Part shown: in pieces, positions 1-64,000 of the stretch | How the letters are laid out: each line of letters opens with the position of its first letter | Numbering within the stretch: position 1 is the stretch's first letter | From: Schleiferiaceae bacterium | GTDB taxonomy: Bacteria; Bacteroidota; Bacteroidia; Flavobacteriales; Schleiferiaceae | Length of the DNA: 64,000 bases | Direction: 5' to 3' | NCBI GenBank assembly: GCA_029254375.1 | Contig: JAQWXR010000001.1 | Span: 1-64,000 of the forward strand | Notes under the pieces: generated by a model | The model's database searches: none | The model's input: only the letters and a program-made list of their open reading frames with translations | Told to the model about the DNA's origin: nothing | Made by a program: the position numbers and the translations under genes

Positions 1-1
1 T

Positions 2-82
2 CGCCGTTCAGCGATAGTAGAAAATCTCAGCAAGGGCCTTAGGGCTCTTGCTTTCTTTTCTAAAGTGTTGGCATTTATGTGA
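2..82 (+). CDS. possible 3' end of a truncated gene
   Basis: One forward frame is open from the window edge to a TGA at 80-82, giving 26 residues ending in a hydrophobic-basic stretch (ALAFFSKVLAFM). A strong terminator follows 25 nt later, which suggests that a forward gene ends here. The fragment is too short to assign to a family, and it could be chance. Confidence 0.25.
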   Translation, partial: RRSAIVENLSKGLRALAFFSKVLAFM

Positions 83-106
83 TTATGAGTTTTTACAGTG
101 TCAACC

Positions 107-135
107 AGCCGCCTCAGAATTGAGGCGGCTTTTTT
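107..135 (+). terminator. intrinsic terminator
   Basis: A perfect 10-bp stem (AGCCGCCTCA / TGAGGCGGCT) with a 4-nt GAAT loop is followed by a run of T. It would end transcription from the left. The T run touches the stop codon of the reverse-strand regulator at 134, so the hairpin also lies just downstream of that gene, but there is no T run in that direction. Confidence 0.85.
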
Positions 136-1594
136 ATATGAGTTCCGAATTACGCAAGAGTTTGGCTATTTGTGAAATCTTTAATGGAATCTGGGAATGA
201 TGTAGGCAGGTGAATGACATAATTAGGCCCTGCTTTGCAGAATCCTCATACATGTAACATTTACTTAGGGCATGGGTATTAATACCATTCTCTGCGAGCA
301 ATCTTGAAGCGGTTAAATCCCAATCTTTTATTGAGCCATGATAATAAGCAATTGTATTCATGGTCTTCGGAAAAGGTGGGAGTGGAAGTTCTGGCAGTAA
401 GGAGGTCCAGCTTTTTGAAAAGACATCCCAACGTTTTCCGTGATGCTTCCGAACTTCGTGAATGTGGTTTCTCAGAAGTCCATTCCGGATAAATTCGTCC
501 ATGACAACTTGAATGGAAGAGGGAACAGATCGATGGGATTGTGATGTGAAGGCACGAACAGGTTCTATAAGAGATTTGGGCACGATCATAAAAGCTAAGC
601 GTATAGATGGATGAAGTATCCGATTAAATGTGCTCAAGTAAATTACCCGTCCTTCCTTGTCAAGGCTGAATAAACTTTGCGAATCATCGTATTCTTTCGT
701 CAAGTCATGTTCAAAATCATTTTCTATGATGATGGACTTTTTTAAATTCGGAGAATTGAGTAACAATTCCTTTCTATCTCTAGTTAAAATGGTTTCATCC
801 GGATAACGAGTGGTTGCCGTGACATGGATTAGCTTAACTGGTTTCTTTTGGCTTATAACAGTGTCTAAAGAGGAAATTTCGGCTTGTAGACCACTGAATA
901 TGGCCAAAACATTTGGAAAAGATGGGATTTGTATAGCAACTGGATCCCCAGGATTGATGAGTATGCTTCCTGTAATAAAGAGGGATTGGACAGACCCGGA
1001 AACGACAATTATTTGCTCTGGTGAGCATTGTATGCCTCGATTGATGGAAAGATGCATTGAAAGTGCTTCCCGAAATTGCTCTAACCCGAAGGAGCTACTA
1101 TAGGTGAGACCAGAGTTTTGCACATTTCGCCAGTACTTATTCAACAGGCTTTTCCACTTGTTGACAGGGAACAGGTCAAGTGGTGGAATCCCAGGCTGAA
1201 AAGCATATGCCCCAGACTTCATGGGATTAGTTTTTTTAAAACTTTTCAGAAAAGAAATACCCGAGGTGGAAAGTTCAATTGAATGGAGCTGGGGCGTCTT
1301 GGCAAGCGGGTAGATTCTATTTGAAACAAAATAACCAGATCCCTTTCTTGAATTGGTAAAGCCTTGGTTTGAGAGTAATTCATAGGCTCTGATCACGGTA
1401 CTTCTTGATAGACCTAGTGATTCCGATAACTTCCTGCTTGGGGGAAGTGTGGTTTGACCTGTTAAGACTCCTGATTGGATCAGGTGCTTGAATATCTCAA
1501 ACAGTCGAATATAACTGGGATTTCTTTTTACACCAATTGTATCAGGTTTTATATTCCATTGCTGCTGGATCAAATCTAGGATATCAGTTTTCAT
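134..1594 (-). CDS. MocR/GabR-like transcriptional regulator with degenerate PLP site
   Basis: The protein has 486 residues: an N-terminal GntR winged helix (about 25-95, with SRKLSESLGLSRSTVIRAYE typical of the family) joined to a fold-type I aminotransferase-like domain (about 125-480). MocR proteins usually bind PLP through a lysine in a TFSK motif; here the equivalent is TFNR, with Arg325. Aligning with GabR from memory, the pyridine-binding Asp and the Tyr of EDDYD are also changed, to Asn292 and Phe294. The regulator therefore probably senses something without forming a Schiff base, or is constitutive. It is transcribed divergently from the peptide-scavenging run at 1696-10383 and is its likely regulator. 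Family assignment is firm; loss of PLP binding is inferred from the residues. Confidence 0.88.
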   Translation of the reverse strand: MKTDILDLIQQQWNIKPDTIGVKRNPSYIRLFEIFKHLIQSGVLTGQTTLPPSRKLSESLGLSRSTVIRAYELLSNQGFTNSRKGSGYFVSNRIYPLAKTPQLHSIELSTSGISFLKSFKKTNPMKSGAYAFQPGIPPLDLFPVNKWKSLLNKYWRNVQNSGLTYSSSFGLEQFREALSMHLSINRGIQCSPEQIIVVSGSVQSLFITGSILINPGDPVAIQIPSFPNVLAIFSGLQAEISSLDTVISQKKPVKLIHVTATTRYPDETILTRDRKELLLNSPNLKKSIIIENDFEHDLTKEYDDSQSLFSLDKEGRVIYLSTFNRILHPSIRLAFMIVPKSLIEPVRAFTSQSHRSVPSSIQVVMDEFIRNGLLRNHIHEVRKHHGKRWDVFSKSWTSLLPELPLPPFPKTMNTIAYYHGSIKDWDLTASRLLAENGINTHALSKCYMYEDSAKQGLIMSFTCLHHSQIPLKISQIAKLLRNSELI

Positions 1595-1605
1595 CTGAAA
1601 AATAA

Positions 1606-1672
1606 TTGGTAGGTATAAAGAAAAAAAATTGGTATGAAATGTACATGGAAATTTTCAAATCTTTACATGTAA
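1606..1672. promoter_or_regulatory. candidate operator region between the MocR-like gene and its divergent run
   Basis: Two direct copies of TTGGTA (1606-1611 and 1629-1634) lie 23 bp apart, about two helical turns. Direct repeats of the TGGTAT/ATACCA type are known operators for MocR proteins such as GabR. Two perfect palindromes follow: ATGTACAT at 1640-1647 and TTACATGTAA at 1663-1672. A TACATTTC reading leftwards (1636-1643) could be the regulator's own -7 box, which would place the direct repeats in its leader. Binding is inferred, not shown. Confidence 0.45.
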
Positions 1673-1695
1673 CTATATATGAAAAAAAGTAAGTA

Positions 1696-2865
1696 ATGAA
1701 AAAGTATCTACCCTTCCTTTTATCCTTTTGCTTTGTTTCTACTCCGTTGACCGCGCAGCTGAGCCTTCGGGGAATCCTGGATTTGGATTTACCTTCGGCG
1801 GGAGCAGCTGGTAAGGCTATTCATGTTCATGCAGACTCGGCTATTTCGGATTTAAGCAGGTATGGAATCGGCGTAGCAAATAATGGTGGTGGATCAGATG
1901 GCTTGGAATATGTTTTTCCGGCGATTTCACTTCAGGCAGGTGATGATGTTCTAATAGCTAGGGATTCTAGCGCCATGTCCAGCTATTTTGCAGGTTGTTT
2001 TAGCCAGTTTGAATTTGTCCTGACGGCAAATAATTCCATCTCCCAGAATGGGGACGATGCGATCGAGCTTTATAAGGACTCGAGCGTAGTAGAAGTTTTT
2101 GGGGATGTCAATGTGGATGGATCAGGAACGTTTTGGGAGTATTCAGATTCTTGGGCATTCAAAGACACCTTGGGCCTCACATGGCCAAATGGATGGATCT
2201 ATGGGGGGGTGGGATGCACCGTCGGTGATTCCTTAGTGTCAGCATCACTTTGCCCGTATCCTGAGTGCCTCAATGTTTTACTGCTTCATGATGTTACGTT
2301 TAGAGTAGATATGAATGAGTATGCAGGGTCTTTTACGACCCCAGAGGTAAATGGTACGTTTAATGGATGGTGTGGAAATTGTGCCGCAATGACCGATTCT
2401 GATGGGGATAATGTGTGGGAAATCACTTTAGCCCTTGAAGATGGCGTTGGGGTTGAATATAAATTCTCCTATGATAATTGGACTGGTCAAGAGGCAAATG
2501 ACCCTGCTTCACCTTGTACTAATGGTAACAGCACGTTTACAAATAGAGTTCTGACACCAGCTTCAGATACGGTTTTGGCACCCGTATGTTGGGGTTCTTG
2601 CGATGAGTGCTCAGGAATTGGCTTGTTAGACAGTGAATTAGGTTTAAAGGTTTATCCGAATCCAGCAAATTCGTATACAATACTTTTCACTACCCTTCAA
2701 AGTGCATCGTATTCTCTTCTAAACGCCATGGGGCAAACCATTCATGGTGGTACGATTCATTACGGAGAGAATTTCGTAGATTTTACGAGGTTGACTCCGG
2801 GCTTATACTTTATTGAAGTTAAGTCGAATGAGTATTCTGAGATTTTGAAAGTTATCCGTCAATAG
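1696..2865 (+). CDS. secreted protein with lamin-tail-like and CBM-like domains and T9SS sorting tail
   Basis: The protein has 389 residues. A signal peptide (MKKYLPFLLSFCFVSTPLTA) leads into a lamin-tail-like beta domain (about 30-150), then a segment resembling starch/glycogen-binding modules (about 200-280; EVNGTFNGWCG, then YKFSYDNWTG). The C-terminal 75 residues match a type IX secretion sorting domain (KVYPNPA, then LTPGLYFIEVK). It is likely exported across the outer membrane and attached to the surface or released. It is first in the run divergent from the MocR-like regulator. Ligand unknown; the CBM resemblance is by motif only. Confidence 0.75.
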   Translation: MKKYLPFLLSFCFVSTPLTAQLSLRGILDLDLPSAGAAGKAIHVHADSAISDLSRYGIGVANNGGGSDGLEYVFPAISLQAGDDVLIARDSSAMSSYFAGCFSQFEFVLTANNSISQNGDDAIELYKDSSVVEVFGDVNVDGSGTFWEYSDSWAFKDTLGLTWPNGWIYGGVGCTVGDSLVSASLCPYPECLNVLLLHDVTFRVDMNEYAGSFTTPEVNGTFNGWCGNCAAMTDSDGDNVWEITLALEDGVGVEYKFSYDNWTGQEANDPASPCTNGNSTFTNRVLTPASDTVLAPVCWGSCDECSGIGLLDSELGLKVYPNPANSYTILFTTLQSASYSLLNAMGQTIHGGTIHYGENFVDFTRLTPGLYFIEVKSNEYSEILKVIRQ

Positions 2866-2873
2866 TAGGATCA

Positions 2874-3821
2874 ATGCGTATCATTAAGACTTCACATCTT
2901 TGCAGTTTAGCCGCGATTTCGCTGTTAATTTCTGGATGTCATACCGAAGATGTGCCGCTTAGGCCGTCGGTAACTTTTTCAGCCTCTCCTATTGTGATTT
3001 CAGAGGATAATGGTGTAGCAACTTTGGAATTAATCCTCAGTGAAGCATTAACTGAAACCTTGATAGCACAACTTAATATTGGAGGTTCGGCAGTGAAAGA
3101 TGAAGATTATGCACTTTCTAGTGAGGTGTTAGTTATTCAGCCTGGCGAGCTCAAAGGTACTGTGACCATTGCGGCACTTCAAGATCTGGAACAGGAGGAA
3201 AATGAAGAAATTACGCTAGAATTAGTCGAGAGCACGTCCTTCATTAATTTAACGCCTGGGGTATTGAGTATCCTGATTGAAGATGATGATTCCCCTTCGT
3301 CTGGGTCGCTGCTTATTTTGAATGAAGTGCTTTACGACCCGTCCAATAATGGCCTAAATGGCGATGCAAACGGTGATGGAGTGTATGTTCAAGATGAGGA
3401 TGAGTTCATAGAATTTGTTAATCTTAGTGCTACTACCATGGACCTTTCCGGATATAAGGTTTTCGACGCGACAGCATTGGGATCGAATACCCCTCGTCAT
3501 GTATTCCCTACTGGTTCTATTCTGAGTCCTGGAAAAGCGTTGATTTTATTTGGGGGGGGTACTCCATCTGGGTCTTTTGGGAATGCTCTTGTGCAAGTAG
3601 CTTCGAGCGGGGCGATTAACATGAACAATGCCGGAGATTTCATTACGCTTAGAGATGATCTTGATTCTACATTTTTAGAATTTGACATCACTCCACTTTC
3701 GGATAATCCAAATGAATCGTATACCCGGAATCCGGATCTTACAGGATCATTTGAACAACATAGTGCAGTGAATGGATTGCTTTTCACCCCGGGAACTAAG
3801 GTAGATGGTTCGCCATTTTAA
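2874..3821 (+). CDS. lipoprotein with Calx-beta and lamin-tail domains
   Basis: The protein has 315 residues. The N-terminus has a lipoprotein signal with lipobox LLISGC. Residues of about 35-140 look like a Calx-beta domain (VISEDNGVATLELILSEAL, ending IEDDD), a Ca2+-binding beta fold common in surface proteins. Residues of about 145-310 look like a lamin-tail domain (LILNEVLYDP, then EFIEFVNLS and DLSGYKV). It starts 8 nt after the preceding gene and is surely co-transcribed. It probably sits on the outer membrane as a surface adhesin or binding protein. No enzymatic motif was seen. Confidence 0.72.
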   Translation: MRIIKTSHLCSLAAISLLISGCHTEDVPLRPSVTFSASPIVISEDNGVATLELILSEALTETLIAQLNIGGSAVKDEDYALSSEVLVIQPGELKGTVTIAALQDLEQEENEEITLELVESTSFINLTPGVLSILIEDDDSPSSGSLLILNEVLYDPSNNGLNGDANGDGVYVQDEDEFIEFVNLSATTMDLSGYKVFDATALGSNTPRHVFPTGSILSPGKALILFGGGTPSGSFGNALVQVASSGAINMNNAGDFITLRDDLDSTFLEFDITPLSDNPNESYTRNPDLTGSFEQHSAVNGLLFTPGTKVDGSPF

Positions 3822-3840
3822 GCACCTAAAGTTCTGAGGT

Positions 3841-5196
3841 ATGCACATAGTTTGGATTTTTCTCGCCCTATTGGTCACAGGGATTTCGTTATACAAGAAA
3901 TGGCAAACCCAATGGGTGCTGTTTTTGGTTGGTTTTGGTATGATTTGCCTCGCCGAGTTCTTTGGACTAGGCTTTTTAAAGGAAGAGACTTCAGCCAATG
4001 GGGCGCCACTCCTCAATGCTCTTCATAGAACAGTCGGTCAATTTGAATCAACACTAGGAAGTGTGGGATTGATGATTATGAGCATAGGAGGTTTCGTGAC
4101 GTATTGTGACAACATCGGCGCCTCCCAAAAACTAGTTCAGATATCCTTGAACTTGCTGAATAAGTTAAAACTGCCTTCCTCATTTTTTGCCATTCTAGTT
4201 TTACCTCTAGGTCAGATCTTGTTTGTCTGTATACCATCAGCTGCTGGATTTGCATGTCTATTGATGGCTTCCGTGTTTCCCGTTCTTGTTGGCATGGGCG
4301 TGAACAGAGCCGCCGCGGCAGCCATAATTACTGGAACGACCGCATTTGGAATTGGTCCCGCCTCGGCCATTACAAATAGCGCAGCGACTATCATTGGCAT
4401 TCCAGTAGTTGACTACTTTATAAATGTTCAGCTCTCTGTTATGTGGGCAATGATGGCGGTGACTATGGTTCTCTATGCGGTCTCTAATAGGATTTTTGAC
4501 CGCATGCCCATAGACTATCCAGGAGTCGCTTCAAAGATGGAGCAGGATATGGAGCAAGTGCCATCTTATTTAGCGGTTCTCCCTATCCTTCCAATTTTAT
4601 TACTCACATCCGTTTACTTGAGTTCATCATTGCTTAACATACCCATGGAATTGTCAACCTCTGAGGCAATGATAGCAAGCATGATTTTGGCCTTCTTCGC
4701 ACGTTCAATAGGCTCTTTATCTTTATCCAAAAGCTTTGCTGAACTGTCCAACTTTTGGGTGGGAATGGGAGATATTTTTAAAAATGTGGTCACCTTGGTG
4801 ATGGCAGCGGAAATTTTTGCCAAGGGATTGATTTCCCTTGGGTTTATACAAATGCTAGTGGATAGTATGAATGCGCTTGGTCTAGGGTCAGTGGCTGTTC
4901 TTATTGTGTTTACAATTCTAATCTTCTTGGCATCCATTTTAATGGGTAGCGGTAATGCTGCATTTTTTTCTTTTGCACCCACGGTCCCAAAAATTGCATC
5001 AGAATTTGGATTAGAAGGAACGAAATTGATCCTGCCTATGAATTTAGGAGCATCGATGGGAAGAACGATCTCTCCAATTTCTGGGGTGCTCATTGCGGTT
5101 TCAACCATTGCCCAGGTACCCGTGTTTGAAATTTTAAAGCGCAATCTACTGCCGATGATAGGCGCGTTGATATTTATTCTAATCTATTCGGCATAA
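3841..5196 (+). CDS. DcuC-family C4-dicarboxylate-type transporter
   Basis: The protein has 451 residues, about a dozen hydrophobic segments, and follows the E. coli DcuC pattern throughout: GLMIMSIGGFVTYCDNIGAS near the first third and MGSGNAAFFSFAPTVPKI and NLGASMGRTISPISGV in the C-terminal half. DcuC-type carriers move succinate, fumarate or aspartate-like dicarboxylates across the inner membrane. Sitting 10 nt upstream of isoaspartyl dipeptidase, it may import beta-aspartyl dipeptides or exchange aspartate or its products. The family is clear; the substrate is inference. Confidence 0.85.
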   Translation: MHIVWIFLALLVTGISLYKKWQTQWVLFLVGFGMICLAEFFGLGFLKEETSANGAPLLNALHRTVGQFESTLGSVGLMIMSIGGFVTYCDNIGASQKLVQISLNLLNKLKLPSSFFAILVLPLGQILFVCIPSAAGFACLLMASVFPVLVGMGVNRAAAAAIITGTTAFGIGPASAITNSAATIIGIPVVDYFINVQLSVMWAMMAVTMVLYAVSNRIFDRMPIDYPGVASKMEQDMEQVPSYLAVLPILPILLLTSVYLSSSLLNIPMELSTSEAMIASMILAFFARSIGSLSLSKSFAELSNFWVGMGDIFKNVVTLVMAAEIFAKGLISLGFIQMLVDSMNALGLGSVAVLIVFTILIFLASILMGSGNAAFFSFAPTVPKIASEFGLEGTKLILPMNLGASMGRTISPISGVLIAVSTIAQVPVFEILKRNLLPMIGALIFILIYSA

Positions 5197-5206
5197 TTGC
5201 ATTCGT

Positions 5207-6316
5207 ATGAGGCTACTGAAAAATTTCCATGTATTCGCGCCAAAAGATCTTGGATTTGTGGATATTCTTGTTGCTCATGGCAAGGTGTTGTGTGTGGAAG
5301 AAAATTTAAACATTACCGGCATTCCTAACCTGGAGGTTGTTGATGGAGAGGGGGCGATTATCACCCCTGGGTTTATTGACCAACATATTCATCTTATAGG
5401 CGCAGGAGGGAAAAGAGGCTTTTCAAGTTTGACAAGGGAGCTAGAGATAACGGATTTATGGCGCGTTGGAACAACAACAGCGGTGGGTTTATTGGGGACT
5501 GATGGTGCTACGCGGAATCCTAAAAGTCTATACTCCAAAGTAAAGGCATTCGATGAGCAGGGCCTATCTGCATTTATGCATACAGGGTATTACGGTTTGG
5601 ATCCATGTTTTATAACCGACAGTGCTCAAAATGACCTCATATTCATCGACAAGGTTATTGGTTCGAAAGTGGCTATTTCCGATATAAGATCTTCGTTTCC
5701 AACAGATAACGAATTGTTGAAGCGTTGGCGAGAAGTTTACGTCGGAGGTATGGTTAGTGGTAAAAAAGGAGTGTTGCATGTCCACTTGGGCCCAGCAAAA
5801 GAGCATTTAGATCCTTTATTTCGAATGGTTAAAGACTTTGATGTGCCAATTTCATCCTTGTCACCAACGCATGTGGCGCGTTCAAAGGAATTATTCGAAG
5901 AGGCGATTTTATTTGCCAAGCTCGGCGGCTCCATTGACATTACCACAGGGGCATCGAAATTCACAGAACCACATCTAGCTGTTTACTGCGCAGTCGAAGA
6001 AGGTGTTCCCATTACTCAAATTACATTTTCAACCGATGGAAATGCTGGATTGGATGCAAAAGATGTTCATGGTAATGTGATCGGAACCAAATCTGCTCCC
6101 ATTGAAGCAAACCTGAGTTCTATTCGGGCCTTGTTAACAGATCGAATTATTGAGACTGAACAAGCTCTTTCTCTTGTAACCGTTAATGTGGCGAATCATT
6201 TAAACTTGAAAGGGAAAGGTAGAGTATCTAATGGCTATGATGCAGATTTCTGTGTTTTTGATGACCAATGGAACCTTAAAGATGTATACACTAAGGGTAT
6301 TTCAAGATGGATGTAA
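5207..6316 (+). CDS. iadA: isoaspartyl dipeptidase (beta-aspartyl peptidase)
   Basis: The protein has 369 residues and is an amidohydrolase-superfamily enzyme that aligns with E. coli IadA along its length. The binuclear metal site appears intact: His60 and His62 (DQHIH), Lys154 (carboxylated Lys in KVAISD), His193, His222 (PTHV) and Asp277 (STDGN). IadA cleaves beta-Asp-X dipeptides, which arise from isoaspartyl-damaged proteins and from cyanophycin (beta-Asp-Arg). No signal peptide, so cytoplasmic. Its stop overlaps the start of the porin gene by 10 bp, showing tight coupling. Slightly shorter than E. coli IadA (390). Confidence 0.93.
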   Translation: MRLLKNFHVFAPKDLGFVDILVAHGKVLCVEENLNITGIPNLEVVDGEGAIITPGFIDQHIHLIGAGGKRGFSSLTRELEITDLWRVGTTTAVGLLGTDGATRNPKSLYSKVKAFDEQGLSAFMHTGYYGLDPCFITDSAQNDLIFIDKVIGSKVAISDIRSSFPTDNELLKRWREVYVGGMVSGKKGVLHVHLGPAKEHLDPLFRMVKDFDVPISSLSPTHVARSKELFEEAILFAKLGGSIDITTGASKFTEPHLAVYCAVEEGVPITQITFSTDGNAGLDAKDVHGNVIGTKSAPIEANLSSIRALLTDRIIETEQALSLVTVNVANHLNLKGKGRVSNGYDADFCVFDDQWNLKDVYTKGISRWM

Positions 6317-7623
6317 AAGTTGTTTTTCTAGCGCTACTAATTGCATGCACTGGGACATCCCTTCAAGCGCAATTGGATGAAGATGAATGGGGTTTGACCA
6401 ATTCCTATGATTTTGGAGAGGGTTGGATAATCAAAGGAAACAACGTCGCTACGGAAATAACGGGAATGTTTCAACCTCAATTTGAGTGGAAGCATTATGG
6501 CGATAAAATCGAATTTCAAGATGTTTTTCGCTCAAGAATTCGACGTTTTCGTCTTCGGTTTAATGGACAATATGAGCCTGCACGTCTTTTTTATCGCGTT
6601 CAATATGATTTTGGAGGAGTTCCTGAAATTGATAACGGTGAGTTGATTAGAATTTCCCAAGCTTACATAGGGACTAGAATAGGACGAAGGGCGCGAATCA
6701 TTATTGGGCAGAGGGCTTCCCCTGCAAATAATCGTGAACTTTTTATGAACTCGGGAACCCTTCAGCTTGTTGAGCGCAGTAGAGTTACTAGTGCATTTGC
6801 CAGCTTGGCTGAATTTGGTGTTTTTTTTGAAAATACATGGAGGTTGTCCAGTACCAACTACATCCGGGGCTATACGAGCATAACCACTGGAGATGGAGCT
6901 TTTCCTATCAAGCCTGACTTTGGTGGATTTAAATACAGTGCTCGATTAGATTATTTGCCATTTGGTCTGTTCACGAGGTACGGTCAGTTTAGGCAAGTGG
7001 ATATGGTTCGAGAACTAACTCCTAAGCTAATAATTGGAGCCTTCTTGAGTCAAAATCAAGGAGTTAGTAGTCGAAGAGGAAGGACCCAAGGATCGATATT
7101 GTATTTAGATTCCGCATTTAATACTCTTTTGCCCAATTATTCTCAAATGGGCATTGATTTCATGTTCAAATACAGAGGCTTTTCAATGATAGGTGAGTGG
7201 GTGCGTGGAGGGGCAAGCGTACCTGATGGTATTCTCTATCGAGTGAGAACCGATGGTTCGATAAGTACAGATTTTCTTGTAAATGATCTTCAAAATATGC
7301 CGGATTACGTCAAATCGAGGATGATGCTAGGCAATGGGTACAATCTGCAAGCTGGATTCCTGACGAAAAAAGGAATCTCATTTGATGGGAGATATTCGCA
7401 TTTAGTGGCTGACCCGTTTTCATTTTTGACGAATGGGACATTCTACAATAGACCTTCATTTTACACCTTAGGTATGTCAAAATACATGACGAGATGGTAT
7501 GGAATGAAAATCCAAGGATCTGTCACAATGAATACGGTCGCACCTGGCGCAAATTCTCCAGGCAATGATCTATTGACCAAGCCTGAGTGGACGTATCGTT
7601 TAATTACAAGCTTTCTATTTTGA
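6307..7623 (+). CDS. porin of the OprO/OprP-like family, copy 1
   Basis: The protein has 438 residues with a signal peptide (VVFLALLIACTGTSLQAQ). The mature part is built of alternating aromatic beta strands and ends in Phe, as expected for an outer-membrane barrel; motifs such as RFRLRFNGQYE and GQRASPANNREL fit the phosphate-selective porin O/P family. It overlaps iadA by 10 bp and ends in the peptidase gene start. In this run it is likely a diffusion channel for a small anionic substrate such as aspartyl peptides; that substrate is inferred from context. A paralogue lies at 9157-10383. Confidence 0.82.
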   Translation: MDVKVVFLALLIACTGTSLQAQLDEDEWGLTNSYDFGEGWIIKGNNVATEITGMFQPQFEWKHYGDKIEFQDVFRSRIRRFRLRFNGQYEPARLFYRVQYDFGGVPEIDNGELIRISQAYIGTRIGRRARIIIGQRASPANNRELFMNSGTLQLVERSRVTSAFASLAEFGVFFENTWRLSSTNYIRGYTSITTGDGAFPIKPDFGGFKYSARLDYLPFGLFTRYGQFRQVDMVRELTPKLIIGAFLSQNQGVSSRRGRTQGSILYLDSAFNTLLPNYSQMGIDFMFKYRGFSMIGEWVRGGASVPDGILYRVRTDGSISTDFLVNDLQNMPDYVKSRMMLGNGYNLQAGFLTKKGISFDGRYSHLVADPFSFLTNGTFYNRPSFYTLGMSKYMTRWYGMKIQGSVTMNTVAPGANSPGNDLLTKPEWTYRLITSFLF

Positions 7624-9170
7624 AGAACTCGTTATTAATCGGTTTTATTCTCGTCGCAATTTCTTCAGGATTTGACCTTGAAAAGGGTTTTAATCCGCAG
7701 ACAAAAGAAATTACAACTCGCTTTTTTTCTGATCCACTAATTGATATCCCCACACCCGCATTTCAGAAAAAGAAGGGAGCGAGCACCTATGGTGAAGTCA
7801 TAGAATTTATTCAGAACACGGTCGAATCACACCGCGAATACGCGGAGTTAGCTTCCTTGGGAACTAGTCAGAAGGGGCTGAATATTCCTATTATTTTTCT
7901 TCGAAGTCCCACCGCTAAAAACCCACTGAGAATTTGGTTTCAAGGGGGATTACATGGGGATGAGATAGGGAGTGTTGAGTCTATGCTCTTCCTCCTTCAT
8001 GAATTACTCACTGACTCTGTTCATTTGCTTGAGCAGGCGGAATTCGCCATTGTGCCAGTAGCTAATCCGGACGGATTTTCAAAGGAAGATAGATTTTCAG
8101 CAAATGGACTAGATCTCAATAGAGATCAAACAAAAATGCTCGCGCCCGAGACTGAATTTTTAAAGGATGCATTCCATTCTTTTGCCCCTGAAATAGCTGT
8201 TGACTTTCATGAGTATAGACCTTATCGTAAAGATTATGTGAATTATGGAAGAGCTGGAATCACGTCCCCATATGATGCAATGTTTCTGCACACATCTAAT
8301 GAAAATGTCCCAGAAGATCTTCGAAAGATGATTCATCGGCAATTTGTGCTACCCGCAATGGATAAGATGGAAGAGGCGGGCTATAGAACAAGCGGTTATT
8401 TCAGCACCGTAGATATCCAAGGGAAAACGCATTTCCGATTGGGAAGCGCCAGCGCAAGATCAACGTCTACCTCTTATGCGCTAAGTAATACAATATCGTC
8501 ACTTATTGAGATTAGAGGGGTGGGTATAAGCACCACCTCATTAAAGCGACGAGTGCATTCTGCTTTTTTAATTGGCATGTCATACATCCATGAGGGAATT
8601 CGACTTGGTAAGGGTCTCAAAGAATTTTTGCATGAAAGGGCTGCTATAGAAAAGGCTACTGTGTTAGTGAGCTATAATCGACGAATGGACACCTTGCGAT
8701 TTATTGATCTGGATAAGGTAGAAGTTCAAGATTTCTATTTACCTATTCAGGATCTTAGCCGACAATCAGTTGACATATCACGCGTGCTCCCTCAAGCCTA
8801 TTTGATTCTTGGGAAAGATATAAAGGAAGTCGAAAGCCGCTTGAATCTATTGAATATCCAATGTTCTCGCAAGCAGCTCTCCGAGCTGCCTATCGAGCGA
8901 CTTAGAGCTTATGCCGTGGATAATTACAGAATGGATGGTACCCTTTATGAAGGTTCAAAAATGCAGAATTTAACCTGCCATCTAGAGCCACTAGATGCCA
9001 AAGAATATTCCGTGAAACAAGAGGTTTTATTTATTCCTGTAGATCAACCAAGAATGGGGCATTTGGTAGAATTATTAGAGCCAGATGCACCAAATAGTTT
9101 GTTTTCGTTCAGCATTATTCAATTAACTGCCTCCAAAACCATTAATATTTTACGTTATGAAAAAGGTTAG
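7620..9170 (+). CDS. secreted M14-family zinc carboxypeptidase
   Basis: The protein has 516 residues from a TTG at 7620 that overlaps the porin stop (TTGA). This start gives a clean signal peptide (MKNSLLIGFILVAISSG); an upstream ATG at 7587 would add 11 residues inside the porin gene. The M14 site is complete: zinc ligands His112 and Glu115 (HGDE) and His197 (DFHEY), Arg168 in LDLNRD, and a catalytic Glu near 297 (LIEIRG). About 200 further residues follow, without a recognised domain. It likely trims peptides in the periplasm or outside the cell, feeding the porins, carrier and IadA. Confidence 0.85.
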   Translation: MKNSLLIGFILVAISSGFDLEKGFNPQTKEITTRFFSDPLIDIPTPAFQKKKGASTYGEVIEFIQNTVESHREYAELASLGTSQKGLNIPIIFLRSPTAKNPLRIWFQGGLHGDEIGSVESMLFLLHELLTDSVHLLEQAEFAIVPVANPDGFSKEDRFSANGLDLNRDQTKMLAPETEFLKDAFHSFAPEIAVDFHEYRPYRKDYVNYGRAGITSPYDAMFLHTSNENVPEDLRKMIHRQFVLPAMDKMEEAGYRTSGYFSTVDIQGKTHFRLGSASARSTSTSYALSNTISSLIEIRGVGISTTSLKRRVHSAFLIGMSYIHEGIRLGKGLKEFLHERAAIEKATVLVSYNRRMDTLRFIDLDKVEVQDFYLPIQDLSRQSVDISRVLPQAYLILGKDIKEVESRLNLLNIQCSRKQLSELPIERLRAYAVDNYRMDGTLYEGSKMQNLTCHLEPLDAKEYSVKQEVLFIPVDQPRMGHLVELLEPDAPNSLFSFSIIQLTASKTINILRYEKG

Positions 9171-10383
9171 TAAGAAATTCTTCATGCCTTGCCTATTTGG
9201 ACTTTACGCATTGACAATTCCCCAAAAATCCGAAGCCCAAAGTAGCAGCCAAGTGGCCTTAGGTTCGGGGTTAACACTAACGTCAGACGATGACGAGTAT
9301 TCGTTTTCAATTTCTGGAACAGTTCAACCATTTATGTCCATAGCGAGCACTTCATCTAATAGAGATATCGCCCTCTATCCAGGGCTGACCATTATGAGAA
9401 TTCAGGCTACTGCCTTGTCAGAAAAGGTGACGTTATTCACTCAAATGAATTTCTCAGATGGTTCGCCGTTATTAGATGGTTTTCTGTCTTTTCGAGCCTC
9501 AAAACGCACTCGATTTTCGGTGGGTCAGCGCCCTAATGTTGGGAATAATCGCGAGATGCAATTCTATGAAGATCAATTGGCGTTTGTGAATCGCAGCAGT
9601 ATCAGTACAACGTTCTCCAAATCGGGTAGAGAATTTGGACTTCAGGCTATTCACCATTTTACCCTGGGAAATGTAATTGTAGAGCCGATGTGGTCGGTGA
9701 CGTCAGGAGATGGTCGCAACTCCTTCGGTATAGATTCGCGAGATGTGGATCTGGGTGGGTTGAAATATGCAGGCCGAATAGATTTGTATCCGCTTGGAGA
9801 ATTCTCCAAAGGAAATGATGTGGGAACCACAGATCTTGTAGGGGAGGAATCCCTAAAGTTTGTTTTAGGCCTTTCTGGCAGTTATAATCAAGGGGCTTCA
9901 GATAGAGTAGGTGAAGGGCATGGCGAAATTTTTTTCTACGACGCCTCAGGGAAACCAGCCTATCCAGATTTTCGTAAATGGAGTGCAGATGTACTTATGA
10001 AGTATCGGGGTTTCTCACTATTGACGGAGGTGGTTCAAACGACTGCCACTAATTTGCTTGAACTAAGAACAACCCCCTTGCCAACATCTGCTTTAATGCC
10101 CACAATGATAAGTAATTACCTAGTCTTGGGCACAGGCTATCATGCCCTAGCTGAATATCGTAAGGGCGATCACTGGGGCGTCCAAGGGAGGTATTCAATC
10201 ATATATGCTGAATTTGAGGAAAATGCACAGAGTCTAATTCACACCAATGCAACCTGGACTGGAGGAATCACCTATTATTTAATGGGAAATGATGCAAAGA
10301 TTCACCTGGAGGTAGGTAAAACTTTAGATGTCCTTCGAACTAGTCAAACGGTTTTGCAAGCGGTCATGCAAATTAGATTCTAA
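9157..10383 (+). CDS. porin of the OprO/OprP-like family, copy 2
   Basis: The protein has 408 residues with a signal peptide and a C-terminal RF, as in outer-membrane barrels. It is a paralogue of the porin at 6307: compare GQRPNVGNNREM with GQRASPANNREL, and LGGLKYAGRIDLYPLG with FGGFKYSARLDYLPFG. It overlaps the peptidase gene by 14 bp. It is last in the run; no terminator hairpin was seen after it. Two diverged porins around one peptidase suggest two substrates, for example peptide and free product. Substrate unproven. Confidence 0.82.
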   Translation: MKKVSKKFFMPCLFGLYALTIPQKSEAQSSSQVALGSGLTLTSDDDEYSFSISGTVQPFMSIASTSSNRDIALYPGLTIMRIQATALSEKVTLFTQMNFSDGSPLLDGFLSFRASKRTRFSVGQRPNVGNNREMQFYEDQLAFVNRSSISTTFSKSGREFGLQAIHHFTLGNVIVEPMWSVTSGDGRNSFGIDSRDVDLGGLKYAGRIDLYPLGEFSKGNDVGTTDLVGEESLKFVLGLSGSYNQGASDRVGEGHGEIFFYDASGKPAYPDFRKWSADVLMKYRGFSLLTEVVQTTATNLLELRTTPLPTSALMPTMISNYLVLGTGYHALAEYRKGDHWGVQGRYSIIYAEFEENAQSLIHTNATWTGGITYYLMGNDAKIHLEVGKTLDVLRTSQTVLQAVMQIRF

Positions 10384-10433
10384 AGGAGTTCAACGTTTTG
10401 GTCTAGTTTGAATCATTCAGTTATACCGCTAAA

Positions 10434-10505
10434 ATGTATATGTTCGATTCCTTGTCCATTAAAAAAGCGCTGAAAAAGGATAAAACCGGAGTATCGCTTA
10501 AATGA
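10434..10505 (+). CDS. possible 23-residue micro-ORF
   Basis: In the 154-bp gap before rdgB an ATG opens a 23-codon frame encoding a lysine-rich peptide (SIKKALKKDKTGVSLK at its C-terminus). Its TGA overlaps an in-frame upstream ATG of the rdgB frame (ATGA at 10502). It could be a leader peptide or chance; no family is recognised. Confidence 0.2.
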   Translation: MYMFDSLSIKKALKKDKTGVSLK

Positions 10506-10537
10506 TCAGAGAGTGGGTTGTCACGATATTTGAACTC

Positions 10538-11107
10538 ATGAAATTGATCTTAGCTACACAGAATCCCAACAAAGTAAAGGAAATTAAGGCAGCGTTGCCT
10601 TCGGACTGGACGGTCACTACGGCGGTGGAAGCAGGAATTCATGAAGAACTTCCAGAAACGGGAGATAGCTTAGAATTTAATGCCTTGCAAAAGGCGGACT
10701 ATTTGTTCGAAAAATTAGCCGAATCTGCTTTGTCGGATGATTCCGGGTTGGAAGTCAGTGCTCTGAACGGTGCCCCGGGTGTGTATTCAGCGCGATTTGG
10801 GGGACCTGAGAAAAAGGATGACGTGAACCGGGCAGCCTTGCTTCGAGCCATGGAAGGAGTTGAAGATCGTCGGGCCCGCTTTCGAACGGTGCTAGCATGG
10901 GTCGGCCCGCATGGTAAGGCCACCTTTGAAGGGGAAGTATGGGGTCAGATCCTGCACGAAGAATGCGGCGATGGAGGCTTTGGGTATGATTCTCTCTTCG
11001 TTCCCGATGATGGGGATGGACGAAGTTTTGCTGAAATGTCTTTGGATGAAAAGAAATCAATGAGTCATCGTAGTCGAGCGATTCGTGCCTGGCTAAATGC
11101 CCTTTGA
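10538..11107 (+). CDS. rdgB: XTP/dITP diphosphatase (HAM1/RdgB family)
   Basis: The protein has 189 residues from the ATG giving MKLILATQNPNKVKEIK, the classical N-terminus; an upstream in-frame ATG at 10502 adds 12 unconserved residues. It hydrolyses non-canonical purine nucleoside triphosphates (ITP, dITP, XTP) to monophosphates, keeping deaminated bases out of nucleic acids. Family motifs are present: SDDSGLEV with the metal-binding acids, GFGYDSLFVP and SHRSRAI near the C-terminus. Convergent with rsmD; only 11 bp separate the stops. Confidence 0.93.
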   Translation: MKLILATQNPNKVKEIKAALPSDWTVTTAVEAGIHEELPETGDSLEFNALQKADYLFEKLAESALSDDSGLEVSALNGAPGVYSARFGGPEKKDDVNRAALLRAMEGVEDRRARFRTVLAWVGPHGKATFEGEVWGQILHEECGDGGFGYDSLFVPDDGDGRSFAEMSLDEKKSMSHRSRAIRAWLNAL

Positions 11108-11118
11108 ATGACCCTTCT

Positions 11119-11679
11119 TTAATCGGCGTGTATTTCAGCTGTATCCTGCGTCTCCAAACTGAAGAAGCTCATGCGTACAGAGCCATATCGCCGTTGGTCA
11201 AAGCAGGCCGAATGCTGTAGAAAATCATGGTCGACGCTGTGTTCCAATACGAACAAACCATCATCGGTCATGCGCTCTAGTGCCAAGGCAATGAGGTTGC
11301 CGTAGTCCGGATAGTCATAAGGAGGGTCAGCAAAGATGAAATCCCATCGATACATGGTTTTTTTCAAAAAGCGTTCGGCATCGCCTAGGCTCGTTTTGAT
11401 CGCACTGTAATTTAGCTGTGTCGCGGTTTTGTCTATAAAGCGAAGGCAGTCTCTGAAACTATCGACTGAGGTTATGTCTTCGCATCCCCGGCTAGCCATT
11501 TCAAAGCTGATGTTCCCTGTACCGGAATAGAGGTCCAAAGCCCGAACATCGGCCCAATCCAAGTAGTTCTCCACGATGTTGAAAAGACCTTCTTTCGCCA
11601 TATCGGTGGTTGGTCGGACGGGTAGATTCTTTGGGGCAGCAAGGATTTTGCCGCGATTTTTACCACGAATAATGCGCAT
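11119..11679 (-). CDS. rsmD: 16S rRNA (guanine-N2) methyltransferase RsmD
   Basis: The protein has 186 residues. It begins MRIIRGKNRGKIL, has the AdoMet motif LDLYSGTGNISFEMASRG (about 50-67) and the catalytic ADPPYDYPDY segment (about 118), matching RsmD, which methylates G966 of 16S rRNA during 30S assembly. Its start overlaps the stop of the DUF3822 gene by ATGA. The pairing of rsmD with DUF3822 is one I recall as common in Bacteroidota. Confidence 0.93.
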   Translation of the reverse strand: MRIIRGKNRGKILAAPKNLPVRPTTDMAKEGLFNIVENYLDWADVRALDLYSGTGNISFEMASRGCEDITSVDSFRDCLRFIDKTATQLNYSAIKTSLGDAERFLKKTMYRWDFIFADPPYDYPDYGNLIALALERMTDDGLFVLEHSVDHDFLQHSACFDQRRYGSVRMSFFSLETQDTAEIHAD

Positions 11680-12395
11680 CAGCTTTTTGGAAATAAGACG
11701 GTCAAGGCGGACCAGGGATGTGAGGCCGTGCTGTCGATTTTTGCAATAAAGGGCCTCAAGGCGTCCCAGCAGGCCTCATCGGAATCCCCCTCCCAAATGA
11801 GTGGAACATGCTGGGCAGGGAGAGCACACTGGTCATACATGAGCATGCAGGCATACGCAGCGTCATTTGAACTGGAAATCGGGTATAAGCTGTGGCTGAG
11901 CAAGCGTCCATTTTGAATGGCGGCTACTTCGAGTCGATCACCTTGCCGGTGGACGCGTACCGCATCGCGCTTGGCCAAGGGGCTCAGCCATCGTTGCGCA
12001 TTGAGTGCCATGGTTGGAATGCATTGATCCACCACTCCTTCAGGGAAACGGTAATAAAGATCCATACCACGTTCTAAGGTATAGCAGCTCCAGTGTTGTC
12101 CCTCAGGGTCTAAGGGACGAAGCCATGCATTAGGTTCATCGACCCAATCTTTCGGAAACCATGCGGCAAAGGCTTCTTGACCGAAGGCATGCCACGCAGA
12201 AAATGAAGATCCAGCCTTTTGAATCCATTCAGCAGTTTCTCTGTGGGATAGGATGATGGAGGGGCCGAGAGGCCGACCATCTGCTGCTCGGACAATAGCC
12301 AAGAGCACAGCATCGGCTCCATAGCTCAATAAAACGACAGAATCCTCCGGAGAGGATTCTGTTTTTGGGAAAAATGCCCAAGACGCGGGCCACAT
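11679..12395 (-). CDS. DUF3822-family protein
   Basis: The protein has 238 residues from an ATG one base after the stop of the upstream gene; a GTG at 12413 would extend it by six residues. Sequence style and position beside rsmD match DUF3822, a Bacteroidota family with an actin/FtsA-like fold prediction and no known function. No signal peptide or membrane segment. Part of a three-gene reverse operon (13035 to 11119). Confidence 0.7.
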   Translation of the reverse strand: MWPASWAFFPKTESSPEDSVVLLSYGADAVLLAIVRAADGRPLGPSIILSHRETAEWIQKAGSSFSAWHAFGQEAFAAWFPKDWVDEPNAWLRPLDPEGQHWSCYTLERGMDLYYRFPEGVVDQCIPTMALNAQRWLSPLAKRDAVRVHRQGDRLEVAAIQNGRLLSHSLYPISSSNDAAYACMLMYDQCALPAQHVPLIWEGDSDEACWDALRPFIAKIDSTASHPWSALTVLFPKS

Positions 12396-12396
12396 A

Positions 12397-13035
12397 TTAT
12401 TTCCAGTTACCACTCAACGTGGGTTCAGTCAAGGAACCAACAATTAGCGCATCGATGCGTAAATTCTTGATGAATCCCTTGTACTGGTTATAGATATCTC
12501 CAAAAAACTTGCTGTTTGGAGCGATGATTTCGAATACCTGAACGCGCACACCGTTTCGGTCGATAAAGCCAGTACCCATATCAAACTCAGCTGTGTCACT
12601 CGTGAAAGGAATGTAACGCAATGGGGCGGGATCAAATCCTTCTTCGAACAACTCTGGATTCTTGAGGATTAATTTTTCTTTGGCGGTCGTTTGGCCAATG
12701 ATTCGATAAATGATGGTATCCTTTAACATATCCGTCTGGTAGACCTTGTTATAGGCCATAAAAGAGGAATCTTTACGCTCAATGATGTTGACTTGGGCGT
12801 ATTCCAAGAATGGAATCAATTCATCAAAGCTGGCCGCATACTTCCCATATTCCGCCTTAAAGGTTAGCTGTGCCTCGCGAAGTTGCTCCAAGCGATGGGT
12901 TACTTCGGTGTAGCGCTTTTCCTTAATGGCGCTGAATTCGATAGGTTCCATGATAATGCGATAGATACGGAAGGCGAGGATCACAGAGATCACACCAAGG
13001 GCTATGCGCAAATAAAGAATAGTACGTGCAGTCAT
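12397..13035 (-). CDS. conserved hypothetical membrane-anchored protein
   Basis: The protein has 212 residues from the ATG giving MTARTILYLRIAL. A longer reading from TTG at 13056 would run into the promoter box at 13054-13061, so the ATG is preferred. One N-terminal membrane helix (about 3-22) is followed by a heptad-like region (about 35-60) and a soluble domain. The layout resembles prepilin-like, periplasm-facing proteins, but no cleavage motif is evident. First gene of the operon with DUF3822 and rsmD. Function not recognised. Confidence 0.62.
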   Translation of the reverse strand: MTARTILYLRIALGVISVILAFRIYRIIMEPIEFSAIKEKRYTEVTHRLEQLREAQLTFKAEYGKYAASFDELIPFLEYAQVNIIERKDSSFMAYNKVYQTDMLKDTIIYRIIGQTTAKEKLILKNPELFEEGFDPAPLRYIPFTSDTAEFDMGTGFIDRNGVRVQVFEIIAPNSKFFGDIYNQYKGFIKNLRIDALIVGSLTEPTLSGNWK

Positions 13036-13053
13036 GATAAAAAGTTTGCGTGC

Positions 13054-13061
13054 CAAAACTA
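13054..13061 (-). promoter_or_regulatory. -7 promoter box for the 13035-11119 operon
   Basis: TAGTTTTG on the reverse strand matches the Bacteroidota -7 consensus TAnnTTTG and ends 18 nt before the ATG at 13035. No convincing -33 TTTG was found. Confidence 0.5.
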
Positions 13062-13095
13062 TGAAATTTTACCTTGTGCCCTTGTACCCGTCCCT

Positions 13096-14493
13096 GTGAA
13101 TTCTCAGCCACTTTTTGAAACACTTCTTCAGCGATTTCCTGGAACGCCCACGGCGGACCAAGAAGCGGCTATGCACGGCCTTGTCCAATATCTCTTGGAA
13201 CCCGCTGAGGAGCGCCTTTTCATCCTCAAAGGGTATGCAGGAACAGGCAAGACCACCCTCATGCGAACCTTAGCTTCTTCTCTCCAGGGGCTCAACATGC
13301 GCCCAGTGCTGGCCGCCCCCACGGGGCGAGCGGCTAAGGTGCTTCAGGGTCAAATGAAGCGACGAGCCTTCACTCTGCATCGCTTGCTATATCTCACAGT
13401 CAGGGATCCTGCGGGAGGGTTCAAGCGGATTAAGCGCCCAAATAAAGGGAGCTTGCAAGTCTTTATTGTCGACGAAGCGTCCATGCTCGGAGACCTGGGA
13501 GAGGCTCGGGAGCTCTTCATGGATTTGCTTCATTTCGTGCAGCAAGGGGAAGATTGCCGATTAATTCTCGTGGGCGATGAGGCCCAGTTGCCTCCCGTGG
13601 GGCAGTCTTTTTCACCCGCGTTGATTCCACGGCATATTCGTGATCATTATTTCTGGAGAATCCGTGGAGCGGCACTTTTTGAGGTCATGCGTCAAATGGC
13701 CCATTCTCAAATCTTGAACAATGCAACGGCGCTGCGCACTAGCCTTCTTGATGCAAGCCCCCAGTTTCCAAAACTTAGGGTAGGAATCGAAGTCCGTCGA
13801 TTGGGGGATGCCCAAGAAGTATTTGAAGCGCTGGAGACAGTCTTTGCTGGCGCAGATCCTGATGCTGTAGTGTTGACGCGCTCCAACAAGCGCGCCGTTG
13901 CCTACAACCGTCAGATTAGGGCTCGACTGCTCTGGCGTGAGGATGTATTAAATGCCGGTGATGTCGTCATGGTGGTTCAAAACAATGAACGATGGATTGA
14001 TCCAGAGGATTCGGCCGGGTTTATTGCCAATGGGGATTTATTTGAGGTGCTTTCCTGGCGCAATGAGGAGGAGCGTTTTGGTCTGCGGTTCGCCGATGCT
14101 AGTTTACGTTGGCTCGACAGAGAGGACGCCCCACAGGTGGAAGCGAAAATCATGCTGGATGCGCTGGATGCTGAATCGGCTCGGCTCCCAGAGACCAAAA
14201 TGAAAACACTAGTGCAAGGTGCTCGGGAAGAGGCCGCCCACCTACCTAAATCCCAACGAGCCGAATTTCTCCGAGAACACCCCTATGTTCAGGCCTTACA
14301 GCTCAAATTTGGCTATGCCCTCACAGGGCATAAAGCGCAAGGAGGTCAATGGAAAGAGGTTTTCATTGAATGGCCATACGCCCCAGAGATCAACGATGCA
14401 GAGTTCATTCGATGGATGTATACGGCCTTTACGCGCGCCCAGGATCGACTCTATTTGATTGGATTTCCGGAATCTACCTTTGCTGGAGAATGA
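13096..14493 (+). CDS. RecD-like superfamily 1 DNA helicase/ATPase
   Basis: The protein has 465 residues from a GTG giving MNSQPLFETLLQRFPG. The same frame is open 71 codons further up, but that part lies antisense to the 13035 gene and lacks helicase-like sequence. Walker A is GYAGTGKTT (46-54), motif II is IVDEASML, and a UvrD-type C-terminal motif follows (YALTGHKAQGGQWKEV). Proteins of this COG0507 type are common in Bacteroidota and presumably act in DNA repair or recombination; partners unknown. No RecB/RecC gene is nearby. Ends in an ATGA overlap with the HAD gene. Confidence 0.85.
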   Translation: MNSQPLFETLLQRFPGTPTADQEAAMHGLVQYLLEPAEERLFILKGYAGTGKTTLMRTLASSLQGLNMRPVLAAPTGRAAKVLQGQMKRRAFTLHRLLYLTVRDPAGGFKRIKRPNKGSLQVFIVDEASMLGDLGEARELFMDLLHFVQQGEDCRLILVGDEAQLPPVGQSFSPALIPRHIRDHYFWRIRGAALFEVMRQMAHSQILNNATALRTSLLDASPQFPKLRVGIEVRRLGDAQEVFEALETVFAGADPDAVVLTRSNKRAVAYNRQIRARLLWREDVLNAGDVVMVVQNNERWIDPEDSAGFIANGDLFEVLSWRNEEERFGLRFADASLRWLDREDAPQVEAKIMLDALDAESARLPETKMKTLVQGAREEAAHLPKSQRAEFLREHPYVQALQLKFGYALTGHKAQGGQWKEVFIEWPYAPEINDAEFIRWMYTAFTRAQDRLYLIGFPESTFAGE

Positions 14494-15236
14494 GCTGGCA
14501 TTTATTTTTTGATCTGGATAGGACCCTTTGGCACCACGAACGAAATACAGAGGAGGTACTCCATGAATTTTGCCGAGAATTCCCAGACTTACATGCGGTG
14601 GACCCGAGAGAATTTACAGCAGCATACCAGAGAGTAAACGATGGATTGTGGGAGATCATCCAATCGGCGGGATATTCCGTGGACTATGTTCGGAAGCGTC
14701 GGTTTCCGCAGCTATTGGAGGCCATGGTGCCTAGCCTTTCCGCAAAAGTCCGGCGGGAACTTGGCCTGACCTTGGAAGCTGCATTTGCGGACCGAACCCC
14801 AGATCGTGCGCATCATTATGAGGGCATGATCCCTGTTTTACTTAATCTCGTTCAGCAGGGGTATGTGCTGCATATCTTGACCAATGGCGTCTTGGGCTCG
14901 CAATCGCGCAAAATTGCGGCCATGGGTCTAAGTGATGTTTTTGTGACACACAGCACATCGGATCTCGCCAAGGCGTATAAACCAGATCGAGCGATTTTTA
15001 CCTATGCCATGCGTGTGGCCGGCTGTCGCCCAGAGCAATCCGTCATGATAGGGGATTCTGTACTTCGAGATATTGTAGGGGGTCAAAAAGCAGGAATGAA
15101 AACACTTTGGTTTTGTGCGCCCGATGCATTGAAGCCCGACGCTGAGGGAAAAGCAGATGGCATTTTCTCTAATTACAAGCACTTGCCGGAGGCGCTCTGC
15201 CTCATTAACTGTCCTCCTTTCTCTTCGACGTCCTGA
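14490..15236 (+). CDS. HAD-superfamily hydrolase, YjjG-like nucleotidase
   Basis: The protein has 248 residues, starting at the ATG overlapping the helicase stop (MSWHLFFDLDRTLWH). The HAD nucleophile motif FDLDRTLW, motif II ILTNG, a conserved Lys (KPDRAIF) and motif IV MIGDSVLRDIVGG are all present. Closest to the YjjG/YfnB group, which dephosphorylates nucleoside monophosphates including modified pyrimidines. The substrate is not proven by sequence. Confidence 0.82.
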   Translation: MSWHLFFDLDRTLWHHERNTEEVLHEFCREFPDLHAVDPREFTAAYQRVNDGLWEIIQSAGYSVDYVRKRRFPQLLEAMVPSLSAKVRRELGLTLEAAFADRTPDRAHHYEGMIPVLLNLVQQGYVLHILTNGVLGSQSRKIAAMGLSDVFVTHSTSDLAKAYKPDRAIFTYAMRVAGCRPEQSVMIGDSVLRDIVGGQKAGMKTLWFCAPDALKPDAEGKADGIFSNYKHLPEALCLINCPPFSSTS

Positions 15237-15283
15237 GCGATTTGCATTCGCTTTAGGCCACGCCGACGGCAGCCTTCGGCCCG

Positions 15284-15291
15284 TATCTTTG
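15284..15291 (+). promoter_or_regulatory. -7 promoter box for icmF
   Basis: TATCTTTG matches the TAnnTTTG consensus and ends 19 nt before the icmF ATG. No clear -33 element. Confidence 0.5.
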
Positions 15292-15310
15292 TGACTTAAG
15301 GCTCAAATCT

Positions 15311-18300
15311 ATGGTGAACGCGACCCCATACGTTCCAAAAAACAGCATTCGTATCGTCACAGCGGCTTCGCTTTTTGACGGGCACGATGCCAGTATCAAC
15401 ATTATGCGCCGCATTTTGCAATCAAGCGGAGCAGAGGTGATTCACCTCGGTCATGACCGAAGCGTGGAGGAAGTGGTAAATACCGCCATTCAAGAAGATG
15501 CGAATGCGATAGCCATGACATCCTACCAGGGAGGTCACATGGAATATTTTAAATACATGTGCGACTTGCTCCAAGAAAGAGGAGCGGGTCATATTCGAAT
15601 CTTTGGAGGGGGTGGAGGCACCATCCTTCCTGCTGAAATCGCTGAACTTCAAGGCTATGGTATTGCGCGTATCTACCATCCAGACGATGGCCGTGCCCTA
15701 GGGCTTCAAGGCATGATCAATGACTTGTTGGAGCAATGTGATTTTCCCATTGGAGAGCAGGTAGAAGGAGCGGTTCAAGGGGCCTTGCAGGGGGAGGCTC
15801 GGCATATGGCCCGTTTAATCAGCTGCGCGGAGAACTTCCCCGAGCGCTATGCCCAAGAACTTCCGGCGATAGAAAAAGCCTTGGCCGGGAAGGATAAAAC
15901 TCCCGTTCTGGGCATCACCGGCACCGGTGGGTCAGGCAAAAGCTCCTTAGTGGATGAATTGGTGCGCCGCTTCTTATTGGATTGTCCAGATAAACGCTTG
16001 GGCATCATCTCCGTGGATCCTTCCAAGCGCAAAACTGGAGGAGCATTACTAGGCGATCGCATTCGGATGAATGCCATTCAGCACCCCAATGTCTATATGC
16101 GATCCTTAGCTACACGTCAAAGTAACTTGGCATTGAGTAAGCATGTGGCTGAGGCCTTGCGGATTCTGCAGGCGGCGGCGTTTGACCTCATCATTCTCGA
16201 AACTTCAGGTATCGGTCAATCGGATACCGAAATTTTAGATCATAGTGACGTCTCCTTGTATGTCATGACGCCGGAGTACGGCGCGGCGACTCAGCTGGAG
16301 AAGATTGATATGTTGGACTTTGCCGACCTGATTTCCCTGAATAAATTTGATAAGCGTGGCGCATTAGACGCCTTGCGGGATGTGAAAAAGCAGGTCCAGC
16401 GGAACCACAATCGCTGGGAAGAGAATGTCGAGGATATGCCAGTTTTTGGCACCATGGCCTCACAATTTAATGACCCCGGGACAAACCGTCTATTCCGCGC
16501 TGTCATGGAGGCGATGGTGAATAAAGCAGGTGCCAGTCATCTGAAAGTCAAGACTGAACGTTCCGAAGGGCAGAGTGAAAAAATGTACATCATTCCGCCG
16601 GCTCGAACACGTTACCTCAGTGAAATTTCAGAGAGTCTTCGGGGCTACAAAGCGTGGGTGTTTCAGCAAGCGGAGGTGGCGGATCAACTGTACAGTCTGC
16701 AGCGCAGCATAGATACCCTTAAGGATTCCTCCTTGGAGGACAAGGATCGCCTCATTAAGGGGATTCAAGAAGCATTTGCTGGCAAGAAAAGAGATTTGGA
16801 CCCCTATAATTGGGACATGATTGAAGGCTGGCCTGCCCTCCGGGAACGCTTGAAGGCGCCGAACTATGTCTATCAAGTGCGTGGCAAAGACATCAAAGTA
16901 CCAACGCACTCTACCTCCTTGTCGGGTTCATCCATCCCGAAGGTGGTCACCCCTCAGTACCGATCATGGGGAGACATCCTGCGTTGGCTTTTGGAAGAAA
17001 ACGTCCCTGGAGCATTCCCTTATACGGCTGGAATTTATCCATTCAAGCGTACGGCCGAGGATCCTACCCGCATGTTTGCTGGCGAGGGAGGTCCTGAACG
17101 CACGAATAAGCGATTTCACTACGTTTCGCTTGGCATGCCTGCGAAGCGATTGAGCACGGCCTTTGACTCCGTGACTCTCTATGGCCATGATCCGGGCCGA
17201 CGCCCAGATATCTACGGTAAAATTGGCAATGCGGGGGTGAGTATTTGCTGCTTGGATGACGCCAAAAAACTTTATAGTGGATTTGATCTATGCGATCCGA
17301 CCACATCCGTATCGATGACCATCAATGGTCCGGCACCTATGTTGCTTGGCTTCTTTTTGAACGCCGCAGTGGACCAGCAATGCGAAAAGTATATTGTTGC
17401 CAACCAGCTTGAAGCCAAAGTAGAAGCGGTAAAAAAAGCGAAATACGACAAGCAAGATTTGCCTCGCCCGGCCTATCATGGGGCACTGCCCGAAGGAAAC
17501 AACGGCCTTGGCCTTATGCTATTAGGCGTCACAGGCGACGAAGTCCTTCCAGCAGATGTGTACGACAAAATCAAGGCGGATGCGCTCAGTACGACCCGTG
17601 GCACGGTTCAGGCGGATATTCTCAAGGAAGACCAGGCGCAGAATACCTGCATTTTTTCGACAGAATACGCACTCCGTTTAATGGGGGATGTGCAGTCCTA
17701 TTTTATCGACCAAAAGGTGCGCAACTTCTATTCCGTGTCTATTTCGGGATACCACATTGCCGAAGCGGGTGCAAATCCAATCACACAGTTAGCCTTTACC
17801 CTCGCCAACGGCTTCACATACGTGGAGTATTACTTGAGCCGCGGTATGGATATCAATGCTTTTGGCCCCAACTTGAGTTTCTTCTTCTCTAATGGTATCG
17901 ACCCAGAATATGCCGTCATAGGGCGCGTTGCGCGCCGAATTTGGGCCAAGGCCATGAAAACGAAATACGGAGCGGACACACGCGCCCAAATGCTGAAGTA
18001 CCATATTCAAACCTCTGGCCGCTCATTGCATGCTCAAGAGATTGACTTCAACGACATACGAACCACGCTGCAGGCCCTATATGCCATCTACGACAACTGC
18101 AACTCGCTTCACACGAATGCCTACGACGAAGCCATTACCACCCCAACGGAAGAGTCTGTCCGCCGGGCGATGGCCATCCAGTTAATCATCAATAAGGAGT
18201 TGGGCTTAGCCAAAAATGAAAACCCGATCCAAGGGGCATTTATTATAGAGGAGCTCACGGAGTTGGTCGAAGCAGCAGTTTTGATCGAATTTGATCGAAT

Positions 18301-18697
18301 TACCGAGCGCGGCGGCGTCCTTGGAGCTATGGAAACCATGTACCAACGCGGCAAGATCCAAGAGGAGTCCATGCACTATGAAATGCTTAAACACACTGGC
18401 GAATATCCCATCATTGGTGTGAATACATTCTTGAATTCTAAGGGCTCGCCTACGTTGATTCCTGGTGAGGTTATCCGTGCCACCGGAGAAGAGAAGGAGG
18501 AGCAAATTGCCTCAGTGAACGCACTTCGGTTAGCGTCCGGAACTAAGGCAGCCTCTGCGCTCGATGCTATTCGATCGGCCGCTTTGACCGGCGGAAATGT
18601 CTTCGAGGCCTTGATGGATGCATCCAAAGTATGCTCTCTTGGTCAAATGACAGAAGCAATGTTTGCTGTGGGCGGTCAGTACCGCCGAAATATGTAA
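15311..18697 (+). CDS. icmF: fused isobutyryl-CoA-type mutase (B12 domain, G-protein chaperone, mutase)
   Basis: The protein has 1128 residues in IcmF domain order. The N-terminal cobalamin domain (about 10-145) holds the base-off motif DGHDAS with cobalt ligand His25. The MeaB-like GTPase follows (about 195-420) with P-loop GTGGSGKSS (204-212) and NKFD (344-347). The mutase barrel (about 560-1090) has [20 protein letters not shown], typical of IcmF rather than methylmalonyl-CoA mutase. The enzyme rearranges isobutyryl-CoA and n-butyryl-CoA, and some members act on isovaleryl-CoA. The fused GTPase guards and reloads cofactor. It stands alone, with no acyl-CoA dehydrogenase nearby. Confidence 0.93.
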
Positions 18698-18700
18698 GGT

Positions 18701-19378
18701 CTAGTTCGACGTCGCCTCGATACGCTCCCAGACATAAGGCACCTCCTGGTTCATGAGGTCCACCTTTTGGAGGACCCATTGACCTTTGAGTTTTTTGTAG
18801 GCAAGCGTCCCAACATTGTTGTCATTGCGGTACAGGTAGATGCGCTCTTTGGCCGTCTTTTGGGCCAAATAATAACTCGCCACACTGATACTTCCTTTGG
18901 GTGGTTGCACCATGGTGAGAAGATGCTCTTGGCCCACTTTGAGGCTCCAAATGTCGTCCACCACAATAGGATACTGGGTGGCCATGACGGGGTGGTAGAG
19001 GAGGCCAGCAGGGAGGGAGATCGTCTCGGACGCTTCGCCGAGCGCAAAACCTTGAAAAACTTCCATTAGGCCATCTTTAAAGTTCACGGAATAGGAGGGA
19101 CTAGACGGATTAAAAAGTTGATAGAATTCAATATGCCCATCCTTGAGTGAGAAAAAGGTGAGCTGTCGGATGCCGTCTCCTCGGCCAGGCACTTCAAGAA
19201 TTTGACCAAATTGGCCCGTTGAAGTGGCCCCTTTGAGCGTGAGAATGGAAAAGGCTTCATGCTGCACCAACTGGGGGTTATTGGCAAACTGATAACTGGC
19301 CGAATACAGCCAGCGCGGTTGGCAACTGACCAACGTCAATAGACCTACTCCTACGATGCATTTGTGGATAACTCCCAT
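18701..19378 (-). CDS. hypothetical lipoprotein
   Basis: The protein has 225 residues from MGVIHKCIVGVGLLTLVSC, a lipoprotein signal with lipobox near LVSC. A longer open frame exists upstream but overlaps the xth gene and lacks a signal. The mature part is beta-rich with no family I recognise. Convergent with icmF (3 bp between stops) and divergent from xth (45 bp). Confidence 0.6.
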   Translation of the reverse strand: MGVIHKCIVGVGLLTLVSCQPRWLYSASYQFANNPQLVQHEAFSILTLKGATSTGQFGQILEVPGRGDGIRQLTFFSLKDGHIEFYQLFNPSSPSYSVNFKDGLMEVFQGFALGEASETISLPAGLLYHPVMATQYPIVVDDIWSLKVGQEHLLTMVQPPKGSISVASYYLAQKTAKERIYLYRNDNNVGTLAYKKLKGQWVLQKVDLMNQEVPYVWERIEATSN

Positions 19379-19411
19379 GGTCCCAAGTTCGGCAATTCTC
19401 TGCGGGCTTGG

Positions 19412-19419
19412 TACCTTTA
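19412..19419 (+). promoter_or_regulatory. -7 promoter box for xth
   Basis: TACCTTTA, a near match to TAnnTTTG, ends exactly 4 nt before the xth ATG. The predicted transcript would begin at or next to the start codon (leaderless). Confidence 0.5.
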
Positions 19420-19423
19420 AGGC

Positions 19424-20185
19424 ATGAAAATTATTTCCTGGAATGTGAATGGAATTCGGGCAACGGCCGGCAAAGGGCTCCTGGATCAATTGGCCGCATG
19501 GGATGCGGATGTTGTATGTTTTCAAGAAACTAAAGCAACCGAAGAGCAGGTGGCGGAAGTGCTTTTTGGTACAGGCTATCATGTGTACGCCCATTCCGCA
19601 GAAAAGAAAGGCTACAGTGGCACCGCTTTGATTTCAAAAGAGGCTCCCTTGAGCGTAAAGGTGGGTGTGGGCATCCCTGAACACGACGGTGAGGGTCGCC
19701 TGATCGTGGCAGAATACACCGACTTCTACGTGGCCACGGCCTATGTGCCCAATTCAAAAGGCGATTTGAGTAGAATCCCCAACCGTCAAGCCTGGGACCG
19801 GGACATCGCGGACTTACTGGCCGACTACGACCAAAAGAAACCTATCGTCTACTGCGGTGACCTTAACGTGGCACATCATGATATTGATCTTTCTAATCCC
19901 AAGTCCAATTACAATAAAACGCCTGGCTATACGCAAGCCGAAATTGATGGCATGGACTACTTACTTAGCAAAGGTTTTGTGGACTCTTGGCGGGCACAGC
20001 ACCCCGACATGGTAAAATTCTCCTGGTGGAGTGTGCGTACTGGTGCGCGCGCAAAAAATATCGGATGGCGTTTGGACTACCACGTGGTCTCCCTGCGACT
20101 CATGGCCAAGGTGACCCATACCGACATCCTCACGGATGAATACGGAAGCGACCATTGTCCGGTATTGATTGAGATCGGAAATTAG
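19424..20185 (+). CDS. xth: exodeoxyribonuclease III / AP endonuclease
   Basis: The protein has 253 residues and is a full-length ExoIII-family enzyme that cuts at abasic sites and trims 3' ends in base-excision repair. Motifs in order: SWNVNGIRA at the N-terminus, FQETKA with the metal-binding Glu, GDLNVAHHDIDL with catalytic Asp/Asn, and GSDHCPVLIEI at the C-terminus. The gene stands alone, followed by a tandem repeat and the ribosomal-protein operon. Confidence 0.94.
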   Translation: MKIISWNVNGIRATAGKGLLDQLAAWDADVVCFQETKATEEQVAEVLFGTGYHVYAHSAEKKGYSGTALISKEAPLSVKVGVGIPEHDGEGRLIVAEYTDFYVATAYVPNSKGDLSRIPNRQAWDRDIADLLADYDQKKPIVYCGDLNVAHHDIDLSNPKSNYNKTPGYTQAEIDGMDYLLSKGFVDSWRAQHPDMVKFSWWSVRTGARAKNIGWRLDYHVVSLRLMAKVTHTDILTDEYGSDHCPVLIEIGN

Positions 20186-20196
20186 GAGGTTTTGGG

Positions 20197-20254
20197 TTGA
20201 AGGGTTGAAGAGTTGAAGGGTTGAAGGGTTGAAGAGTTGAAGGGTTGAAGGGTT
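20197..20254 (+). repeat. 8-bp tandem repeat (TTGAAGGG / TTGAAGAG)
   Basis: Seven perfect-length 8-bp units plus a partial TT. The middle G/A position varies in the order GGG, GAG, GGG, GGG, GAG, GGG, GGG, so a 24-bp super-period overlays the 8-bp one. It lies in the 178-bp gap between xth and the bS6 promoter. A single reverse-oriented TTGAAGGGTT lies in another gap, at 28247-28256. Confidence 0.9.
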
Positions 20255-20335
20255 AACGTGGCGGGCAAGTTCTCTTTGCCCCTTGAACCACTAAATCCTT
20301 TTACTTCGGTCTGTTTAACTAAAGGTCCTTTTCAC

Positions 20336-20343
20336 TAACTTTG
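20336..20343 (+). promoter_or_regulatory. -7 promoter box for the bS6-bS18-bL9 operon
   Basis: TAACTTTG is an exact TAnnTTTG match, 20 nt before the rpsF ATG. A weak TTT-type -33 element lies about 20 bp upstream (near 20313). Confidence 0.65.
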
Positions 20344-20363
20344 CACCCCTAATTTCATAAACT

Positions 20364-20699
20364 ATGAATCAGTACGAAACCGTTTTCATCCTAAATCCCG
20401 TCTTGTCTGAAGAGCAGACAAGGGAAGCGGTTGATAAGTACACCGGCTACCTACAATCGAATGGTGCCGAGCTTATCAACGTCGAAAAGTGGGGCCTCCG
20501 CAAGTTGGCTTACCCCATCGACAAAAAGAAGAGTGGGTTCTATAACCTCCTCGAATTCAAAGCTCCAGCTCCCGTCATTGCTACTCTTGAAGTAGAAATG
20601 AAGCGTGACGAGCGCATCTTGCGCTTCCTCACTGTGACGTTGGACAAGCACGGCGTTGAGTATGCTGCCAAGCGTCGCGCCAAAGTTAAAAACGCTTAA
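20364..20699 (+). CDS. rpsF: 30S ribosomal protein bS6
   Basis: The protein has 111 residues and the normal bS6 layout: [18 protein letters not shown] at the N-terminus, [10 protein letters not shown] in the middle and [10 protein letters not shown] near the C-terminus. bS6 binds 16S rRNA as a heterodimer with bS18, encoded next. First gene of the operon. Confidence 0.97.
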
Positions 20700-20710
20700 T
20701 CCTTACAGAA

Positions 20711-21001
20711 ATGAGCACTTTGGAAACCACCGCTGGCAATCAATCAGAGATCCGCTACCTCCAGCCGATCGCTATTGACGCTACCAACACCAAGAAGTAT
20801 TGCCGCTTCAAAAAATACGGCATTAAGCACATCGACCACAAGGATCCGGATTTCTTGTTGCGTTTTGTGAACGAGCAGGGTAAGATTTTACCTCGTCGAC
20901 TCACAGGTACTTCCTTGAAGTATCAGCGTAAGTTGGCCCAGGCCATCAAGCGCGCTCGCCACTTGGGACTTATGCCTTACGTAGCCGACAACCTCAAATA
21001 A
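20711..21001 (+). CDS. rpsR: 30S ribosomal protein bS18
   Basis: The protein has 96 residues. The conserved core [19 protein letters not shown] and [19 protein letters not shown] identifies bS18; the N-terminal extension of about 20 residues is longer than in E. coli (75). It follows rpsF by 11 bp and precedes rplI by 8 bp. Unlike the E. coli operon, no priB lies between. Confidence 0.97.
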
Positions 21002-21009
21002 GCAGCGCC

Positions 21010-21462
21010 ATGGAAGTTATTTTAAAATCTGACGTTGAAAACCTTGGTTACAAGGATGATATGGTCACCGTTAAGAACGGTTATGGCCTCAACTACTTGA
21101 TCCCAAAGGGCTTTGCTGCCTTGGCTACGCCTTCAGCAAAGAAAATGTTGGCGGAAGACCTCCGACAGCGTGCACACAAAGAAGCGAAGGTTGTCGAAGC
21201 TGCGAACAAAACAGCTGAGGCCTTGAATCGCGTTGATTTGAAACTCACAGCCAAGTCTGGTAAGGGTGGAAAATTGTTCGGTGCTATTACCAATGCCAGT
21301 GTGGCAGAGGAATTGAATGGTATGGGTCACGTGATCGATAAGAAGTTCATTCAAATTGCTGGAGGAACAATCAAGGCGGCTGGCAAATACGGCGCTAAGA
21401 TTCGCCTTCACCGCGATGTAGTCATTGACTTCAACTTTGAAGTAATCGGCGACGAGAAATAA
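21010..21462 (+). CDS. rplI: 50S ribosomal protein bL9
   Basis: The protein has 150 residues. The N-terminal domain begins MEVILKSDVENLGYKDDMV with NYLIPKGFA, a long charged helix follows, and the C-terminal rRNA-binding domain has GKLFGAITNASVAEEL. Standard length. Last gene of the operon, followed 21 bp later by a terminator. Confidence 0.97.
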   Translation: MEVILKSDVENLGYKDDMVTVKNGYGLNYLIPKGFAALATPSAKKMLAEDLRQRAHKEAKVVEAANKTAEALNRVDLKLTAKSGKGGKLFGAITNASVAEELNGMGHVIDKKFIQIAGGTIKAAGKYGAKIRLHRDVVIDFNFEVIGDEK

Positions 21463-21483
21463 ATTCTCTTCGCAGAGTTAAAG

Positions 21484-21511
21484 AAAACCCCGTCCTTCCG
21501 ACGGGGTTTTT
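21484..21511 (+). terminator. intrinsic terminator after rplI
   Basis: An 11-bp perfect stem (AAAACCCCGTC / GACGGGGTTTT) with a 5-nt loop is followed by T. The T run passes directly into the -7 box of the next gene. Confidence 0.9.
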
Positions 21512-21519
21512 TACTTTTA
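21512..21519 (+). promoter_or_regulatory. -7 promoter box for the O-antigen-ligase-like gene
   Basis: TACTTTTA begins where the rplI terminator's T tract ends and stops exactly 4 nt before the ATG at 21524. The terminator hairpin occupies the place of the -33 element. Confidence 0.45.
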
Positions 21520-21523
21520 AGGA

Positions 21524-23452
21524 ATGAAGGAAAGCAGTTCCGCATCCCCCGTAAATTATTGGGCCCTGGGCCTTGGCGCCTTGGTCGCGGCATTGCCTAT
21601 GTTTGGAACCTTTGCGGAACTTGGCGATCCCGGGCATTGGCCCTTACAGTTTGGGTTTTCCATTATCGGTGTGGCCATGGTTTTGAAGGCCTGGGCCTCG
21701 GCTAGTTCTGATTCCTATCGTATCTCGGGGCCGGTATTGCTTTGGATCACCTTAGTCCTTTGGTCCTGGGCGGCACCTTGGGTAACGGAAATGTATTCAG
21801 TGGCTGAATGGAAGTACAGTTCAGGACGGTTCACTGGCTATGCAGGCTTCCTTCTTTTAGGCGCTTTGTGGGCTTCGCGGGAATCGAACATGTATGAGCA
21901 CTTTAGGACCTTTGTACTCGGCTTTGGCGCCATGTTGAGTGTGCACTTCATGTTCAATTTTTTGCTGCAAGGCGCAGAAGCCTTGGAGGACCCCTATTTG
22001 AATCCGGGATTGATGGGTCATAAGAATTTCACAGCTAGCGCCATCGCGCTAACTTTACCTGTGGTGATCCTTGGTCGCTCCCGCGGTCAATGGCCTAACT
22101 ACTTGGCAGACGCAGCTTTGTGGCTTGGGGTCTTGTCCATTCTTCTCGCTCAAACGCGAAGCATTTGGCTGGGTGGAGCCTTAGCTCTCGTAGTCGGTCT
22201 TGCACTCGGTTGGCGCCCCGCTAAAAGTGTGCGGTACGCCTTGCTTGCAGGGGGCGCTATTGCGGGATTGCTCGCCTTTTCTGGCCCGGTCCAAAAGCGA
22301 CTCATGAATCCCGCCAACTTAGAAATTCGACAAATTTTTTGGGACCACTCATTTCAAATGCATTCCGAAAACCCCATCGCCGGAGTCGGCCCTGGCCAAT
22401 GGCGAATTCACTTCCCCAAGTATGGTCTAAGCGGAATGAACCCTAGTGTCGCCGAAGGCATCACCTCTGAGGTCCGTCCGCATAATGACTTCATTTGGGT
22501 TCTTTCCGAATTGGGATACGTGGGTTTCTTTTTATTTCTGGCCTTCTTTATTTTGGCTTTAAGGCAAGCGATTCAATCCTACCATTCGGCGAGATCAAGC
22601 GTGGAGGAGTCCACCTGGATAGCTATTCTGATTCTGGTCCTTGTCTATGCTACGTTTGAATTCCCCCTCGAACGCGCCGCTTTCTGGGTCCCTTTCAGTG
22701 TTTTGGTCGGAATCCGAAGCCATGGGGGCATTCGCGTTCCGCGAACTATTTTCCTTGGCATTGCTGCGCTGTCACTGGGCATATCTAGCGGTTTTGCATG
22801 GCAAGCGATTCAAGCGGATAGGGACAATCAAATTGTGCTTGAGCAGAACAGTCGAAAAGATGCACGCGGGATCGTACAATCGGCGACGGATGCGGTTTCC
22901 TCATGGAATGAATTGGATCGATTCAGCAACCCCATCATCTACTTTGCCGGGATGGGTAGCCTATTCGGTGAGGCCCAAAGCCTTGGACCTAATGCTACCT
23001 ATGGTCCACAAAATTTTAAACTAGCAGAAGGCTACTTTAACGAGGCTTTGGCGTTGCACCCCTTCCACGTCGTTACGCTCTACCAAAAGGCTAATATGTT
23101 CCGATATCGTCAACAATTGAAGGAGGCGAAGGAGACCTATGAACAGTTGCTATCAGTTTCACCTAGACACCCTGGCGGTCAAGTGAATTATGCTCAAACG
23201 CTTCTTGCCTTAAATCAGCCAGAAAGTGCTTCACGGGTCTTAATAGCCGCTTTTTTAACGAATGATTACTATGCCAACCCTGACTATCAGCGCACGGTTA
23301 TCCTGTCTTTGAGAGCTATGCCTGAATCCGTTCGTCATGAAGGCCTCAAGACCTTTGTTGCGTTGCGAAGCCAATTGGATGACGCAGGTCTTTTTCAAGC
23401 ATTTCAATCGTTTAAACTGCAGCGTATGCAGCAAGAGAAGGCGACGCACTAA
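21524..23452 (+). CDS. O-antigen ligase/polymerase-like membrane protein with C-terminal TPRs
   Basis: The protein has 642 residues. About ten or more membrane helices occupy residues 10-420. The periplasmic loop containing GVGPGQWRIHFPKYG and RPHNDFIWVLSELGYVGFFLF is the hallmark of the Wzy_C/WaaL family; the conserved His is in RPHND. After about residue 480 the protein is soluble with TPR-like repeats (AEGYFNEALALHPFHVVTLYQ, then AKETYEQLLSVSP). It likely transfers or polymerises lipid-linked glycans at the periplasmic face, perhaps serving the polysaccharide locus at 28-35 kb, or glycosylates proteins. Confidence 0.82.
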   Translation: MKESSSASPVNYWALGLGALVAALPMFGTFAELGDPGHWPLQFGFSIIGVAMVLKAWASASSDSYRISGPVLLWITLVLWSWAAPWVTEMYSVAEWKYSSGRFTGYAGFLLLGALWASRESNMYEHFRTFVLGFGAMLSVHFMFNFLLQGAEALEDPYLNPGLMGHKNFTASAIALTLPVVILGRSRGQWPNYLADAALWLGVLSILLAQTRSIWLGGALALVVGLALGWRPAKSVRYALLAGGAIAGLLAFSGPVQKRLMNPANLEIRQIFWDHSFQMHSENPIAGVGPGQWRIHFPKYGLSGMNPSVAEGITSEVRPHNDFIWVLSELGYVGFFLFLAFFILALRQAIQSYHSARSSVEESTWIAILILVLVYATFEFPLERAAFWVPFSVLVGIRSHGGIRVPRTIFLGIAALSLGISSGFAWQAIQADRDNQIVLEQNSRKDARGIVQSATDAVSSWNELDRFSNPIIYFAGMGSLFGEAQSLGPNATYGPQNFKLAEGYFNEALALHPFHVVTLYQKANMFRYRQQLKEAKETYEQLLSVSPRHPGGQVNYAQTLLALNQPESASRVLIAAFLTNDYYANPDYQRTVILSLRAMPESVRHEGLKTFVALRSQLDDAGLFQAFQSFKLQRMQQEKATH

Positions 23453-23453
23453 C

Positions 23454-23461
23454 TACCTTTG
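23454..23461 (+). promoter_or_regulatory. -7 promoter box for the VIT1-like gene
   Basis: TACCTTTG, an exact consensus match, begins just after the preceding stop codon and ends 4 nt before the ATG at 23466, so the transcript is probably leaderless. Confidence 0.6.
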
Positions 23462-23465
23462 AGTC

Positions 23466-24239
23466 ATGGCGCATATCGATCCTCCATTGAAGTATCACCC
23501 CCATGATGAATCCCAATTGCATGCAAGCCCAAGCGGATGGCTTGGGAGATTCCGGGCCTATATCACGGAGTTTGTTTACGGAGGCATTGATGGGGCGGTA
23601 ACCACCTTTGCGGTGGTTGCCGGTGCAGCTGGTGCGGGACTTGGTACAACAACAACGATCATTCTCGGCTTTGCTAATTTGATTGCCGATGGGTTTTCCA
23701 TGGCTGTAGGGGCCTATTTATCGGCCAAGACAGATAAGGAAACATATGATCGGGCCCTGGCACAAGAATATTGGGAGGTGGATCACTTGCCCGAAGTCGA
23801 GCGTGAAGAAATCAGAGAAATATATGCATCCAAGGGCTTTGAAGGAGAATTATTGGAGCAAGTTGTCGATGTCATCTGCGCCGACAAGGACCGCTGGGTG
23901 GACGAGATGATGAAATCGGAACTCGAACTCTTTCCAGAGGAAAAGAAGCCAATCACGACCGCGTGGATGACCTTCTTGAGCTTTAATCTCGTAGGGTTTG
24001 TGCCTTTGTATGTCTATTTATTGCATCCATTTTCGTGGGTTTCTAAGTATACAGACAATGAGCTTTTTACGGCTTCAGCCATTTCCACAGGGCTTGCCTT
24101 CGTGGGAATAGGGGTTCTCAAGGCCCGAGTCAATTCACGCCCCATCTGGCGGAGCGTCTCCGAAACAGTCTTGCTGGGAGCCATAGCAGCTTTACTAGCC
24201 TATGCGGCAGGGGATCTCCTAGAACAATGGTTACGATAA
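23466..24239 (+). CDS. VIT1/Ccc1-family iron/manganese transporter
   Basis: The protein has 257 residues. Five predicted membrane helices and the family signature FVYGGIDGAVTTFAVVAGAAGA, then GFANLIADGFSMAVGAYLS, identify a VIT1/Ccc1 transporter. A cytoplasmic Glu-rich loop (about 95-155) corresponds to the metal-binding domain of the family. These proteins move Fe2+ or Mn2+ out of the cytoplasm. The N-terminal HPHDESQLH-type stretch is polar and may add metal contacts. Confidence 0.88.
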   Translation: MAHIDPPLKYHPHDESQLHASPSGWLGRFRAYITEFVYGGIDGAVTTFAVVAGAAGAGLGTTTTIILGFANLIADGFSMAVGAYLSAKTDKETYDRALAQEYWEVDHLPEVEREEIREIYASKGFEGELLEQVVDVICADKDRWVDEMMKSELELFPEEKKPITTAWMTFLSFNLVGFVPLYVYLLHPFSWVSKYTDNELFTASAISTGLAFVGIGVLKARVNSRPIWRSVSETVLLGAIAALLAYAAGDLLEQWLR

Positions 24240-24245
24240 GTTTTT

Positions 24246-24884
24246 ATGTGGACTGAAAAACAAAAAACAAGGGGGGCTATTGGGCTACTCATTCTCCTAC
24301 ATCTCGTGGGCTTTGTAGGATGGCATACCACCTATGCGCCTATGATTTCGTTACTTACACCGATTCATTTACTAATCTCATTTTGGCTGTTGCTGGCCTT
24401 TGCTAGTGGCGGACAGGAGCTCAAGATGCGTTTGCTCATGGTGTATCTGTTGGGTTTGGGCGTTGAAATTCTTGGGGTTTCAACGGGCTACCCTTTCGGG
24501 AGATACGTTTACCTCGAGGGACTCGGGCCGAGTATTTTGGAGACGCCATGGATGATTGGGGTCAATTGGGCGATGCTCAGTCTTGCGATTGGTCAGTGGG
24601 TATTCCATTACTTACCTGAATTACTGCCATGGCAGCGGAATACGGTGACGGCCCTGCTGATGGTGCTAGTGGATTTCATCATTGAGCCGGTGGCCCCGAG
24701 TTTGCGCTTGTGGCTTTTTGCCGGCACCGCGGGTTGGATGAACTATGTTTCGTGGTTTGTTCTATCGTGGGTGATGCAGTGTATCCTTGGGAGGTCAAAA
24801 GATCAGCACAATCCCTTGGCGTTGCCTATGATCCTCTGTCAAGTGATTTTCTTTGCCGGATTTCATCTTTGGCCTGCCGCCTAA
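24246..24884 (+). CDS. CruF-like carotenoid biosynthesis membrane protein
   Basis: The protein has 212 residues with six or more membrane helices. Conserved segments GVSTGYPFGRYVY, TPWMIGVNWAML and LVDFIIEPVAP match the COG2324/DUF422 family, which includes CruF carotenoid 1,2-hydratase and a yeast-type apocarotenoid enzyme. In Bacteroidota it acts in carotenoid end-group hydration. It starts 6 bp after the transporter gene and is likely co-transcribed, although no other carotenoid gene is in the window. Confidence 0.8.
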   Translation: MWTEKQKTRGAIGLLILLHLVGFVGWHTTYAPMISLLTPIHLLISFWLLLAFASGGQELKMRLLMVYLLGLGVEILGVSTGYPFGRYVYLEGLGPSILETPWMIGVNWAMLSLAIGQWVFHYLPELLPWQRNTVTALLMVLVDFIIEPVAPSLRLWLFAGTAGWMNYVSWFVLSWVMQCILGRSKDQHNPLALPMILCQVIFFAGFHLWPAA

Positions 24885-24896
24885 TTCCCTGTTCCG

Positions 24897-24904
24897 TAGA
24901 TTTG
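24897..24904 (+). promoter_or_regulatory. -7 promoter box for dnaX
   Basis: TAGATTTG fits TAnnTTTG and ends exactly 4 nt before the dnaX ATG, implying a leaderless transcript. Confidence 0.55.
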
Positions 24905-24908
24905 AGCC

Positions 24909-26888
24909 ATGGATGCGACCCCCTATATTGTTTCGGCCCGGAAATACCGCCCAAAAGATTTTGAGGCTGTCGTTGGTCAGTCGCATGTCACCGAAACATT
25001 GGAGCATGAAGTGGCCAGTGGGCACTTGGCTCAAGCCTTACTTTTTTGTGGTCCAAGGGGGGTGGGAAAAACGACCTGTGCTCGGATTTTAGCCCGGCGA
25101 ATCAATGAGGTCCACACGGGTCCGGATGCAGATTATAGCCTAAATATTTTTGAATTAGACGCGGCATCCAACAACTCGGTAGATGACATCCGACAATTGA
25201 TCGATCAAGTGCGTTTCGCTCCTCAAGTGGGTCGTTTTAAGGTCTACATCATCGATGAGGTGCACATGCTTTCACAAGCCGCATTTAATGCCTTTTTGAA
25301 GACCCTCGAAGAGCCTCCGGCGCATGCAATTTTCATCCTTGCGACAACGGAAAAGCACAAAGTTCTTCCGACCATCCTATCCCGTTGCCAAATATTTGAT
25401 TTTAAGCGGATTGCATTGCAAGATATCGCGAGTCATTTGCAGTTTGTAGCCGAAAAGGAAGGGATCCAAGCGGAAGAGGAGGCTTTGCATGCCATTGCCG
25501 AGAAAGCGGATGGGGCTTTGCGCGATTCACTGTCCATATTTGACCGGGTAGCGGCTTTCGCACGTGGTGGGAAGGTGACGTATGACCTCGTTCGAGAAAA
25601 TTTGCAACTGCTTGATCGTTCTGTTTTTTTCCAAAGTTTGGAGCACATGCTATCGGGAGGACATACCGCCTTATTGCTCCAAGTGAATGAAGTCTTGGAT
25701 CGCGGCTTTGACTTACACCGTTATGTTGGCGGTTTAGCAAGTCATGTGCGAGATGTCCTGCTGGCCAAGCACGAGGAGACCGTTGTGTTAATGGATGTTC
25801 CAGATGCTGTCAAAGAAAAGTACCGCGAGCAAGCCCAATTAGCCTCTCCAGCCTTTTTAGCGCAAGCCTTAAAGCAACTATCGCTCTGTGATTTATCCTA
25901 CCGAGCGAGTTCTAATCCTCGCCTTTTGGTGGAAATCGCCCTGATGGAGCTTGCAGGATTTGGCCAAGGCCAAGGAGACGTACTTGAAAAAAAAAAGCCT
26001 GAACCCCTCGACGTAGCGTCATCCTCAAAGAAGGCAGCTAAGGAGCAGCCCGTAAAAAGCGCTGTGCAAGTTACCGCCGGGACAATTCCCAAATTGATCG
26101 ATGAGCCTAGACAGAGCGAATCGCGATACTCCCTCCAGGCTAGACCGAAGGCATCCACTTCTTCTGCAACGGAACATGATACCACTCAAGAGTCTACGGC
26201 TTTAATACTTGAAGAGCCTGCTCAATCGACGGATAGTTTCTCCGGCATACAGCCGGGCAAATTGTCTGAGGCCTTCGACGTGCCCGATACTCTTGTCGTG
26301 GCAGCAGATTTGAACACTTCGAAGTCGGATTCGCCCGAAGCGTTGAGCGAAATTCCAGTCATTTCCCCCCGAGCCCATGCGGAGGGGATGCCCGCCGCCG
26401 AGGAAGTCGGTCGAAAGCGGCGAAGTACGTTTTCGCTCAAAGCTAATTTGCGTCCAGGAGGACAGCATTTCGGCGACGAAGGCCAAGAGATGGCTCAGTT
26501 GCTTAAGCCTGAGGTTAAACGACTTGCTCCGTTTAGCCAGATCGCCTTGGAGGCTGCGTGGTTAGATGCCGTCAAAAAAATGGAAGACCGCCCGGTCATT
26601 CATTCGGTAATAGCAAAGACGACTCCAGTATTGGAAGATGATTTTAGAGTCCGTGTTTCGGTGGAAAATCGTGTACAATCTGATTATCTCGAAGGGGTTC
26701 GGGATGAACTGCTGGGAGACCTGCGTGCGATGCTCGAGAATGATGCCCTTCGACTCATCACGGTGGTAGAAGAGGGGGCTAGCAATGCAAAAATCGTGTA
26801 TACCCCGGAGGAGCGATTTCAGTTTTTATTAGATAAAAACCCATATTTAGCCGAATTCAGAAGAGAATTTAAGCTGGATTTAGAGTAA
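24909..26888 (+). CDS. dnaX: DNA polymerase III subunit gamma/tau
   Basis: The full-length product has 659 residues. It is the AAA+ clamp-loader motor: Walker A GPRGVGKTT (48-56), Walker B/DEVH at IIDEVHML, sensor and SRC motif LSRCQIFDF. The zinc module with four cysteines normally found between Walker A and DAASNN is missing; the sequence runs from ILARRINEVH straight to NIFELDAASNN with no cysteine. Domain III ends near residue 355. A low-complexity linker (about 360-510) leads to a C-terminal tau region. An A10 run at codons 360-363 is a likely recoding site that would yield a short gamma form of 364 residues. Confidence 0.95.
   Translation: MDATPYIVSARKYRPKDFEAVVGQSHVTETLEHEVASGHLAQALLFCGPRGVGKTTCARILARRINEVHTGPDADYSLNIFELDAASNNSVDDIRQLIDQVRFAPQVGRFKVYIIDEVHMLSQAAFNAFLKTLEEPPAHAIFILATTEKHKVLPTILSRCQIFDFKRIALQDIASHLQFVAEKEGIQAEEEALHAIAEKADGALRDSLSIFDRVAAFARGGKVTYDLVRENLQLLDRSVFFQSLEHMLSGGHTALLLQVNEVLDRGFDLHRYVGGLASHVRDVLLAKHEETVVLMDVPDAVKEKYREQAQLASPAFLAQALKQLSLCDLSYRASSNPRLLVEIALMELAGFGQGQGDVLEKKKPEPLDVASSSKKAAKEQPVKSAVQVTAGTIPKLIDEPRQSESRYSLQARPKASTSSATEHDTTQESTALILEEPAQSTDSFSGIQPGKLSEAFDVPDTLVVAADLNTSKSDSPEALSEIPVISPRAHAEGMPAAEEVGRKRRSTFSLKANLRPGGQHFGDEGQEMAQLLKPEVKRLAPFSQIALEAAWLDAVKKMEDRPVIHSVIAKTTPVLEDDFRVRVSVENRVQSDYLEGVRDELLGDLRAMLENDALRLITVVEEGASNAKIVYTPEERFQFLLDKNPYLAEFRREFKLDLE
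25972..26016 (+). promoter_or_regulatory. putative dnaX recoding/slippage site (gamma form)
   Basis: AAGGAG (25972-25977) is followed 13 nt later by A AAA AAG, within a run of ten A (25987-25996) read as GAA AAA AAA AAG. A -1 shift (or one added A) gives GCC then TGA at 26000-26002; a +1 shift (or one lost A) reaches TAG at 26014-26016. The layout recalls E. coli dnaX, where an upstream Shine-Dalgarno-like element and A AAA AAG produce gamma, and Thermus dnaX, where RNA polymerase slips on a run of A. Confidence 0.6.
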
Positions 26889-26937
26889 ATTTGATATTCT
26901 TTCAAAATTCGGCGGAAAAAGCTGAGAAATACGATTT

Positions 26938-28167
26938 ATGGATAAGATTAAAGTAGCAAACCCTGTCGTCGAGCTGGATGGCGACGAAATGACCCGAATC
27001 ATTTGGTCATTTATCAAAGATAAACTCATTCTCCCCTATGTGGATTTGGATATCAAATACTACGATTTGGGAATGGAACACCGCGATGCCACGGATGATC
27101 AAGTGACGATTGATGCAGCCGAAGCCATCAAAAAATACAATGTCGGCATCAAGTGCGCCACGATCACCCCAGATGAAGGGCGGGTAGAGGAATTCAACCT
27201 CAAGAAAATGTGGCGGAGCCCAAACGGTACGATCAGGAATATTCTAGGCGGAACAGTTTTCCGCGAGCCGATTATTTGCACTAACGTTCCTCGATTGGTG
27301 ACTACATGGAACAAGCCCATTGTCATAGGTCGTCATGCATTCGGTGATCAATACCGTGCGACAGACACCGTTATTACAGGCAAGGGCAAGTTGACAATGA
27401 CCTTCACCCCGGAAGATGGTTCGGAGCCTCAGTCCTTTGATGTCTACGACTTCCAAGGCGGCGGCGTGGCGATGAGCATGTACAACACCGATGAGTCGAT
27501 TTATGGTTTTGCGCGTTCATGCATGAACCTGGCCATGCAAAAGAAATGGCCCCTGTACTTATCTACTAAGAATACGATTCTTAAAAAGTATGATGGTCGA
27601 TTCAAGGATATTTTCCAAGAAGTCTATGAGGCTGAATTTGCTGAATCCTTCCAAACCGCGGGCATAACCTATGAGCATCGTTTGATCGATGATATGGTCG
27701 CTTCCGCATTGAAGTGGGAAGGTGGTTTCATTTGGGCTTGTAAGAACTACGACGGGGATGTGCAATCTGATACGGTGGCGCAAGGATTTGGATCCTTGGG
27801 TTTGATGACGTCGGTCTTGGTTACACCCGATGGGAAAACCCTGGAAGCCGAAGCAGCGCACGGTACGGTGACACGCCATTACCGTCAGCATCAGCAAGGG
27901 AATCAAACCAGTACAAACCCAATTGCCTCCATTTTTGCTTGGACTCGTGGCTTGGCTCACCGGGGAAAGTTGGATGGAAACGACGCCTTGGTGCATTTTG
28001 CCAACACCCTCGAGACGGTGTGCGTGGACGTGGTAGAATCAGGTAAGATGACCAAAGATTTGGCCATTTGCATTCACGGCAATGCCGTACAACATGGTAG
28101 CCACTATCTCTATACCCAAGAGTTCTTGGATGCGATTGACCAAGAGCTTCATGCACGCTTGAACTGA
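26938..28167 (+). CDS. icd: NADP-dependent isocitrate dehydrogenase (eukaryote-like type)
   Basis: The protein has 409 residues and closely follows the homodimeric NADP-IDH type shared with eukaryotic IDH1/IDH2: [14 protein letters not shown] at the N-terminus, [33 protein letters not shown] with the substrate-binding Ser/Asn/Arg, and [17 protein letters not shown] for the coenzyme. It makes 2-oxoglutarate and NADPH in the TCA cycle, working with the aconitase encoded at 36199. Monocistronic, ended by a two-way terminator. Confidence 0.96.
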
Positions 28168-28191
28168 GCCTGACTCAAAACCCAAAGAAGC

Positions 28192-28221
28192 AAAAAGCCC
28201 GCTATGAAGCGGGCTTTTTTA
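28192..28221 (+). terminator. two-way intrinsic terminator between icd and the reverse polysaccharide-side operon
   Basis: An 11-bp stem (AAAAAGCCCGC / GCGGGCTTTTT) with a 6-nt loop has A on its left arm and T on its right, so it can stop both icd and the reverse-strand genes ending at 28261. Confidence 0.9.
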
Positions 28222-28260
28222 TTTGCTGCTTTGCCACGAAACCTTTTAACCCTTCAATCC

Positions 28261-29139
28261 TCAAGCAATTCCATGCCCGCGACTCGCTTGAAGTACGGCG
28301 AACCAATCTTCCATGGGGAACTCAAAATCCAGGGAAGCGACCGCTCTTTTTAGCCTTTCTACTTTTCCGCTTCCAAGGATGATACATGGTTTTGATGGAA
28401 GGCACCTAATCCAGGCATAGGCCAGGGCATCTATGGGCAGGTCGTAGGTGCCTGAGAGGCGTTGAAATAAATCCGCCACTGCTCGGTCGCGCTCGGTCTT
28501 CGGTGCAAACAGACGACCGCCGCCTAAAGGAGACCAAGCCATGGGGGAGTAATCGTGCAAAAGGGCGTGGTCTTGTCCGCCGTCAAAAAGATAGTCTACG
28601 TGAAGGGGTGAGATCTGCACTTGGTTGGTCACCAAGGGCTGCTCGCAAACACCCTGAAGCGCATCAAACTGCCCAGTAGTGTAATTGGACACGCCAAAGT
28701 TGACCACCTTGCCGGCCAATTTGAGATCGGAAAAAGCGCGGGCCACTTCGTCGGGCTGAAGTAAAGGAGAGGGGCGATGGAGTAGGAGTACATCCAGTTT
28801 TTCGGCGTGAAGACGCTTTAAGCTGTTCTCTGCGCTTTGCACAATATGGGCATAGCTGTAGTCATAGTGCTTGATGGTGCGATCGGGCGCAGAGGCAGAA
28901 AGGAGTTTAATGCCGCATTTGCTGACTAGCTGGACTTTTTGACGCGTCGCCGATGATAGTTGCGCAAATCCCTGCCCAAAAGCAGCTTCGCAACGGTAAT
29001 CTCCATAAATGTCTGCGTGGTCAATGGTGTATATACCCATGTCGAGGGAGGCCTCCACGAGCGCGGCAATTTCTGTAGGCTGAAGATCCCACTCCATCAA
29101 GCGCCAATAGCCATGGGAAAAAGGAGAAAATGGCTTCAT
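28261..29139 (-). CDS. aldo/keto reductase
   Basis: The protein has 292 residues, a TIM-barrel NADPH-dependent oxidoreductase resembling E. coli YdhF. The catalytic tetrad is visible: Asp and Tyr in DHADIYGDYRCE, Lys in KCGIKL and His in LLLHRPSPLL; the C-terminal IILGSGKVERLKRA fits coenzyme binding. Its start overlaps the stop of the glycosyltransferase at 29136, so it belongs to the same operon, but a sugar-related substrate is only a guess. Confidence 0.88.
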   Translation of the reverse strand: MKPFSPFSHGYWRLMEWDLQPTEIAALVEASLDMGIYTIDHADIYGDYRCEAAFGQGFAQLSSATRQKVQLVSKCGIKLLSASAPDRTIKHYDYSYAHIVQSAENSLKRLHAEKLDVLLLHRPSPLLQPDEVARAFSDLKLAGKVVNFGVSNYTTGQFDALQGVCEQPLVTNQVQISPLHVDYLFDGGQDHALLHDYSPMAWSPLGGGRLFAPKTERDRAVADLFQRLSGTYDLPIDALAYAWIRCLPSKPCIILGSGKVERLKRAVASLDFEFPMEDWFAVLQASRGHGIA

Positions 29140-29999
29140 ACAGGGATTTTAAAATAAGTTAGTACCCGAAGGGTTTGGGTTTTTAATGATGGCTTGGCTC
29201 GAGCGTAGGCGTCGCGGGCAGCAGTCCAACGACCCACTTTATGGTGCGTACGTCCCACTTGGCGCCAGATTTCGGCTTCGGCCTCTTTGCGGTCCGAGAC
29301 TTGGATCCAGCCGCGTGTCACAAATTCATCCAAGCGAGCGAGCACCTTTTCAGCGTGGGCCTCAACGTCCTTGGTCATGCCCACATTGGTTCGGTAGCGT
29401 GTCCAGGGCGTGGTGGACCATTGCTCGGGACGGTGGCCAGCTTGCCAAAGCCGCATCCATAGTTCGATGTCTTCGACCAGGTCGCGGGATTCGCTCCAAC
29501 CTCCCATCTCATCCAAAGTCTGTCGACGTAGCAAGCTACCCGATGGCGCCAACGGCAAGCGTTTGGTCACGAGGTCAGCCGCCTGAAGAATCCGGTCGGT
29601 TTGGCGCAGCCGTTTATGCTTTCCATCCCATTCTGTATACGGATGCCAAAGCCAAGTAGGTTGGGGGGCTAGCTGCTTTAAGGCTGGGGTTAGGGCGCTG
29701 TGCCAACCATCTTCCAGGACATCATCGGCATCCAAGAAGAGGATCCACTCTGACGTGGCTGCACGCCAACCCGTGTTGCGGGTGGCCCCAAGCCCCTGGT
29801 TGACCGCATGCATCAGCACGGTTCGGTTGGAAGCGTCCTCCGCTTGCCAAGCTTGCAACAAGGCCGCGGTGCCATCGGTCGAGGCGTCGTCTACGGCAAT
29901 AGCCTGTACCCCCGCAGGCAGGCAGGCCAATGTTTCGGGTAAATAAGCCGCTGCCTCGTAACAGGGAACGATTACCGTGAAATCTGCCGCAGAACTCAT
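29136..29999 (-). CDS. GT2-family glycosyltransferase
   Basis: The protein has 287 residues. The GT-A nucleotide-sugar domain shows FTVIVPCYEAAAYLP, DDASTDGT and the DxD-like LFLDADDV (about residue 93). No membrane segment. Overlaps the next glycosyltransferase by ATGA. Probably adds one sugar to the surface glycan exported by the adjacent ABC system. Donor and acceptor cannot be read from sequence. Confidence 0.85.
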   Translation of the reverse strand: MSSAADFTVIVPCYEAAAYLPETLACLPAGVQAIAVDDASTDGTAALLQAWQAEDASNRTVLMHAVNQGLGATRNTGWRAATSEWILFLDADDVLEDGWHSALTPALKQLAPQPTWLWHPYTEWDGKHKRLRQTDRILQAADLVTKRLPLAPSGSLLRRQTLDEMGGWSESRDLVEDIELWMRLWQAGHRPEQWSTTPWTRYRTNVGMTKDVEAHAEKVLARLDEFVTRGWIQVSDRKEAEAEIWRQVGRTHHKVGRWTAARDAYARAKPSLKTQTLRVLTYFKIPV

Positions 30000-31054
30000 G
30001 TCGCGCGAGGCATAAAGTGACGGGGAAAAAAGCGATGCAACACACGGCGCAGGGGTTCTTTGACCCTCAAGGCTTCTAGGATGAGAACGGCCAAACGCAC
30101 CAAGCCTTCGAAGGGTATGTGTAGTAAGACCAATGGGTGTAGGACTAAAAATCGCTTGAAAAGTGCGCCATTCACGGCAATGTTTTCCTTAAGTCCAGCG
30201 CCCCGCCACGTTTGGCGATACAACGAGTGGGTCCACCATGCGGCTACATTGCGGTAGGCCTTACGGATGATCCAGGTCTCGGGGGAATGCGCGGAACGGA
30301 TGTAGTCTACGATGGCCAGGAGCTCGCGGTACACCTTGCCATTGGCATTGGCGCGTTGACGCTGTGTGACGGCATGCAATCGAAAGTAGTTGAGGATTTC
30401 CGGCGTGTAGACAATATCCCCATCTTCGAGCATTCGGATATAGAACATCCAGTCACCGTTCAATTTGGCGGTGGGATCCGCGCCTCCAATCGCATGAAAT
30501 CGATCGGCCCGCAGCAAAGCCCCGGAGGCATTGGGTACGACATTGTGCAGGATCATAAAATTTTCAATTTCATGTAGCCCCTGGTTGACGTAGGACTTTG
30601 ACCAGCGATCGCCCCCAAAAATATACTGGTAATGCACGTCAAAGCTATGCAAATGCTCACTTTGCTCATTAATGAGCATAGACTGGCCATAGGCAATGAC
30701 GGCGCGGGGATGGGCGTCCAAAAGTCCCACCAACTTCTCCAGCAAATTAAGGTCGGCCACGTCGTCACTCTCAGCAATCCATAGGTAGTCACCTTGTGCT
30801 AAAGCCGCTCCCTTGTTCCATTGGGCGAATGTGCTTCCGCTATTTTGCACGTTCGGGGTAAAGCGGAAGCGGGCGTCCTTGGCTTCCCAGGCTTGTAAAA
30901 TATCAATCGATTGGTCTGTGGAGGCATCATCCAAGAGGAGCACTTCAAAATCTCTAAAGCTCTGCCCGGCAATGCTTTGCAAACGCTCTTCCAAATAAGG
31001 CGCATGCATGTAGTTAGGGACGATGACGCTCACGCGCGGCCGGGGCTCCTTCAT
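29996..31054 (-). CDS. GT2-family glycosyltransferase
   Basis: The protein has 352 residues. N-terminal GT-A domain with VSVIVPNYMHAPYLEERL, LLDDASTDQS and IAESDDVAD (DxD region about 94-97). The C-terminal 90 residues carry basic, hydrophobic stretches that may associate with the membrane. First gene of the 31054-28261 operon. A degenerate TAAATTCG box lies 4 nt upstream of its ATG on the reverse strand. Confidence 0.85.
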   Translation of the reverse strand: MKEPRPRVSVIVPNYMHAPYLEERLQSIAGQSFRDFEVLLLDDASTDQSIDILQAWEAKDARFRFTPNVQNSGSTFAQWNKGAALAQGDYLWIAESDDVADLNLLEKLVGLLDAHPRAVIAYGQSMLINEQSEHLHSFDVHYQYIFGGDRWSKSYVNQGLHEIENFMILHNVVPNASGALLRADRFHAIGGADPTAKLNGDWMFYIRMLEDGDIVYTPEILNYFRLHAVTQRQRANANGKVYRELLAIVDYIRSAHSPETWIIRKAYRNVAAWWTHSLYRQTWRGAGLKENIAVNGALFKRFLVLHPLVLLHIPFEGLVRLAVLILEALRVKEPLRRVLHRFFPRHFMPRAT

Positions 31055-31069
31055 ACCCCGAATTTACAC

Positions 31070-31077
31070 TACCTTCC
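31070..31077 (+). promoter_or_regulatory. weak -7 box for the sulfotransferase gene
   Basis: TACCTTCC resembles TAnnTTTG with two mismatches and ends 6 nt before the ATG at 31084. The same 8-mer precedes the MFS gene at 38534. Confidence 0.3.
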
Positions 31078-31083
31078 GGCCCC

Positions 31084-31986
31084 ATGCGTGCAGTTATCTA
31101 TGGATTGCCCAAAAGTGGCACGACCTACCTCTTTTCGCTCCTGGCTGAAGCTATGGGCAAAGAGGGTTCGCTGCTTGAATGTTTTGAACCCAAAGCCATG
31201 GATAGCGATGGGACTTTACGCCGCGGTGACGGCATGGCTTGGCCGCAGGCGGCACACCAACTTGCCAAAATTCTCTACGCCGACTCCAATCAAAAGTCCG
31301 GCTGGAATGGCCCTGAGGCGCAGGCCGCATTTACAGATTTCGATAAAAAGATTTTTTTAGTCCGAGACCCGCGCGACCGCTGGATTTCGGGTTTTTTCTA
31401 CCGTTGGTTTCACCTGCACAATCCAGATCCCGAGGCTTTTTATCGCGCATCGCGCCTCACAGAGCACAAAGAAAAACATCCGAGTGAGGTCCCCTTTCAT
31501 CAACTGCATAGTAGCGACCCCGAAGTCCTCCAAATGTGGGCGAATGGGTACAAGCAGGGCTTGGACGCACTTTCGGATTTTTTGACCGGTCTCGCCCAAG
31601 AAGGCTGGTTCATCCTCCACTATGAGGACTTGGTCGACAAAAACTGGGCGGCTTTGGAGATCTATTTGGGCTTCAAATTGGCGGCGGATCATGGCATTCG
31701 CCCGAGTTTCAAACATGTGAGCCGAACCAACAGCCACAGCAACTGGCGCCGCTGGTTCACCCCGGAGGATGAGGCCTTTTTCAAGCCAGTTTTTGGCCCT
31801 TTCCTACAGGCCCAGGGCTACGATGCCGACGACTGGATGCTCGACAGTATGAGCCAACTCCCAAAAGAGGAAGGTTCGGCCTATATGCATCGCCTTTTTC
31901 ACCATCCGAATGGACCCTATGCGCTCCCCTTACCCTGGAAGGCGCGACTTAAAAAAATCGTAAGAGGTCTACTTGGACGAGCTTAA
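31084..31986 (+). CDS. sulfotransferase-domain protein
   Basis: The protein has 300 residues. The 5'-phosphosulfate loop YGLPKSGTTYLF is at the N-terminus (about 7-18) and the 3'-phosphate motif RDPRDRWISGFFYRW about 90 residues later, so it should use PAPS. It sits among glycosyltransferases and an ABC polysaccharide exporter, on the opposite strand, suggesting that it sulfates the exported glycan or a lipid-linked intermediate. Its 3' end overlaps the Wzt gene by 4 bp. No PAPS-synthesis genes are in the window. Confidence 0.82.
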   Translation: MRAVIYGLPKSGTTYLFSLLAEAMGKEGSLLECFEPKAMDSDGTLRRGDGMAWPQAAHQLAKILYADSNQKSGWNGPEAQAAFTDFDKKIFLVRDPRDRWISGFFYRWFHLHNPDPEAFYRASRLTEHKEKHPSEVPFHQLHSSDPEVLQMWANGYKQGLDALSDFLTGLAQEGWFILHYEDLVDKNWAALEIYLGFKLAADHGIRPSFKHVSRTNSHSNWRRWFTPEDEAFFKPVFGPFLQAQGYDADDWMLDSMSQLPKEEGSAYMHRLFHHPNGPYALPLPWKARLKKIVRGLLGRA

Positions 31987-33149
31987 GGCTCCAAGCGCCA
32001 ATCCTGACGGATGTGCACTCCATTCTTGCCCGACGTGTAGGCGGGTGCTTGAGCGAGATAGCCCCCAGAAGCGACCTGAAAACCCCACACATTTTTGTGC
32101 TCATAGGCCACGACGCCACGCTCCGTCACACGAGCCTGGATACTGTACCAGCCTTCCATGAAGGGTAGTGCGTCAAAATGCACAAAGAGCTCGCCTAAAG
32201 CCGGCAAGACGGCAGGAGTAAAGCCATGCGCCCGCATCGCAAGGGGTGCAATGAACCGTCCGTCCGTGCCATGGACATTCAGACGAATGTCCACATCCTG
32301 CTGATCCCCTTCGCCTTCGTAGGCGATGCGCAGGGTATTCGCCACGCCCGTCTGCGGAGGGCCATCCATCCATTCCATATCGGTCAATCGCAATTTTCCG
32401 CTGCCGGTTGCCACGCCTTGCCCAGATTCAAAGGCCGCTTTGGGGCCATGAGCTTGTTGGAGGTAGTCTGAAATGAGTTCGGCCGAATCCCCATAGCGCA
32501 CATTCTTGCCGCGCTCGAGCCAAAGCGTCTGCGGACAGAGGGATTGTAGTGCGTAGAGATTGTGGGAGACAAAGAGGACGGTGCGGCCCAAATCGCTCAT
32601 TTGAGCCTCCATACTTTGGAGGCATTTGGCTTGAAAACTAGCATCACCCACCGCTAAAACTTCATCGACAACCAAAATGTCCGCATGCAAATGTGCCGCC
32701 ACAGAAAAACCCAAACGGACTTTCATCCCGCTCGAGTAATGCTTGATGGGATGGTCCATGTATTGGTCGTGAAGCCCTGCAAATTCCTGAATTTCCTCCA
32801 TGCGCTGCGTCATTTCGGGACGGCTCATGCCGTGCAATGCACCGCTGAGGTAGACGTTTTCGCGCCCGGACAAATCGGGGTGGAAACCTGTTCCAACTTC
32901 GAGCAGACTAGTCATTTGGCCGCGGTACTGGTAGCCTCCCGCACTTGGATGTGTCAGGCCCGAAAGCAGTTTCAGCAGCGTGGACTTGCCCGCGCCATTT
33001 GGTCCCATGAGGCCCAGCGCCGACCCTGCGGTCACCTCCAAATCAAGCGGCTGTAAGGCCCAGTAGAAGGTCCCTTTGAATTCCCCCCGGCCACGGTAGC
33101 GCTTGGCAAGGCCCTGCGTCTGAAGGGCGAGGTGCGAAGGCAGGCTCAT
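31983..33149 (-). CDS. polysaccharide ABC exporter, ATP-binding subunit (Wzt-like)
   Basis: The protein has 388 residues. Walker A GPNGAGKSTLL (about 49-59), signature HYSSGMKVRLGFS and Walker B ILVVDEVLAVGD fit the Wzt/TagH/KpsT class. The C-terminal third (about 250-385) is a beta-rich domain like the Wzt glycan-recognition domain, which in O-antigen systems binds the modified end of the chain. The neighbouring sulfotransferase might supply such a terminal mark. Start overlaps the Wzm stop by 4 bp. Confidence 0.9.
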   Translation of the reverse strand: MSLPSHLALQTQGLAKRYRGRGEFKGTFYWALQPLDLEVTAGSALGLMGPNGAGKSTLLKLLSGLTHPSAGGYQYRGQMTSLLEVGTGFHPDLSGRENVYLSGALHGMSRPEMTQRMEEIQEFAGLHDQYMDHPIKHYSSGMKVRLGFSVAAHLHADILVVDEVLAVGDASFQAKCLQSMEAQMSDLGRTVLFVSHNLYALQSLCPQTLWLERGKNVRYGDSAELISDYLQQAHGPKAAFESGQGVATGSGKLRLTDMEWMDGPPQTGVANTLRIAYEGEGDQQDVDIRLNVHGTDGRFIAPLAMRAHGFTPAVLPALGELFVHFDALPFMEGWYSIQARVTERGVVAYEHKNVWGFQVASGGYLAQAPAYTSGKNGVHIRQDWRLEP

Positions 33150-33994
33150 AGGTCGTCTATCAAAGTGCGTTCAACGGCTTTGAGAGCCCAAGTACCCGTC
33201 ACAAAAAGCCCAAAGGCCACAGCAAAGGAAATCATGTGGTGGTCATTCCAATTTCCAATTCCCAACCAGGCGTAGCGCATTCCGTCGGCGACACTGACAA
33301 AGGGATTGAGGTATAGGATCCATGCGTGGTCGCCGAGGGCATGCGCGAATCGTTCGGTCGGGTAGGCAATAGGGGTGAGCAAAAAGAGGCCTTGCACCAA
33401 GAAGGGTAGCAGGGCCAATCCGTCCCGATACCGCACAGAGAGGGCCGCGATCCAATAGGCCAAGCCAAGTGCTGCATAAAGCCCTAAAAAAGCAAAGAGA
33501 AGCACCCAATGCAGGCCCTCGATCCACATCCCGGTAGTATAGCCGCGGTATCCCCAAAACAGCAGGGTGGCCACGCTAAAATCTACCAGGGCGACCCCTG
33601 CTTTGCTCAAAGGAAGGGCAGTACGTGGAAAGAAAATCTTACTGACGATGTGTTGGTTGTGCACCAAGCTGGGAGCGCCTTGGAGCACTATATGCTGCGC
33701 CATGAGCCATGCGGGCAAGGCGGCAAAGGCAAAAAGGGGATAGGCAAGGCCCTGAGGGGCTTCCACCTGCACTATCCAGGAAAAGACGATGAGCACAATG
33801 GCTGCGGCCATTAAAGGTTGCCCAACTGACCAAAACCAGCCCATTCGCGTTTGGGCATAGCGCAATTGTAAATCCCTTCGAGCAAAGGCCCAAGCGACAC
33901 TCCGAGCACGCCGAATCTCTGCGGCACTTCGGCGCCAAAGAGGATCACTGGCGTGAACGGAGGTGTGATCTTTACTCATAGCGTAGGGCTTCAA
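33146..33994 (-). CDS. polysaccharide ABC exporter, membrane subunit (Wzm-like)
   Basis: The protein has 282 residues of the ABC-2 permease type: an N-terminal amphipathic cytoplasmic stretch, six membrane helices and the family segment RDLQLRYAQTRMGWFWSVGQPL. It pairs with the downstream Wzt-like ATPase to export a lipid-linked polysaccharide. Its first 23 bases overlap the end of the MacB-like permease gene. Confidence 0.9.
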   Translation of the reverse strand: MKPYAMSKDHTSVHASDPLWRRSAAEIRRARSVAWAFARRDLQLRYAQTRMGWFWSVGQPLMAAAIVLIVFSWIVQVEAPQGLAYPLFAFAALPAWLMAQHIVLQGAPSLVHNQHIVSKIFFPRTALPLSKAGVALVDFSVATLLFWGYRGYTTGMWIEGLHWVLLFAFLGLYAALGLAYWIAALSVRYRDGLALLPFLVQGLFLLTPIAYPTERFAHALGDHAWILYLNPFVSVADGMRYAWLGIGNWNDHHMISFAVAFGLFVTGTWALKAVERTLIDDL

Positions 33995-35225
33995 TCGGAT
34001 CTAATTTGGAGGCTTGACGGGCTGGATACCAGCCAGAAATAATGCCAACCAACACCGATACGACCAAAGCTAAGATCATCCATTGAATCGGAAAAACCGC
34101 CGGAGAATCCATCAGAAAAGCCATTCCGTTTCCAACTGCTAGGCCGAGTGCGGTTCCAAGAATCCCACCAATGACGCTTACTAAGATCGCTTCAGCGAGA
34201 AACTGCAGAACAATAACGCGCTGATTAGCCCCAAGCGCCTTGCGTGTGCCAATCTCTCTAGTGCGCTCGGTCACGGACACGAGCATGATATTCATAAGGG
34301 CGACAGAAGCCCCAAGCAAAGTGATAAAACCAATTAATAAGGCTCCCATGCTAACGGAGCTCAGTGATTCAATGAGCATCGCAGATAAACTGTCACTTCG
34401 TCGGATGTTGAAATCGTTTTCTTCCCCTGGGCGCAATTTTCGGATTGCCCGCATCCGAGCCACGGCTTCTTCAATGGTCGCATCGAGCGCCAAGGCATTT
34501 GGGGCCATTGCGCTGGTGACATACGAGGACTGAGGAGAACCAAAAGCTTGGTGTCCCGTCATAAGCGGAACATAAACCATGTTATCACTCGCCATAAATC
34601 CACTATTCCCTTTGGCTGCAGTCAAGCCAATAATTGTGAAGGGTTTTCCATTGATTCGAATGCGCTCGCCAAGAGGGGAAATAGTTTCGAATAGTGCACG
34701 GGCCACATCAGGAGTTATGACTGCTACCGGGCGAGATTCTGCCTGTTCAATCGGGCTGAAGTAGCGCCCTTCTGAAATCGTAATCGCGTCGACCGTGGCG
34801 TTGTTGTCATCCGAAGCAACGATTCCAACATTGGGATTGGTCTTTTTTTCCTTGTACTGAACAATGGAGGTTCCGCTCATGTAGTCGCTTACACTAGCCA
34901 TAATACCACGCTCTTGTAGACTAGATTTGAGTTTGAGGGCTGATCGCAGTGGAATCTGGGGTTGCTGCTTTTGTTTGATCCCTCGACGCCCAATTTGAAT
35001 GTCCATTCCTCCTTGTTGAATGGTGAAGGTATTGGCTCCCATGGAAGTGAATTGACCCGAAATACTACTTTCCATGACACTCGTAGCCGTCAGCATACCG
35101 ACTAAAGCAGTGATTCCAATCGCGATAATAAGCGCAGTCAATATAGCGCGAAGTAGCTGAGCCCTAAGGGCTTGTATAGCCATTGTGACGGCTTCTAAGA
35201 GGATTGGTAGACGGATTTTGCTCAT
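33972..35225 (-). CDS. MacB/FtsX-type ABC transporter permease
   Basis: The protein has 417 residues: one N-terminal helix, a large periplasmic MacB_PCD-like domain (about 45-270) and three C-terminal helices with the FtsX motif SVTERTREIGTRKALGA. Such permeases normally work with a LolD/MacB-type ATPase in mechanotransmission or export; no partner ATPase is adjacent. It overlaps the Wzm gene, so it is transcribed with polysaccharide export, but the functional link is unproven. Confidence 0.87.
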   Translation of the reverse strand: MSKIRLPILLEAVTMAIQALRAQLLRAILTALIIAIGITALVGMLTATSVMESSISGQFTSMGANTFTIQQGGMDIQIGRRGIKQKQQPQIPLRSALKLKSSLQERGIMASVSDYMSGTSIVQYKEKKTNPNVGIVASDDNNATVDAITISEGRYFSPIEQAESRPVAVITPDVARALFETISPLGERIRINGKPFTIIGLTAAKGNSGFMASDNMVYVPLMTGHQAFGSPQSSYVTSAMAPNALALDATIEEAVARMRAIRKLRPGEENDFNIRRSDSLSAMLIESLSSVSMGALLIGFITLLGASVALMNIMLVSVTERTREIGTRKALGANQRVIVLQFLAEAILVSVIGGILGTALGLAVGNGMAFLMDSPAVFPIQWMILALVVSVLVGIISGWYPARQASKLDPIEALRYE

Positions 35226-35232
35226 ATTATGG

Positions 35233-35270
35233 TAAAGGTAGTGGGTGGATGGCTTGGCTATCTAACTTTG
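35233..35270. promoter_or_regulatory. divergent -7 boxes of the MacB-like and 35278 genes
   Basis: TACCTTTA on the reverse strand (35233-35240) ends 7 nt before the permease ATG, and TAACTTTG on the forward strand (35263-35270) ends 7 nt before the ATG at 35278. The two promoters share a 52-bp gap and must overlap. Confidence 0.55.
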
Positions 35271-35277
35271 CAGTATC

Positions 35278-36102
35278 ATGATGCTGAACAAATTACATGC
35301 CGCGCTGGCCTTCTCACTGGCCTCTTTTGCGGTTCAAGCCCAATACGTATACCTTGATTTTCAGGATACGACCCTAGATGTTAACGGACAATTTGTTGAC
35401 ATTGATCTGAATAATGATACGGCCTATGATTTCCGTTTCACGTTGCTACGTGACACCGGGACCACCTCGACCATGATCGATGCGGCCATTATTTCTCCAT
35501 TTGATTCAGTGACTTCAGGGATTTTTGGTCAGCAACGTGGCTTATTCCATTATGCCGACCGCCTAGAGGTGGGCGATCTGATTGCATCTAGTGCTTCGGC
35601 ATGGCAGGGAATGTCCCCTAGCGACGAATATGGTACAATCGATTACCGTTTTGACAGTGTACATGACCCCTACTCTCAATGGCAAGCTCCGTATACCGAT
35701 GGCTTTTTGGGCGCGCGAATTCAAAAAGATGGGGCCTACATCTATGGCTGGATCCGTTTGGAAATGGCCGCAGATGGAAAGTCCTTTACACTGAAAGATT
35801 GCGCCTATCAAGAGAAAGCGGACAGCAGTATGGAAGCCGGTCACCTGTGGATTGGTCTAGATGATTTAGGCCTTCAGGGGTATGCATGGTTGTCCGTCGG
35901 CGAGCATATTCAGCTTCAGCGACCTGCGCATTCGGACCATGCCTCGGTTCAGGTTTTCTCGAGTCTCGGACAACTTTTATTGGAAGGCCAATGGGTGGAT
36001 GGAGACTGGGCATTCCCAAGTTCTTTGAGCCGCGACCGCGTGGTGATTCTTCACGTCCAAGAAGGGGATAAGCACTGGATCCAGCGCATTCCGCTCCGTT
36101 AG
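35278..36102 (+). CDS. secreted hypothetical protein with sorting-tail-like C-terminus
   Basis: The protein has 274 residues. Signal peptide LHAALAFSLASFAVQAQ, then a beta-rich domain (about 20-200) with YIYGWIRLEMAADGKSFTLKD, a style seen in Bacteroidota secreted proteins. The last 75 residues (VQVFSSLGQLLLEGQW to VVILHVQEG) look like a shortened type IX sorting tail without the PNP motif. Either ATG at 35278 or 35281 could be used. Function not recognised. Confidence 0.6.
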   Translation: MMLNKLHAALAFSLASFAVQAQYVYLDFQDTTLDVNGQFVDIDLNNDTAYDFRFTLLRDTGTTSTMIDAAIISPFDSVTSGIFGQQRGLFHYADRLEVGDLIASSASAWQGMSPSDEYGTIDYRFDSVHDPYSQWQAPYTDGFLGARIQKDGAYIYGWIRLEMAADGKSFTLKDCAYQEKADSSMEAGHLWIGLDDLGLQGYAWLSVGEHIQLQRPAHSDHASVQVFSSLGQLLLEGQWVDGDWAFPSSLSRDRVVILHVQEGDKHWIQRIPLR

Positions 36103-36156
36103 TTGGATTGAAATAATTCATCTTTTCCTGCTTTTAGGAAGAAAATCTGCAATGAT

Positions 36157-36181
36157 TTCGGAATAATCCGAAGTATTTTTG
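36157..36181 (+). promoter_or_regulatory. acn promoter with palindromic operator candidate
   Basis: A perfect inverted repeat, TTCGGA-ATAA-TCCGAA (36157-36172), ends one base before the -7 box TATTTTTG (36174-36181). Lying in the spacer between -33 and -7, it would block RNA polymerase if bound. The leader to the acn ATG is about 13 nt. Confidence 0.55.
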
Positions 36182-36198
36182 CGTCAAACACTCGATGT

Positions 36199-38463
36199 AT
36201 GGCATTTGATATTGAAATGATTCGTGGCTTTTATGAGCGCTTCCCAGGACGCGTAGCAGCTGCACGAACCGTCGTTGGTCACCCGTTGACCCTCTCTGAA
36301 AAAATCCTTTACGCCCACCTATGGCAGGGGGATGCAACCGAGGCACATCAACGTGGAGCCTCTTATGTGGACTTCGCACCAGACCGTGTTGCGATGCAAG
36401 ATGCCACGGCACAAATGGCGCTTCTTCAGTTCATGCAGGCAGGCCGCAAGCAAGCGGCTGTCCCCTCTACGGTACATTGTGATCACTTGATCCAGGCGCG
36501 CGTGGGCTCATCAGCGGACCTCCAGGAGGCAGTCAACAAGAGCAATGAGGTATTTAACTTTTTAGCCTCTGTTTCTAACAAATACGGCATTGGTTTTTGG
36601 AAGCCAGGAGCGGGAATCATTCATCAGGTGGTGTTGGAGAACTACGCTTTCCCAGGAGGCATGATGATCGGAACGGACTCGCATACCGTGAACGCTGGCG
36701 GCCTTGGCATGGTGGCCATTGGAGTTGGCGGTGCAGACGCAGTGGATGTCATGGCCGGTATGGCGTGGGAGTTGAAATTCCCCAAACTCATAGGAATCAA
36801 ATTGACTGGAGAACTCAACGGATGGGCTTCTGCCAAAGACGTGATTCTTAAAGTGGCTGGAATTCTTACCGTCAAGGGGGGCACTGGCTGTATTGTCGAA
36901 TATTTTGGAGAAGGCGCAAAGTCACTTTCTTGTACCGGAAAAGGCACGATTTGTAATATGGGTGCCGAAATTGGCGCTACGACGTCCACGTTTGCGTATG
37001 ATGCTTCCATGGAGCGCTACTTGCGCGCCACAGACCGCAGCGATGTAGCGGATTTGGCCAATACCGTAGCGGGCGAACTCACCGCAGACGCGGAAGTTTA
37101 TGCCCATCCTGAGAAGTACTTTGATCAAGTTATCGAGATTGACTTGTCTACGCTAGAACCCCATGTCAATGGACCGTTCACGCCTGATTTGGCAACGCCC
37201 ATCTCAAAGTTGGCCGAAGTCGCTAGAGCGAATCAATGGCCTCTAGATATTCAAGTGGGTCTAATTGGTTCGTGTACAAACTCTTCCTATGAAGATCTAA
37301 CACGAGCCGCATCCGTGGCCAAGCAGGCCGCGGCCAAAAACTTAGCAGTGCAGTCTGATTATAGTGTAACACCAGGCTCCGAGCAAGTCCGTTTTACCGC
37401 GGAGCGCGATGGATTACTCGGGGAATTTGAAGCTATTGGAGGAAAGGTCTTCGCGAATGCCTGTGGTCCCTGCATCGGTCAATGGGCCCGTGAAGGGGCT
37501 GACCAAGGCGAGAAGAATACCATTGTCCATTCCTTCAACCGAAACTTCGCGAAGCGTGCCGATGGCAATCCCAACACGCACGCATTCGTGGCTTCCCCTG
37601 AAATTGTGACCGCCTTGGCGATTGCCGGACGGTTGGATTTTAACCCGCTGACGGATCGCTTGATCAATAAGTCAGGCGAAGCGGTCCGCCTGGATCCACC
37701 GGTGGGTGAAGAGCTTCCATCACGCGGATATGCGGTAGAAGATGCGGGCTACCAAGCCCCAGCAGCTGATGGCTCTGGGGTGCTTGTCGCGGTGAATCCG
37801 GAAAGCCAACGTCTCCAGTTGCTGGATTCATTTGCAGCCTGGGATGGCCAGAATATCTCTGGCGCCAAATTGCTCATCAAGGCCCAAGGTAAGTGCACAA
37901 CGGACCACATTTCTATGGCTGGTCCGTGGTTGCGCTACCGTGGCCACTTGGACAACATAGCAAATAACACGCTAACCGGTGCGGTGAATTCGTTCAATGG
38001 CGCAACGAACTCGGTACTCAACCAACTCAATGGAGAGTACGGTGAAGTTCCGGCGGTGCAACGCGCCTACAGAGCTGCAGGGATCCCCACGTTAGTTGTC
38101 GGTGACCAGAATTATGGAGAAGGTTCTTCGCGTGAGCATGCGGCCATGCAGCCTCGGCACTTGGGTGTTCGCGCGGTCTTGGTGAAGAGCTTTGCGCGGA
38201 TTCATGAAACCAACCTTAAGAAGCAAGGGATGTTGGCCTTGACCTTTGTCAATGATGCGGACTACGATTGCATTCAAGAGCAAGATGCCATTGACTTCGT
38301 GGACTTGACGTCGTTTGCACCAGGTAAGCCTTTGACCCTCGTCTTCCATCACCCTGATGGCAGTCAAAACCAAGTCATAGCGAATCACACCTACAATGAA
38401 CAGCAAATTGAGTGGTTCAAGGCGGGCAGCGCGCTCAACTTAATCAAGCAAGGCAAAGCCTAA
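36199..38463 (+). CDS. acn: aconitate hydratase (mitochondrial-type)
   Basis: The protein has 754 residues. It interconverts citrate and isocitrate through a [4Fe-4S] cluster; the ligand cysteines are Cys359 ([10 protein letters not shown]), Cys422 and Cys425 (ACGPCIGQW), spaced as in mitochondrial aconitase. The swivel domain has [13 protein letters not shown] with the substrate-binding Ser/Arg. Monocistronic between its own promoter and a strong terminator. Confidence 0.97.
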
Positions 38464-38490
38464 GTTGATCGGGCGTTTATAAGTATTTTG

Positions 38491-38520
38491 AGCCGCAGCT
38501 TTTCCAGCTGCGGCTTTTTT
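38491..38520 (+). terminator. intrinsic terminator after acn
   Basis: A 10-bp stem AGCCGCAGCT / AGCTGCGGCT with a 5-nt loop is followed by T. The -7 box of the next gene begins 2 nt after the T tract. Confidence 0.9.
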
Positions 38521-38521
38521 A

Positions 38522-38529
38522 TACCTTCC
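38522..38529 (+). promoter_or_regulatory. weak -7 box for the UMF1-type MFS gene
   Basis: TACCTTCC ends exactly 4 nt before the ATG at 38534 and starts immediately after the acn terminator. Two mismatches to consensus, but position and spacing repeat those at 21512-21524. Confidence 0.35.
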
Positions 38530-38533
38530 GACT

Positions 38534-39817
38534 ATGGTGTACTCGAAACGCACTCAGTGGGGCTGGGCTATGTACGATTGGGCAAACTCGTCCTACAGCT
38601 TGGTCATAGGCACAGCTATTTTTCCAATCTACTACACTGCGGTCATGGAAGGCGCCAGCAAAGAGGGATTCTCTTTTTTTGGAGGGAATATTAGTACTAC
38701 GGCGGCCTACACGTTTGCGGTCGCGGCTTCCTTCCTAACGGTGAGTTTGATCACCCCCTATCTCAGTGCATTAGCCGAAATAGGAGGGTCCAAAAAGCAG
38801 TTCATGCGTGGGTTTATCTACGCGGGTTCGGCGGCATGTATGGGGATGTATTTCTTTACGGAAGAAGCCCTTTGGTGGGGCTTACTCTCCCCGTACCTCG
38901 CTTCTTTGTGTTTCAGTGGAAGTTTAGTCTTTTACAACTCATACCTCCCGGAAATAGCCCCGGCGGAGGCCCAGGATGCGCTATCCGCTCGCGGATTTGC
39001 CCTCGGATACCTGGGTTCAAGTATGGTGCTCATTGCGGCGCTCGCATGCATTCAGAACCCTGATTGGTTTAATCAGGAGGGGGTGGGGTGGATTACCCGA
39101 ATGAGCTTTGTAACAGTCGGACTATGGTGGCTTGGCTGGGGGGAATACTCCTTGAGCCGATTGCCCAAGGGACATAAAATGGCCGATCAGGTTCGCGAAA
39201 AAGGCTGGATTCGTAGAGCCTACCAGAGGGTTTTTGCCGTCCTCCAAGAATTTCGAGCCATGCAAGGGGTTGAGCGCTTTCTTCTAGGGTTCTTTTTTGC
39301 CTCGGCAGGAGTACAAACAATAATCCTCATTGCCTCTTTGTTTGGCACTAAGGTTCTTGGTCTAGAAACCTCTGCACTGATCACCACAATCTTGTTGATC
39401 CAGTTCGTAGGTATCCTGGGTTCATGGCTCTTTAGTAAGTTGAGTTCGTGGTGGGGAAATTTACGGGCGTTGATTTTGGCTGGTTTCCTATGGGTGTGTA
39501 TTTGTGCTCTGGCCTATGTGGTAGATACGGAAACGCAATTTTATCTCCTTGGGTCGGCCGTAGGCCTGGTCTTGGGCGGAATTCAATCCCTTGCACGCTC
39601 TACCTTCTCTAAGCTTTTGCCATCAGAAGGGGAGCATGTGACGTTTTTCAGCTTCTTTGATATTGCCGAAAAACTGGCCACAGTGCTGGGTATGGTGGCT
39701 GTTGGATGGATGGAGACGGTGACAGGGGATTTGCGTCTTTCCGCCTTGCTATTGTCGTTCTTCTTCCTTCTCGCCGTGATTTCATGGATGGGGGTTAAAA
39801 CGGCACAGAAGTTGTGA
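38534..39817 (+). CDS. MFS transporter of the UMF1/Atg22-like family
   Basis: The protein has 427 residues with about 12 membrane helices. The N-terminal signature WAMYDWANSSYSLVIGTAIF and the segment GGIQSLARSTFSKLLP identify the UMF1 family, related to the yeast vacuolar effluxer Atg22. Bacterial substrates are largely unknown; amino-acid efflux is a family-level guess. Eleven bp precede the haem-motif lipoprotein gene, so read-through is likely. Confidence 0.85.
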   Translation: MVYSKRTQWGWAMYDWANSSYSLVIGTAIFPIYYTAVMEGASKEGFSFFGGNISTTAAYTFAVAASFLTVSLITPYLSALAEIGGSKKQFMRGFIYAGSAACMGMYFFTEEALWWGLLSPYLASLCFSGSLVFYNSYLPEIAPAEAQDALSARGFALGYLGSSMVLIAALACIQNPDWFNQEGVGWITRMSFVTVGLWWLGWGEYSLSRLPKGHKMADQVREKGWIRRAYQRVFAVLQEFRAMQGVERFLLGFFFASAGVQTIILIASLFGTKVLGLETSALITTILLIQFVGILGSWLFSKLSSWWGNLRALILAGFLWVCICALAYVVDTETQFYLLGSAVGLVLGGIQSLARSTFSKLLPSEGEHVTFFSFFDIAEKLATVLGMVAVGWMETVTGDLRLSALLLSFFFLLAVISWMGVKTAQKL

Positions 39818-39827
39818 ACTCTTCAGC

Positions 39828-40184
39828 ATGAAAGCGATTGTATATTCTGCGTTGATGGCTTTCGTTGGATTGAGCGCGTGCTATTATGACCATGCGGATG
39901 AAGTCTATGGGAATACCCCGTGTGACGTCAGCTCCGTAACATGGACCAATGACATCGAGCCCCTGATTCAAAGCCAATGCCTCTCTTGCCATCAGGGCGT
40001 ATCAGCCTCTGGAGGGCTGGATCTATCTACCTATGCGAATGTGAAGCTCAATCTTAGCACCATGGTGGGTCGAATGAATAAGCCAGCCGGCGATCCGATG
40101 TTAATGCCCCAAAGTGGGCCTCTTGCCAATTGTAATTTAATACAAATGGATACCTGGGTGGCCCAAGGTGCTCCTGAAAACTAA
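39828..40184 (+). CDS. small lipoprotein with a single c-type haem motif
   Basis: The protein has 118 residues. Lipoprotein signal (lipobox near GLSAC) and one CxxCH haem-attachment motif in SQCLSCHQG (about residue 45-50), with a Met-rich C-terminal part (MLMPQSGPL) that could supply the axial ligand. The fold resembles planctomycete-type/cytochrome-c-like lipoproteins. Followed 11 bp later by YceI and then DUF5777, an arrangement suggesting a periplasmic redox function. Confidence 0.78.
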   Translation: MKAIVYSALMAFVGLSACYYDHADEVYGNTPCDVSSVTWTNDIEPLIQSQCLSCHQGVSASGGLDLSTYANVKLNLSTMVGRMNKPAGDPMLMPQSGPLANCNLIQMDTWVAQGAPEN

Positions 40185-40195
40185 AACCTAAAAAT

Positions 40196-40741
40196 ATGAA
40201 TAAGACCTTTTTCTTGACACTAGCTATGTTGGCTGTTCTTGCTGCTTCGGCACAAAAGTTAGTCAGCCGTGAGACCTATGTCCACTTCTTCTCTGAAACC
40301 CCAATTGAAAACATTGAGGCCCAATTGAATGATGCGGTAGGCCTGTTGAATACGGAGACCAGTGAATTTGTATTTCAGGTTAATATTCAGTCTTTCACCT
40401 TTAAGAAGTCTCTGATGCAGGAGCATTTTAATGAGAATTACATGGAGTCGAGCAAGTATCCCAAAGCGGTTTTTAAGGGCAATGTCGTTGGCGATGTCAC
40501 CTATGCGAAGGCCGGCAACTATGTGGTTTCTCTAAATGGTGAAATGACCATTCATGGAAAACAAAACAAAGTGAATATACCCGCAACAATTCAGGTCAGC
40601 AAGGATGGTCTTGTTGTTTTGGAATCCATGTTTATTGTCAAGCCAACCGACTATGATGTCGAGATTCCTTCTATGGTAATCACCAAAATCGCCAAGGAGT
40701 TGGAAGTGAAAGTGAAGTCAACCCTTCGCGCCCTTCGTTAA
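40196..40741 (+). CDS. YceI-family periplasmic protein
   Basis: The protein has 181 residues. Signal peptide ending LAASAQ, then a lipocalin-like barrel with YceI features (VHFFSETPIENIEAQLNDA, then YPKAVFKGNVVGDV). YceI relatives bind polyisoprenoids, quinones or amides. The middle gene of the haem lipoprotein-YceI-DUF5777 set; its TAA overlaps the next ATG by one base. A second, lipid-anchored YceI protein lies at 57432. Confidence 0.86.
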   Translation: MNKTFFLTLAMLAVLAASAQKLVSRETYVHFFSETPIENIEAQLNDAVGLLNTETSEFVFQVNIQSFTFKKSLMQEHFNENYMESSKYPKAVFKGNVVGDVTYAKAGNYVVSLNGEMTIHGKQNKVNIPATIQVSKDGLVVLESMFIVKPTDYDVEIPSMVITKIAKELEVKVKSTLRALR

Positions 40742-41622
40742 TGCGTTATGCGCTTTTTTTCATACTGATTCTACTGAGTGGGTCGATCAAGGCACAAGAT
40801 GACTTGTTGGCCGAACTTGAAGTGCTGGCTCCTGCGCCGAGTAAGTCATTTAGTTACGCTACGTTCAAAGGCACTCGAGTAATCAATCAGCAGTCCATTG
40901 AGCTCCCGGGGAAGGGGGTGGGTCAGTTTGTCGTTGGCCACCGATTTGGGGCCTTGAATGATCGTCCACTCTACAATCTATTTGGCTTGGATGTAGCCCA
41001 AATTCGTTTTGAATATAGCTATTCTCCCCATGCATGGTTGAACGTGGGCGCCGGCCGTTCTTCGGGTTCCAAGACCTACGACGCCTTTACCAAGATGCGT
41101 TTTGTGCGTCAATCGTCTGGTTCGGGTTGGAATTCTCCGGTAAGTATGGCCTATTACAGCAGTGCGACGGTCATAACAACGCCATTTTCTGATGGATTTG
41201 ACCACTATTTTACAGACCGCTTGGCCTATACGCATCAAATTTTAATTGCGCGGAAATTCAATGATGCGCTCTCTTTGCAGCTCGCACCCACGTTAGTGCA
41301 TTTTAACTTGGTTCCAAGCACTCAGGACGCCAATGATCAATGGGGCATATCCATGGCTGGCCGCTACAAATTGACTCAGCGGATGGCGCTTACGGCCGAG
41401 TACATGCTAAGAGTGAATTCCTTGGACGGCTATCATAACTCTGGCAGTGTGGGTATTGATATTGAAACGGGAGGACATGTATTTCAATTCCACTTGACGA
41501 ATTCTCGCTCTATGGCCGATCCGCAATGGATGATGCAGACGCCAGGGCAGTGGAACAAGGGCGATATATTTTTAGGTTTTAACATAAGCCGAGTGTTTAC
41601 TCACGCTTCTCCAAACTACTGA
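40741..41622 (+). CDS. DUF5777-family beta-barrel-like protein
   Basis: The protein has 293 residues. Signal peptide FILILLSGSIKAQ; the motif ATFKGTRVINQQSIELPGKG and the HRFGAL segment match DUF5777, a Bacteroidota family of outer-membrane barrel-like proteins seen beside YceI and cytochrome-like genes. C-terminal aromatic strands fit a barrel. Function unknown. Confidence 0.78.
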   Translation: MRYALFFILILLSGSIKAQDDLLAELEVLAPAPSKSFSYATFKGTRVINQQSIELPGKGVGQFVVGHRFGALNDRPLYNLFGLDVAQIRFEYSYSPHAWLNVGAGRSSGSKTYDAFTKMRFVRQSSGSGWNSPVSMAYYSSATVITTPFSDGFDHYFTDRLAYTHQILIARKFNDALSLQLAPTLVHFNLVPSTQDANDQWGISMAGRYKLTQRMALTAEYMLRVNSLDGYHNSGSVGIDIETGGHVFQFHLTNSRSMADPQWMMQTPGQWNKGDIFLGFNISRVFTHASPNY

Positions 41623-41667
41623 GGTGCAAATTGTTAGCCACAGTAGGCGCAGAATCCAACAACAAGG

Positions 41668-42867
41668 ATGACGCATAACTTTGATTTTATCGCCGTTGGT
41701 GGAGGTATTGTTGGCGCGGCTACCGCCTACCAATATGCCCAGCGCTATCCAGGCGCCCGCATCGCTATCCTGGAAAAAGAAAAACGGCCCGCGGCCCATC
41801 AAACTGGAAGAAACTCGGGTGTCATCCATTCAGGTCTGTACTATTCTCCCGGTTCGCTCAAAGCGCAAACGTGCTTGAAAGGCTACACCCAGTTACTCGA
41901 TTTTTGTGAAGCCCATCATGTTCACTACGAGGTCTGTGGGAAAATAGTAGTCGCTACGAATAATGAAGAATCAAATCGCCTCGAAATCCTCCAAGAAAGA
42001 GGGCGGAAAAACGGCTTAGCTGGGCTAGAATTTCTAGACTCGAGACAAACCCGAGAGGTCGAGCCTCACATTCAGGCTTTACGGGCATTGTGGGTGCCTC
42101 AGACGGGCATTGTGGACTACCCGGGGATGGCGGAGGCGCTCATCCGACGTGCACTAGAATCTAAAGGTTCCTTGCATCTTGAGACGCAGGTGAGCTCCTT
42201 GGAGCGCAAAGGAGATTTGACCACGCTCAAAAGCCATAACGGTGACCTTTTCGAGGCGCCTTTGGTCGTGGTTTGTGCGGGCCTTCAGAGTGATCGAATG
42301 GCACAAATGGACGGATTAAAAAGTACGGTTCGCATTGTTCCTTTCCGCGGGGATTATTATGATTTAACCCCGGCCGCGGCCCATAAAGTTCGGAATCTCG
42401 TCTATCCCGTGGCGGATCCAAATTTCCCATTCTTGGGGGTGCATTTTACCCGAATGGTCGATGGAGGCGTGGAGTGCGGACCAAATGCCGTGTTTTCATT
42501 TGCCAGAGAGGGATACCACAAAACGGCATTTGACCTCAGAGATTCGGCCTCAGCACTCAGTTTTGGTGGGACGTGGAGGTTGTTTTCACAGCACTGGCGT
42601 TATGGCTTGGGAGAATATGAACGTGCCTTCTCTAAAGCCAAATTCCTTCAGGCCCTTCAAAAAATGATGCCCGGTTTGACTATGGCAGATATCGTACCCG
42701 GAAGGGCTGGAATTCGCGCACAAGCCTTAACTCCTCAAGGGAAACTCGTCGATGATTTTGTCATTGAAAATGGAGCGGCCGCCGTGCATGTATTGAATGC
42801 GCCCTCGCCAGCGGCGACGGCGTCCCTAGCGATTGGAGAAGAGATTCTGCATCGGCTAGGCGCCTAA
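41668..42867 (+). CDS. lhgO: L-2-hydroxyglutarate oxidase/dehydrogenase
   Basis: The protein has 399 residues. N-terminal FAD-binding VGGGIVGAATAYQ, then GRNSGVIHSGLYYSPGSLKA, the LhgO/L2HGDH signature, and GRAGIRAQALTPQGKLVDDF near the end. It reoxidises L-2-hydroxyglutarate, a by-product of malate dehydrogenase acting on 2-oxoglutarate, passing electrons to the quinone pool or O2. Convergent 4-bp overlap with the AspA/AstE-like gene. Confidence 0.92.
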   Translation: MTHNFDFIAVGGGIVGAATAYQYAQRYPGARIAILEKEKRPAAHQTGRNSGVIHSGLYYSPGSLKAQTCLKGYTQLLDFCEAHHVHYEVCGKIVVATNNEESNRLEILQERGRKNGLAGLEFLDSRQTREVEPHIQALRALWVPQTGIVDYPGMAEALIRRALESKGSLHLETQVSSLERKGDLTTLKSHNGDLFEAPLVVVCAGLQSDRMAQMDGLKSTVRIVPFRGDYYDLTPAAAHKVRNLVYPVADPNFPFLGVHFTRMVDGGVECGPNAVFSFAREGYHKTAFDLRDSASALSFGGTWRLFSQHWRYGLGEYERAFSKAKFLQALQKMMPGLTMADIVPGRAGIRAQALTPQGKLVDDFVIENGAAAVHVLNAPSPAATASLAIGEEILHRLGA

Positions 42868-43874
42868 TTCATAGGCGATCCTGGCCAATCTGTTTCATTT
42901 CCGATATGAAACAAAGCGTCACCGCGGTGCACGAGCGGGATGTTATTATGCCCGATTATGAAGCCATCCATTGGGCTGAATACTTTGACGGTGTATGAAT
43001 CGTAGGGGTTTCGAATTCGACCGATCAGCTCACCTTCACGAACGGCATGGCCACTCTGTCGCTCAAACGAAAATAGTCCAGAGGCTTCAGCACGGACCCA
43101 GGCATTTCCCGCGATATGTCTTGGGGCTTTCTGGCTTCCTCGTTCGCGTTCTTTAATTCCATGTGTTTTTGGAGCCTTGGGCAACATACCTATACTGTGT
43201 AATAAGCGCTTCGTGCCTCGGATAGCTTCCTTCACGGCTTTTTCTTCGAGTCGCAAAGACTCACCGCCTTCATAGACAATGATGGGCACCCCCATTTCAT
43301 GACCACAAGCGCGCAGAGAACCGCTGATGAGGCTAGAGCTCATGCTGATAGGCGCTTGAAAGGCCTGCGCCATCTGAATGGCTTGAGCATCTTCCGGGGC
43401 GTAGCGAATTTGTGGGTAATTCGTTCGGCTCGCTCCGCCCGTATGAAAATCAATGCCCATATCCACCACAGGTAAAATCTTGGTAGATAGGGTGTGGGCT
43501 ACTTGGGATGCCAAAGACCCTTGGGCAGATCCTGGGAAGCTTCGGTTAACATCTTTTCCGTCAGGGACTTCCCTGCTAAAAAACAAAAAGCCATAGACGT
43601 TAATAATCGGGAGTGCCACGACGGTTCCGCAGCGGATTTCTTCCAGAACCCCTTGAGAGATCATTCGTCGGACTACCTCAATCCCATTGACTTCATCCCC
43701 GTGCAATCCACCGCTCAACAGAATGGTTGGCCCGGGGTTTACGCTTCGGAAAACGTGAACAGGCATATGAATTAACGTCCCCGAGAGCAGGCGAGCGACT
43801 TGTATTTCAACGGTTTTATTGCTTCCTGGTGGAATGACTATGTCATCGATAACCAAGGCGTCGTCACTAGTCAT
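42864..43874 (-). CDS. succinylglutamate desuccinylase/aspartoacylase-family protein
   Basis: The protein has 336 residues. Zinc site as in the M14-related AspA/AstE family: GGLHGDEVNGIEV with His and Glu ligands (about 58-61) and a later His in GIDFHTGG (about 144). The C-terminal domain (about 250-330) is beta-rich. These enzymes release an acyl group from N-acyl amino acids; no other arginine-succinyltransferase genes are present, so the true substrate is open. The gene abuts purB, whose stop is one base upstream. Confidence 0.85.
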   Translation of the reverse strand: MTSDDALVIDDIVIPPGSNKTVEIQVARLLSGTLIHMPVHVFRSVNPGPTILLSGGLHGDEVNGIEVVRRMISQGVLEEIRCGTVVALPIINVYGFLFFSREVPDGKDVNRSFPGSAQGSLASQVAHTLSTKILPVVDMGIDFHTGGASRTNYPQIRYAPEDAQAIQMAQAFQAPISMSSSLISGSLRACGHEMGVPIIVYEGGESLRLEEKAVKEAIRGTKRLLHSIGMLPKAPKTHGIKERERGSQKAPRHIAGNAWVRAEASGLFSFERQSGHAVREGELIGRIRNPYDSYTVKVFSPMDGFIIGHNNIPLVHRGDALFHIGNETDWPGSPMN

Positions 43875-45215
43875 CTAGCGTCCGGTATAGGTTTGTGGTC
43901 GGAGGTTGCGGAGCTCTTCTTTACACTCTTCTGATACTTCCAAGCTCTCGATGAATGCGGAAATGGTTCCTTGGCTAATCCCCTCGTTGGTGCGGGTCAA
44001 GGCCTTGAGTGCTTCATAGGGCTGGGGATAGGCTTCGCGACGCAAAATGGTTTGAATTCCCTCCGCTACCACGGCCCAATTGGCTTCCAAGTCTGCATCG
44101 ATCGCGTATTCATTCACGATTAGCTTAGAAAGGCCTTTTTGAAGGTTCTGCATGGCGAGGAGGCTGTGTCCAAAAGGCACACCCACATTGCGCAAAACGG
44201 TACTGTCTGTGAGATCTCGCTGAAGACGTGAAATGGGTAATTTGGCGGACAAATGTTCTAGGAGTGCATTGGCCATCCCTAAATTCCCTTCTGCGTTTTC
44301 AAAATCTATAGGATTCACCTTGTGCGGCATCGCAGAGGATCCGACTTCGCCGGCAACAATGCGTTGCTTGAAGTACTCCATGCTGATGTATTGCCATACG
44401 TCTTTAGCGAAATCAATTAAGATGGTATGAATCCGCTTCATTCCATCGAGGTAGGCGGCCAGGTAATCGTAATGTTCGATTTGCGTGGTTGGGAAGGAGC
44501 GCTTCAAGCCCAAGGTATTCTGGCAAAATCCCGCAGCAAACTGATGCCAATCCGTCTCAGGAAAAGCGGCGTAGTGCGCATTGAATCCACCGGTGGCGCC
44601 GCCAAATTTGGCGGCAAAAGGGATGCTAGCCAGGAGTTCACGCTGATGCTCAATGCGAACAATGAAGACCTGCCATTCCTTTCCCAGCAGTGTTGGGGAG
44701 GCCGGTTGGCCATGGGTTCGGGCCAGCATAGGTAAATTTTTCCATGCCTCTGATTGACCATGGAGTTGATCCAAGAGGTCCTGTAATGCAGGAATAAAGA
44801 TCTCTTCATGGTACTCCTTGATTGATAATGGAATAGCCGTATTGTTGACATCCTGTGAAGTCAAACCAAAATGGATGTATTCAGATTGGGATGCGAGTCC
44901 TAGATCGGCCATTTTGGCTTTCAAGAAGTACTCGACCGCCTTCACATCGTGGTTGGTAGTCTTCTCAATCTGCTTGATCTCCAAAGCGTCGGCTTCGGTA
45001 AAGTGCGTGTAAATCTGTCGTAACGCCGCTTTTTCACTGGCCTGAATGTCCGAAAGGGCGGGCAGAGGCAATTCAGCCAGGGCGATGAGGTATTCTACCT
45101 CGACGCGCACTCGGTATGTGATCAGTCCATACTCAGAAAAATATGGCGAGAGAGCCCTAGTGGTCCGAGCGTAGCGGCCATCCAAGGGCGATAAAGCGTG
45201 TAAGGCGAATTCCAT
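43875..45215 (-). CDS. purB: adenylosuccinate lyase
   Basis: The protein has 446 residues. The fumarase-superfamily signature GSSAMPHKVNPIDFENAEG is intact, with HFGLTSQDVNNTA and ARTHGQPA earlier. PurB makes AMP from adenylosuccinate and AICAR from SAICAR. It has the E. coli-like (longer) PurB length. Its own -7 box lies in the tail of the upstream HsdR_N-like gene. Confidence 0.95.
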   Translation of the reverse strand: MEFALHALSPLDGRYARTTRALSPYFSEYGLITYRVRVEVEYLIALAELPLPALSDIQASEKAALRQIYTHFTEADALEIKQIEKTTNHDVKAVEYFLKAKMADLGLASQSEYIHFGLTSQDVNNTAIPLSIKEYHEEIFIPALQDLLDQLHGQSEAWKNLPMLARTHGQPASPTLLGKEWQVFIVRIEHQRELLASIPFAAKFGGATGGFNAHYAAFPETDWHQFAAGFCQNTLGLKRSFPTTQIEHYDYLAAYLDGMKRIHTILIDFAKDVWQYISMEYFKQRIVAGEVGSSAMPHKVNPIDFENAEGNLGMANALLEHLSAKLPISRLQRDLTDSTVLRNVGVPFGHSLLAMQNLQKGLSKLIVNEYAIDADLEANWAVVAEGIQTILRREAYPQPYEALKALTRTNEGISQGTISAFIESLEVSEECKEELRNLRPQTYTGR

Positions 45216-45223
45216 TCTTAATA

Positions 45224-45661
45224 CTAAAGCTCAAAGGTACCAAAAGCCGGTAGCATGGGCACAGATTTCGGGCCGTCCGCTTTAAATATCTGCCAATCCC
45301 TACCATTCGTAAGGGCGCCCCATGGAGCTTGGGTGGATAAATTGTAGCGCATCCATTGATCTGCCACGAGCTCATTCAGAGGAATCTCTTCCGCTTTGCA
45401 CTCGACGAGCATCCACAATTGCCCTTTGTGAAATACCGCAATGTCGAATCGACGGAGCATTCCATTCACTTGGATACCGCGTTCTACGGAAATGGATTCT
45501 TTCGGGTAGCCTGCGTCGATAACTAAGCGTCTAAGGGCATCTTGCCTCACCCATTCCTCCGGTGTGGCCTTCACATGCTTTCGCCGGAAGGCATCCCAGA
45601 GGGTTTTCCCAAAAGGATCCAAATCGTGCATACTAGAATGAAGCCAAGGACGCGGTCGCAT
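45224..45661 (-). CDS. stand-alone HsdR_N-like nuclease-fold protein
   Basis: The protein has 145 residues. It resembles the type I restriction enzyme R-protein N-terminal domain (HSDR_N_2) without helicase or other subunits. A PD-(D/E)xK-like core is visible: RFDIAVFHKGQLWMLVECKAE, with Asp, Glu and Lys in order. Such single-domain proteins are widespread in Bacteroidota and are not part of a restriction system. Function unknown. Confidence 0.78.
   Translation of the reverse strand: MRPRPWLHSSMHDLDPFGKTLWDAFRRKHVKATPEEWVRQDALRRLVIDAGYPKESISVERGIQVNGMLRRFDIAVFHKGQLWMLVECKAEEIPLNELVADQWMRYNLSTQAPWGALTNGRDWQIFKADGPKSVPMLPAFGTFEL
45232..45239 (-). promoter_or_regulatory. -7 promoter box for purB
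   Basis: TACCTTTG on the reverse strand, an exact match, ends 16 nt before the purB ATG and lies inside the last codons of the HsdR_N-like gene. Confidence 0.6.
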
Positions 45662-45665
45662 GGTG

Positions 45666-45683
45666 CAAGGTTATGTACTTTTG
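45666..45683. promoter_or_regulatory. overlapping divergent promoters (HsdR_N-like / plsC)
   Basis: TAACCTTG on the reverse strand (45666-45673) ends 4 nt before the ATG at 45661, and TACTTTTG on the forward strand (45676-45683) ends 10 nt before the plsC ATG. Only 2 bp separate the boxes, so the two polymerase footprints must exclude each other. Confidence 0.5.
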
Positions 45684-45693
45684 TGGGAATCTA

Positions 45694-46482
45694 ATGAAGA
45701 AAAAAGTTCTGCCGTACCGCGATCCATTTGGATATCCTATTTGGGCAAAGCGTACCGTGATTTTTTGGTTTGGCATAGTGACCTGGTATCGATGCAATCG
45801 GATCAATACGCTGCGTATACTAGGTGGCGAGAATCTCAAGGGTCTGCCGGATCAAAATGTTCTTTTTGTGAGTAATCACCAAACATATTTCATGGATGTA
45901 GCCAGTATGTATCTGGTTTTCAGTCATGCAAAGCACAAGATTTATAATCGTGCGGATAGATTCTGGCCCTTTATAAATCCTAAAATCAATCTCTTTTTCA
46001 TTGCGGCGAAGGAAACCATGAAATCTGGTTTATTGCCAAGGGCAATGGCACTTGCTGGTTCAGTGAGTATTAAGCGCACTTGGCGTGAGGCAGGCAAGGA
46101 TGTTTCTAGAAATGTGGATAGTCGCGATTTGGACAACATCAAGAAAGCGATTCAAAGCGGATGGGTGATCACCTTCCCGCAGGGAACCACCAAACCATAC
46201 GTTCCAGGGAGGCGTGGAACGGCACACATTATTAAACAATTAAATCCGTTGGTAGTTCCGGTCGTTATTGACGGTTATCGACGTGCTTTTGACAAGAAGG
46301 GGCTTCGAACAAAAAAGCGAGGATCGAACATGACCATGCGATTCAAGCCTCCGATGAGATTTGACCAGGGTTTGAGTCCCCAAGACATTCTAGATCAGAT
46401 CATGGATGCGATCGAACAATCTGAAAAGCATCAAGGAATTCGTACCTTAGAAGCGGTAAAAATCAGCGAAAACATCGGATGA
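45694..46482 (+). CDS. plsC: 1-acyl-sn-glycerol-3-phosphate acyltransferase (PlsC-like)
   Basis: The protein has 262 residues from MKKKVLPYRDPFGYP. An ATG at 45673 is in frame but precedes the promoter box. The acyltransferase motif NHQTYFMD (HX4D) lies near residue 68, with FPQGTTKPY (motif III-like) and LVVPVVIDGY (motif IV-like) following. It makes phosphatidic acid or an ornithine/other lipid. ATGA overlap with the next gene. Confidence 0.87.
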   Translation: MKKKVLPYRDPFGYPIWAKRTVIFWFGIVTWYRCNRINTLRILGGENLKGLPDQNVLFVSNHQTYFMDVASMYLVFSHAKHKIYNRADRFWPFINPKINLFFIAAKETMKSGLLPRAMALAGSVSIKRTWREAGKDVSRNVDSRDLDNIKKAIQSGWVITFPQGTTKPYVPGRRGTAHIIKQLNPLVVPVVIDGYRRAFDKKGLRTKKRGSNMTMRFKPPMRFDQGLSPQDILDQIMDAIEQSEKHQGIRTLEAVKISENIG

Positions 46483-47273
46483 ACCTTATGAAACGCATCT
46501 CTTTAATCCTTGTGGCGGCTTTGCTTGGCGTGGTAGCATGCACGAAGAATATCCTTCCCGAGGATGCCAGCTATGACCAGCGTAATGTGGTACTCAAGCA
46601 CTTCATGTACTTTGATGGGGTCACGATGGATACGAATAAGCGCTTCATGCTTGGGAATGCCGAAGTGCGCTTTCAGGACATTGAAATTGTATTTGGTCAA
46701 TATTACTTCACCGACCATTTAGACGACACTCTTACGCCAAACTTTAAGGATACGATCGACCCCTATGTCTTTGATCCTGTCGCAGCATCCTTAGCCTACA
46801 ACACGAATGCGCGTCTTTATCGACTTTCTAAAGGGGTGTATTCGGGCTTGCATCACTTCCGAATGGGACTTGATTCTACGGCCAATGCAACTCCGCCAAC
46901 TACCTTAGGTGAGAATCATAGCCTGCGCCACCCTGGCGTCTATCGAGGGGAGGGAAATGGCTATAATATTCTGTATATCAAAGGATTGTATCGAGATGCC
47001 ATGGATACCACCATCTTAACTCCGGATAAGCCTTTTGTATATCGAGTTTCCAATGAGCTCATGGATTTGGATTGGTTCAAGTCCATGTCCTTTAATGTGG
47101 TGCCCAATCGCGATGTCAATATCAACATCGTTTGGGACATTGATAAACTACTCCTCGGGGTGGATCCATTGTTGGTAGACGACTTAGATGTGGATCCAAG
47201 CGATCCCATTGCAGCCGGCCTATATCCCACGATCAAGGGGAACATGGAGGCGTCCTACAGCATTCAGCTTTAA
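46479..47273 (+). CDS. lipoprotein, possibly MbnP-like
   Basis: The protein has 264 residues from the ATG overlapping the plsC stop, or 261 from the ATG at 46488. Lipoprotein signal LILVAALLGVVAC. The segments KGVYSGLHHFRMGLDSTAN and NAEVRFQDIEIVFGQYYFTD recall the MbnP family (periplasmic partners of copper/haem peroxidases), but no MbnH-type gene is nearby. Treat the name as tentative. Confidence 0.55.
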   Translation: MNLMKRISLILVAALLGVVACTKNILPEDASYDQRNVVLKHFMYFDGVTMDTNKRFMLGNAEVRFQDIEIVFGQYYFTDHLDDTLTPNFKDTIDPYVFDPVAASLAYNTNARLYRLSKGVYSGLHHFRMGLDSTANATPPTTLGENHSLRHPGVYRGEGNGYNILYIKGLYRDAMDTTILTPDKPFVYRVSNELMDLDWFKSMSFNVVPNRDVNINIVWDIDKLLLGVDPLLVDDLDVDPSDPIAAGLYPTIKGNMEASYSIQL

Positions 47274-47282
47274 ATATTTAGG

Positions 47283-48644
47283 ATGAAGGTTCACTTCATC
47301 GCCATTGGGGGTTCGGCCATGCATAATTTGGCCTTAGCCATGGCAGAGCGCGGTGATACCGTGATTACAGGTAGCGATGATGCCATATTTGAACCCTCAC
47401 GTAGCCGCTTAACGGTTGCTGGCATACTTCCAGAACAGGAAGGTTGGTTTCCTGAAAAAATTACATCGGACCTCGACGCCGTGATCCTTGGCATGCATGC
47501 GCGAGCGGACAATCCAGAACTTTTACAGGCCCAAGAAATGGGTCTAGCCATTTATTCCTACCCAGAATACCTCTACGAAGCTACCAAGCATAAGACGCGG
47601 GTAGTTATCGGAGGAAGCCACGGGAAGACCAGTACGACGTCGATGCTGCTGCACGCCCTGCGTATCGATGGTATGGATGTCGATTATATGGTGGGTGCGC
47701 AGTTGGCAGGCTACCAAACCATGGTTCGACTGAGCACGAGCGCGGAATGGGCCGTTTTTGAAGGGGATGAATACTTGTCCTCGCCGATTGATTTGCGGCC
47801 AAAATTCCATTTATACCGCGCCAATGTGGCCATTTTAACGGGTATGGCCTGGGATCATGTCAATGTCTTCCCCACCATGGCGGTTTATGAGCGGGCTTTC
47901 AGCGCATTTTTAGAAAGCATGGAACCAGGTGGTACGTTGATCTACAACGAGGAGGATGAGGCCTTGACTGCCGTCGTACTCGCCGATCAAAGCCCAATAC
48001 GCAAAATCCCCTATCGCACCCCAGCCTATCGCATTGAAGAGAATCAATGGATTTGGGAGACGCCCTCAGGGGATTTGGCCCTGAATATTTTGGGTAAGCA
48101 CAACCTGAGTAATGCCGAAGGGGCTCGTTGGCTTGCACAGGAGATGGGCATTCAAGCGGAAGATTTTTACGATGCCATGGCCACGTTTGAAGGAGCCCAA
48201 CGCCGTTTGGAAGTACTGGCCGAGTCGGATGCGCGCTGTGTGCATTTGGACTTTGCCCATGCGCCGAGCAAAGTGAAAGCGACAGTGGCCGCCTATGTGG
48301 AGACCTATGAGCAAACCGCTGGCCTCTTAGAATTGCACACCTTCAGTTCTTTGAACCCCGCCTTTATCCCGGGCTATGCGGGTACAATGGAGGGTTTGGG
48401 TCAAGCCATGGTCTACTTTGACCCAGCCGCGGTCGCTCACAAGAAGCTTCCTGCCTTAGATCCTGCGTGGGTGCAAAACATTTTTGGTCCTGAAGTTCGC
48501 GTGTTCACGCGTCAAGAAGACGTTCAGGCGGCTTTAAATGCCTTAGCAGATACCTGCCATTTGCTCATCATGTCTTCCGGAAATATGGGCGGCATGGACG
48601 TTCGAACCTGGGCTCCTTCTTGGGTCGAATCGCTGCCTCAGTAG
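47283..48644 (+). CDS. mpl: UDP-MurNAc:tripeptide ligase Mpl (murein recycling)
   Basis: The protein has 453 residues. It begins MKVHFIAIGGSAMHNLALA, then has the Mur-ligase P-loop GGSHGKTSTTSML (about 111-123). Length and sequence match Mpl, which attaches recycled L-Ala-D-Glu-mDAP to UDP-MurNAc, rather than MurC. The 3' end overlaps a reverse gene by 7 bp. Confidence 0.9.
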   Translation: MKVHFIAIGGSAMHNLALAMAERGDTVITGSDDAIFEPSRSRLTVAGILPEQEGWFPEKITSDLDAVILGMHARADNPELLQAQEMGLAIYSYPEYLYEATKHKTRVVIGGSHGKTSTTSMLLHALRIDGMDVDYMVGAQLAGYQTMVRLSTSAEWAVFEGDEYLSSPIDLRPKFHLYRANVAILTGMAWDHVNVFPTMAVYERAFSAFLESMEPGGTLIYNEEDEALTAVVLADQSPIRKIPYRTPAYRIEENQWIWETPSGDLALNILGKHNLSNAEGARWLAQEMGIQAEDFYDAMATFEGAQRRLEVLAESDARCVHLDFAHAPSKVKATVAAYVETYEQTAGLLELHTFSSLNPAFIPGYAGTMEGLGQAMVYFDPAAVAHKKLPALDPAWVQNIFGPEVRVFTRQEDVQAALNALADTCHLLIMSSGNMGGMDVRTWAPSWVESLPQ

Positions 48645-49297
48645 CAACCTCTAGGCATAAAACCCCCGTTTAGCGGCCACGTCAAACTCCACAACCAGGT
48701 GGTGCGCAATTTATCGCTGTGCATATCCAAGGTGGTTTGAGGGCCAAAAGCGATTTCCACCGGAAGTATAATGCAATGCTTCATCACGAATGGGCTAATG
48801 CGGTTTTGGTAATGGCCCTGCACACGAAGGACCCAGGGATAACCGGTCTGGTGGTAGACCAGCGGAACGCCTGGCGTTTCCGTGAAGGAACTGCGTGCAT
48901 AGCCCAAGCCGATACCGGCACTAAGGTCCCAGCTATTGGAGTTGCCAATGAGATAGCCGGTGGTGAGCACTCCGGCCCAACGCATTTGATCCAGGTAGAC
49001 CAGCTCGCCAGTTTCGGTGAGGGCTTGACTTTGCGCGTCTTGCAGACTAAGCGCTACCGAAAAATGCGGATGCACCCGGGCACTCAACTGCAGGCCACTT
49101 AAATTACCTGTGATGCTATTGATTGCGGAGGTATTGGGGGAGAAAAGTTGGTAAGGGCCGCTTTCAAAATGCGCGGCAAAGGGCATGATTGTTCTCAATT
49201 CCGCCACCACCACATCAGGCTTTCTGCTTTGCGCGCTATCTGTTTGCCCAAAAGCCAGAGTTGGGAGAAGGCCGAGGGCTGCAAGGAACACCCTCAT
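48638..49297 (-). CDS. hypothetical secreted beta-rich protein
   Basis: The protein has 219 residues. Signal peptide VFLAALGLLPTLAFGQ; the rest is rich in alternating aromatic strands (SVALSLQDAQSQ, GIGLGYARSSF), as in small outer-membrane barrels. Start overlaps the stop of the STAS-like gene by ATGA. In the reverse operon with pyrR/pyrB. Function not recognised. Confidence 0.6.
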   Translation of the reverse strand: MRVFLAALGLLPTLAFGQTDSAQSRKPDVVVAELRTIMPFAAHFESGPYQLFSPNTSAINSITGNLSGLQLSARVHPHFSVALSLQDAQSQALTETGELVYLDQMRWAGVLTTGYLIGNSNSWDLSAGIGLGYARSSFTETPGVPLVYHQTGYPWVLRVQGHYQNRISPFVMKHCIILPVEIAFGPQTTLDMHSDKLRTTWLWSLTWPLNGGFMPRGCY

Positions 49298-49632
49298 TCC
49301 TCCATCAATTTGCGCTGTATCTCATCCATCTCAAAGAAATCTTCGGCTTCTTGGTAGGAGGGAACAACAGGCAAATCCTCGTCGAAGAGATTCATGAGGC
49401 TTTCTCGCACTAGGATGATGAAACTATAGTTCTCATCGAGGCGCTCCACTTGAAAGTCCTGCAATTCCTCGAGGTCTTCGAATTCCTCCACACGAGAGAG
49501 GTTGAGGATGACATGGTCGTTGGAATGTTTGGTCATCAGTGTCAAAAGTTCTTCCATGTCGGAAGTACTGAACACATCCACATTAAACTTGATGTGCAGG
49601 AAGGCGGTTTTCGTTTCTACTTTAAATGACAT
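49294..49632 (-). CDS. STAS-like small protein
   Basis: The protein has 112 residues. The pattern VETKTAFLHIKF, DHVILNLSRVEEFEDLEELQ, YSFIILV resembles a STAS/anti-sigma-antagonist fold without an obvious phospho-serine. In Flavobacteria such a protein is often found beside pyrB, sometimes mislabelled. Acidic C-terminus (DFFEMDEIQRKLMEE). Confidence 0.55.
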   Translation of the reverse strand: MSFKVETKTAFLHIKFNVDVFSTSDMEELLTLMTKHSNDHVILNLSRVEEFEDLEELQDFQVERLDENYSFIILVRESLMNLFDEDLPVVPSYQEAEDFFEMDEIQRKLMEE

Positions 49633-49638
49633 GGTCGT

Positions 49639-50583
49639 TTATACGATATTCTTTCCTTGGGCGGCAAGTAGGTAAAGAACAGCCATTCGAACTGCCACAC
49701 CGTTTTGCACTTGGTCTAAGATAATAGCATGTTCCGAATCTGCCACCTCGGAGGTAATTTCTACCCCGCGATTTATAGGACCGGGGTGCAAAATCAATGG
49801 GATGGAGTCCAATGCTTGAAGTTTTTCCATGGTCACGCCATAGCGCATATGATATTCCCGAATGCTGGGGAAGTAGGCTCGGTCCATACGCTCATGCTGA
49901 ACACGGAGCATATTGGCCACATCGGCCCATTCCAGAGCGTCTTCGAGGCGCGGAATCACTAGGACCCCTAGGGAGTAAATATGTCGGGGAATCAAGGTGG
50001 CGGGTCCACAAACGGCCACTTCGGCACCTAGTTTTTGTAAGCAATAAATATTACTCAATGCTACGCGGGAATGGGTAATGTCACCAATGATGACGACGCG
50101 CTTTCCCTGCAGGCTACCCAGTTTTTCGGTCATAGAAAAAGCATCAAGCAACGCTTGCGTGGGGTGCTCATGGGTGCCATCGCCTGCATTCACGATGTGA
50201 GCATCGACGTGCTTGCTTAAGAATTCGGCGGCACCGGGCTCGGAATGACGCATCACAATCATATCCACCTTCATGGCCAAAATGTTATTCACGGTATCCA
50301 CTAAGGTTTCCCCTTTCTTCACGGAAGAATTGGATGCCGCAAAATTGATAACATCGGCACTTAAGCGTTTTTCTGCGAGCTCAAAGCTCAATCGCGTGCG
50401 AGTAGAATTCTCAAAAAACAGATTGGCGATGGTGATATCACGTAGGGACGGGACCTTTTTAATGGGGCGATTGATCACCTCTTTAAATTGGGCTGCCCAA
50501 TGCAGAACCAAATGAATGTCTTCAGGACTAAGTCCCTTGATGCCCAATAGGTGATGAGTGCTCAGTTTAGCGCTGTGCGGCAT
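49639..50583 (-). CDS. pyrB: aspartate carbamoyltransferase, catalytic chain
   Basis: The protein has 314 residues from ATG at 50583; a TTG five codons upstream is possible. The carbamoyl-phosphate motif ENSTRTRLSFE, MRHSEPG and HEHPTQALLDAFS are present. Commits carbamoyl phosphate to pyrimidine synthesis. No regulatory chain (pyrI) is nearby. Overlaps the end of pyrR by 17 bp. Confidence 0.95.
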   Translation of the reverse strand: MPHSAKLSTHHLLGIKGLSPEDIHLVLHWAAQFKEVINRPIKKVPSLRDITIANLFFENSTRTRLSFELAEKRLSADVINFAASNSSVKKGETLVDTVNNILAMKVDMIVMRHSEPGAAEFLSKHVDAHIVNAGDGTHEHPTQALLDAFSMTEKLGSLQGKRVVIIGDITHSRVALSNIYCLQKLGAEVAVCGPATLIPRHIYSLGVLVIPRLEDALEWADVANMLRVQHERMDRAYFPSIREYHMRYGVTMEKLQALDSIPLILHPGPINRGVEITSEVADSEHAIILDQVQNGVAVRMAVLYLLAAQGKNIV

Positions 50584-51118
50584 GTGGGGTGGATTCAATC
50601 AATACAGAGGGTAGGTCGTTGGTCCATTCAAGGCGAACACGTTCTTCAGCAATGGCATCGACGCGTCGGCCGGAATAATCAGGCTGTATGGGTAGCTCTC
50701 GGGAAAAACGTCGATCAATCAAGACGCAGAGTTCAACCCTTTGAGGACGGCCATAGTCTTGTAAAGCATCCATAGCGGCGCGGACGCTTCGTCCGGTATA
50801 TAGCACATCATCGACGATAATGACTCGCTTTCCCTCGATGAGTACATCCATTTGATTGGGGCTAGCGGCGAGAGGTTCCTCGCGTCTGCGGAAATCATCG
50901 CGATGAAAAGTGATATCCAGTGCGCCGAATGGAACCTTGCTTACTCCATGTTCTTTCTGCAGTCGGGAAGCTATAGCCATAGCAAGTCGCGTTCCACGCG
51001 GCTGCAAACCAATTATCACGGAATTATTCCAAGGGAAGTGAACTTCGTTCAGTTGGCAACAAAGTCGGTTCAGCGTTATTTCGCAGTCCCGAGCATCCAG
51101 AAGGGTTTTGGTGGCCAT
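50567..51118 (-). CDS. pyrR: PyrR: uracil phosphoribosyltransferase/pyrimidine regulator
   Basis: The protein has 183 residues. The PRPP loop VIIVDDVLYTGRSVRAAMDAL and the PyrR-type RLAMAIASRL and DITFHRDDFRRR segments are present. In Firmicutes PyrR binds pyr mRNA and controls attenuation; here the promoter box lies 8 nt from the ATG, leaving no leader, so it may act mainly as the enzyme or on other RNAs. Confidence 0.93.
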   Translation of the reverse strand: MATKTLLDARDCEITLNRLCCQLNEVHFPWNNSVIIGLQPRGTRLAMAIASRLQKEHGVSKVPFGALDITFHRDDFRRREEPLAASPNQMDVLIEGKRVIIVDDVLYTGRSVRAAMDALQDYGRPQRVELCVLIDRRFSRELPIQPDYSGRRVDAIAEERVRLEWTNDLPSVLIESTPHAAQR

Positions 51119-51126
51119 GTTAGCAA

Positions 51127-51134
51127 CAAAGGTA
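51127..51134 (-). promoter_or_regulatory. -7 promoter box for pyrR-pyrB
   Basis: TACCTTTG on the reverse strand, exact consensus, ends 8 nt before the pyrR ATG. A TTCG that could serve as -33 lies 19 bp further up. Confidence 0.6.
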
Positions 51135-51213
51135 CTTTTTTAGCCGTGAATAGCGAACACCCTCAACGGAGGATAGATATCCCTCTCGAGAATCCCAAAA
51201 CGAAGAGAAGTTC

Positions 51214-53007
51214 CTAGCTATTCATGGAGATTAAGAATTCCTCATTGTTAAGGGTCTTGCTCATCCGGTCATGCATGAATTCCATTGCTTCCACGGGCGT
51301 CATGTCGGCCAAGTGGCGGCGTAGGATATACATCCGGCTTAATATTTCCTTCGGGAGGAGTAGATCTTCCTTGCGCGTGCCTGAAGACATTAGATCCAAA
51401 GCTGGCCATACCCTGCGGTTTGCGATCTTTCGATCCAATTGCATCTCCATGTTTCCAGTCCCTTTGAATTCCTCAAAAATAACCTCGTCCATTTTGGATC
51501 CCGTATCAATTAATGCGGTAGCCAAGATGGTTAGTGACCCTCCGTTTTCAATATTACGCGCGGCTCCAAAGAAACGCTTTGGGCGGTGCAAGGCGTTGGC
51601 ATCGACACCACCGGATAAAACCTTGCCAGACGCAGGGCTAACGGTGTTGTAGGCTCTTGCCAAACGCGTGATGGAATCCAAAAGGATGATCACGTCGTGG
51701 CCGCATTCGACGAGGCGCTTGGCCTTTTCTAATACGATGTTGGCGACGCGAACATGTCGTTCTGCTGGCTCATCGAAGGTGGAGGCGACTACTTCGGCAT
51801 TCACGCTCCGAGCCATGTCAGTGACTTCCTCAGGACGCTCATCGACCAAGAGAATAATCATGTATGCTTCGGGGTGATTGGCGGCGATGGCGTTGGCCAC
51901 TTCCTTGAGTAAGGTGGTCTTACCCGTTTTGGGCTGGGCCACAATCAAACCTCTTTGACCTTTTCCAATGGGGGAAAATAAATCAATCACCCGAGTGGAT
52001 AGCGTGCTACGGCGCCCAGTTAAATTGAATTTCTCTTCTGGAAAAAGGGGAGTTAGGTGTTCAAAGCTGACACGATCACGGATAAAATCTGGCTCGCGAC
52101 CGTTGATGCTAATGACTTTGGTTAATGGGAAGAACTTCTCACCTTCTCGTGGAGGGCGAACTTCGCCACGAACAGTATCGCCAGTCTTTAGGCCAAATTG
52201 CTTGACTTGTTGGACCGAGATATAGACATCATCTGGAGAGTTGAGATAGTTGTAATCTGAAGAACGTAAAAAAGCGAAATTATCAGGCATCATTTCAACC
52301 ACGCCTTCCGTGGGAATGATCCCTTCAAATTCGTAATTACGGCGATCCGGACGATCATTGCGATCTTGGCGCTCCCCGCGTTCTTGACGCTCCCCGCGTT
52401 CTTGACGCTCTGGTTGAGGCCCGCGTTCAGGGCGATCTTGACGCTCCCCACGATCTTGGCGCTCCCCACGTTCAGGGCGAGGCCCGCGTTCTGCGCGTTC
52501 AGGGCGATCCCCACGATCTTGGCGCTCCCCACGATCTTGACGCTCCGCGCGTTCAGGTCGAGGCCCGCGATCTTGACGTTCCCCGCGATCCGGGCGGTCA
52601 TTGCGCTCCCCGCGCTCTGGCCTTGATCCGCGTTCCTGACTCTCGCCGCGTTCTGGGTGCTCACCGCGATCATTTCTAGGCAAACGCTCTGGGCGTTCGG
52701 AACGGACTTGAATTCCTTTGTTTTTCTCAGAATTGAGCTCATTGGAGTTGACCTCCACATCACTCATTTCAGAGGGCTGATTTTTGCGAGCAGGGCGGCC
52801 CCGACGTCGTTCGATCGGAGAAGATTCCGAATCGTTCGATGCGTTTGAAGGTGCTTCAAGGTCTACGCCAACCTTAGATCCGATGGCTGAAATCGCCTCT
52901 ATAAGTTCTGGTTTGCGCAAATAACGCGCTTTAGGTACGCCAAGGGCTTCGCCCATAGCTTTGAGTTCGGGGAGTTTTAATTCCGTGATATTCGGGGAAT
53001 TAGCCAT
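51214..53007 (-). CDS. rho: transcription termination factor Rho with disordered insert
   Basis: The protein has 597 residues, about 180 more than E. coli Rho. A Rho_N domain (about 5-45) is followed by a low-complexity insert (about 48-225) dominated by Glu, Arg, Asp, Gly and Pro, then the RNA-binding cold-shock-like domain ([15 protein letters not shown], about 235-300) and the hexameric ATPase with Walker [11 protein letters not shown]. Bacteroidota Rho proteins often carry such inserts; in Bacteroides thetaiotaomicron the insert drives phase separation. Gene stands alone, 95 bp from pyrR. Confidence 0.95.
52339..52701 (-). repeat. imperfect codon repeats in the Rho insert
   Basis: The part of rho for residues about 103-223 is built of near-tandem [14 protein letters not shown] and GPRPER units, with correspondingly repetitive DNA (CGCTCCCCACGATCTTG and variants). 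Such DNA can change length by slippage, so the insert length may vary between strains. Confidence 0.8.
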
Positions 53008-53129
53008 AAAAAGAGCAAAAAGTAATCGTGGAAAAGAGTGTTCTTGAGAGAATGTCTTGGAGGGGGAGGTGCGATTTTACACCTGTGAACGACTACAATA
53101 GTACAAAAAATTCGGAAATTGCACTCATT

Positions 53130-53501
53130 ATGTGGCAACGAATCCAAACTCTTTACATGGTCCTAGGGGCTGTGATGTTCTTTTTAGTCGGTTATGACAC
53201 CATCAGCAATGCGCAAGCGCTCCTTGCCGGATTGGGTATGGCTTTGCTTTTGGCCAATACTACCTACTTCAAGCACCGCAAGCGTCAATTTATGGTGAAT
53301 AGGGTGGTAGTTCTTGTAGCATTTATTCTTGAAGGCTGGCTTCTCTCTGGGGTATATGGAGTGGATGTAGAGGGAATTTCTCAAGCGGGAATGATGAGAT
53401 TGACCTCACCCTTGTTCGCTGTTATTTGTGCCGCATTGGCCAATCGCGCCATTCAAGCTGACGAAAAGAAGGTGAGTTCTGCTGATCGCTTTAGGAAGTG
53501 A
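53130..53501 (+). CDS. DUF4293-family membrane protein
   Basis: The protein has 123 residues from MWQRIQTLYMVLG, the usual DUF4293 start; the frame is open further upstream but without conserved sequence. Four hydrophobic helices, basic C-terminus with RFRK. A Bacteroidota family of unknown function, often beside rho as here. The 3' end overlaps the phosphoesterase gene by 11 bp. Confidence 0.72.
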   Translation: MWQRIQTLYMVLGAVMFFLVGYDTISNAQALLAGLGMALLLANTTYFKHRKRQFMVNRVVVLVAFILEGWLLSGVYGVDVEGISQAGMMRLTSPLFAVICAALANRAIQADEKKVSSADRFRK

Positions 53502-54033
53502 GAGAATCCTCATTTTTGAGTGCACCCCGTTTCCCCAATTCAATGACAGCCAAATTCTGCACGCCCTGGTCGCTGAGGTCAAAGCGAAGCATGGTGCGTT
53601 GATGGTGAAATCCATGATGCCCCATAGCTCCTGGGTTCATACACAGCACCCCAGATGAGTCGTGGCCTACTCGAAGAATGTGCGAGTGGCCACAAATAAA
53701 AATTTTGGGCTGATGGAGGCGGAAGCCCTCCCGAATGGAGGAGGGTAGACGCCCAGCCACGCCGCCGATATGTGTCATCCAGATCCGCTGACCAAAGCGT
53801 TCCTCGATGACATCTTTTGGGGCTTCACGGCGCATGACGCCATCATCAATGTTTCCATGAACAGCAAATACTTTCCCGCAGGTTTTGAGTTGATCGAGAA
53901 CGTCCAGCGAACCAATGTCTCCGGCATGCCAAATTTCGTCGGCGGCCCGGGCATGGCGAAGGATAGCTTCGTCCAAATGCCCATGACTATCGGACAATAA
54001 AAGGATGCGCTGCGCTGTACCTTTGGAATTCAT
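53491..54033 (-). CDS. YfcE/MJ0936-type metallophosphoesterase
   Basis: The protein has 180 residues. The binuclear metal motifs are all present: LLLSDSHGHLD (DxH), AGDIGS (GD), VHGNIDDG (GNxD), MTHIGG (H) and CGHSH (GHxH). These small phosphodiesterases act on cyclic or model phosphodiesters; physiological substrate unknown. Its start codon lies within 5 bp of the truA start on the other strand. Confidence 0.88.
   Translation of the reverse strand: MNSKGTAQRILLLSDSHGHLDEAILRHARAADEIWHAGDIGSLDVLDQLKTCGKVFAVHGNIDDGVMRREAPKDVIEERFGQRIWMTHIGGVAGRLPSSIREGFRLHQPKIFICGHSHILRVGHDSSGVLCMNPGAMGHHGFHHQRTMLRFDLSDQGVQNLAVIELGKRGALKNEDSLTS
54018..54025 (+). promoter_or_regulatory. -7 promoter box for truA, inside the phosphoesterase gene
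   Basis: TACCTTTG ends 10 nt before the truA ATG (7 nt before an alternative TTG at 54033) and lies within the first codons of the divergent gene. Confidence 0.55.
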
Positions 54034-54035
54034 TG

Positions 54036-54818
54036 ATGCAAACTTCGGGATTATCTACGTACGCGATGCGCTTGGCTTTCCATGGCGCTCCTTTTAGTGG
54101 CTGGCAAGTACAGCCGTCCCAAAAAACGGTTCAAGGAGAAATTGAAACCGCACTTTCGTCCTTGCTTCGCGAGAACATAGGGATACAAGGTGCAGGGCGA
54201 ACCGATACAGGGGTGCATGCCGCTAACTATGTGGCGCATTTTGAAGGGCCCGAAGGCCTTGATGTTGAGGAATTAGCGTACAAGCTGAATAGATTCTTGC
54301 CCAGTCGCCTCGGCGTATTTGAAATTGTACGAACCGATAAGGAATTTCATGCGCGCTTTTCTGCGACGTCTCGCTCGTATCGCTATGTTTTGCAGCGCGA
54401 AAAGGATGTTTTTACCACCGATGTAGCATGGTATTACCAGCGGCCTATGGATTTTGAGCGCCTCAATCGAGCCGCTACCTCGCTGTATACAGGCCAGGAT
54501 TTTTCGGCGTTCGCCAGATTGGGAAGTCACAGTGGGAGCAGTGTATGCCAAATTCAGCACGCTCGCTGGCTTAACGAAGGGAATCAATGGATTTTTGAGG
54601 TTCGTGCAAATAGATTCTTGCGGAATATGGTTCGATCCTTAGTGGGGACCATGGTCGAGCACGCCTTAGACAAACGCACATGGGATTCCTGGGAGTCCCT
54701 TTTACTTGGAGGTAGCCGTGCAGATGCCGGCACCTCAGCACCAGCCCATGGCCTATGCTTCGCTGGGGTCACCTATTCAAATTCCCCTTTTGATGAGCGC
54801 GAAAACGCCCCCTTCTAA
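54036..54818 (+). CDS. truA: tRNA pseudouridine synthase A
   Basis: The protein has 260 residues from ATG; TTG at 54033 and ATG at 54066 are alternatives. The catalytic motif GAGRTDTGVHA holds Asp57; SYRYVL and NRFLRNMVRSLVGTMVE follow. TruA makes pseudouridine at positions 38-40 of the tRNA anticodon arm. Its last 26 bases overlap the ABC exporter gene. Confidence 0.95.
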   Translation: MQTSGLSTYAMRLAFHGAPFSGWQVQPSQKTVQGEIETALSSLLRENIGIQGAGRTDTGVHAANYVAHFEGPEGLDVEELAYKLNRFLPSRLGVFEIVRTDKEFHARFSATSRSYRYVLQREKDVFTTDVAWYYQRPMDFERLNRAATSLYTGQDFSAFARLGSHSGSSVCQIQHARWLNEGNQWIFEVRANRFLRNMVRSLVGTMVEHALDKRTWDSWESLLLGGSRADAGTSAPAHGLCFAGVTYSNSPFDERENAPF

Positions 54819-56577
54819 GCCCACCGTATCGGGTAAAGCTTTCGACTGGAAAGTCCTTCGTCAGGTACTTGGTTATGCACGTCCTTACCGGTGGCAAACG
54901 ATTGCGGCCGCCGGTTTGTCGGTCATTTTAGGGATGCTCAGCACAGCGCGCCCCATTTTTGTGCGCGATGGGGTTGATGATGCGGTTGTTTCTGCAGACC
55001 CACAAGCTTTATATCACGCTATGATGCTGTTGGCTGCTGCGCTGATATTGGAATCTTTGGGTCAGTTTGCCTTCATCTATGCGACAAATGACCTTGGACA
55101 GAGAGTCATTCGCGATATTCGAATTCGGCTTTTTGGGCGGCTGCTTCAATTCAATATGCCGTTTTTTGACAAGACTCCCGTGGGAACCTTGGTCACCCGG
55201 TCCGTGAGTGATGTGGAGACCATGGCGGATATATTTTCAGATGGTTTGTTGGTCATTTTTGGCGATCTCTTCAAGATTGTTGTGATGGTCTCCGTAATGT
55301 TCTTCTTGTTCGATCCCGCATTGGTGGCAATCAGCCTTAGTGTCATCCCTCTGCTCTATATAGCGACCCGTTGGTTTCAACGGAGTATCAAATCCGCATT
55401 TACGGATGTCCGAAATCAAGTGGCCGCCTTGAATGCATTTGTTCAAGAGCGCATCACCGGTATGATGATCGTGCAGTTGTTTGCCCGGGAAAAGGTCGAA
55501 TACACGGGGTTTAAGGCAATCAATACCAAGCATAAAGACGCTAATATTCGGAGTATTTGGTACTTCTCGCTTTTCTTTCCGATCATCGAGATGCTTTCCG
55601 CAGTAAGCATTGGGTTAGCCATCTGGTATGGTGGTGTAGCGGCCGCAGAAGGAGCGGAAATTAGCATTGGTGATTTGACGGCATTGATTCTCTTCATCAA
55701 CTTGTTATACCGGCCGCTTCGCCAGTTGGCGGATCGGTTCAACACACTTCAGATGGGTATGGTGGCGAGCGAGCGGGTGCTCAAACTGATTGCCAACGAG
55801 TCAGATGTTGAACCAAGCGGTAAGCATGTTGCCGAAAAGGTTAATGGGCATGTAGAATTTCGAGGCGTACACTTCTCCTACCTTCCTGAGGAACCTATTC
55901 TTCGTGGGATTGATTTGAATATTCCAGTGGGCGAAACGTGGGCCTTGGTGGGTTCAACAGGCTCAGGGAAGAGCACACTCGTGCATTTACTTTTGGGCTA
56001 TTACCTCGTGCAAGAAGGTGAAATTCGCCTCGATGACGTGCGATTGCGGGATTGGAATCTTAGGTCTTTGCGCCAACATGTAGCCCTGGTGCAGCAGGAT
56101 GTCTTCTTGTTTTCGGATTCGGTGCGTAACAATGTGACGGTATACCGAAACATTTCAGATGAGGCGATTTGGGCGGCTGCTGAAGCTATGGGCATCGATG
56201 AGTTCCTCCGCAGTCTCCCAGGGGGCTTGGACTATGATGTGAAAGAACGTGGCGGTATGCTAAGCACCGGCCAGCGGCAGCTTCTGGCCTTCCTACGTGC
56301 CTATTTGCGCGAGCCCTCCTTGCTTATTTTGGATGAGGCGACCTCGAGCATTGACTCCCAGGCCGAAGATTGGATCCAAAAGGCAACGGTCACCCTAACG
56401 GAAGGGCGCACTTCGCTTGTTGTTGCGCACCGACTTGCCACGGTACTCAAGGCAGACCAAATTGTCGTCTTGGACAAGGGCCAAGTCGTCGAGCAAGGCC
56501 GTCACGAAGAATTGCTCACGAAAGGTGGCGCATACGCCAACCTCTACGAAAAGCAGTTTTTTGGAGAGGAATCCTGA
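54793..56577 (+). CDS. MsbA-like ABC exporter (fused permease-ATPase)
   Basis: The protein has 594 residues from MSAKTPPSKPTV; the frame extends 29 codons further into truA. Six membrane helices (about 35-330) with QRVIRDIRIRLF coupling region, then Walker A GSTGSGKST, signature LSTGQRQLLAFLRA and Walker B LLILDEATSSID. Closest to the MsbA/lipid-exporter type of half transporter. Lipid-linked substrate is a family-level inference. It overlaps truA by 26 bp. Confidence 0.88.
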   Translation: MSAKTPPSKPTVSGKAFDWKVLRQVLGYARPYRWQTIAAAGLSVILGMLSTARPIFVRDGVDDAVVSADPQALYHAMMLLAAALILESLGQFAFIYATNDLGQRVIRDIRIRLFGRLLQFNMPFFDKTPVGTLVTRSVSDVETMADIFSDGLLVIFGDLFKIVVMVSVMFFLFDPALVAISLSVIPLLYIATRWFQRSIKSAFTDVRNQVAALNAFVQERITGMMIVQLFAREKVEYTGFKAINTKHKDANIRSIWYFSLFFPIIEMLSAVSIGLAIWYGGVAAAEGAEISIGDLTALILFINLLYRPLRQLADRFNTLQMGMVASERVLKLIANESDVEPSGKHVAEKVNGHVEFRGVHFSYLPEEPILRGIDLNIPVGETWALVGSTGSGKSTLVHLLLGYYLVQEGEIRLDDVRLRDWNLRSLRQHVALVQQDVFLFSDSVRNNVTVYRNISDEAIWAAAEAMGIDEFLRSLPGGLDYDVKERGGMLSTGQRQLLAFLRAYLREPSLLILDEATSSIDSQAEDWIQKATVTLTEGRTSLVVAHRLATVLKADQIVVLDKGQVVEQGRHEELLTKGGAYANLYEKQFFGEES

Positions 56578-56578
56578 C

Positions 56579-56605
56579 AAAAAAAAAGCGGCCCCGAAGG
56601 GCCGC
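56579..56605 (-). terminator. intrinsic terminator, reverse direction
   Basis: A 7-bp GC stem (GCGGCCC / GGGCCGC) with loop CGAA is preceded on the + strand by nine A, giving nine U when read leftwards. It would end transcripts from the gene at 57323-56769. It also sits directly after the ABC exporter stop, but lacks a T run in that direction. The 163 bp from 56606 to 56768 hold nothing else recognisable. Confidence 0.75.
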
Positions 56606-56768
56606 TGTGAACTTAGGAGTTTCGGAACGATACAGGCCGATCCAACTGGTAAAAAGGACCTGTGAACACACGAGTGTATATGCGCAAGGCCGCAACCTCC
56701 GTCCAAAAGAACGTGATCAATTGTAGCCCGCATCTGTACTCAAAGCGCGAGCCAAAGGTATTGGAAAT

Positions 56769-57323
56769 TCAGACCGGTAAGAGAGAATTCGGATCCTGAA
56801 TTTGGACCGCAGGGGCATAGGTGGCGACCAGGGCCTGGAATTCCTGCAGTCGAGTAATTTGAACGGCTACTATTCGGCCTTCTTGAAGTTCGAAAAACGC
56901 ATAGGTCCCTTCGTCAAAAGCGTAGGCGTGCACGCGTTTATACGGTCCAAAACTTCCAATCCTAAGTCCCCAGCCGCCAAAATCTCCAATGGGGCTGGCC
57001 TTGGCTAGGTAAATGGCCTGAACAGCCTCCCACGAACGCCATTTCCAGCGCCAAACAAAAGGACGGTAAATCACGCCAATGCCCCGTGCACTGATCCGCA
57101 AGCGGCACCAGGACATAATCATGGCGGTAACTCCAGCCTCGAGCGCAATAACACTAAGCAAGACCCAGAACATGGTTGGGCCCTCTTCGGAAGGTCGGCT
57201 TGCAAAGAAGGCAGCTAAATCTGCCCAGCCCACGGAAATAATGATGGTCAAGGTCGTGGTCAGGCTAATGCCCAAGACGATAAGAAAGACGGGAGGGATG
57301 CGGAATTGGTCGCGGTATTCCAT
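56769..57323 (-). CDS. hypothetical two-helix membrane protein, PH-like
   Basis: The protein has 184 residues. Two N-terminal membrane helices (about 12-34 and 48-70), then a soluble part with CRLRISARGIGVIYRPFVWRWKWRSW and AYAFDEGTYAFFEL, a pattern seen in bacterial PH-like domains of membrane proteins. Function unknown. Divergent from the YceI lipoprotein gene, 108 bp apart. Confidence 0.6.
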   Translation of the reverse strand: MEYRDQFRIPPVFLIVLGISLTTTLTIIISVGWADLAAFFASRPSEEGPTMFWVLLSVIALEAGVTAMIMSWCRLRISARGIGVIYRPFVWRWKWRSWEAVQAIYLAKASPIGDFGGWGLRIGSFGPYKRVHAYAFDEGTYAFFELQEGRIVAVQITRLQEFQALVATYAPAVQIQDPNSLLPV

Positions 57324-57328
57324 ATGTG

Positions 57329-57336
57329 TAAAAGTA
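57329..57336 (-). promoter_or_regulatory. -7 promoter box for the 57323 gene
   Basis: TACTTTTA on the reverse strand ends 5 nt before the ATG, another probable leaderless start. Confidence 0.45.
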
Positions 57337-57360
57337 CACGCTTAACAATTGTATGAGAAG

Positions 57361-57422
57361 GATGTTTGAACATCTTTTGAGTGCTGTACATTTGCACACG
57401 TTACTTAATAATGTTTAAACAT
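57361..57422 (+). promoter_or_regulatory. YceI-lipoprotein promoter bracketed by two palindromes
   Basis: A well-formed promoter: TTTG (57365-57368), an 18-bp spacer and TACATTTG (57387-57394). The -33 element lies inside palindrome GATGTTTGAACATC (57361-57374), and a related perfect palindrome ATGTTTAAACAT (57411-57422) lies in the leader; their centres are 49 bp apart. Shared core TGTTTnAACA suggests one dimeric regulator bound at both. Confidence 0.6.
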
Positions 57423-57431
57423 CAAACTTAA

Positions 57432-58073
57432 ATGAAAAAACTTCTTTCTCTTTCTGCTGCAGCGCTTTTGGCTGTGGCCTGTGGCCAAGGCACTTTGGAT
57501 GCTACAGATGCAAAAGATGCTGCCCAAGGCGGCCAAACGTTGACCGTTGACGCGGCGGCTTCTAGCGTTGAATGGTACGGTCACAAGCCCTTCGCAGAGA
57601 GCTACGGCCACGCGGGTACCTTGAACATCACGGAAGGTTCCGTGGGTCTTGAGAACGGTGCCTTGGTGTCGGGCAGCTTTACGCTGGACATGAACACCAT
57701 CATGTGCACGGACGAAGCCCTTCCACAGGAGAAAAAAGACTACTTAGTCGGTCACTTAAAAAGCGCAGAATTCTTTGCTGTGGACAGCTTTGCCGTTGCC
57801 ACATTTGAAATCACGGGCGTAGATGCTCAAGAGGGTGAAAATAATTCTTTGGTTTCTGGCAATTTGACCATGCGAGGTGTGACCAACAACATCCAGTTCC
57901 CTGCCCATGTGACGGTGGTGGATTCTGTTGTTACATTGACCGCTCCCCAGTTCAATATTGACCGCAAGCAGTGGGGCGTCATGTATTCCTCCACGAGCAT
58001 TGTGGATTTAGCAAAAGATAACTTGATTTCCGACGATTTAGGTATCAAGTTTACCGTTTCTGCTAAGCTTTAA
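57432..58073 (+). CDS. YceI-family lipoprotein
   Basis: The protein has 213 residues. Lipoprotein signal with lipobox near LAVAC, then the YceI barrel: SSVEWYGHKPFAESYGHAGTL, HLKSAEFFAVDSFAVATFEI, GNLTMRGVTNNIQFPAHV. Family members bind isoprenoid or similar hydrophobic ligands in the periplasm. Monocistronic with its own promoter and terminator. Confidence 0.88.
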   Translation: MKKLLSLSAAALLAVACGQGTLDATDAKDAAQGGQTLTVDAAASSVEWYGHKPFAESYGHAGTLNITEGSVGLENGALVSGSFTLDMNTIMCTDEALPQEKKDYLVGHLKSAEFFAVDSFAVATFEITGVDAQEGENNSLVSGNLTMRGVTNNIQFPAHVTVVDSVVTLTAPQFNIDRKQWGVMYSSTSIVDLAKDNLISDDLGIKFTVSAKL

Positions 58074-58095
58074 TTAGCTTCCCGTTAATTGGGTG

Positions 58096-58125
58096 AAAGC
58101 CTCGGCGAAAGCCGGGGCTTTTTTT
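58096..58125 (+). terminator. intrinsic terminator after the YceI lipoprotein gene
   Basis: An 11-bp stem (AAAGCCTCGGC / GCCGGGGCTTT, one G-T wobble) is closed by a GAAA tetraloop and followed by T. It touches the stop of the reverse gene at 58124. Confidence 0.88.
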
Positions 58126-59032
58126 ATGCGCTTGGAGGGAGGAGCTGCTCAAAGGCGGTGCCCAGGGTGGGGTAATGGAATTGAAATCCGACGTTTTCCC
58201 ATTTCGCTGCGGAACACTTCGTGCTCATCAAGCCGACTTGAGCCATCTCTCCAAGCATCAGGTAAAGAGCCCATGCAGGAACCGAAGGGGCGATGAATGG
58301 ACGTTTGAGTATCTGGGCAAGGGTTCGGCTAAACTCACGATTACGAGTGGATTCGGGTCCAACCCCATTCCAAATGCCCTGGCAATCCTCCTGTTCAGCT
58401 AGGAATAAGAACTGCCGGGCCAGATCGTTTACATGAATCCAGGGCATCCAATGCATTCCATTTCCGAGTGCCGCCCCCAATCCCCAGTTGAATATGGGAA
58501 AGAGGGTGGCCAACACACCACTATTTTTCCCAAGTACGATGCCAATGCGGAGTTTGACCACGCGTAGGCCAAGGTCCTCCATGCGGTCCGCTTGATGCTC
58601 CCATGCGCGCACAACATCGCCCAGAAATCCCTCCGCACCCCCGTCATTTTCGTGGTAGAGTCGCTCCGGGTCGTTGGGGTAAATACCTACCGCAGAGGCA
58701 GAGATAAATGCCTTTGGACGCTGGTCTGCGGGCATGTCCTGAATCGCCTGGAAAAGGGTTTCGGCCCCTTGGATGCGGCTATCAAGAATAGCTTGTTTGT
58801 GTTTGCGCGTCCACCGTTCGGCCACGTTAGCCCCCGCAAGATGAAATACCGCTTCGACTCCCTTGAGTGCATCTGTATCCATGGTTCCTTGGCTCGGGTC
58901 CCAATGGGCATGTTCGTTGTGCGATTGCCGGGTCGAAAGTACCCGCACCTTGTGCCCTTGCGCCATCAGCACTCGTGACAATTCTTGACCTACCAAGCCG
59001 GTTCCGCCCGTGATTAAAAAAATGCGTCCCAT
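58124..59032 (-). CDS. TIGR01777-family SDR-type epimerase-like protein
   Basis: The protein has 302 residues from MGRIFLITGGTGLVGQEL, with the Rossmann glycine motif TGGTGLVG. The frame is open a little upstream but lacks conserved sequence. FHLAGANVAERWTRKHKQ and FISASAVGIYPN are typical of TIGR01777 (YfcH-like); the C-terminal DUF1731 part follows. Biological role unknown. Confidence 0.88.
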   Translation of the reverse strand: MGRIFLITGGTGLVGQELSRVLMAQGHKVRVLSTRQSHNEHAHWDPSQGTMDTDALKGVEAVFHLAGANVAERWTRKHKQAILDSRIQGAETLFQAIQDMPADQRPKAFISASAVGIYPNDPERLYHENDGGAEGFLGDVVRAWEHQADRMEDLGLRVVKLRIGIVLGKNSGVLATLFPIFNWGLGAALGNGMHWMPWIHVNDLARQFLFLAEQEDCQGIWNGVGPESTRNREFSRTLAQILKRPFIAPSVPAWALYLMLGEMAQVGLMSTKCSAAKWENVGFQFHYPTLGTAFEQLLPPSA

Positions 59033-59071
59033 ATGCAAAAGAACCCCATTTTTGTGGCACAGTTCATCCTC

Positions 59072-59644
59072 ATGCACCAATTAATTCCTCATTCTGGCTG
59101 GAAGCCACGATATCAAGCCTCTTTGGATCCCAAAAGCCCATTGTATTTGGACTCGGGAGCCCCTGAAAATGGTGCCTACCATCAGATGTATGACTTTGTG
59201 ATTCATCCGGAATGGGACGCCATTGGCTGTGAGACACTCTACATCAAGCTTCTCTTTGTCGATTACCAAGAATGCTTTGCTGTAATTGAGCTTTTAGGAG
59301 AATGGAATGACGCAGTCCACAACGATGTGATGGAAGTAAAAAGAAGGCTCGTGGATCCACTAAACCTTCATGGAATCGACAAGTTTTTGTTGCTCGCGGA
59401 CAATTTGTTGAATTTTCACGGTGGTGAAGAAGACTATTATGCTGAATGGGCTGAAGATTGTGAGGCCGGCTGGATTGTCATGTTAAACGCTAGAGACCAT
59501 GTTATTCAAGACCTTCATTCTGCACGCCTAAGTGCCTACATCTGGGCAGGAGAGCGGTATCGCTTTGCAGCCTGGCGTGCACAAGATCCGTTGGCCTTAT
59601 GTCAGGCCGTGGATTTGCTTATTCAAAAACAACTTGGGGCTTAA
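59072..59644 (+). CDS. hypothetical cytosolic protein
   Basis: The protein has 190 residues from MHQLIPHSGWKPRYQAS; an ATG at 59033 is in frame but immediately abuts the divergent start codon, and a CATTTTTG box at 59047-59054 fits the later start. Acidic and aromatic-rich, with AYHQMYDFVIHPEWDAIGC and NLLNFHGGEEDYYAEWA; no signal peptide or known domain. Its stop overlaps ilvE. Confidence 0.55.
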   Translation: MHQLIPHSGWKPRYQASLDPKSPLYLDSGAPENGAYHQMYDFVIHPEWDAIGCETLYIKLLFVDYQECFAVIELLGEWNDAVHNDVMEVKRRLVDPLNLHGIDKFLLLADNLLNFHGGEEDYYAEWAEDCEAGWIVMLNARDHVIQDLHSARLSAYIWAGERYRFAAWRAQDPLALCQAVDLLIQKQLGA

Positions 59645-60684
59645 ATCTGGACCATCCACTGGTGGCGGTCCTCTGTGCGTCCGTAGCGAATATCGGCCAG
59701 GGCGGACTTGACCCGCATGGCGACCCCATTTTCAGGCGCTGGGACCGAAATGATGGCCTCATGATAGCCTATGCCATCAATCGGACTGACCACAGCAGCG
59801 GTACCCATTCCAAATGCTTCTTCAAGGCTGCCATCTTTTGCGGCGGCCACGATTTCATCTACAGAAATGCGGCGCTCCTCCACCGGAATACCCCACTCCT
59901 TGGCCAAAATCAAGATGGAGTCACGGGTGATGCCTTCAAGAATCCGATCTGATAAGGCGGGGGTTAGTAAGCGACCGTTGATTACAAAAGCAACATTCAT
60001 TGTGCCGGCTTCTTCGAGGTAGGCATGATCAGCGTGATCGGTCCAAAGGACTTGGTTGAATCCTTCTTCTACTGCTTTGCGGGTCGCCAAAAATGCGCCA
60101 CCATAGTTTCCGGCAGCTTTGGCAAAACCAACCCCACCTTGGGCAGCTCGTGTGAAATGTTGCTCGATTTTGACCTTGACCGGCTTGGAGTAGAGTTCAC
60201 CCACTGGGCTCGTTACAATCGCAAATGTGTATTCTTCAGAGGGCCGCGCAGCGACGAATTCCGAACTCGAAAATAGAAAGGGACGCAAATACAATGCAGT
60301 ATTCTCTCCACCAGGAACCCATTCAGAATCAATTCGAATCAACTCCAAGAGGCCTTCCATGAAAATCTCTTTTGGCAGCTCAGGGATGAGCATACGGGCA
60401 CCCGACTTATTGAGTCGTTCCCAGTTTCGTTCGGGGCGAAAAATGGCAATGCTACCATCCGCTTGACGATAGGCTTTTTGGCCCTCAAAAACGGCCTGAC
60501 CATAGTGAAGAGCGTGCAAACCAAGGCCTTGCTTTAGGGCTCCATAGGGCTCGATGCTTCCTTCGCCCCATGCGCCGTTCTTAAATTCACAAATAAAGAT
60601 GTGGTCCGAAAGACCTGCACCAAATCCTAAATTGTTAAAATCAATGGTGGAGAGCCTGGAATCAGTGGTAGTATGTACTTTCAT
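59641..60684 (-). CDS. ilvE: branched-chain amino acid aminotransferase
   Basis: The protein has 347 residues and is a fold-type IV PLP enzyme. LHYGQAVFEGQKAYR, the PLP lysine in GFAKAAGNYGGA, and EEAGTMNVAFV are all present; the roughly 350-residue length matches the eukaryote-like BCAT group. It makes or breaks down Val, Leu and Ile; valine breakdown would feed isobutyryl-CoA to IcmF. Confidence 0.93.
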   Translation of the reverse strand: MKVHTTTDSRLSTIDFNNLGFGAGLSDHIFICEFKNGAWGEGSIEPYGALKQGLGLHALHYGQAVFEGQKAYRQADGSIAIFRPERNWERLNKSGARMLIPELPKEIFMEGLLELIRIDSEWVPGGENTALYLRPFLFSSSEFVAARPSEEYTFAIVTSPVGELYSKPVKVKIEQHFTRAAQGGVGFAKAAGNYGGAFLATRKAVEEGFNQVLWTDHADHAYLEEAGTMNVAFVINGRLLTPALSDRILEGITRDSILILAKEWGIPVEERRISVDEIVAAAKDGSLEEAFGMGTAAVVSPIDGIGYHEAIISVPAPENGVAMRVKSALADIRYGRTEDRHQWMVQI

Positions 60685-60730
60685 GGGCGATCAGGGAAGG
60701 GTTGTGAGGCTCAGCGCGGCTAAGCCGGTG

Positions 60731-60760
60731 CAAAGGTACGAAGGATTGATTGTACCTTTA
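60731..60760. promoter_or_regulatory. back-to-back -7 boxes of ilvE and the DUF4920 gene
   Basis: Reverse TACCTTTG (60731-60738) drives ilvE with a leader of about 43 nt; forward TACCTTTA (60753-60760) ends 14 nt before the ATG at 60775. Fourteen bp separate the boxes, so the promoters overlap. Confidence 0.55.
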
Positions 60761-60774
60761 TCAAAAGCCTTACT

Positions 60775-61320
60775 ATGAAACGTATTTTGATTCCTGCCTT
60801 AGCCCTCTTCGCGGCCTTTACCCGTCCAAGTGAATCTCCGGTGGAGACGATGAGTTTTGACTATTTCGGAGACAGCATCCAAGTAGCGGACACCACTAAT
60901 CTGAATGATCTTCTGGCTCAATTGGGTTCAGGCACTGACTCGCTCTACGCGACGTTTGCGGCACCGATTTCAGCGGTGTGTCAGGTAAAGGGCTGCTGGA
61001 TGCAGTTGGACCTGGGCAATGGAGAAGAGGCGCTGGTGCGTTTCAAAGATTACGGCTTCTTTGTGCCTATGGATGCAAGCTCAGAAAGGGCCATCATCAC
61101 AGGAAGCTTGACAGTGGACACCTTGAGTGTCGAATGGTTGCGTCACCAAGCCGAAGATGCGGGCAAATCTGACTCGGCTATTGCGGCGATTACTGAGCCA
61201 AAAATCTCCTATGCCGTTTTGGCAACGGGTGTAGCACTCCCTCAAAAAGTCCGTGAAATGGCGGAAGAAGAGGAGGCACACGATCATGAAGGCCACGATC
61301 ACGATGGCCATGAGCATTAA
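60775..61320 (+). CDS. DUF4920-family secreted protein with His-rich tail
   Basis: The protein has 181 residues. Hydrophobic signal LIPALALFAAFT, then the DUF4920 core CQVKGCWMQLDLGNG and VRFKDYGFFVPMD. The last 18 residues alternate Glu/Asp and His (HDHEGHDHDGHEH), a likely metal-binding tail. Bacteroidota family of unknown function. Overlaps the next gene by 11 bp. Confidence 0.8.
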   Translation: MKRILIPALALFAAFTRPSESPVETMSFDYFGDSIQVADTTNLNDLLAQLGSGTDSLYATFAAPISAVCQVKGCWMQLDLGNGEEALVRFKDYGFFVPMDASSERAIITGSLTVDTLSVEWLRHQAEDAGKSDSAIAAITEPKISYAVLATGVALPQKVREMAEEEEAHDHEGHDHDGHEH

Positions 61321-61816
61321 ACATCAGACCCGAAAGGGTCTTTTGTTTTTGACGGCATCTCTTGGCATGCTGAGCCTGTCCGTGCTCAGTTGTAACGCTC
61401 CAGAAGCAACGCCTGAACAAAAGCCTGCGGATCAACCTAGTCGTCGAACGGGGATGTATGAAGCCAGTCCTTTAGCGGTAGCTATGCGTAGCATGGCGAC
61501 GGATATGGAGTCACTCCGGGCAAAAGCAGATGATGGCTCCTTGCAAATCGAAGAGGTAGATGCCATGATTTTGGCGCATGCCGATATGAAAACGGCTCAG
61601 GCCACCAAGCCATCAGATATCAAGGCTAGTTATACAGGCTATGCCGAAGCATATCTCCTCCAATTGGAAGAACTCAAGGAACAAATGCGTGCGAATGCTA
61701 GCAGGGAAGAGCGACTGGAGGCGTTTAATGCTGCCTTGACTACCTGTGTGGCCTGCCACCAAGAACATTGTCCTGGTCCTATTTCACGCATTGAAAAAAT
61801 TAAGGTTCAGCCATAA
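61310..61816 (+). CDS. lipoprotein with a c-type haem motif
   Basis: The protein has 168 residues from MSIKHQTRKGLLFLTASLG; an earlier in-frame ATG at 61253 lies inside the DUF4920 gene. Lipobox near SVLSC. The C-terminal helix region holds CVACHQEHC, one CxxCH motif, and the helical layout (Met at MRSMATDMESL) resembles cytochrome c'-like four-helix proteins. Coupled to the His-tailed DUF4920 protein. Confidence 0.72.
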   Translation: MSIKHQTRKGLLFLTASLGMLSLSVLSCNAPEATPEQKPADQPSRRTGMYEASPLAVAMRSMATDMESLRAKADDGSLQIEEVDAMILAHADMKTAQATKPSDIKASYTGYAEAYLLQLEELKEQMRANASREERLEAFNAALTTCVACHQEHCPGPISRIEKIKVQP

Positions 61817-62084
61817 TAGAGCGGGTAATCACCCATGATGCTCGTCCCACGTTGCGTTCTGAGCGCTGGAATTAAAGTTTTCACTCCTTGAATGAAGCTA
61901 GGGTCCGGACTCAAAGTACTTATAGATGCAGAATGGGCTAATCTTCCTTAGCGCAAAGTCACGTATCTAAGGTTAGATCTCACCTTGCCTATAATAGAGG
62001 CTTGGTAAGTTTAGAGGTCAGCCTGGGTCACCGTGCAAACAATAGATGTTGCGTGTGCGGCGTGGCTGAACGACATTTAGACCT
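61817..62084. other. 268-bp gap without a recognisable gene
   Basis: No convincing frame, tRNA or terminator was seen. Small inverted stretches exist (ATCTAAGGTTAGAT near 61970; GCCT-n7-AGGC near 61988) but are weak. It may hold the promoter of the Nudix gene or a decayed sequence. Confidence 0.4.
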
Positions 62085-62540
62085 ATGAAATATCGAAGCC
62101 TCCGCGTCTATGGGTTCTTAGAAAATGCTGAGGGGGATCTTCTGATCGCCTATGAACGCTTTGCAGGCCAACCCTTGATTAAATTTCCTGGAGGGGGCAT
62201 CGAATGGGGCGAAGGCCATCAAGAGGCCCTATGCCGTGAATTCATGGAGGAGTTAGGGGTATCAATCGCGGTGAAGGAGTGCATGTACTTTAATGATTTC
62301 CCGGTGCAATCCGCCATCAATCCAGCCTATCAAGTACAGTCATTTTTTTATCGCGTGAAACTCCATGAAACGGGAGGCCCCCAAAGGGTTCAGGCAGAGA
62401 CAAAACGCGAAGTCCCCAGCGAAGAGGGGGAGCGATTTGTGTGGGTTCCAAGAAATGAAATTGACGCAATCCCATTCACTTTTGAGATAGAGCAGGCGGC
62501 TATGCGCTCGTTTTTGGCCGCAGCCAAGAGCCCTCAATAG
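62085..62540 (+). CDS. Nudix hydrolase
   Basis: The protein has 151 residues. The Nudix box is complete (about residues 40-62: the Gly-Glu spacing in GGGIEWGE, then REFMEELGV). Such enzymes hydrolyse nucleoside diphosphates linked to other groups; the substrate cannot be told. Its 3' end overlaps the reverse gene ending at 62500 by 41 bp. Confidence 0.88.
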   Translation: MKYRSLRVYGFLENAEGDLLIAYERFAGQPLIKFPGGGIEWGEGHQEALCREFMEELGVSIAVKECMYFNDFPVQSAINPAYQVQSFFYRVKLHETGGPQRVQAETKREVPSEEGERFVWVPRNEIDAIPFTFEIEQAAMRSFLAAAKSPQ

Positions 62541-62967
62541 GAAGAATAGGCTGCCAATCACCTTTGCTTTGGGCGACGGTATTCAAGAATTCTCCTTCAG
62601 CTTGGCGTGCCTGGCGTACGTTAACGGGTTCCCATGTTCTCGTGGCGTTGGACCGAACATAGAGCATCATGCGGCCAAATAGGTCAATGCCTAATAAGCG
62701 ACTGAGTTCATTGAGCGCTTTCATTCGGGTATCAATCGAACAACCACTCGCCGTATGGGTCTGTTCGTCCACGGCCAAAGCAATCAAGCGTCGATCTACC
62801 GTGGTATAGCCAGCGCTAATCGGCTGGCCATGCGCAGTCCATTCGCGACATATTCGATCCAAATGATCCTCAACAAGGGAATCTTGCCCTTCGGACCAAG
62901 GCGAAGCGGCGCAGAAACACCAGAATCGACTGTATTCGGGTAATTCAGACCAAGGTTTAGAGTTCAT
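62500..62967 (-). CDS. conserved Bacteroidota protein often labelled 'ABC transporter ATPase'
   Basis: The protein has 155 residues from MNSKPWSELPEYSRFWCF. The same family is often annotated as an ABC transporter ATPase, but no Walker motif is present, so that name is misleading. It overlaps the CCG-domain gene by 11 bp and should be co-transcribed. Function unknown. Confidence 0.6.
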   Translation of the reverse strand: MNSKPWSELPEYSRFWCFCAASPWSEGQDSLVEDHLDRICREWTAHGQPISAGYTTVDRRLIALAVDEQTHTASGCSIDTRMKALNELSRLLGIDLFGRMMLYVRSNATRTWEPVNVRQARQAEGEFLNTVAQSKGDWQPILPIEGSWLRPKTSA

Positions 62968-63748
62968 CCGCCTGGGCAATGGCTTCGGCAATGTCTAATA
63001 CTTGAACACTACCTTCTTTTTCAAAGTGCTTGACACCGTCGGTCATCATCGTATTGCAAAAAGGGCAACCGGTAGCAATAATAGCTGGCTCGGTAGCCAA
63101 GGCTTCTTCCGCGCGTTCGTGGTTGATGTCTCTATCTCCTGCTTCCGGTTCTTTGAACATCTGGGCACCCCCAGCACCGCAGCAGAGACCCTGCTTTTTG
63201 CATCGACGCATCTCCGTCAATTCGGCCTCTAGAGTAGATAAAAGTTCCCGAGGCGCCTCATATTCCTGATTGACACGACCCAAGTAGCAGGGATCGTGAA
63301 AAACGATGCGTTTGCCCTTGAATGCCCCTCCCTCCACTTTCAGCTTGCCTTCTTTGAGCAGCGTCTGGAGGTATTGGGTGTGATGATAGACTTCAAAACT
63401 TCCACCAAGCTCTGGGTATTCATTTTTTAGGGTATTGAAGCAATGCGGGCACGTGGTCACGATGCGCTGCACGTCATAGGCATTCAAGATCTCAATATTG
63501 GCCAGGGCTTGCATTTGGAATAGGAACTCATTTCCCGCCCGGCGGGCAGGGTCTCCCGTGCAGCTTTCTTCTGCGCCTAAAACGGCAAAGGACACTCCTG
63601 AACGCTGAAGCAATCGAGCGAACGCTTTGGTTATTTTTTTGGCGCGGTCATCAAAGCTTCCTGCACAACCAACCCAGAACAACACATCCGGTTTTTCACC
63701 ACGTTGGGTCATTTCAGCTAGGGTAGGGACGTGTAAGGCTTCCATCAT
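62957..63748 (-). CDS. CCG-domain (Fe-S) protein
   Basis: The protein has 263 residues. Two cysteine-rich CCG-type segments: VTTCPHCFNTLKNEYPE with the later HDPCYLGR, and GLCCGAGGAQMF with GCPFCNTMM, as in the heterodisulfide reductase/GlpC/LutA group. These domains bind an Fe-S cluster and pass electrons for partner oxidoreductases; in Bacteroidota a ferredoxin-like partner is usually upstream, here likely beyond the window. Confidence 0.88.
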   Translation of the reverse strand: MMEALHVPTLAEMTQRGEKPDVLFWVGCAGSFDDRAKKITKAFARLLQRSGVSFAVLGAEESCTGDPARRAGNEFLFQMQALANIEILNAYDVQRIVTTCPHCFNTLKNEYPELGGSFEVYHHTQYLQTLLKEGKLKVEGGAFKGKRIVFHDPCYLGRVNQEYEAPRELLSTLEAELTEMRRCKKQGLCCGAGGAQMFKEPEAGDRDINHERAEEALATEPAIIATGCPFCNTMMTDGVKHFEKEGSVQVLDIAEAIAQADEL

Positions 63749-63751
63749 GTT

Positions 63752-64000
63752 TTATGCTTCAAATACTTCAATTGTGGCAGACTTGCGAACCAAATCCGTA
63801 AAGGCTCCCGAGTAGCGGGTGGCGCGTACAATGTGATTGTCAATCCAATGATAATTTCCGCCTCGTGGTTTACCCATCAATAGGCCGTGATAAGGGAAGG
63901 CATTAGCTTGAAGCCAATCTTCCGTTACCACGCGCTGTTCTTCAGTACGAGAGGTGAAGAAGGTAATGATATGTCCCTGGGCGTACCATTTCTGAATGGT
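63752..64000 (-). CDS. C-terminal part of a HAD-like protein (partial)
   Basis: The reverse frame is open from the window edge to TAA at 63752, giving the last 82 residues. GHIITFFTSRTEEQR, GLLMGKPRGGNYHWIDN and HIVRATRY match small Bacteroidota HAD-like proteins often mislabelled phosphoheptose isomerase; the TSRTEE and KPRGGNYHWID segments resemble the HAD motif II and C-terminal motifs. The N-terminus lies outside the window. Confidence 0.72.
   Translation of the reverse strand, partial: TIQKWYAQGHIITFFTSRTEEQRVVTEDWLQANAFPYHGLLMGKPRGGNYHWIDNHIVRATRYSGAFTDLVRKSATIEVFEA

What the first reader, a model, noticed from the sequence alone, without database searches (positions are those of the whole stretch)
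134..10383. Putative beta-aspartyl peptide scavenging system: MocR-like regulator, DcuC, IadA, M14 peptidase and two porins
Seen: the co-directional genes from 1696 to 10383 are separated by at most 19 bp or overlap, with a MocR-like gene opposite. Known: IadA cleaves beta-Asp-X dipeptides (including beta-Asp-Arg from cyanophycin), M14 enzymes trim peptides, DcuC-type carriers take dicarboxylates. Inferred: the set forms a path from outer membrane (porins) through periplasm (M14) and inner membrane (DcuC) to cytosol (IadA). I do not recall such a combination described as a unit. No cyanophycinase is in the window.
Basis: partly seen in the sequence, partly recalled or inferred. Interest (0 to 1): 0.8.

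Follow-up and report, generated by a model that had tools for sequence, protein, structure and literature searches.

The report
Gene set for eating beta-linked polyacids
Many Bacteroidota carry a conserved, jointly regulated set of genes that appears built to capture and break down an acidic polymer made of four-carbon units, probably poly-malate or poly-aspartate, which would give a natural role to enzymes so far known mainly from degrading a synthetic polymer.

Summary
Seven co-directional genes (1696-10383), with gaps of at most 19 bp or overlaps, face a MocR-like gene. DcuC precedes this IadA in 75 of 75 named Bacteroidota loci long enough to tell, and M14 follows in 68 of 68. The two LTD/T9SS genes at the front belong to the set.

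The set continues elsewhere. A direct-repeat operator TTGGTA-N17-TTGGTA occurs perfectly only twice in the window's genome: at the window promoter, and at an unlinked operon encoding a DASS carrier and a lipoprotein whose best PDB match is poly(aspartic acid) hydrolase-1, PahZ1. PahZ1-like genes occur in 17 of 17 cassette genomes against 3 of 63 relatives.

The beta-Asp/cyanophycin reading weakens. The IadA residue that binds the substrate's amine (Glu77) is Lys in 83 of 84 copies, MocR's PLP lysine is Arg in 50 of 50, and cyanophycinase is mostly absent.

Best reading: a regulon for depolymerising and importing a beta-linked C4-diacid polymer; poly-beta-malate somewhat more likely than beta-aspartyl polymer. 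No activity was tested.

The parts
134..1594 (-). MocR-like regulator; Arg325 (codon 620-622, counted from the ORF) stands where GabR/EnuR have the PLP-binding Lys
   Evidence: Arg in 50 of 50 copies
1606..1634 (+). Operator TTGGTA-N17-TTGGTA (23-bp direct repeat) in the divergent promoter
   Evidence: one of only two perfect copies in the genome
1696..2865 (+). Secreted, T9SS-sorted surface protein; binding role inferred
   Evidence: TIGR04183/PF18962
2874..3821 (+). Calx-beta + lamin-tail-domain protein with a lipobox-like start; surface role inferred
   Evidence: conserved upstream of DcuC in 65 of 72 loci
3841..5196 (+). DcuC-family C4-dicarboxylate carrier
   Evidence: NF037994, TIGR00771 over cut-off; 75 of 75 loci
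5207..6316 (+). IadA-family zinc amidohydrolase, variant with Lys69 (codon 5411-5413) in place of the amine-binding Glu77 of E. coli IadA
6307..7623 (+). Outer-membrane porin 1, Arg-rich, OprP-like in predicted fold
7587..9170 (+). Exported M14 zinc carboxypeptidase-fold enzyme (His123/Glu126 zinc motif, Asn178-Arg179, His208, Glu308 invariant; roles by analogy)
9157..10383 (+). Outer-membrane porin 2, distant relative of porin 1

Best explanation
The window holds one half of a MocR-controlled regulon for using an extracellular, beta-linked polyanion made of C4-diacid units. Proposed path: surface LTD/T9SS proteins hold the polymer (inferred); a PahZ1-like serine hydrolase lipoprotein, encoded on another contig under the same operator, cuts it endo-wise to short oligomers (homology shown, activity inferred); two anion-type porins (SusC/SusD in some Bacteroidales) pass the oligomers; the exported M14 enzyme trims units that carry a free alpha-carboxylate; DcuC and DASS (or DctA) carriers import monomers and dimers; the Lys69 IadA variant splits dimers in the cytosol; the MocR-like protein, which cannot hold PLP through a lysine, senses a product. 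The unit is more likely malate (ester bonds, no amine) than aspartate: about 45% poly-beta-malate or malyl oligomers, 30% beta-aspartyl polymer, 25% another C4-diacid conjugate or other. Shown: synteny, co-occurrence, shared operator, residue changes. Inferred: every catalytic and transport step. The confidence given is for the polymer-regulon reading, not for malate.
For: Synteny across Bacteroidota: DcuC 75/75, M14 68/68, Porin1 71/74, Porin2 58/61, LTD 65/72 of loci with enough flank. Operator: TGGTAT 73 seen vs 4.9 expected, in 43 of 47 MocR promoters; 23-bp spacing 43 pairs, any other spacing at most 3; own genome has two perfect copies (about 0.24 expected), at the window promoter and beside the PahZ1-like/DASS operon. 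In 15 relatives 9 of 10 perfect 30-bp copies lie at cassette, MocR or PahZ1 promoters (coordinates read). PahZ1-like family against PDB: 6ve6 E 5.8e-82 and 9o7u E 3.4e-80, both poly(aspartic acid) hydrolase-1; Ser-Asp-His invariant. Present in 17/17 cassette genomes vs 3/63 others, Fisher p 1e-14 without correction for kinship. [quoted passage not shown] IadA Lys for Glu77 in 83/84 and Gly for Ser289 in 84/84, metal ligands intact. In an independent phylum sample, K-type sits beside DcuC+Porin1 in 3/3 fetched loci, E-type in 0/6. MocR Lys to Arg 50/50.
Against: No activity, transport or expression data. PahZ1 is characterised on beta-amides, not polymalate. The one polymalate hydrolase purified from Comamonas is reported as lacking serine- and metallo-esterase activity (PMC9210645 passages). 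On a Microvirga plasmid a PahZ1 homologue sits with oligopeptide ABC transporter genes and an M20 peptidase, a peptide-like setting. M14 enzymes are usually peptidases. Lys69 could tolerate beta-Asp or bind otherwise; FiBAP binds an N-blocked Cbz-beta-Asp-Leu (PMC7774594). PahZ1 or MocR are not found within about 9 kb in 9 and 6 of 44 full loci, and MocR is missing from 4 of 17 cassette genomes. The 80 named loci were found with motifs of the cassette-type IadA, so they are not an unbiased sample.
Confidence: 0.7

Rival explanations
1. Beta-aspartyl polymer or oligopeptide use (the aspartate version of the best explanation): PahZ1 cuts beta-linked Asp chains, M14 trims, IadA splits beta-Asp-Asp despite the Lys69 change, DcuC/DASS/DctA carry aspartate.
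For: PahZ1 activity is known on beta-Asp trimers and longer and leaves dimers; IadA family score over cut-off; DctA/GltP-like carriers in 10 of 80 loci; Opp + M20 beside a PahZ1 homologue in Microvirga.
Against: The amine-contacting Glu is lost in 83/84 and the beta-Asp-side Ser289 in 84/84; E80Q of Colwellia IadA is inactive; the regulator lost its amine-reacting PLP lysine; no natural beta-polyaspartate is known to me (recall).
Confidence: 0.3
2. Use of another C4-diacid conjugate (N-acyl, citryl-, sulfo- or malyl esters of algal metabolites) rather than a homopolymer.
For: Lys69 could pair with an extra anionic group (inference); DcuC/DASS carriers; alpha/beta-hydrolase and, in 8 loci, SGNH-like (DUF4886) proteins.
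Against: PahZ1 is the closest solved relative by far and acts on beta-linked polymer; SusC/SusD in place of porins in 3 Bacteroidales loci suggests oligomers.
Confidence: 0.15
3. Cyanophycin or beta-Asp-Arg scavenging: a cyanophycin-utilisation locus with an external cyanophycinase.
For: IadA and an M14/AspA-like protein; M14 'cyanophycin dipeptide hydrolases' and a Bacteroidetes cyanophycin locus are reported (PMC10206079 passages).
Against: Cyanophycinase over the cut-off in only 4/17 cassette genomes, not in the cassette; Glu77 to Lys; PahZ1-like partner instead; Arg-rich porins suit anions rather than beta-Asp-Arg (inference).
Confidence: 0.06
4. Clean-up of isoaspartyl peptides from damaged proteins, with the porins and carriers serving general nutrient uptake.
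For: Known role of IadA (PMC10206079).
Against: A tightly kept regulon with surface proteins, porins and a depolymerase homologue is out of proportion; the Glu77 change.
Confidence: 0.04

Closest known systems
Poly(aspartic acid) hydrolase-1 (PahZ1) of Sphingomonas KT-1 and Pedobacter KP-2
   Same: The regulon's lipoprotein hydrolase matches two PDB entries named poly(aspartic acid) hydrolase-1 (6ve6, 9o7u) with E below 1e-79 and keeps the catalytic triad; Pedobacter is also Bacteroidota
   Different: PahZ1 is described as single enzymes acting on synthetic polymer (PMC4456602); no locus, operator or uptake system was described in what I read
Cyanophycin-utilisation locus (Ben Hania et al., as cited in PMC10206079; original not seen)
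   Same: Bacteroidota scavenging locus with iadA and a carrier
   Different: No cyanophycinase in the set; different IadA type; porins, PahZ1 and MocR
E. coli iadA locus (yjiH-yjiG-iadA)
   Same: IadA family next to membrane proteins
   Different: E. coli IadA has Glu77; the neighbours are Gate-family proteins; no porin, M14, DcuC or depolymerase neighbour
SusC/SusD polymer utilisation loci
   Same: Same logic: surface proteins, depolymerase, outer-membrane import, exo-enzyme, carrier, regulator; three Bacteroidales loci carry SusC/SusD proteins in place of the porins
   Different: Not for a carbohydrate; porins and T9SS/LTD proteins in most members

Membership tests
Isoaspartyl dipeptidase (IadA, TIGR01975) | Full-length family match over the curated cut-off | tested here: met
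   348.2 bits vs 331.25
Isoaspartyl dipeptidase (IadA, TIGR01975) | Binuclear metal ligands and Asp285 | tested here: met
   H68, H70, K162, H201, H230, D285 identical in 84 of 84
Isoaspartyl dipeptidase (IadA, TIGR01975) | Glu77, contact of the substrate amine | tested here: not met
   Lys in 83 of 84, Thr in 1; Glu in 6 of 6 non-cassette copies; hence not filed as a functional isoaspartyl dipeptidase
MocR/GabR PLP-dependent regulators | GntR winged helix plus fold-type-I aminotransferase domain | tested here: met
MocR/GabR PLP-dependent regulators | PLP Schiff-base lysine (EnuR Lys302) | tested here: not met
   Arg in 50 of 50; EnuR Lys302His cannot bind PLP and is a constitutive repressor (PMC8739950 passages)
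Cyanophycin-utilisation locus | Cyanophycinase in or near the locus | tested here: not met
   none of the matches lies on a cassette contig stretch; none seen among cassette genes
PahZ1 poly(Asp) hydrolase-1 (encoded outside the window) | Sequence relation and Ser-Asp-His triad | tested here: met
PahZ1 poly(Asp) hydrolase-1 (encoded outside the window) | Cleavage of beta-amide bonds in poly(Asp) | not testable with these tools
   needs enzyme assay
M14 metallocarboxypeptidase | Fold and zinc/carboxylate-binding motifs | tested here: met
   model matches CPO/CPB/CPA, Z about 28, rmsd 2.6-2.7 over about 250 residues
OprO/OprP phosphate porins | Porin_O_P sequence model | tested here: not met
   no Pfam match at E 0.01
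OprO/OprP phosphate porins | Arginine-lined barrel | tested here: inconclusive
   OprP and OprO among the best fold matches, but TM 0.59/0.54 and other porins close behind; run of invariant Arg between 75 and 84

The most novel reading that the evidence does not exclude
This is a poly-beta-malate utilisation locus of Bacteroidota: a beta-aspartyl system rebuilt for the oxygen analogue. The dipeptidase became a beta-malyl-malate esterase (amine-binding Glu to Lys), the PLP-dependent regulator became a PLP-free sensor of malate or malyl oligomers (Lys to Arg), and PahZ1 enzymes are natural polymalate depolymerases whose poly(Asp) activity is a by-product.
Probability: 0.4. Interest if true: 0.85.

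Novelty: new variant of a known kind. Interest (0 to 1): 0.72.

Why it matters
PahZ1 enzymes are known from degrading a synthetic polymer, and I found no statement of their natural substrate or genes in what I read. This regulon ties a PahZ1 homologue to carriers, porins, a carboxypeptidase and an altered IadA across many Bacteroidota, and gives a short list of substrates to test. It also describes two coordinated losses of amine recognition (IadA Glu77, MocR PLP-Lys), warns that automatic names such as 'beta-aspartyl-peptidase' may be wrong for a whole clade, and gives a MocR-family regulator without the PLP lysine together with its likely operator.

Tried and rejected
Cyanophycin: rejected as main substrate after the cyanophycinase search and the Glu77 result. 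Direct annotation of the porins by Pfam, NCBIfam and PHROGs, and of Porin1 by PDB sequence search, gave nothing. PDB sequence search with DcuC gave only antibody chains, taken as chance. Proteobacterial and cyanobacterial plasmids for PahZ1 context: of 9 records, 6 were opened; only Microvirga had an informative operon, the others had none. Plasmid IadAs were not read for residue 77. I considered Arg291 of M14 as an S1' residue for acidic side chains by counting from the catalytic Glu; no coordinates were available, so it is not claimed. The promoter/terminator scan found about as many sites as shuffles and was not used. Paper searches gave no description of this gene set or of a polymalate/polyaspartate locus among the listed papers of the held library; subscription papers (e.g. 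on PahZ2, CphZ, Ben Hania 2017) were not seen.
Full report
What was checked. The eight ORFs of 134-10383 are present at the stated coordinates. The seven + strand genes are separated by 8, 19 and 10 bp or overlap by 10, 37 and 14 bp, and the MocR-like gene is divergent, 101 bp away. Family scans: MocR-like GntR + aminotransferase; T9SS-sorted protein; Calx-beta + lamin-tail (LTD) protein; DcuC (over cut-off); IadA (TIGR01975, 348 bits over 331); M14; the two porins without any model match.

Conservation in the same GTDB family. A search of 88 genomes found 14 IadA matches over the cut-off, own included, two more full-length ones (G087, G050) and one gene split over two contigs (G011). In all 15 full-length relatives tblastn puts DcuC upstream and Porin1 downstream of IadA, with the end of the LTD protein or the start of M14 at the edge of most 4-kb pieces. 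Wider regions show the order LTD/T9SS - LTD lipoprotein - DcuC - IadA - Porin1 - M14 - Porin2, cut only where contigs end; in G087 no Porin2 ORF was called at first, but the profile scan of the same contig finds it (L065). The MocR-like gene lies next to or near the cassette in most, on another contig in some, and is not found in four.

Conservation in the phylum. One scan of the named genome collection with the IadA alignment kept the best 80 of 129 loci. Among loci with enough flank: DcuC directly upstream 75 of 75, LTD protein 65 of 72, Porin1 71 of 74, M14 68 of 68, Porin2 58 of 61; among the 44 with both flanks full, MocR 38, PahZ1-like hydrolase 35, DASS carrier 28, DASS or DctA-like 33. 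Record titles include Flavobacterium, Tenacibaculum, Winogradskyella, Mesonia, Sinomicrobium, Cytophagaceae, Sphingobacteriaceae and Bacteroidales. Three Bacteroidales loci (L100, L125, L127) lack both porins and carry a large TonB-receptor-like and a SusD-like protein; one of each was tested and confirmed. The less biased sample is: of 395 Bacteroidota genomes 10 have a strong IadA match (own included). The three other K-type genes lie beside DcuC and Porin1; none of the six E-type ones does within the 1.5 kb held on each side.

Two residue changes. Compared with E. coli IadA (fetched), 84 cassette IadAs keep every metal ligand, Asp285, Thr106, Arg169 and Arg233, but have Lys for Glu77 in 83 (Thr in L088), Gly for Ser289 in 84, Ala for Gly74 and Gly288 in 84, Tyr for Ala136 in 82; Tyr137 is Phe in 20 of 84. 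The six Glu-type sequences compared are E. coli and five of the Bacteroidota ones; the partial L136 was left out of that alignment but is also Glu. Passages of PMC5517026 state that E80 (the Glu77 equivalent) and T109 contact the substrate amine and that E80Q has no activity; passages of PMC7774594 place S289 at the Asp side through its main chain. The cassette type forms one clade in a quick FastTree run, support 0.87. Second, the MocR-like protein has TFNR where GabR and EnuR have TF(S/T)K: Arg in 50 of 50 copies, window included (48 by motif, two read from their sequence; the GabR alignment is). In EnuR that lysine binds PLP, and its replacement by His gives a protein that cannot bind PLP and represses constitutively (PMC8739950 passages). 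Both changes remove recognition of an amine. That they point to a ligand without an amine is inference.

The missing half. Clustering the neighbours showed a lipoprotein alpha/beta-hydrolase in 49 of 80 loci and a DASS symporter in 36, mostly in an operon with or opposite the MocR-like gene. The hydrolase profile (18 sequences, invariant Ser206, Asp274, His329) matches only three PDB sequences at E 0.01 or better: two poly(aspartic acid) hydrolase-1 entries (5.8e-82, 3.4e-80) and LpqC (7.7e-57). PahZ1 of Pedobacter KP-2 cuts beta- but not alpha-amide bonds, needs a trimer, leaves dimers and resembles PHB depolymerases (PMC4456602, parts 1-2 and passages). In the window's own genome the homologue is on contig C49 beside a DASS carrier. 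Within the family, 80 of the 88 genomes were searched: PahZ1-like in 17 of 17 K-type IadA genomes and 3 of 63 others (G020, G040, G051); MocR-like in 13 of 17 and 1 of 63 (G020) (Fisher 1e-14 and 1e-10, not corrected for kinship).

One operator. Promoters between the MocR-like gene and its divergent neighbour (47 regions) are rich in ATACCA/TGGTAT: 73 vs 4.9 expected from a simple block shuffle, in 43 of 47. TTGGTA pairs on one strand occur at 23-bp spacing 43 times in 31 of 80 loci, any other spacing at most 3 times; 5 of the 43 fall inside called ORFs. The own genome has exactly two perfect TTGGTA-N17-TTGGTA sites, C18:1606-1634 (the window promoter) and C49:81073-81101 (upstream of the PahZ1-like/DASS operon, opposite a T9SS gene); about 0.24 would be expected from the total of 152 sites with up to two mismatches. 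That total itself equals its control (153), so only the perfect sites are informative. The second site lies inside the longest ORF call of the PahZ1-like gene; a start further in, just before its lipoprotein signal, is more likely (my reading). In 15 relatives 10 perfect longer sites exist; by coordinates 9 lie at cassette, MocR or PahZ1 promoters, one (G036:C2:713) does not, and several relatives have no perfect site.

Enzymes and channels. The M14 model (pLDDT 81.5, pTM 0.83) matches metallocarboxypeptidases over residues 34-345 (best row human carboxypeptidase O, Z 28.0, tied with others); zinc and Asn-Arg motifs are invariant in 13 sequences. It could trim units with a free alpha-carboxylate. 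Carboxypeptidase action on esters is recalled, not tested. The Porin1 model (pLDDT 80, pTM 0.77) has OprP as best match (E 2.4e-12, TM 0.59), with chitoporin, OprO, OmpU and DcaP next; six Arg between 75 and 84 are invariant.

Interpretation. A polymer-utilisation regulon for a beta-linked C4-diacid polyanion fits all parts: endo-hydrolase of the PahZ1 type, channels, exo-carboxypeptidase, C4-dicarboxylate carriers, a dimer-splitting enzyme and a regulator. [quoted passage not shown] Against it: the Comamonas enzyme in that review is said to have no serine- or metallo-esterase activity, and the Microvirga plasmid locus pairs a PahZ1 homologue with peptide-transport genes and an M20 peptidase. 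I therefore hold the polymer-regulon reading at 0.7 and split the substrate identity about 45/30/25 between malate, aspartate and something else.

The unit and the envelope path are right; cyanophycin or plain beta-Asp dipeptides as substrate are not supported. PMC10206079 (first part and passages) notes M14-type cyanophycin dipeptide hydrolases in Proteobacteria and cyanophycin-scavenging clusters with cyanophycinase, which this set lacks.

Noticed in passing
L100, L125, L127 (Bacteroidales): DcuC-IadA-M14 without the two porins, with a SusC-like TonB receptor and SusD-like protein nearby; one of each was checked by Pfam.
   Followed up: partly
L152 (Microvirga ossetica plasmid), 2462-10314: PahZ1 homologue in a run with an oligopeptide ABC transporter and an M20 peptidase: possibly an alphaproteobacterial counterpart.
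   Followed up: no
L087 and L114 (Flavobacterium tistrianum, F. daemonense): Divergent subtype: DcuC and IadA clear, but porins and M14 score far lower than in other loci.
   Followed up: no
L036/L115 (G034), 572-6723 of L036: Expanded set of T9SS/LTD proteins, one with a DUF4886 (SGNH-like) domain, upstream of the cassette.
   Followed up: no
G003, G034, G035, G036: True cyanophycinase genes away from the cassette.
   Followed up: no
L094: Porin1 is split into two ORFs: frameshift or sequencing error.
   Followed up: no
window 29-52 and 107-130: Two terminator-like hairpins followed by T runs just downstream of the MocR-like gene, at the contig edge.
   Followed up: no
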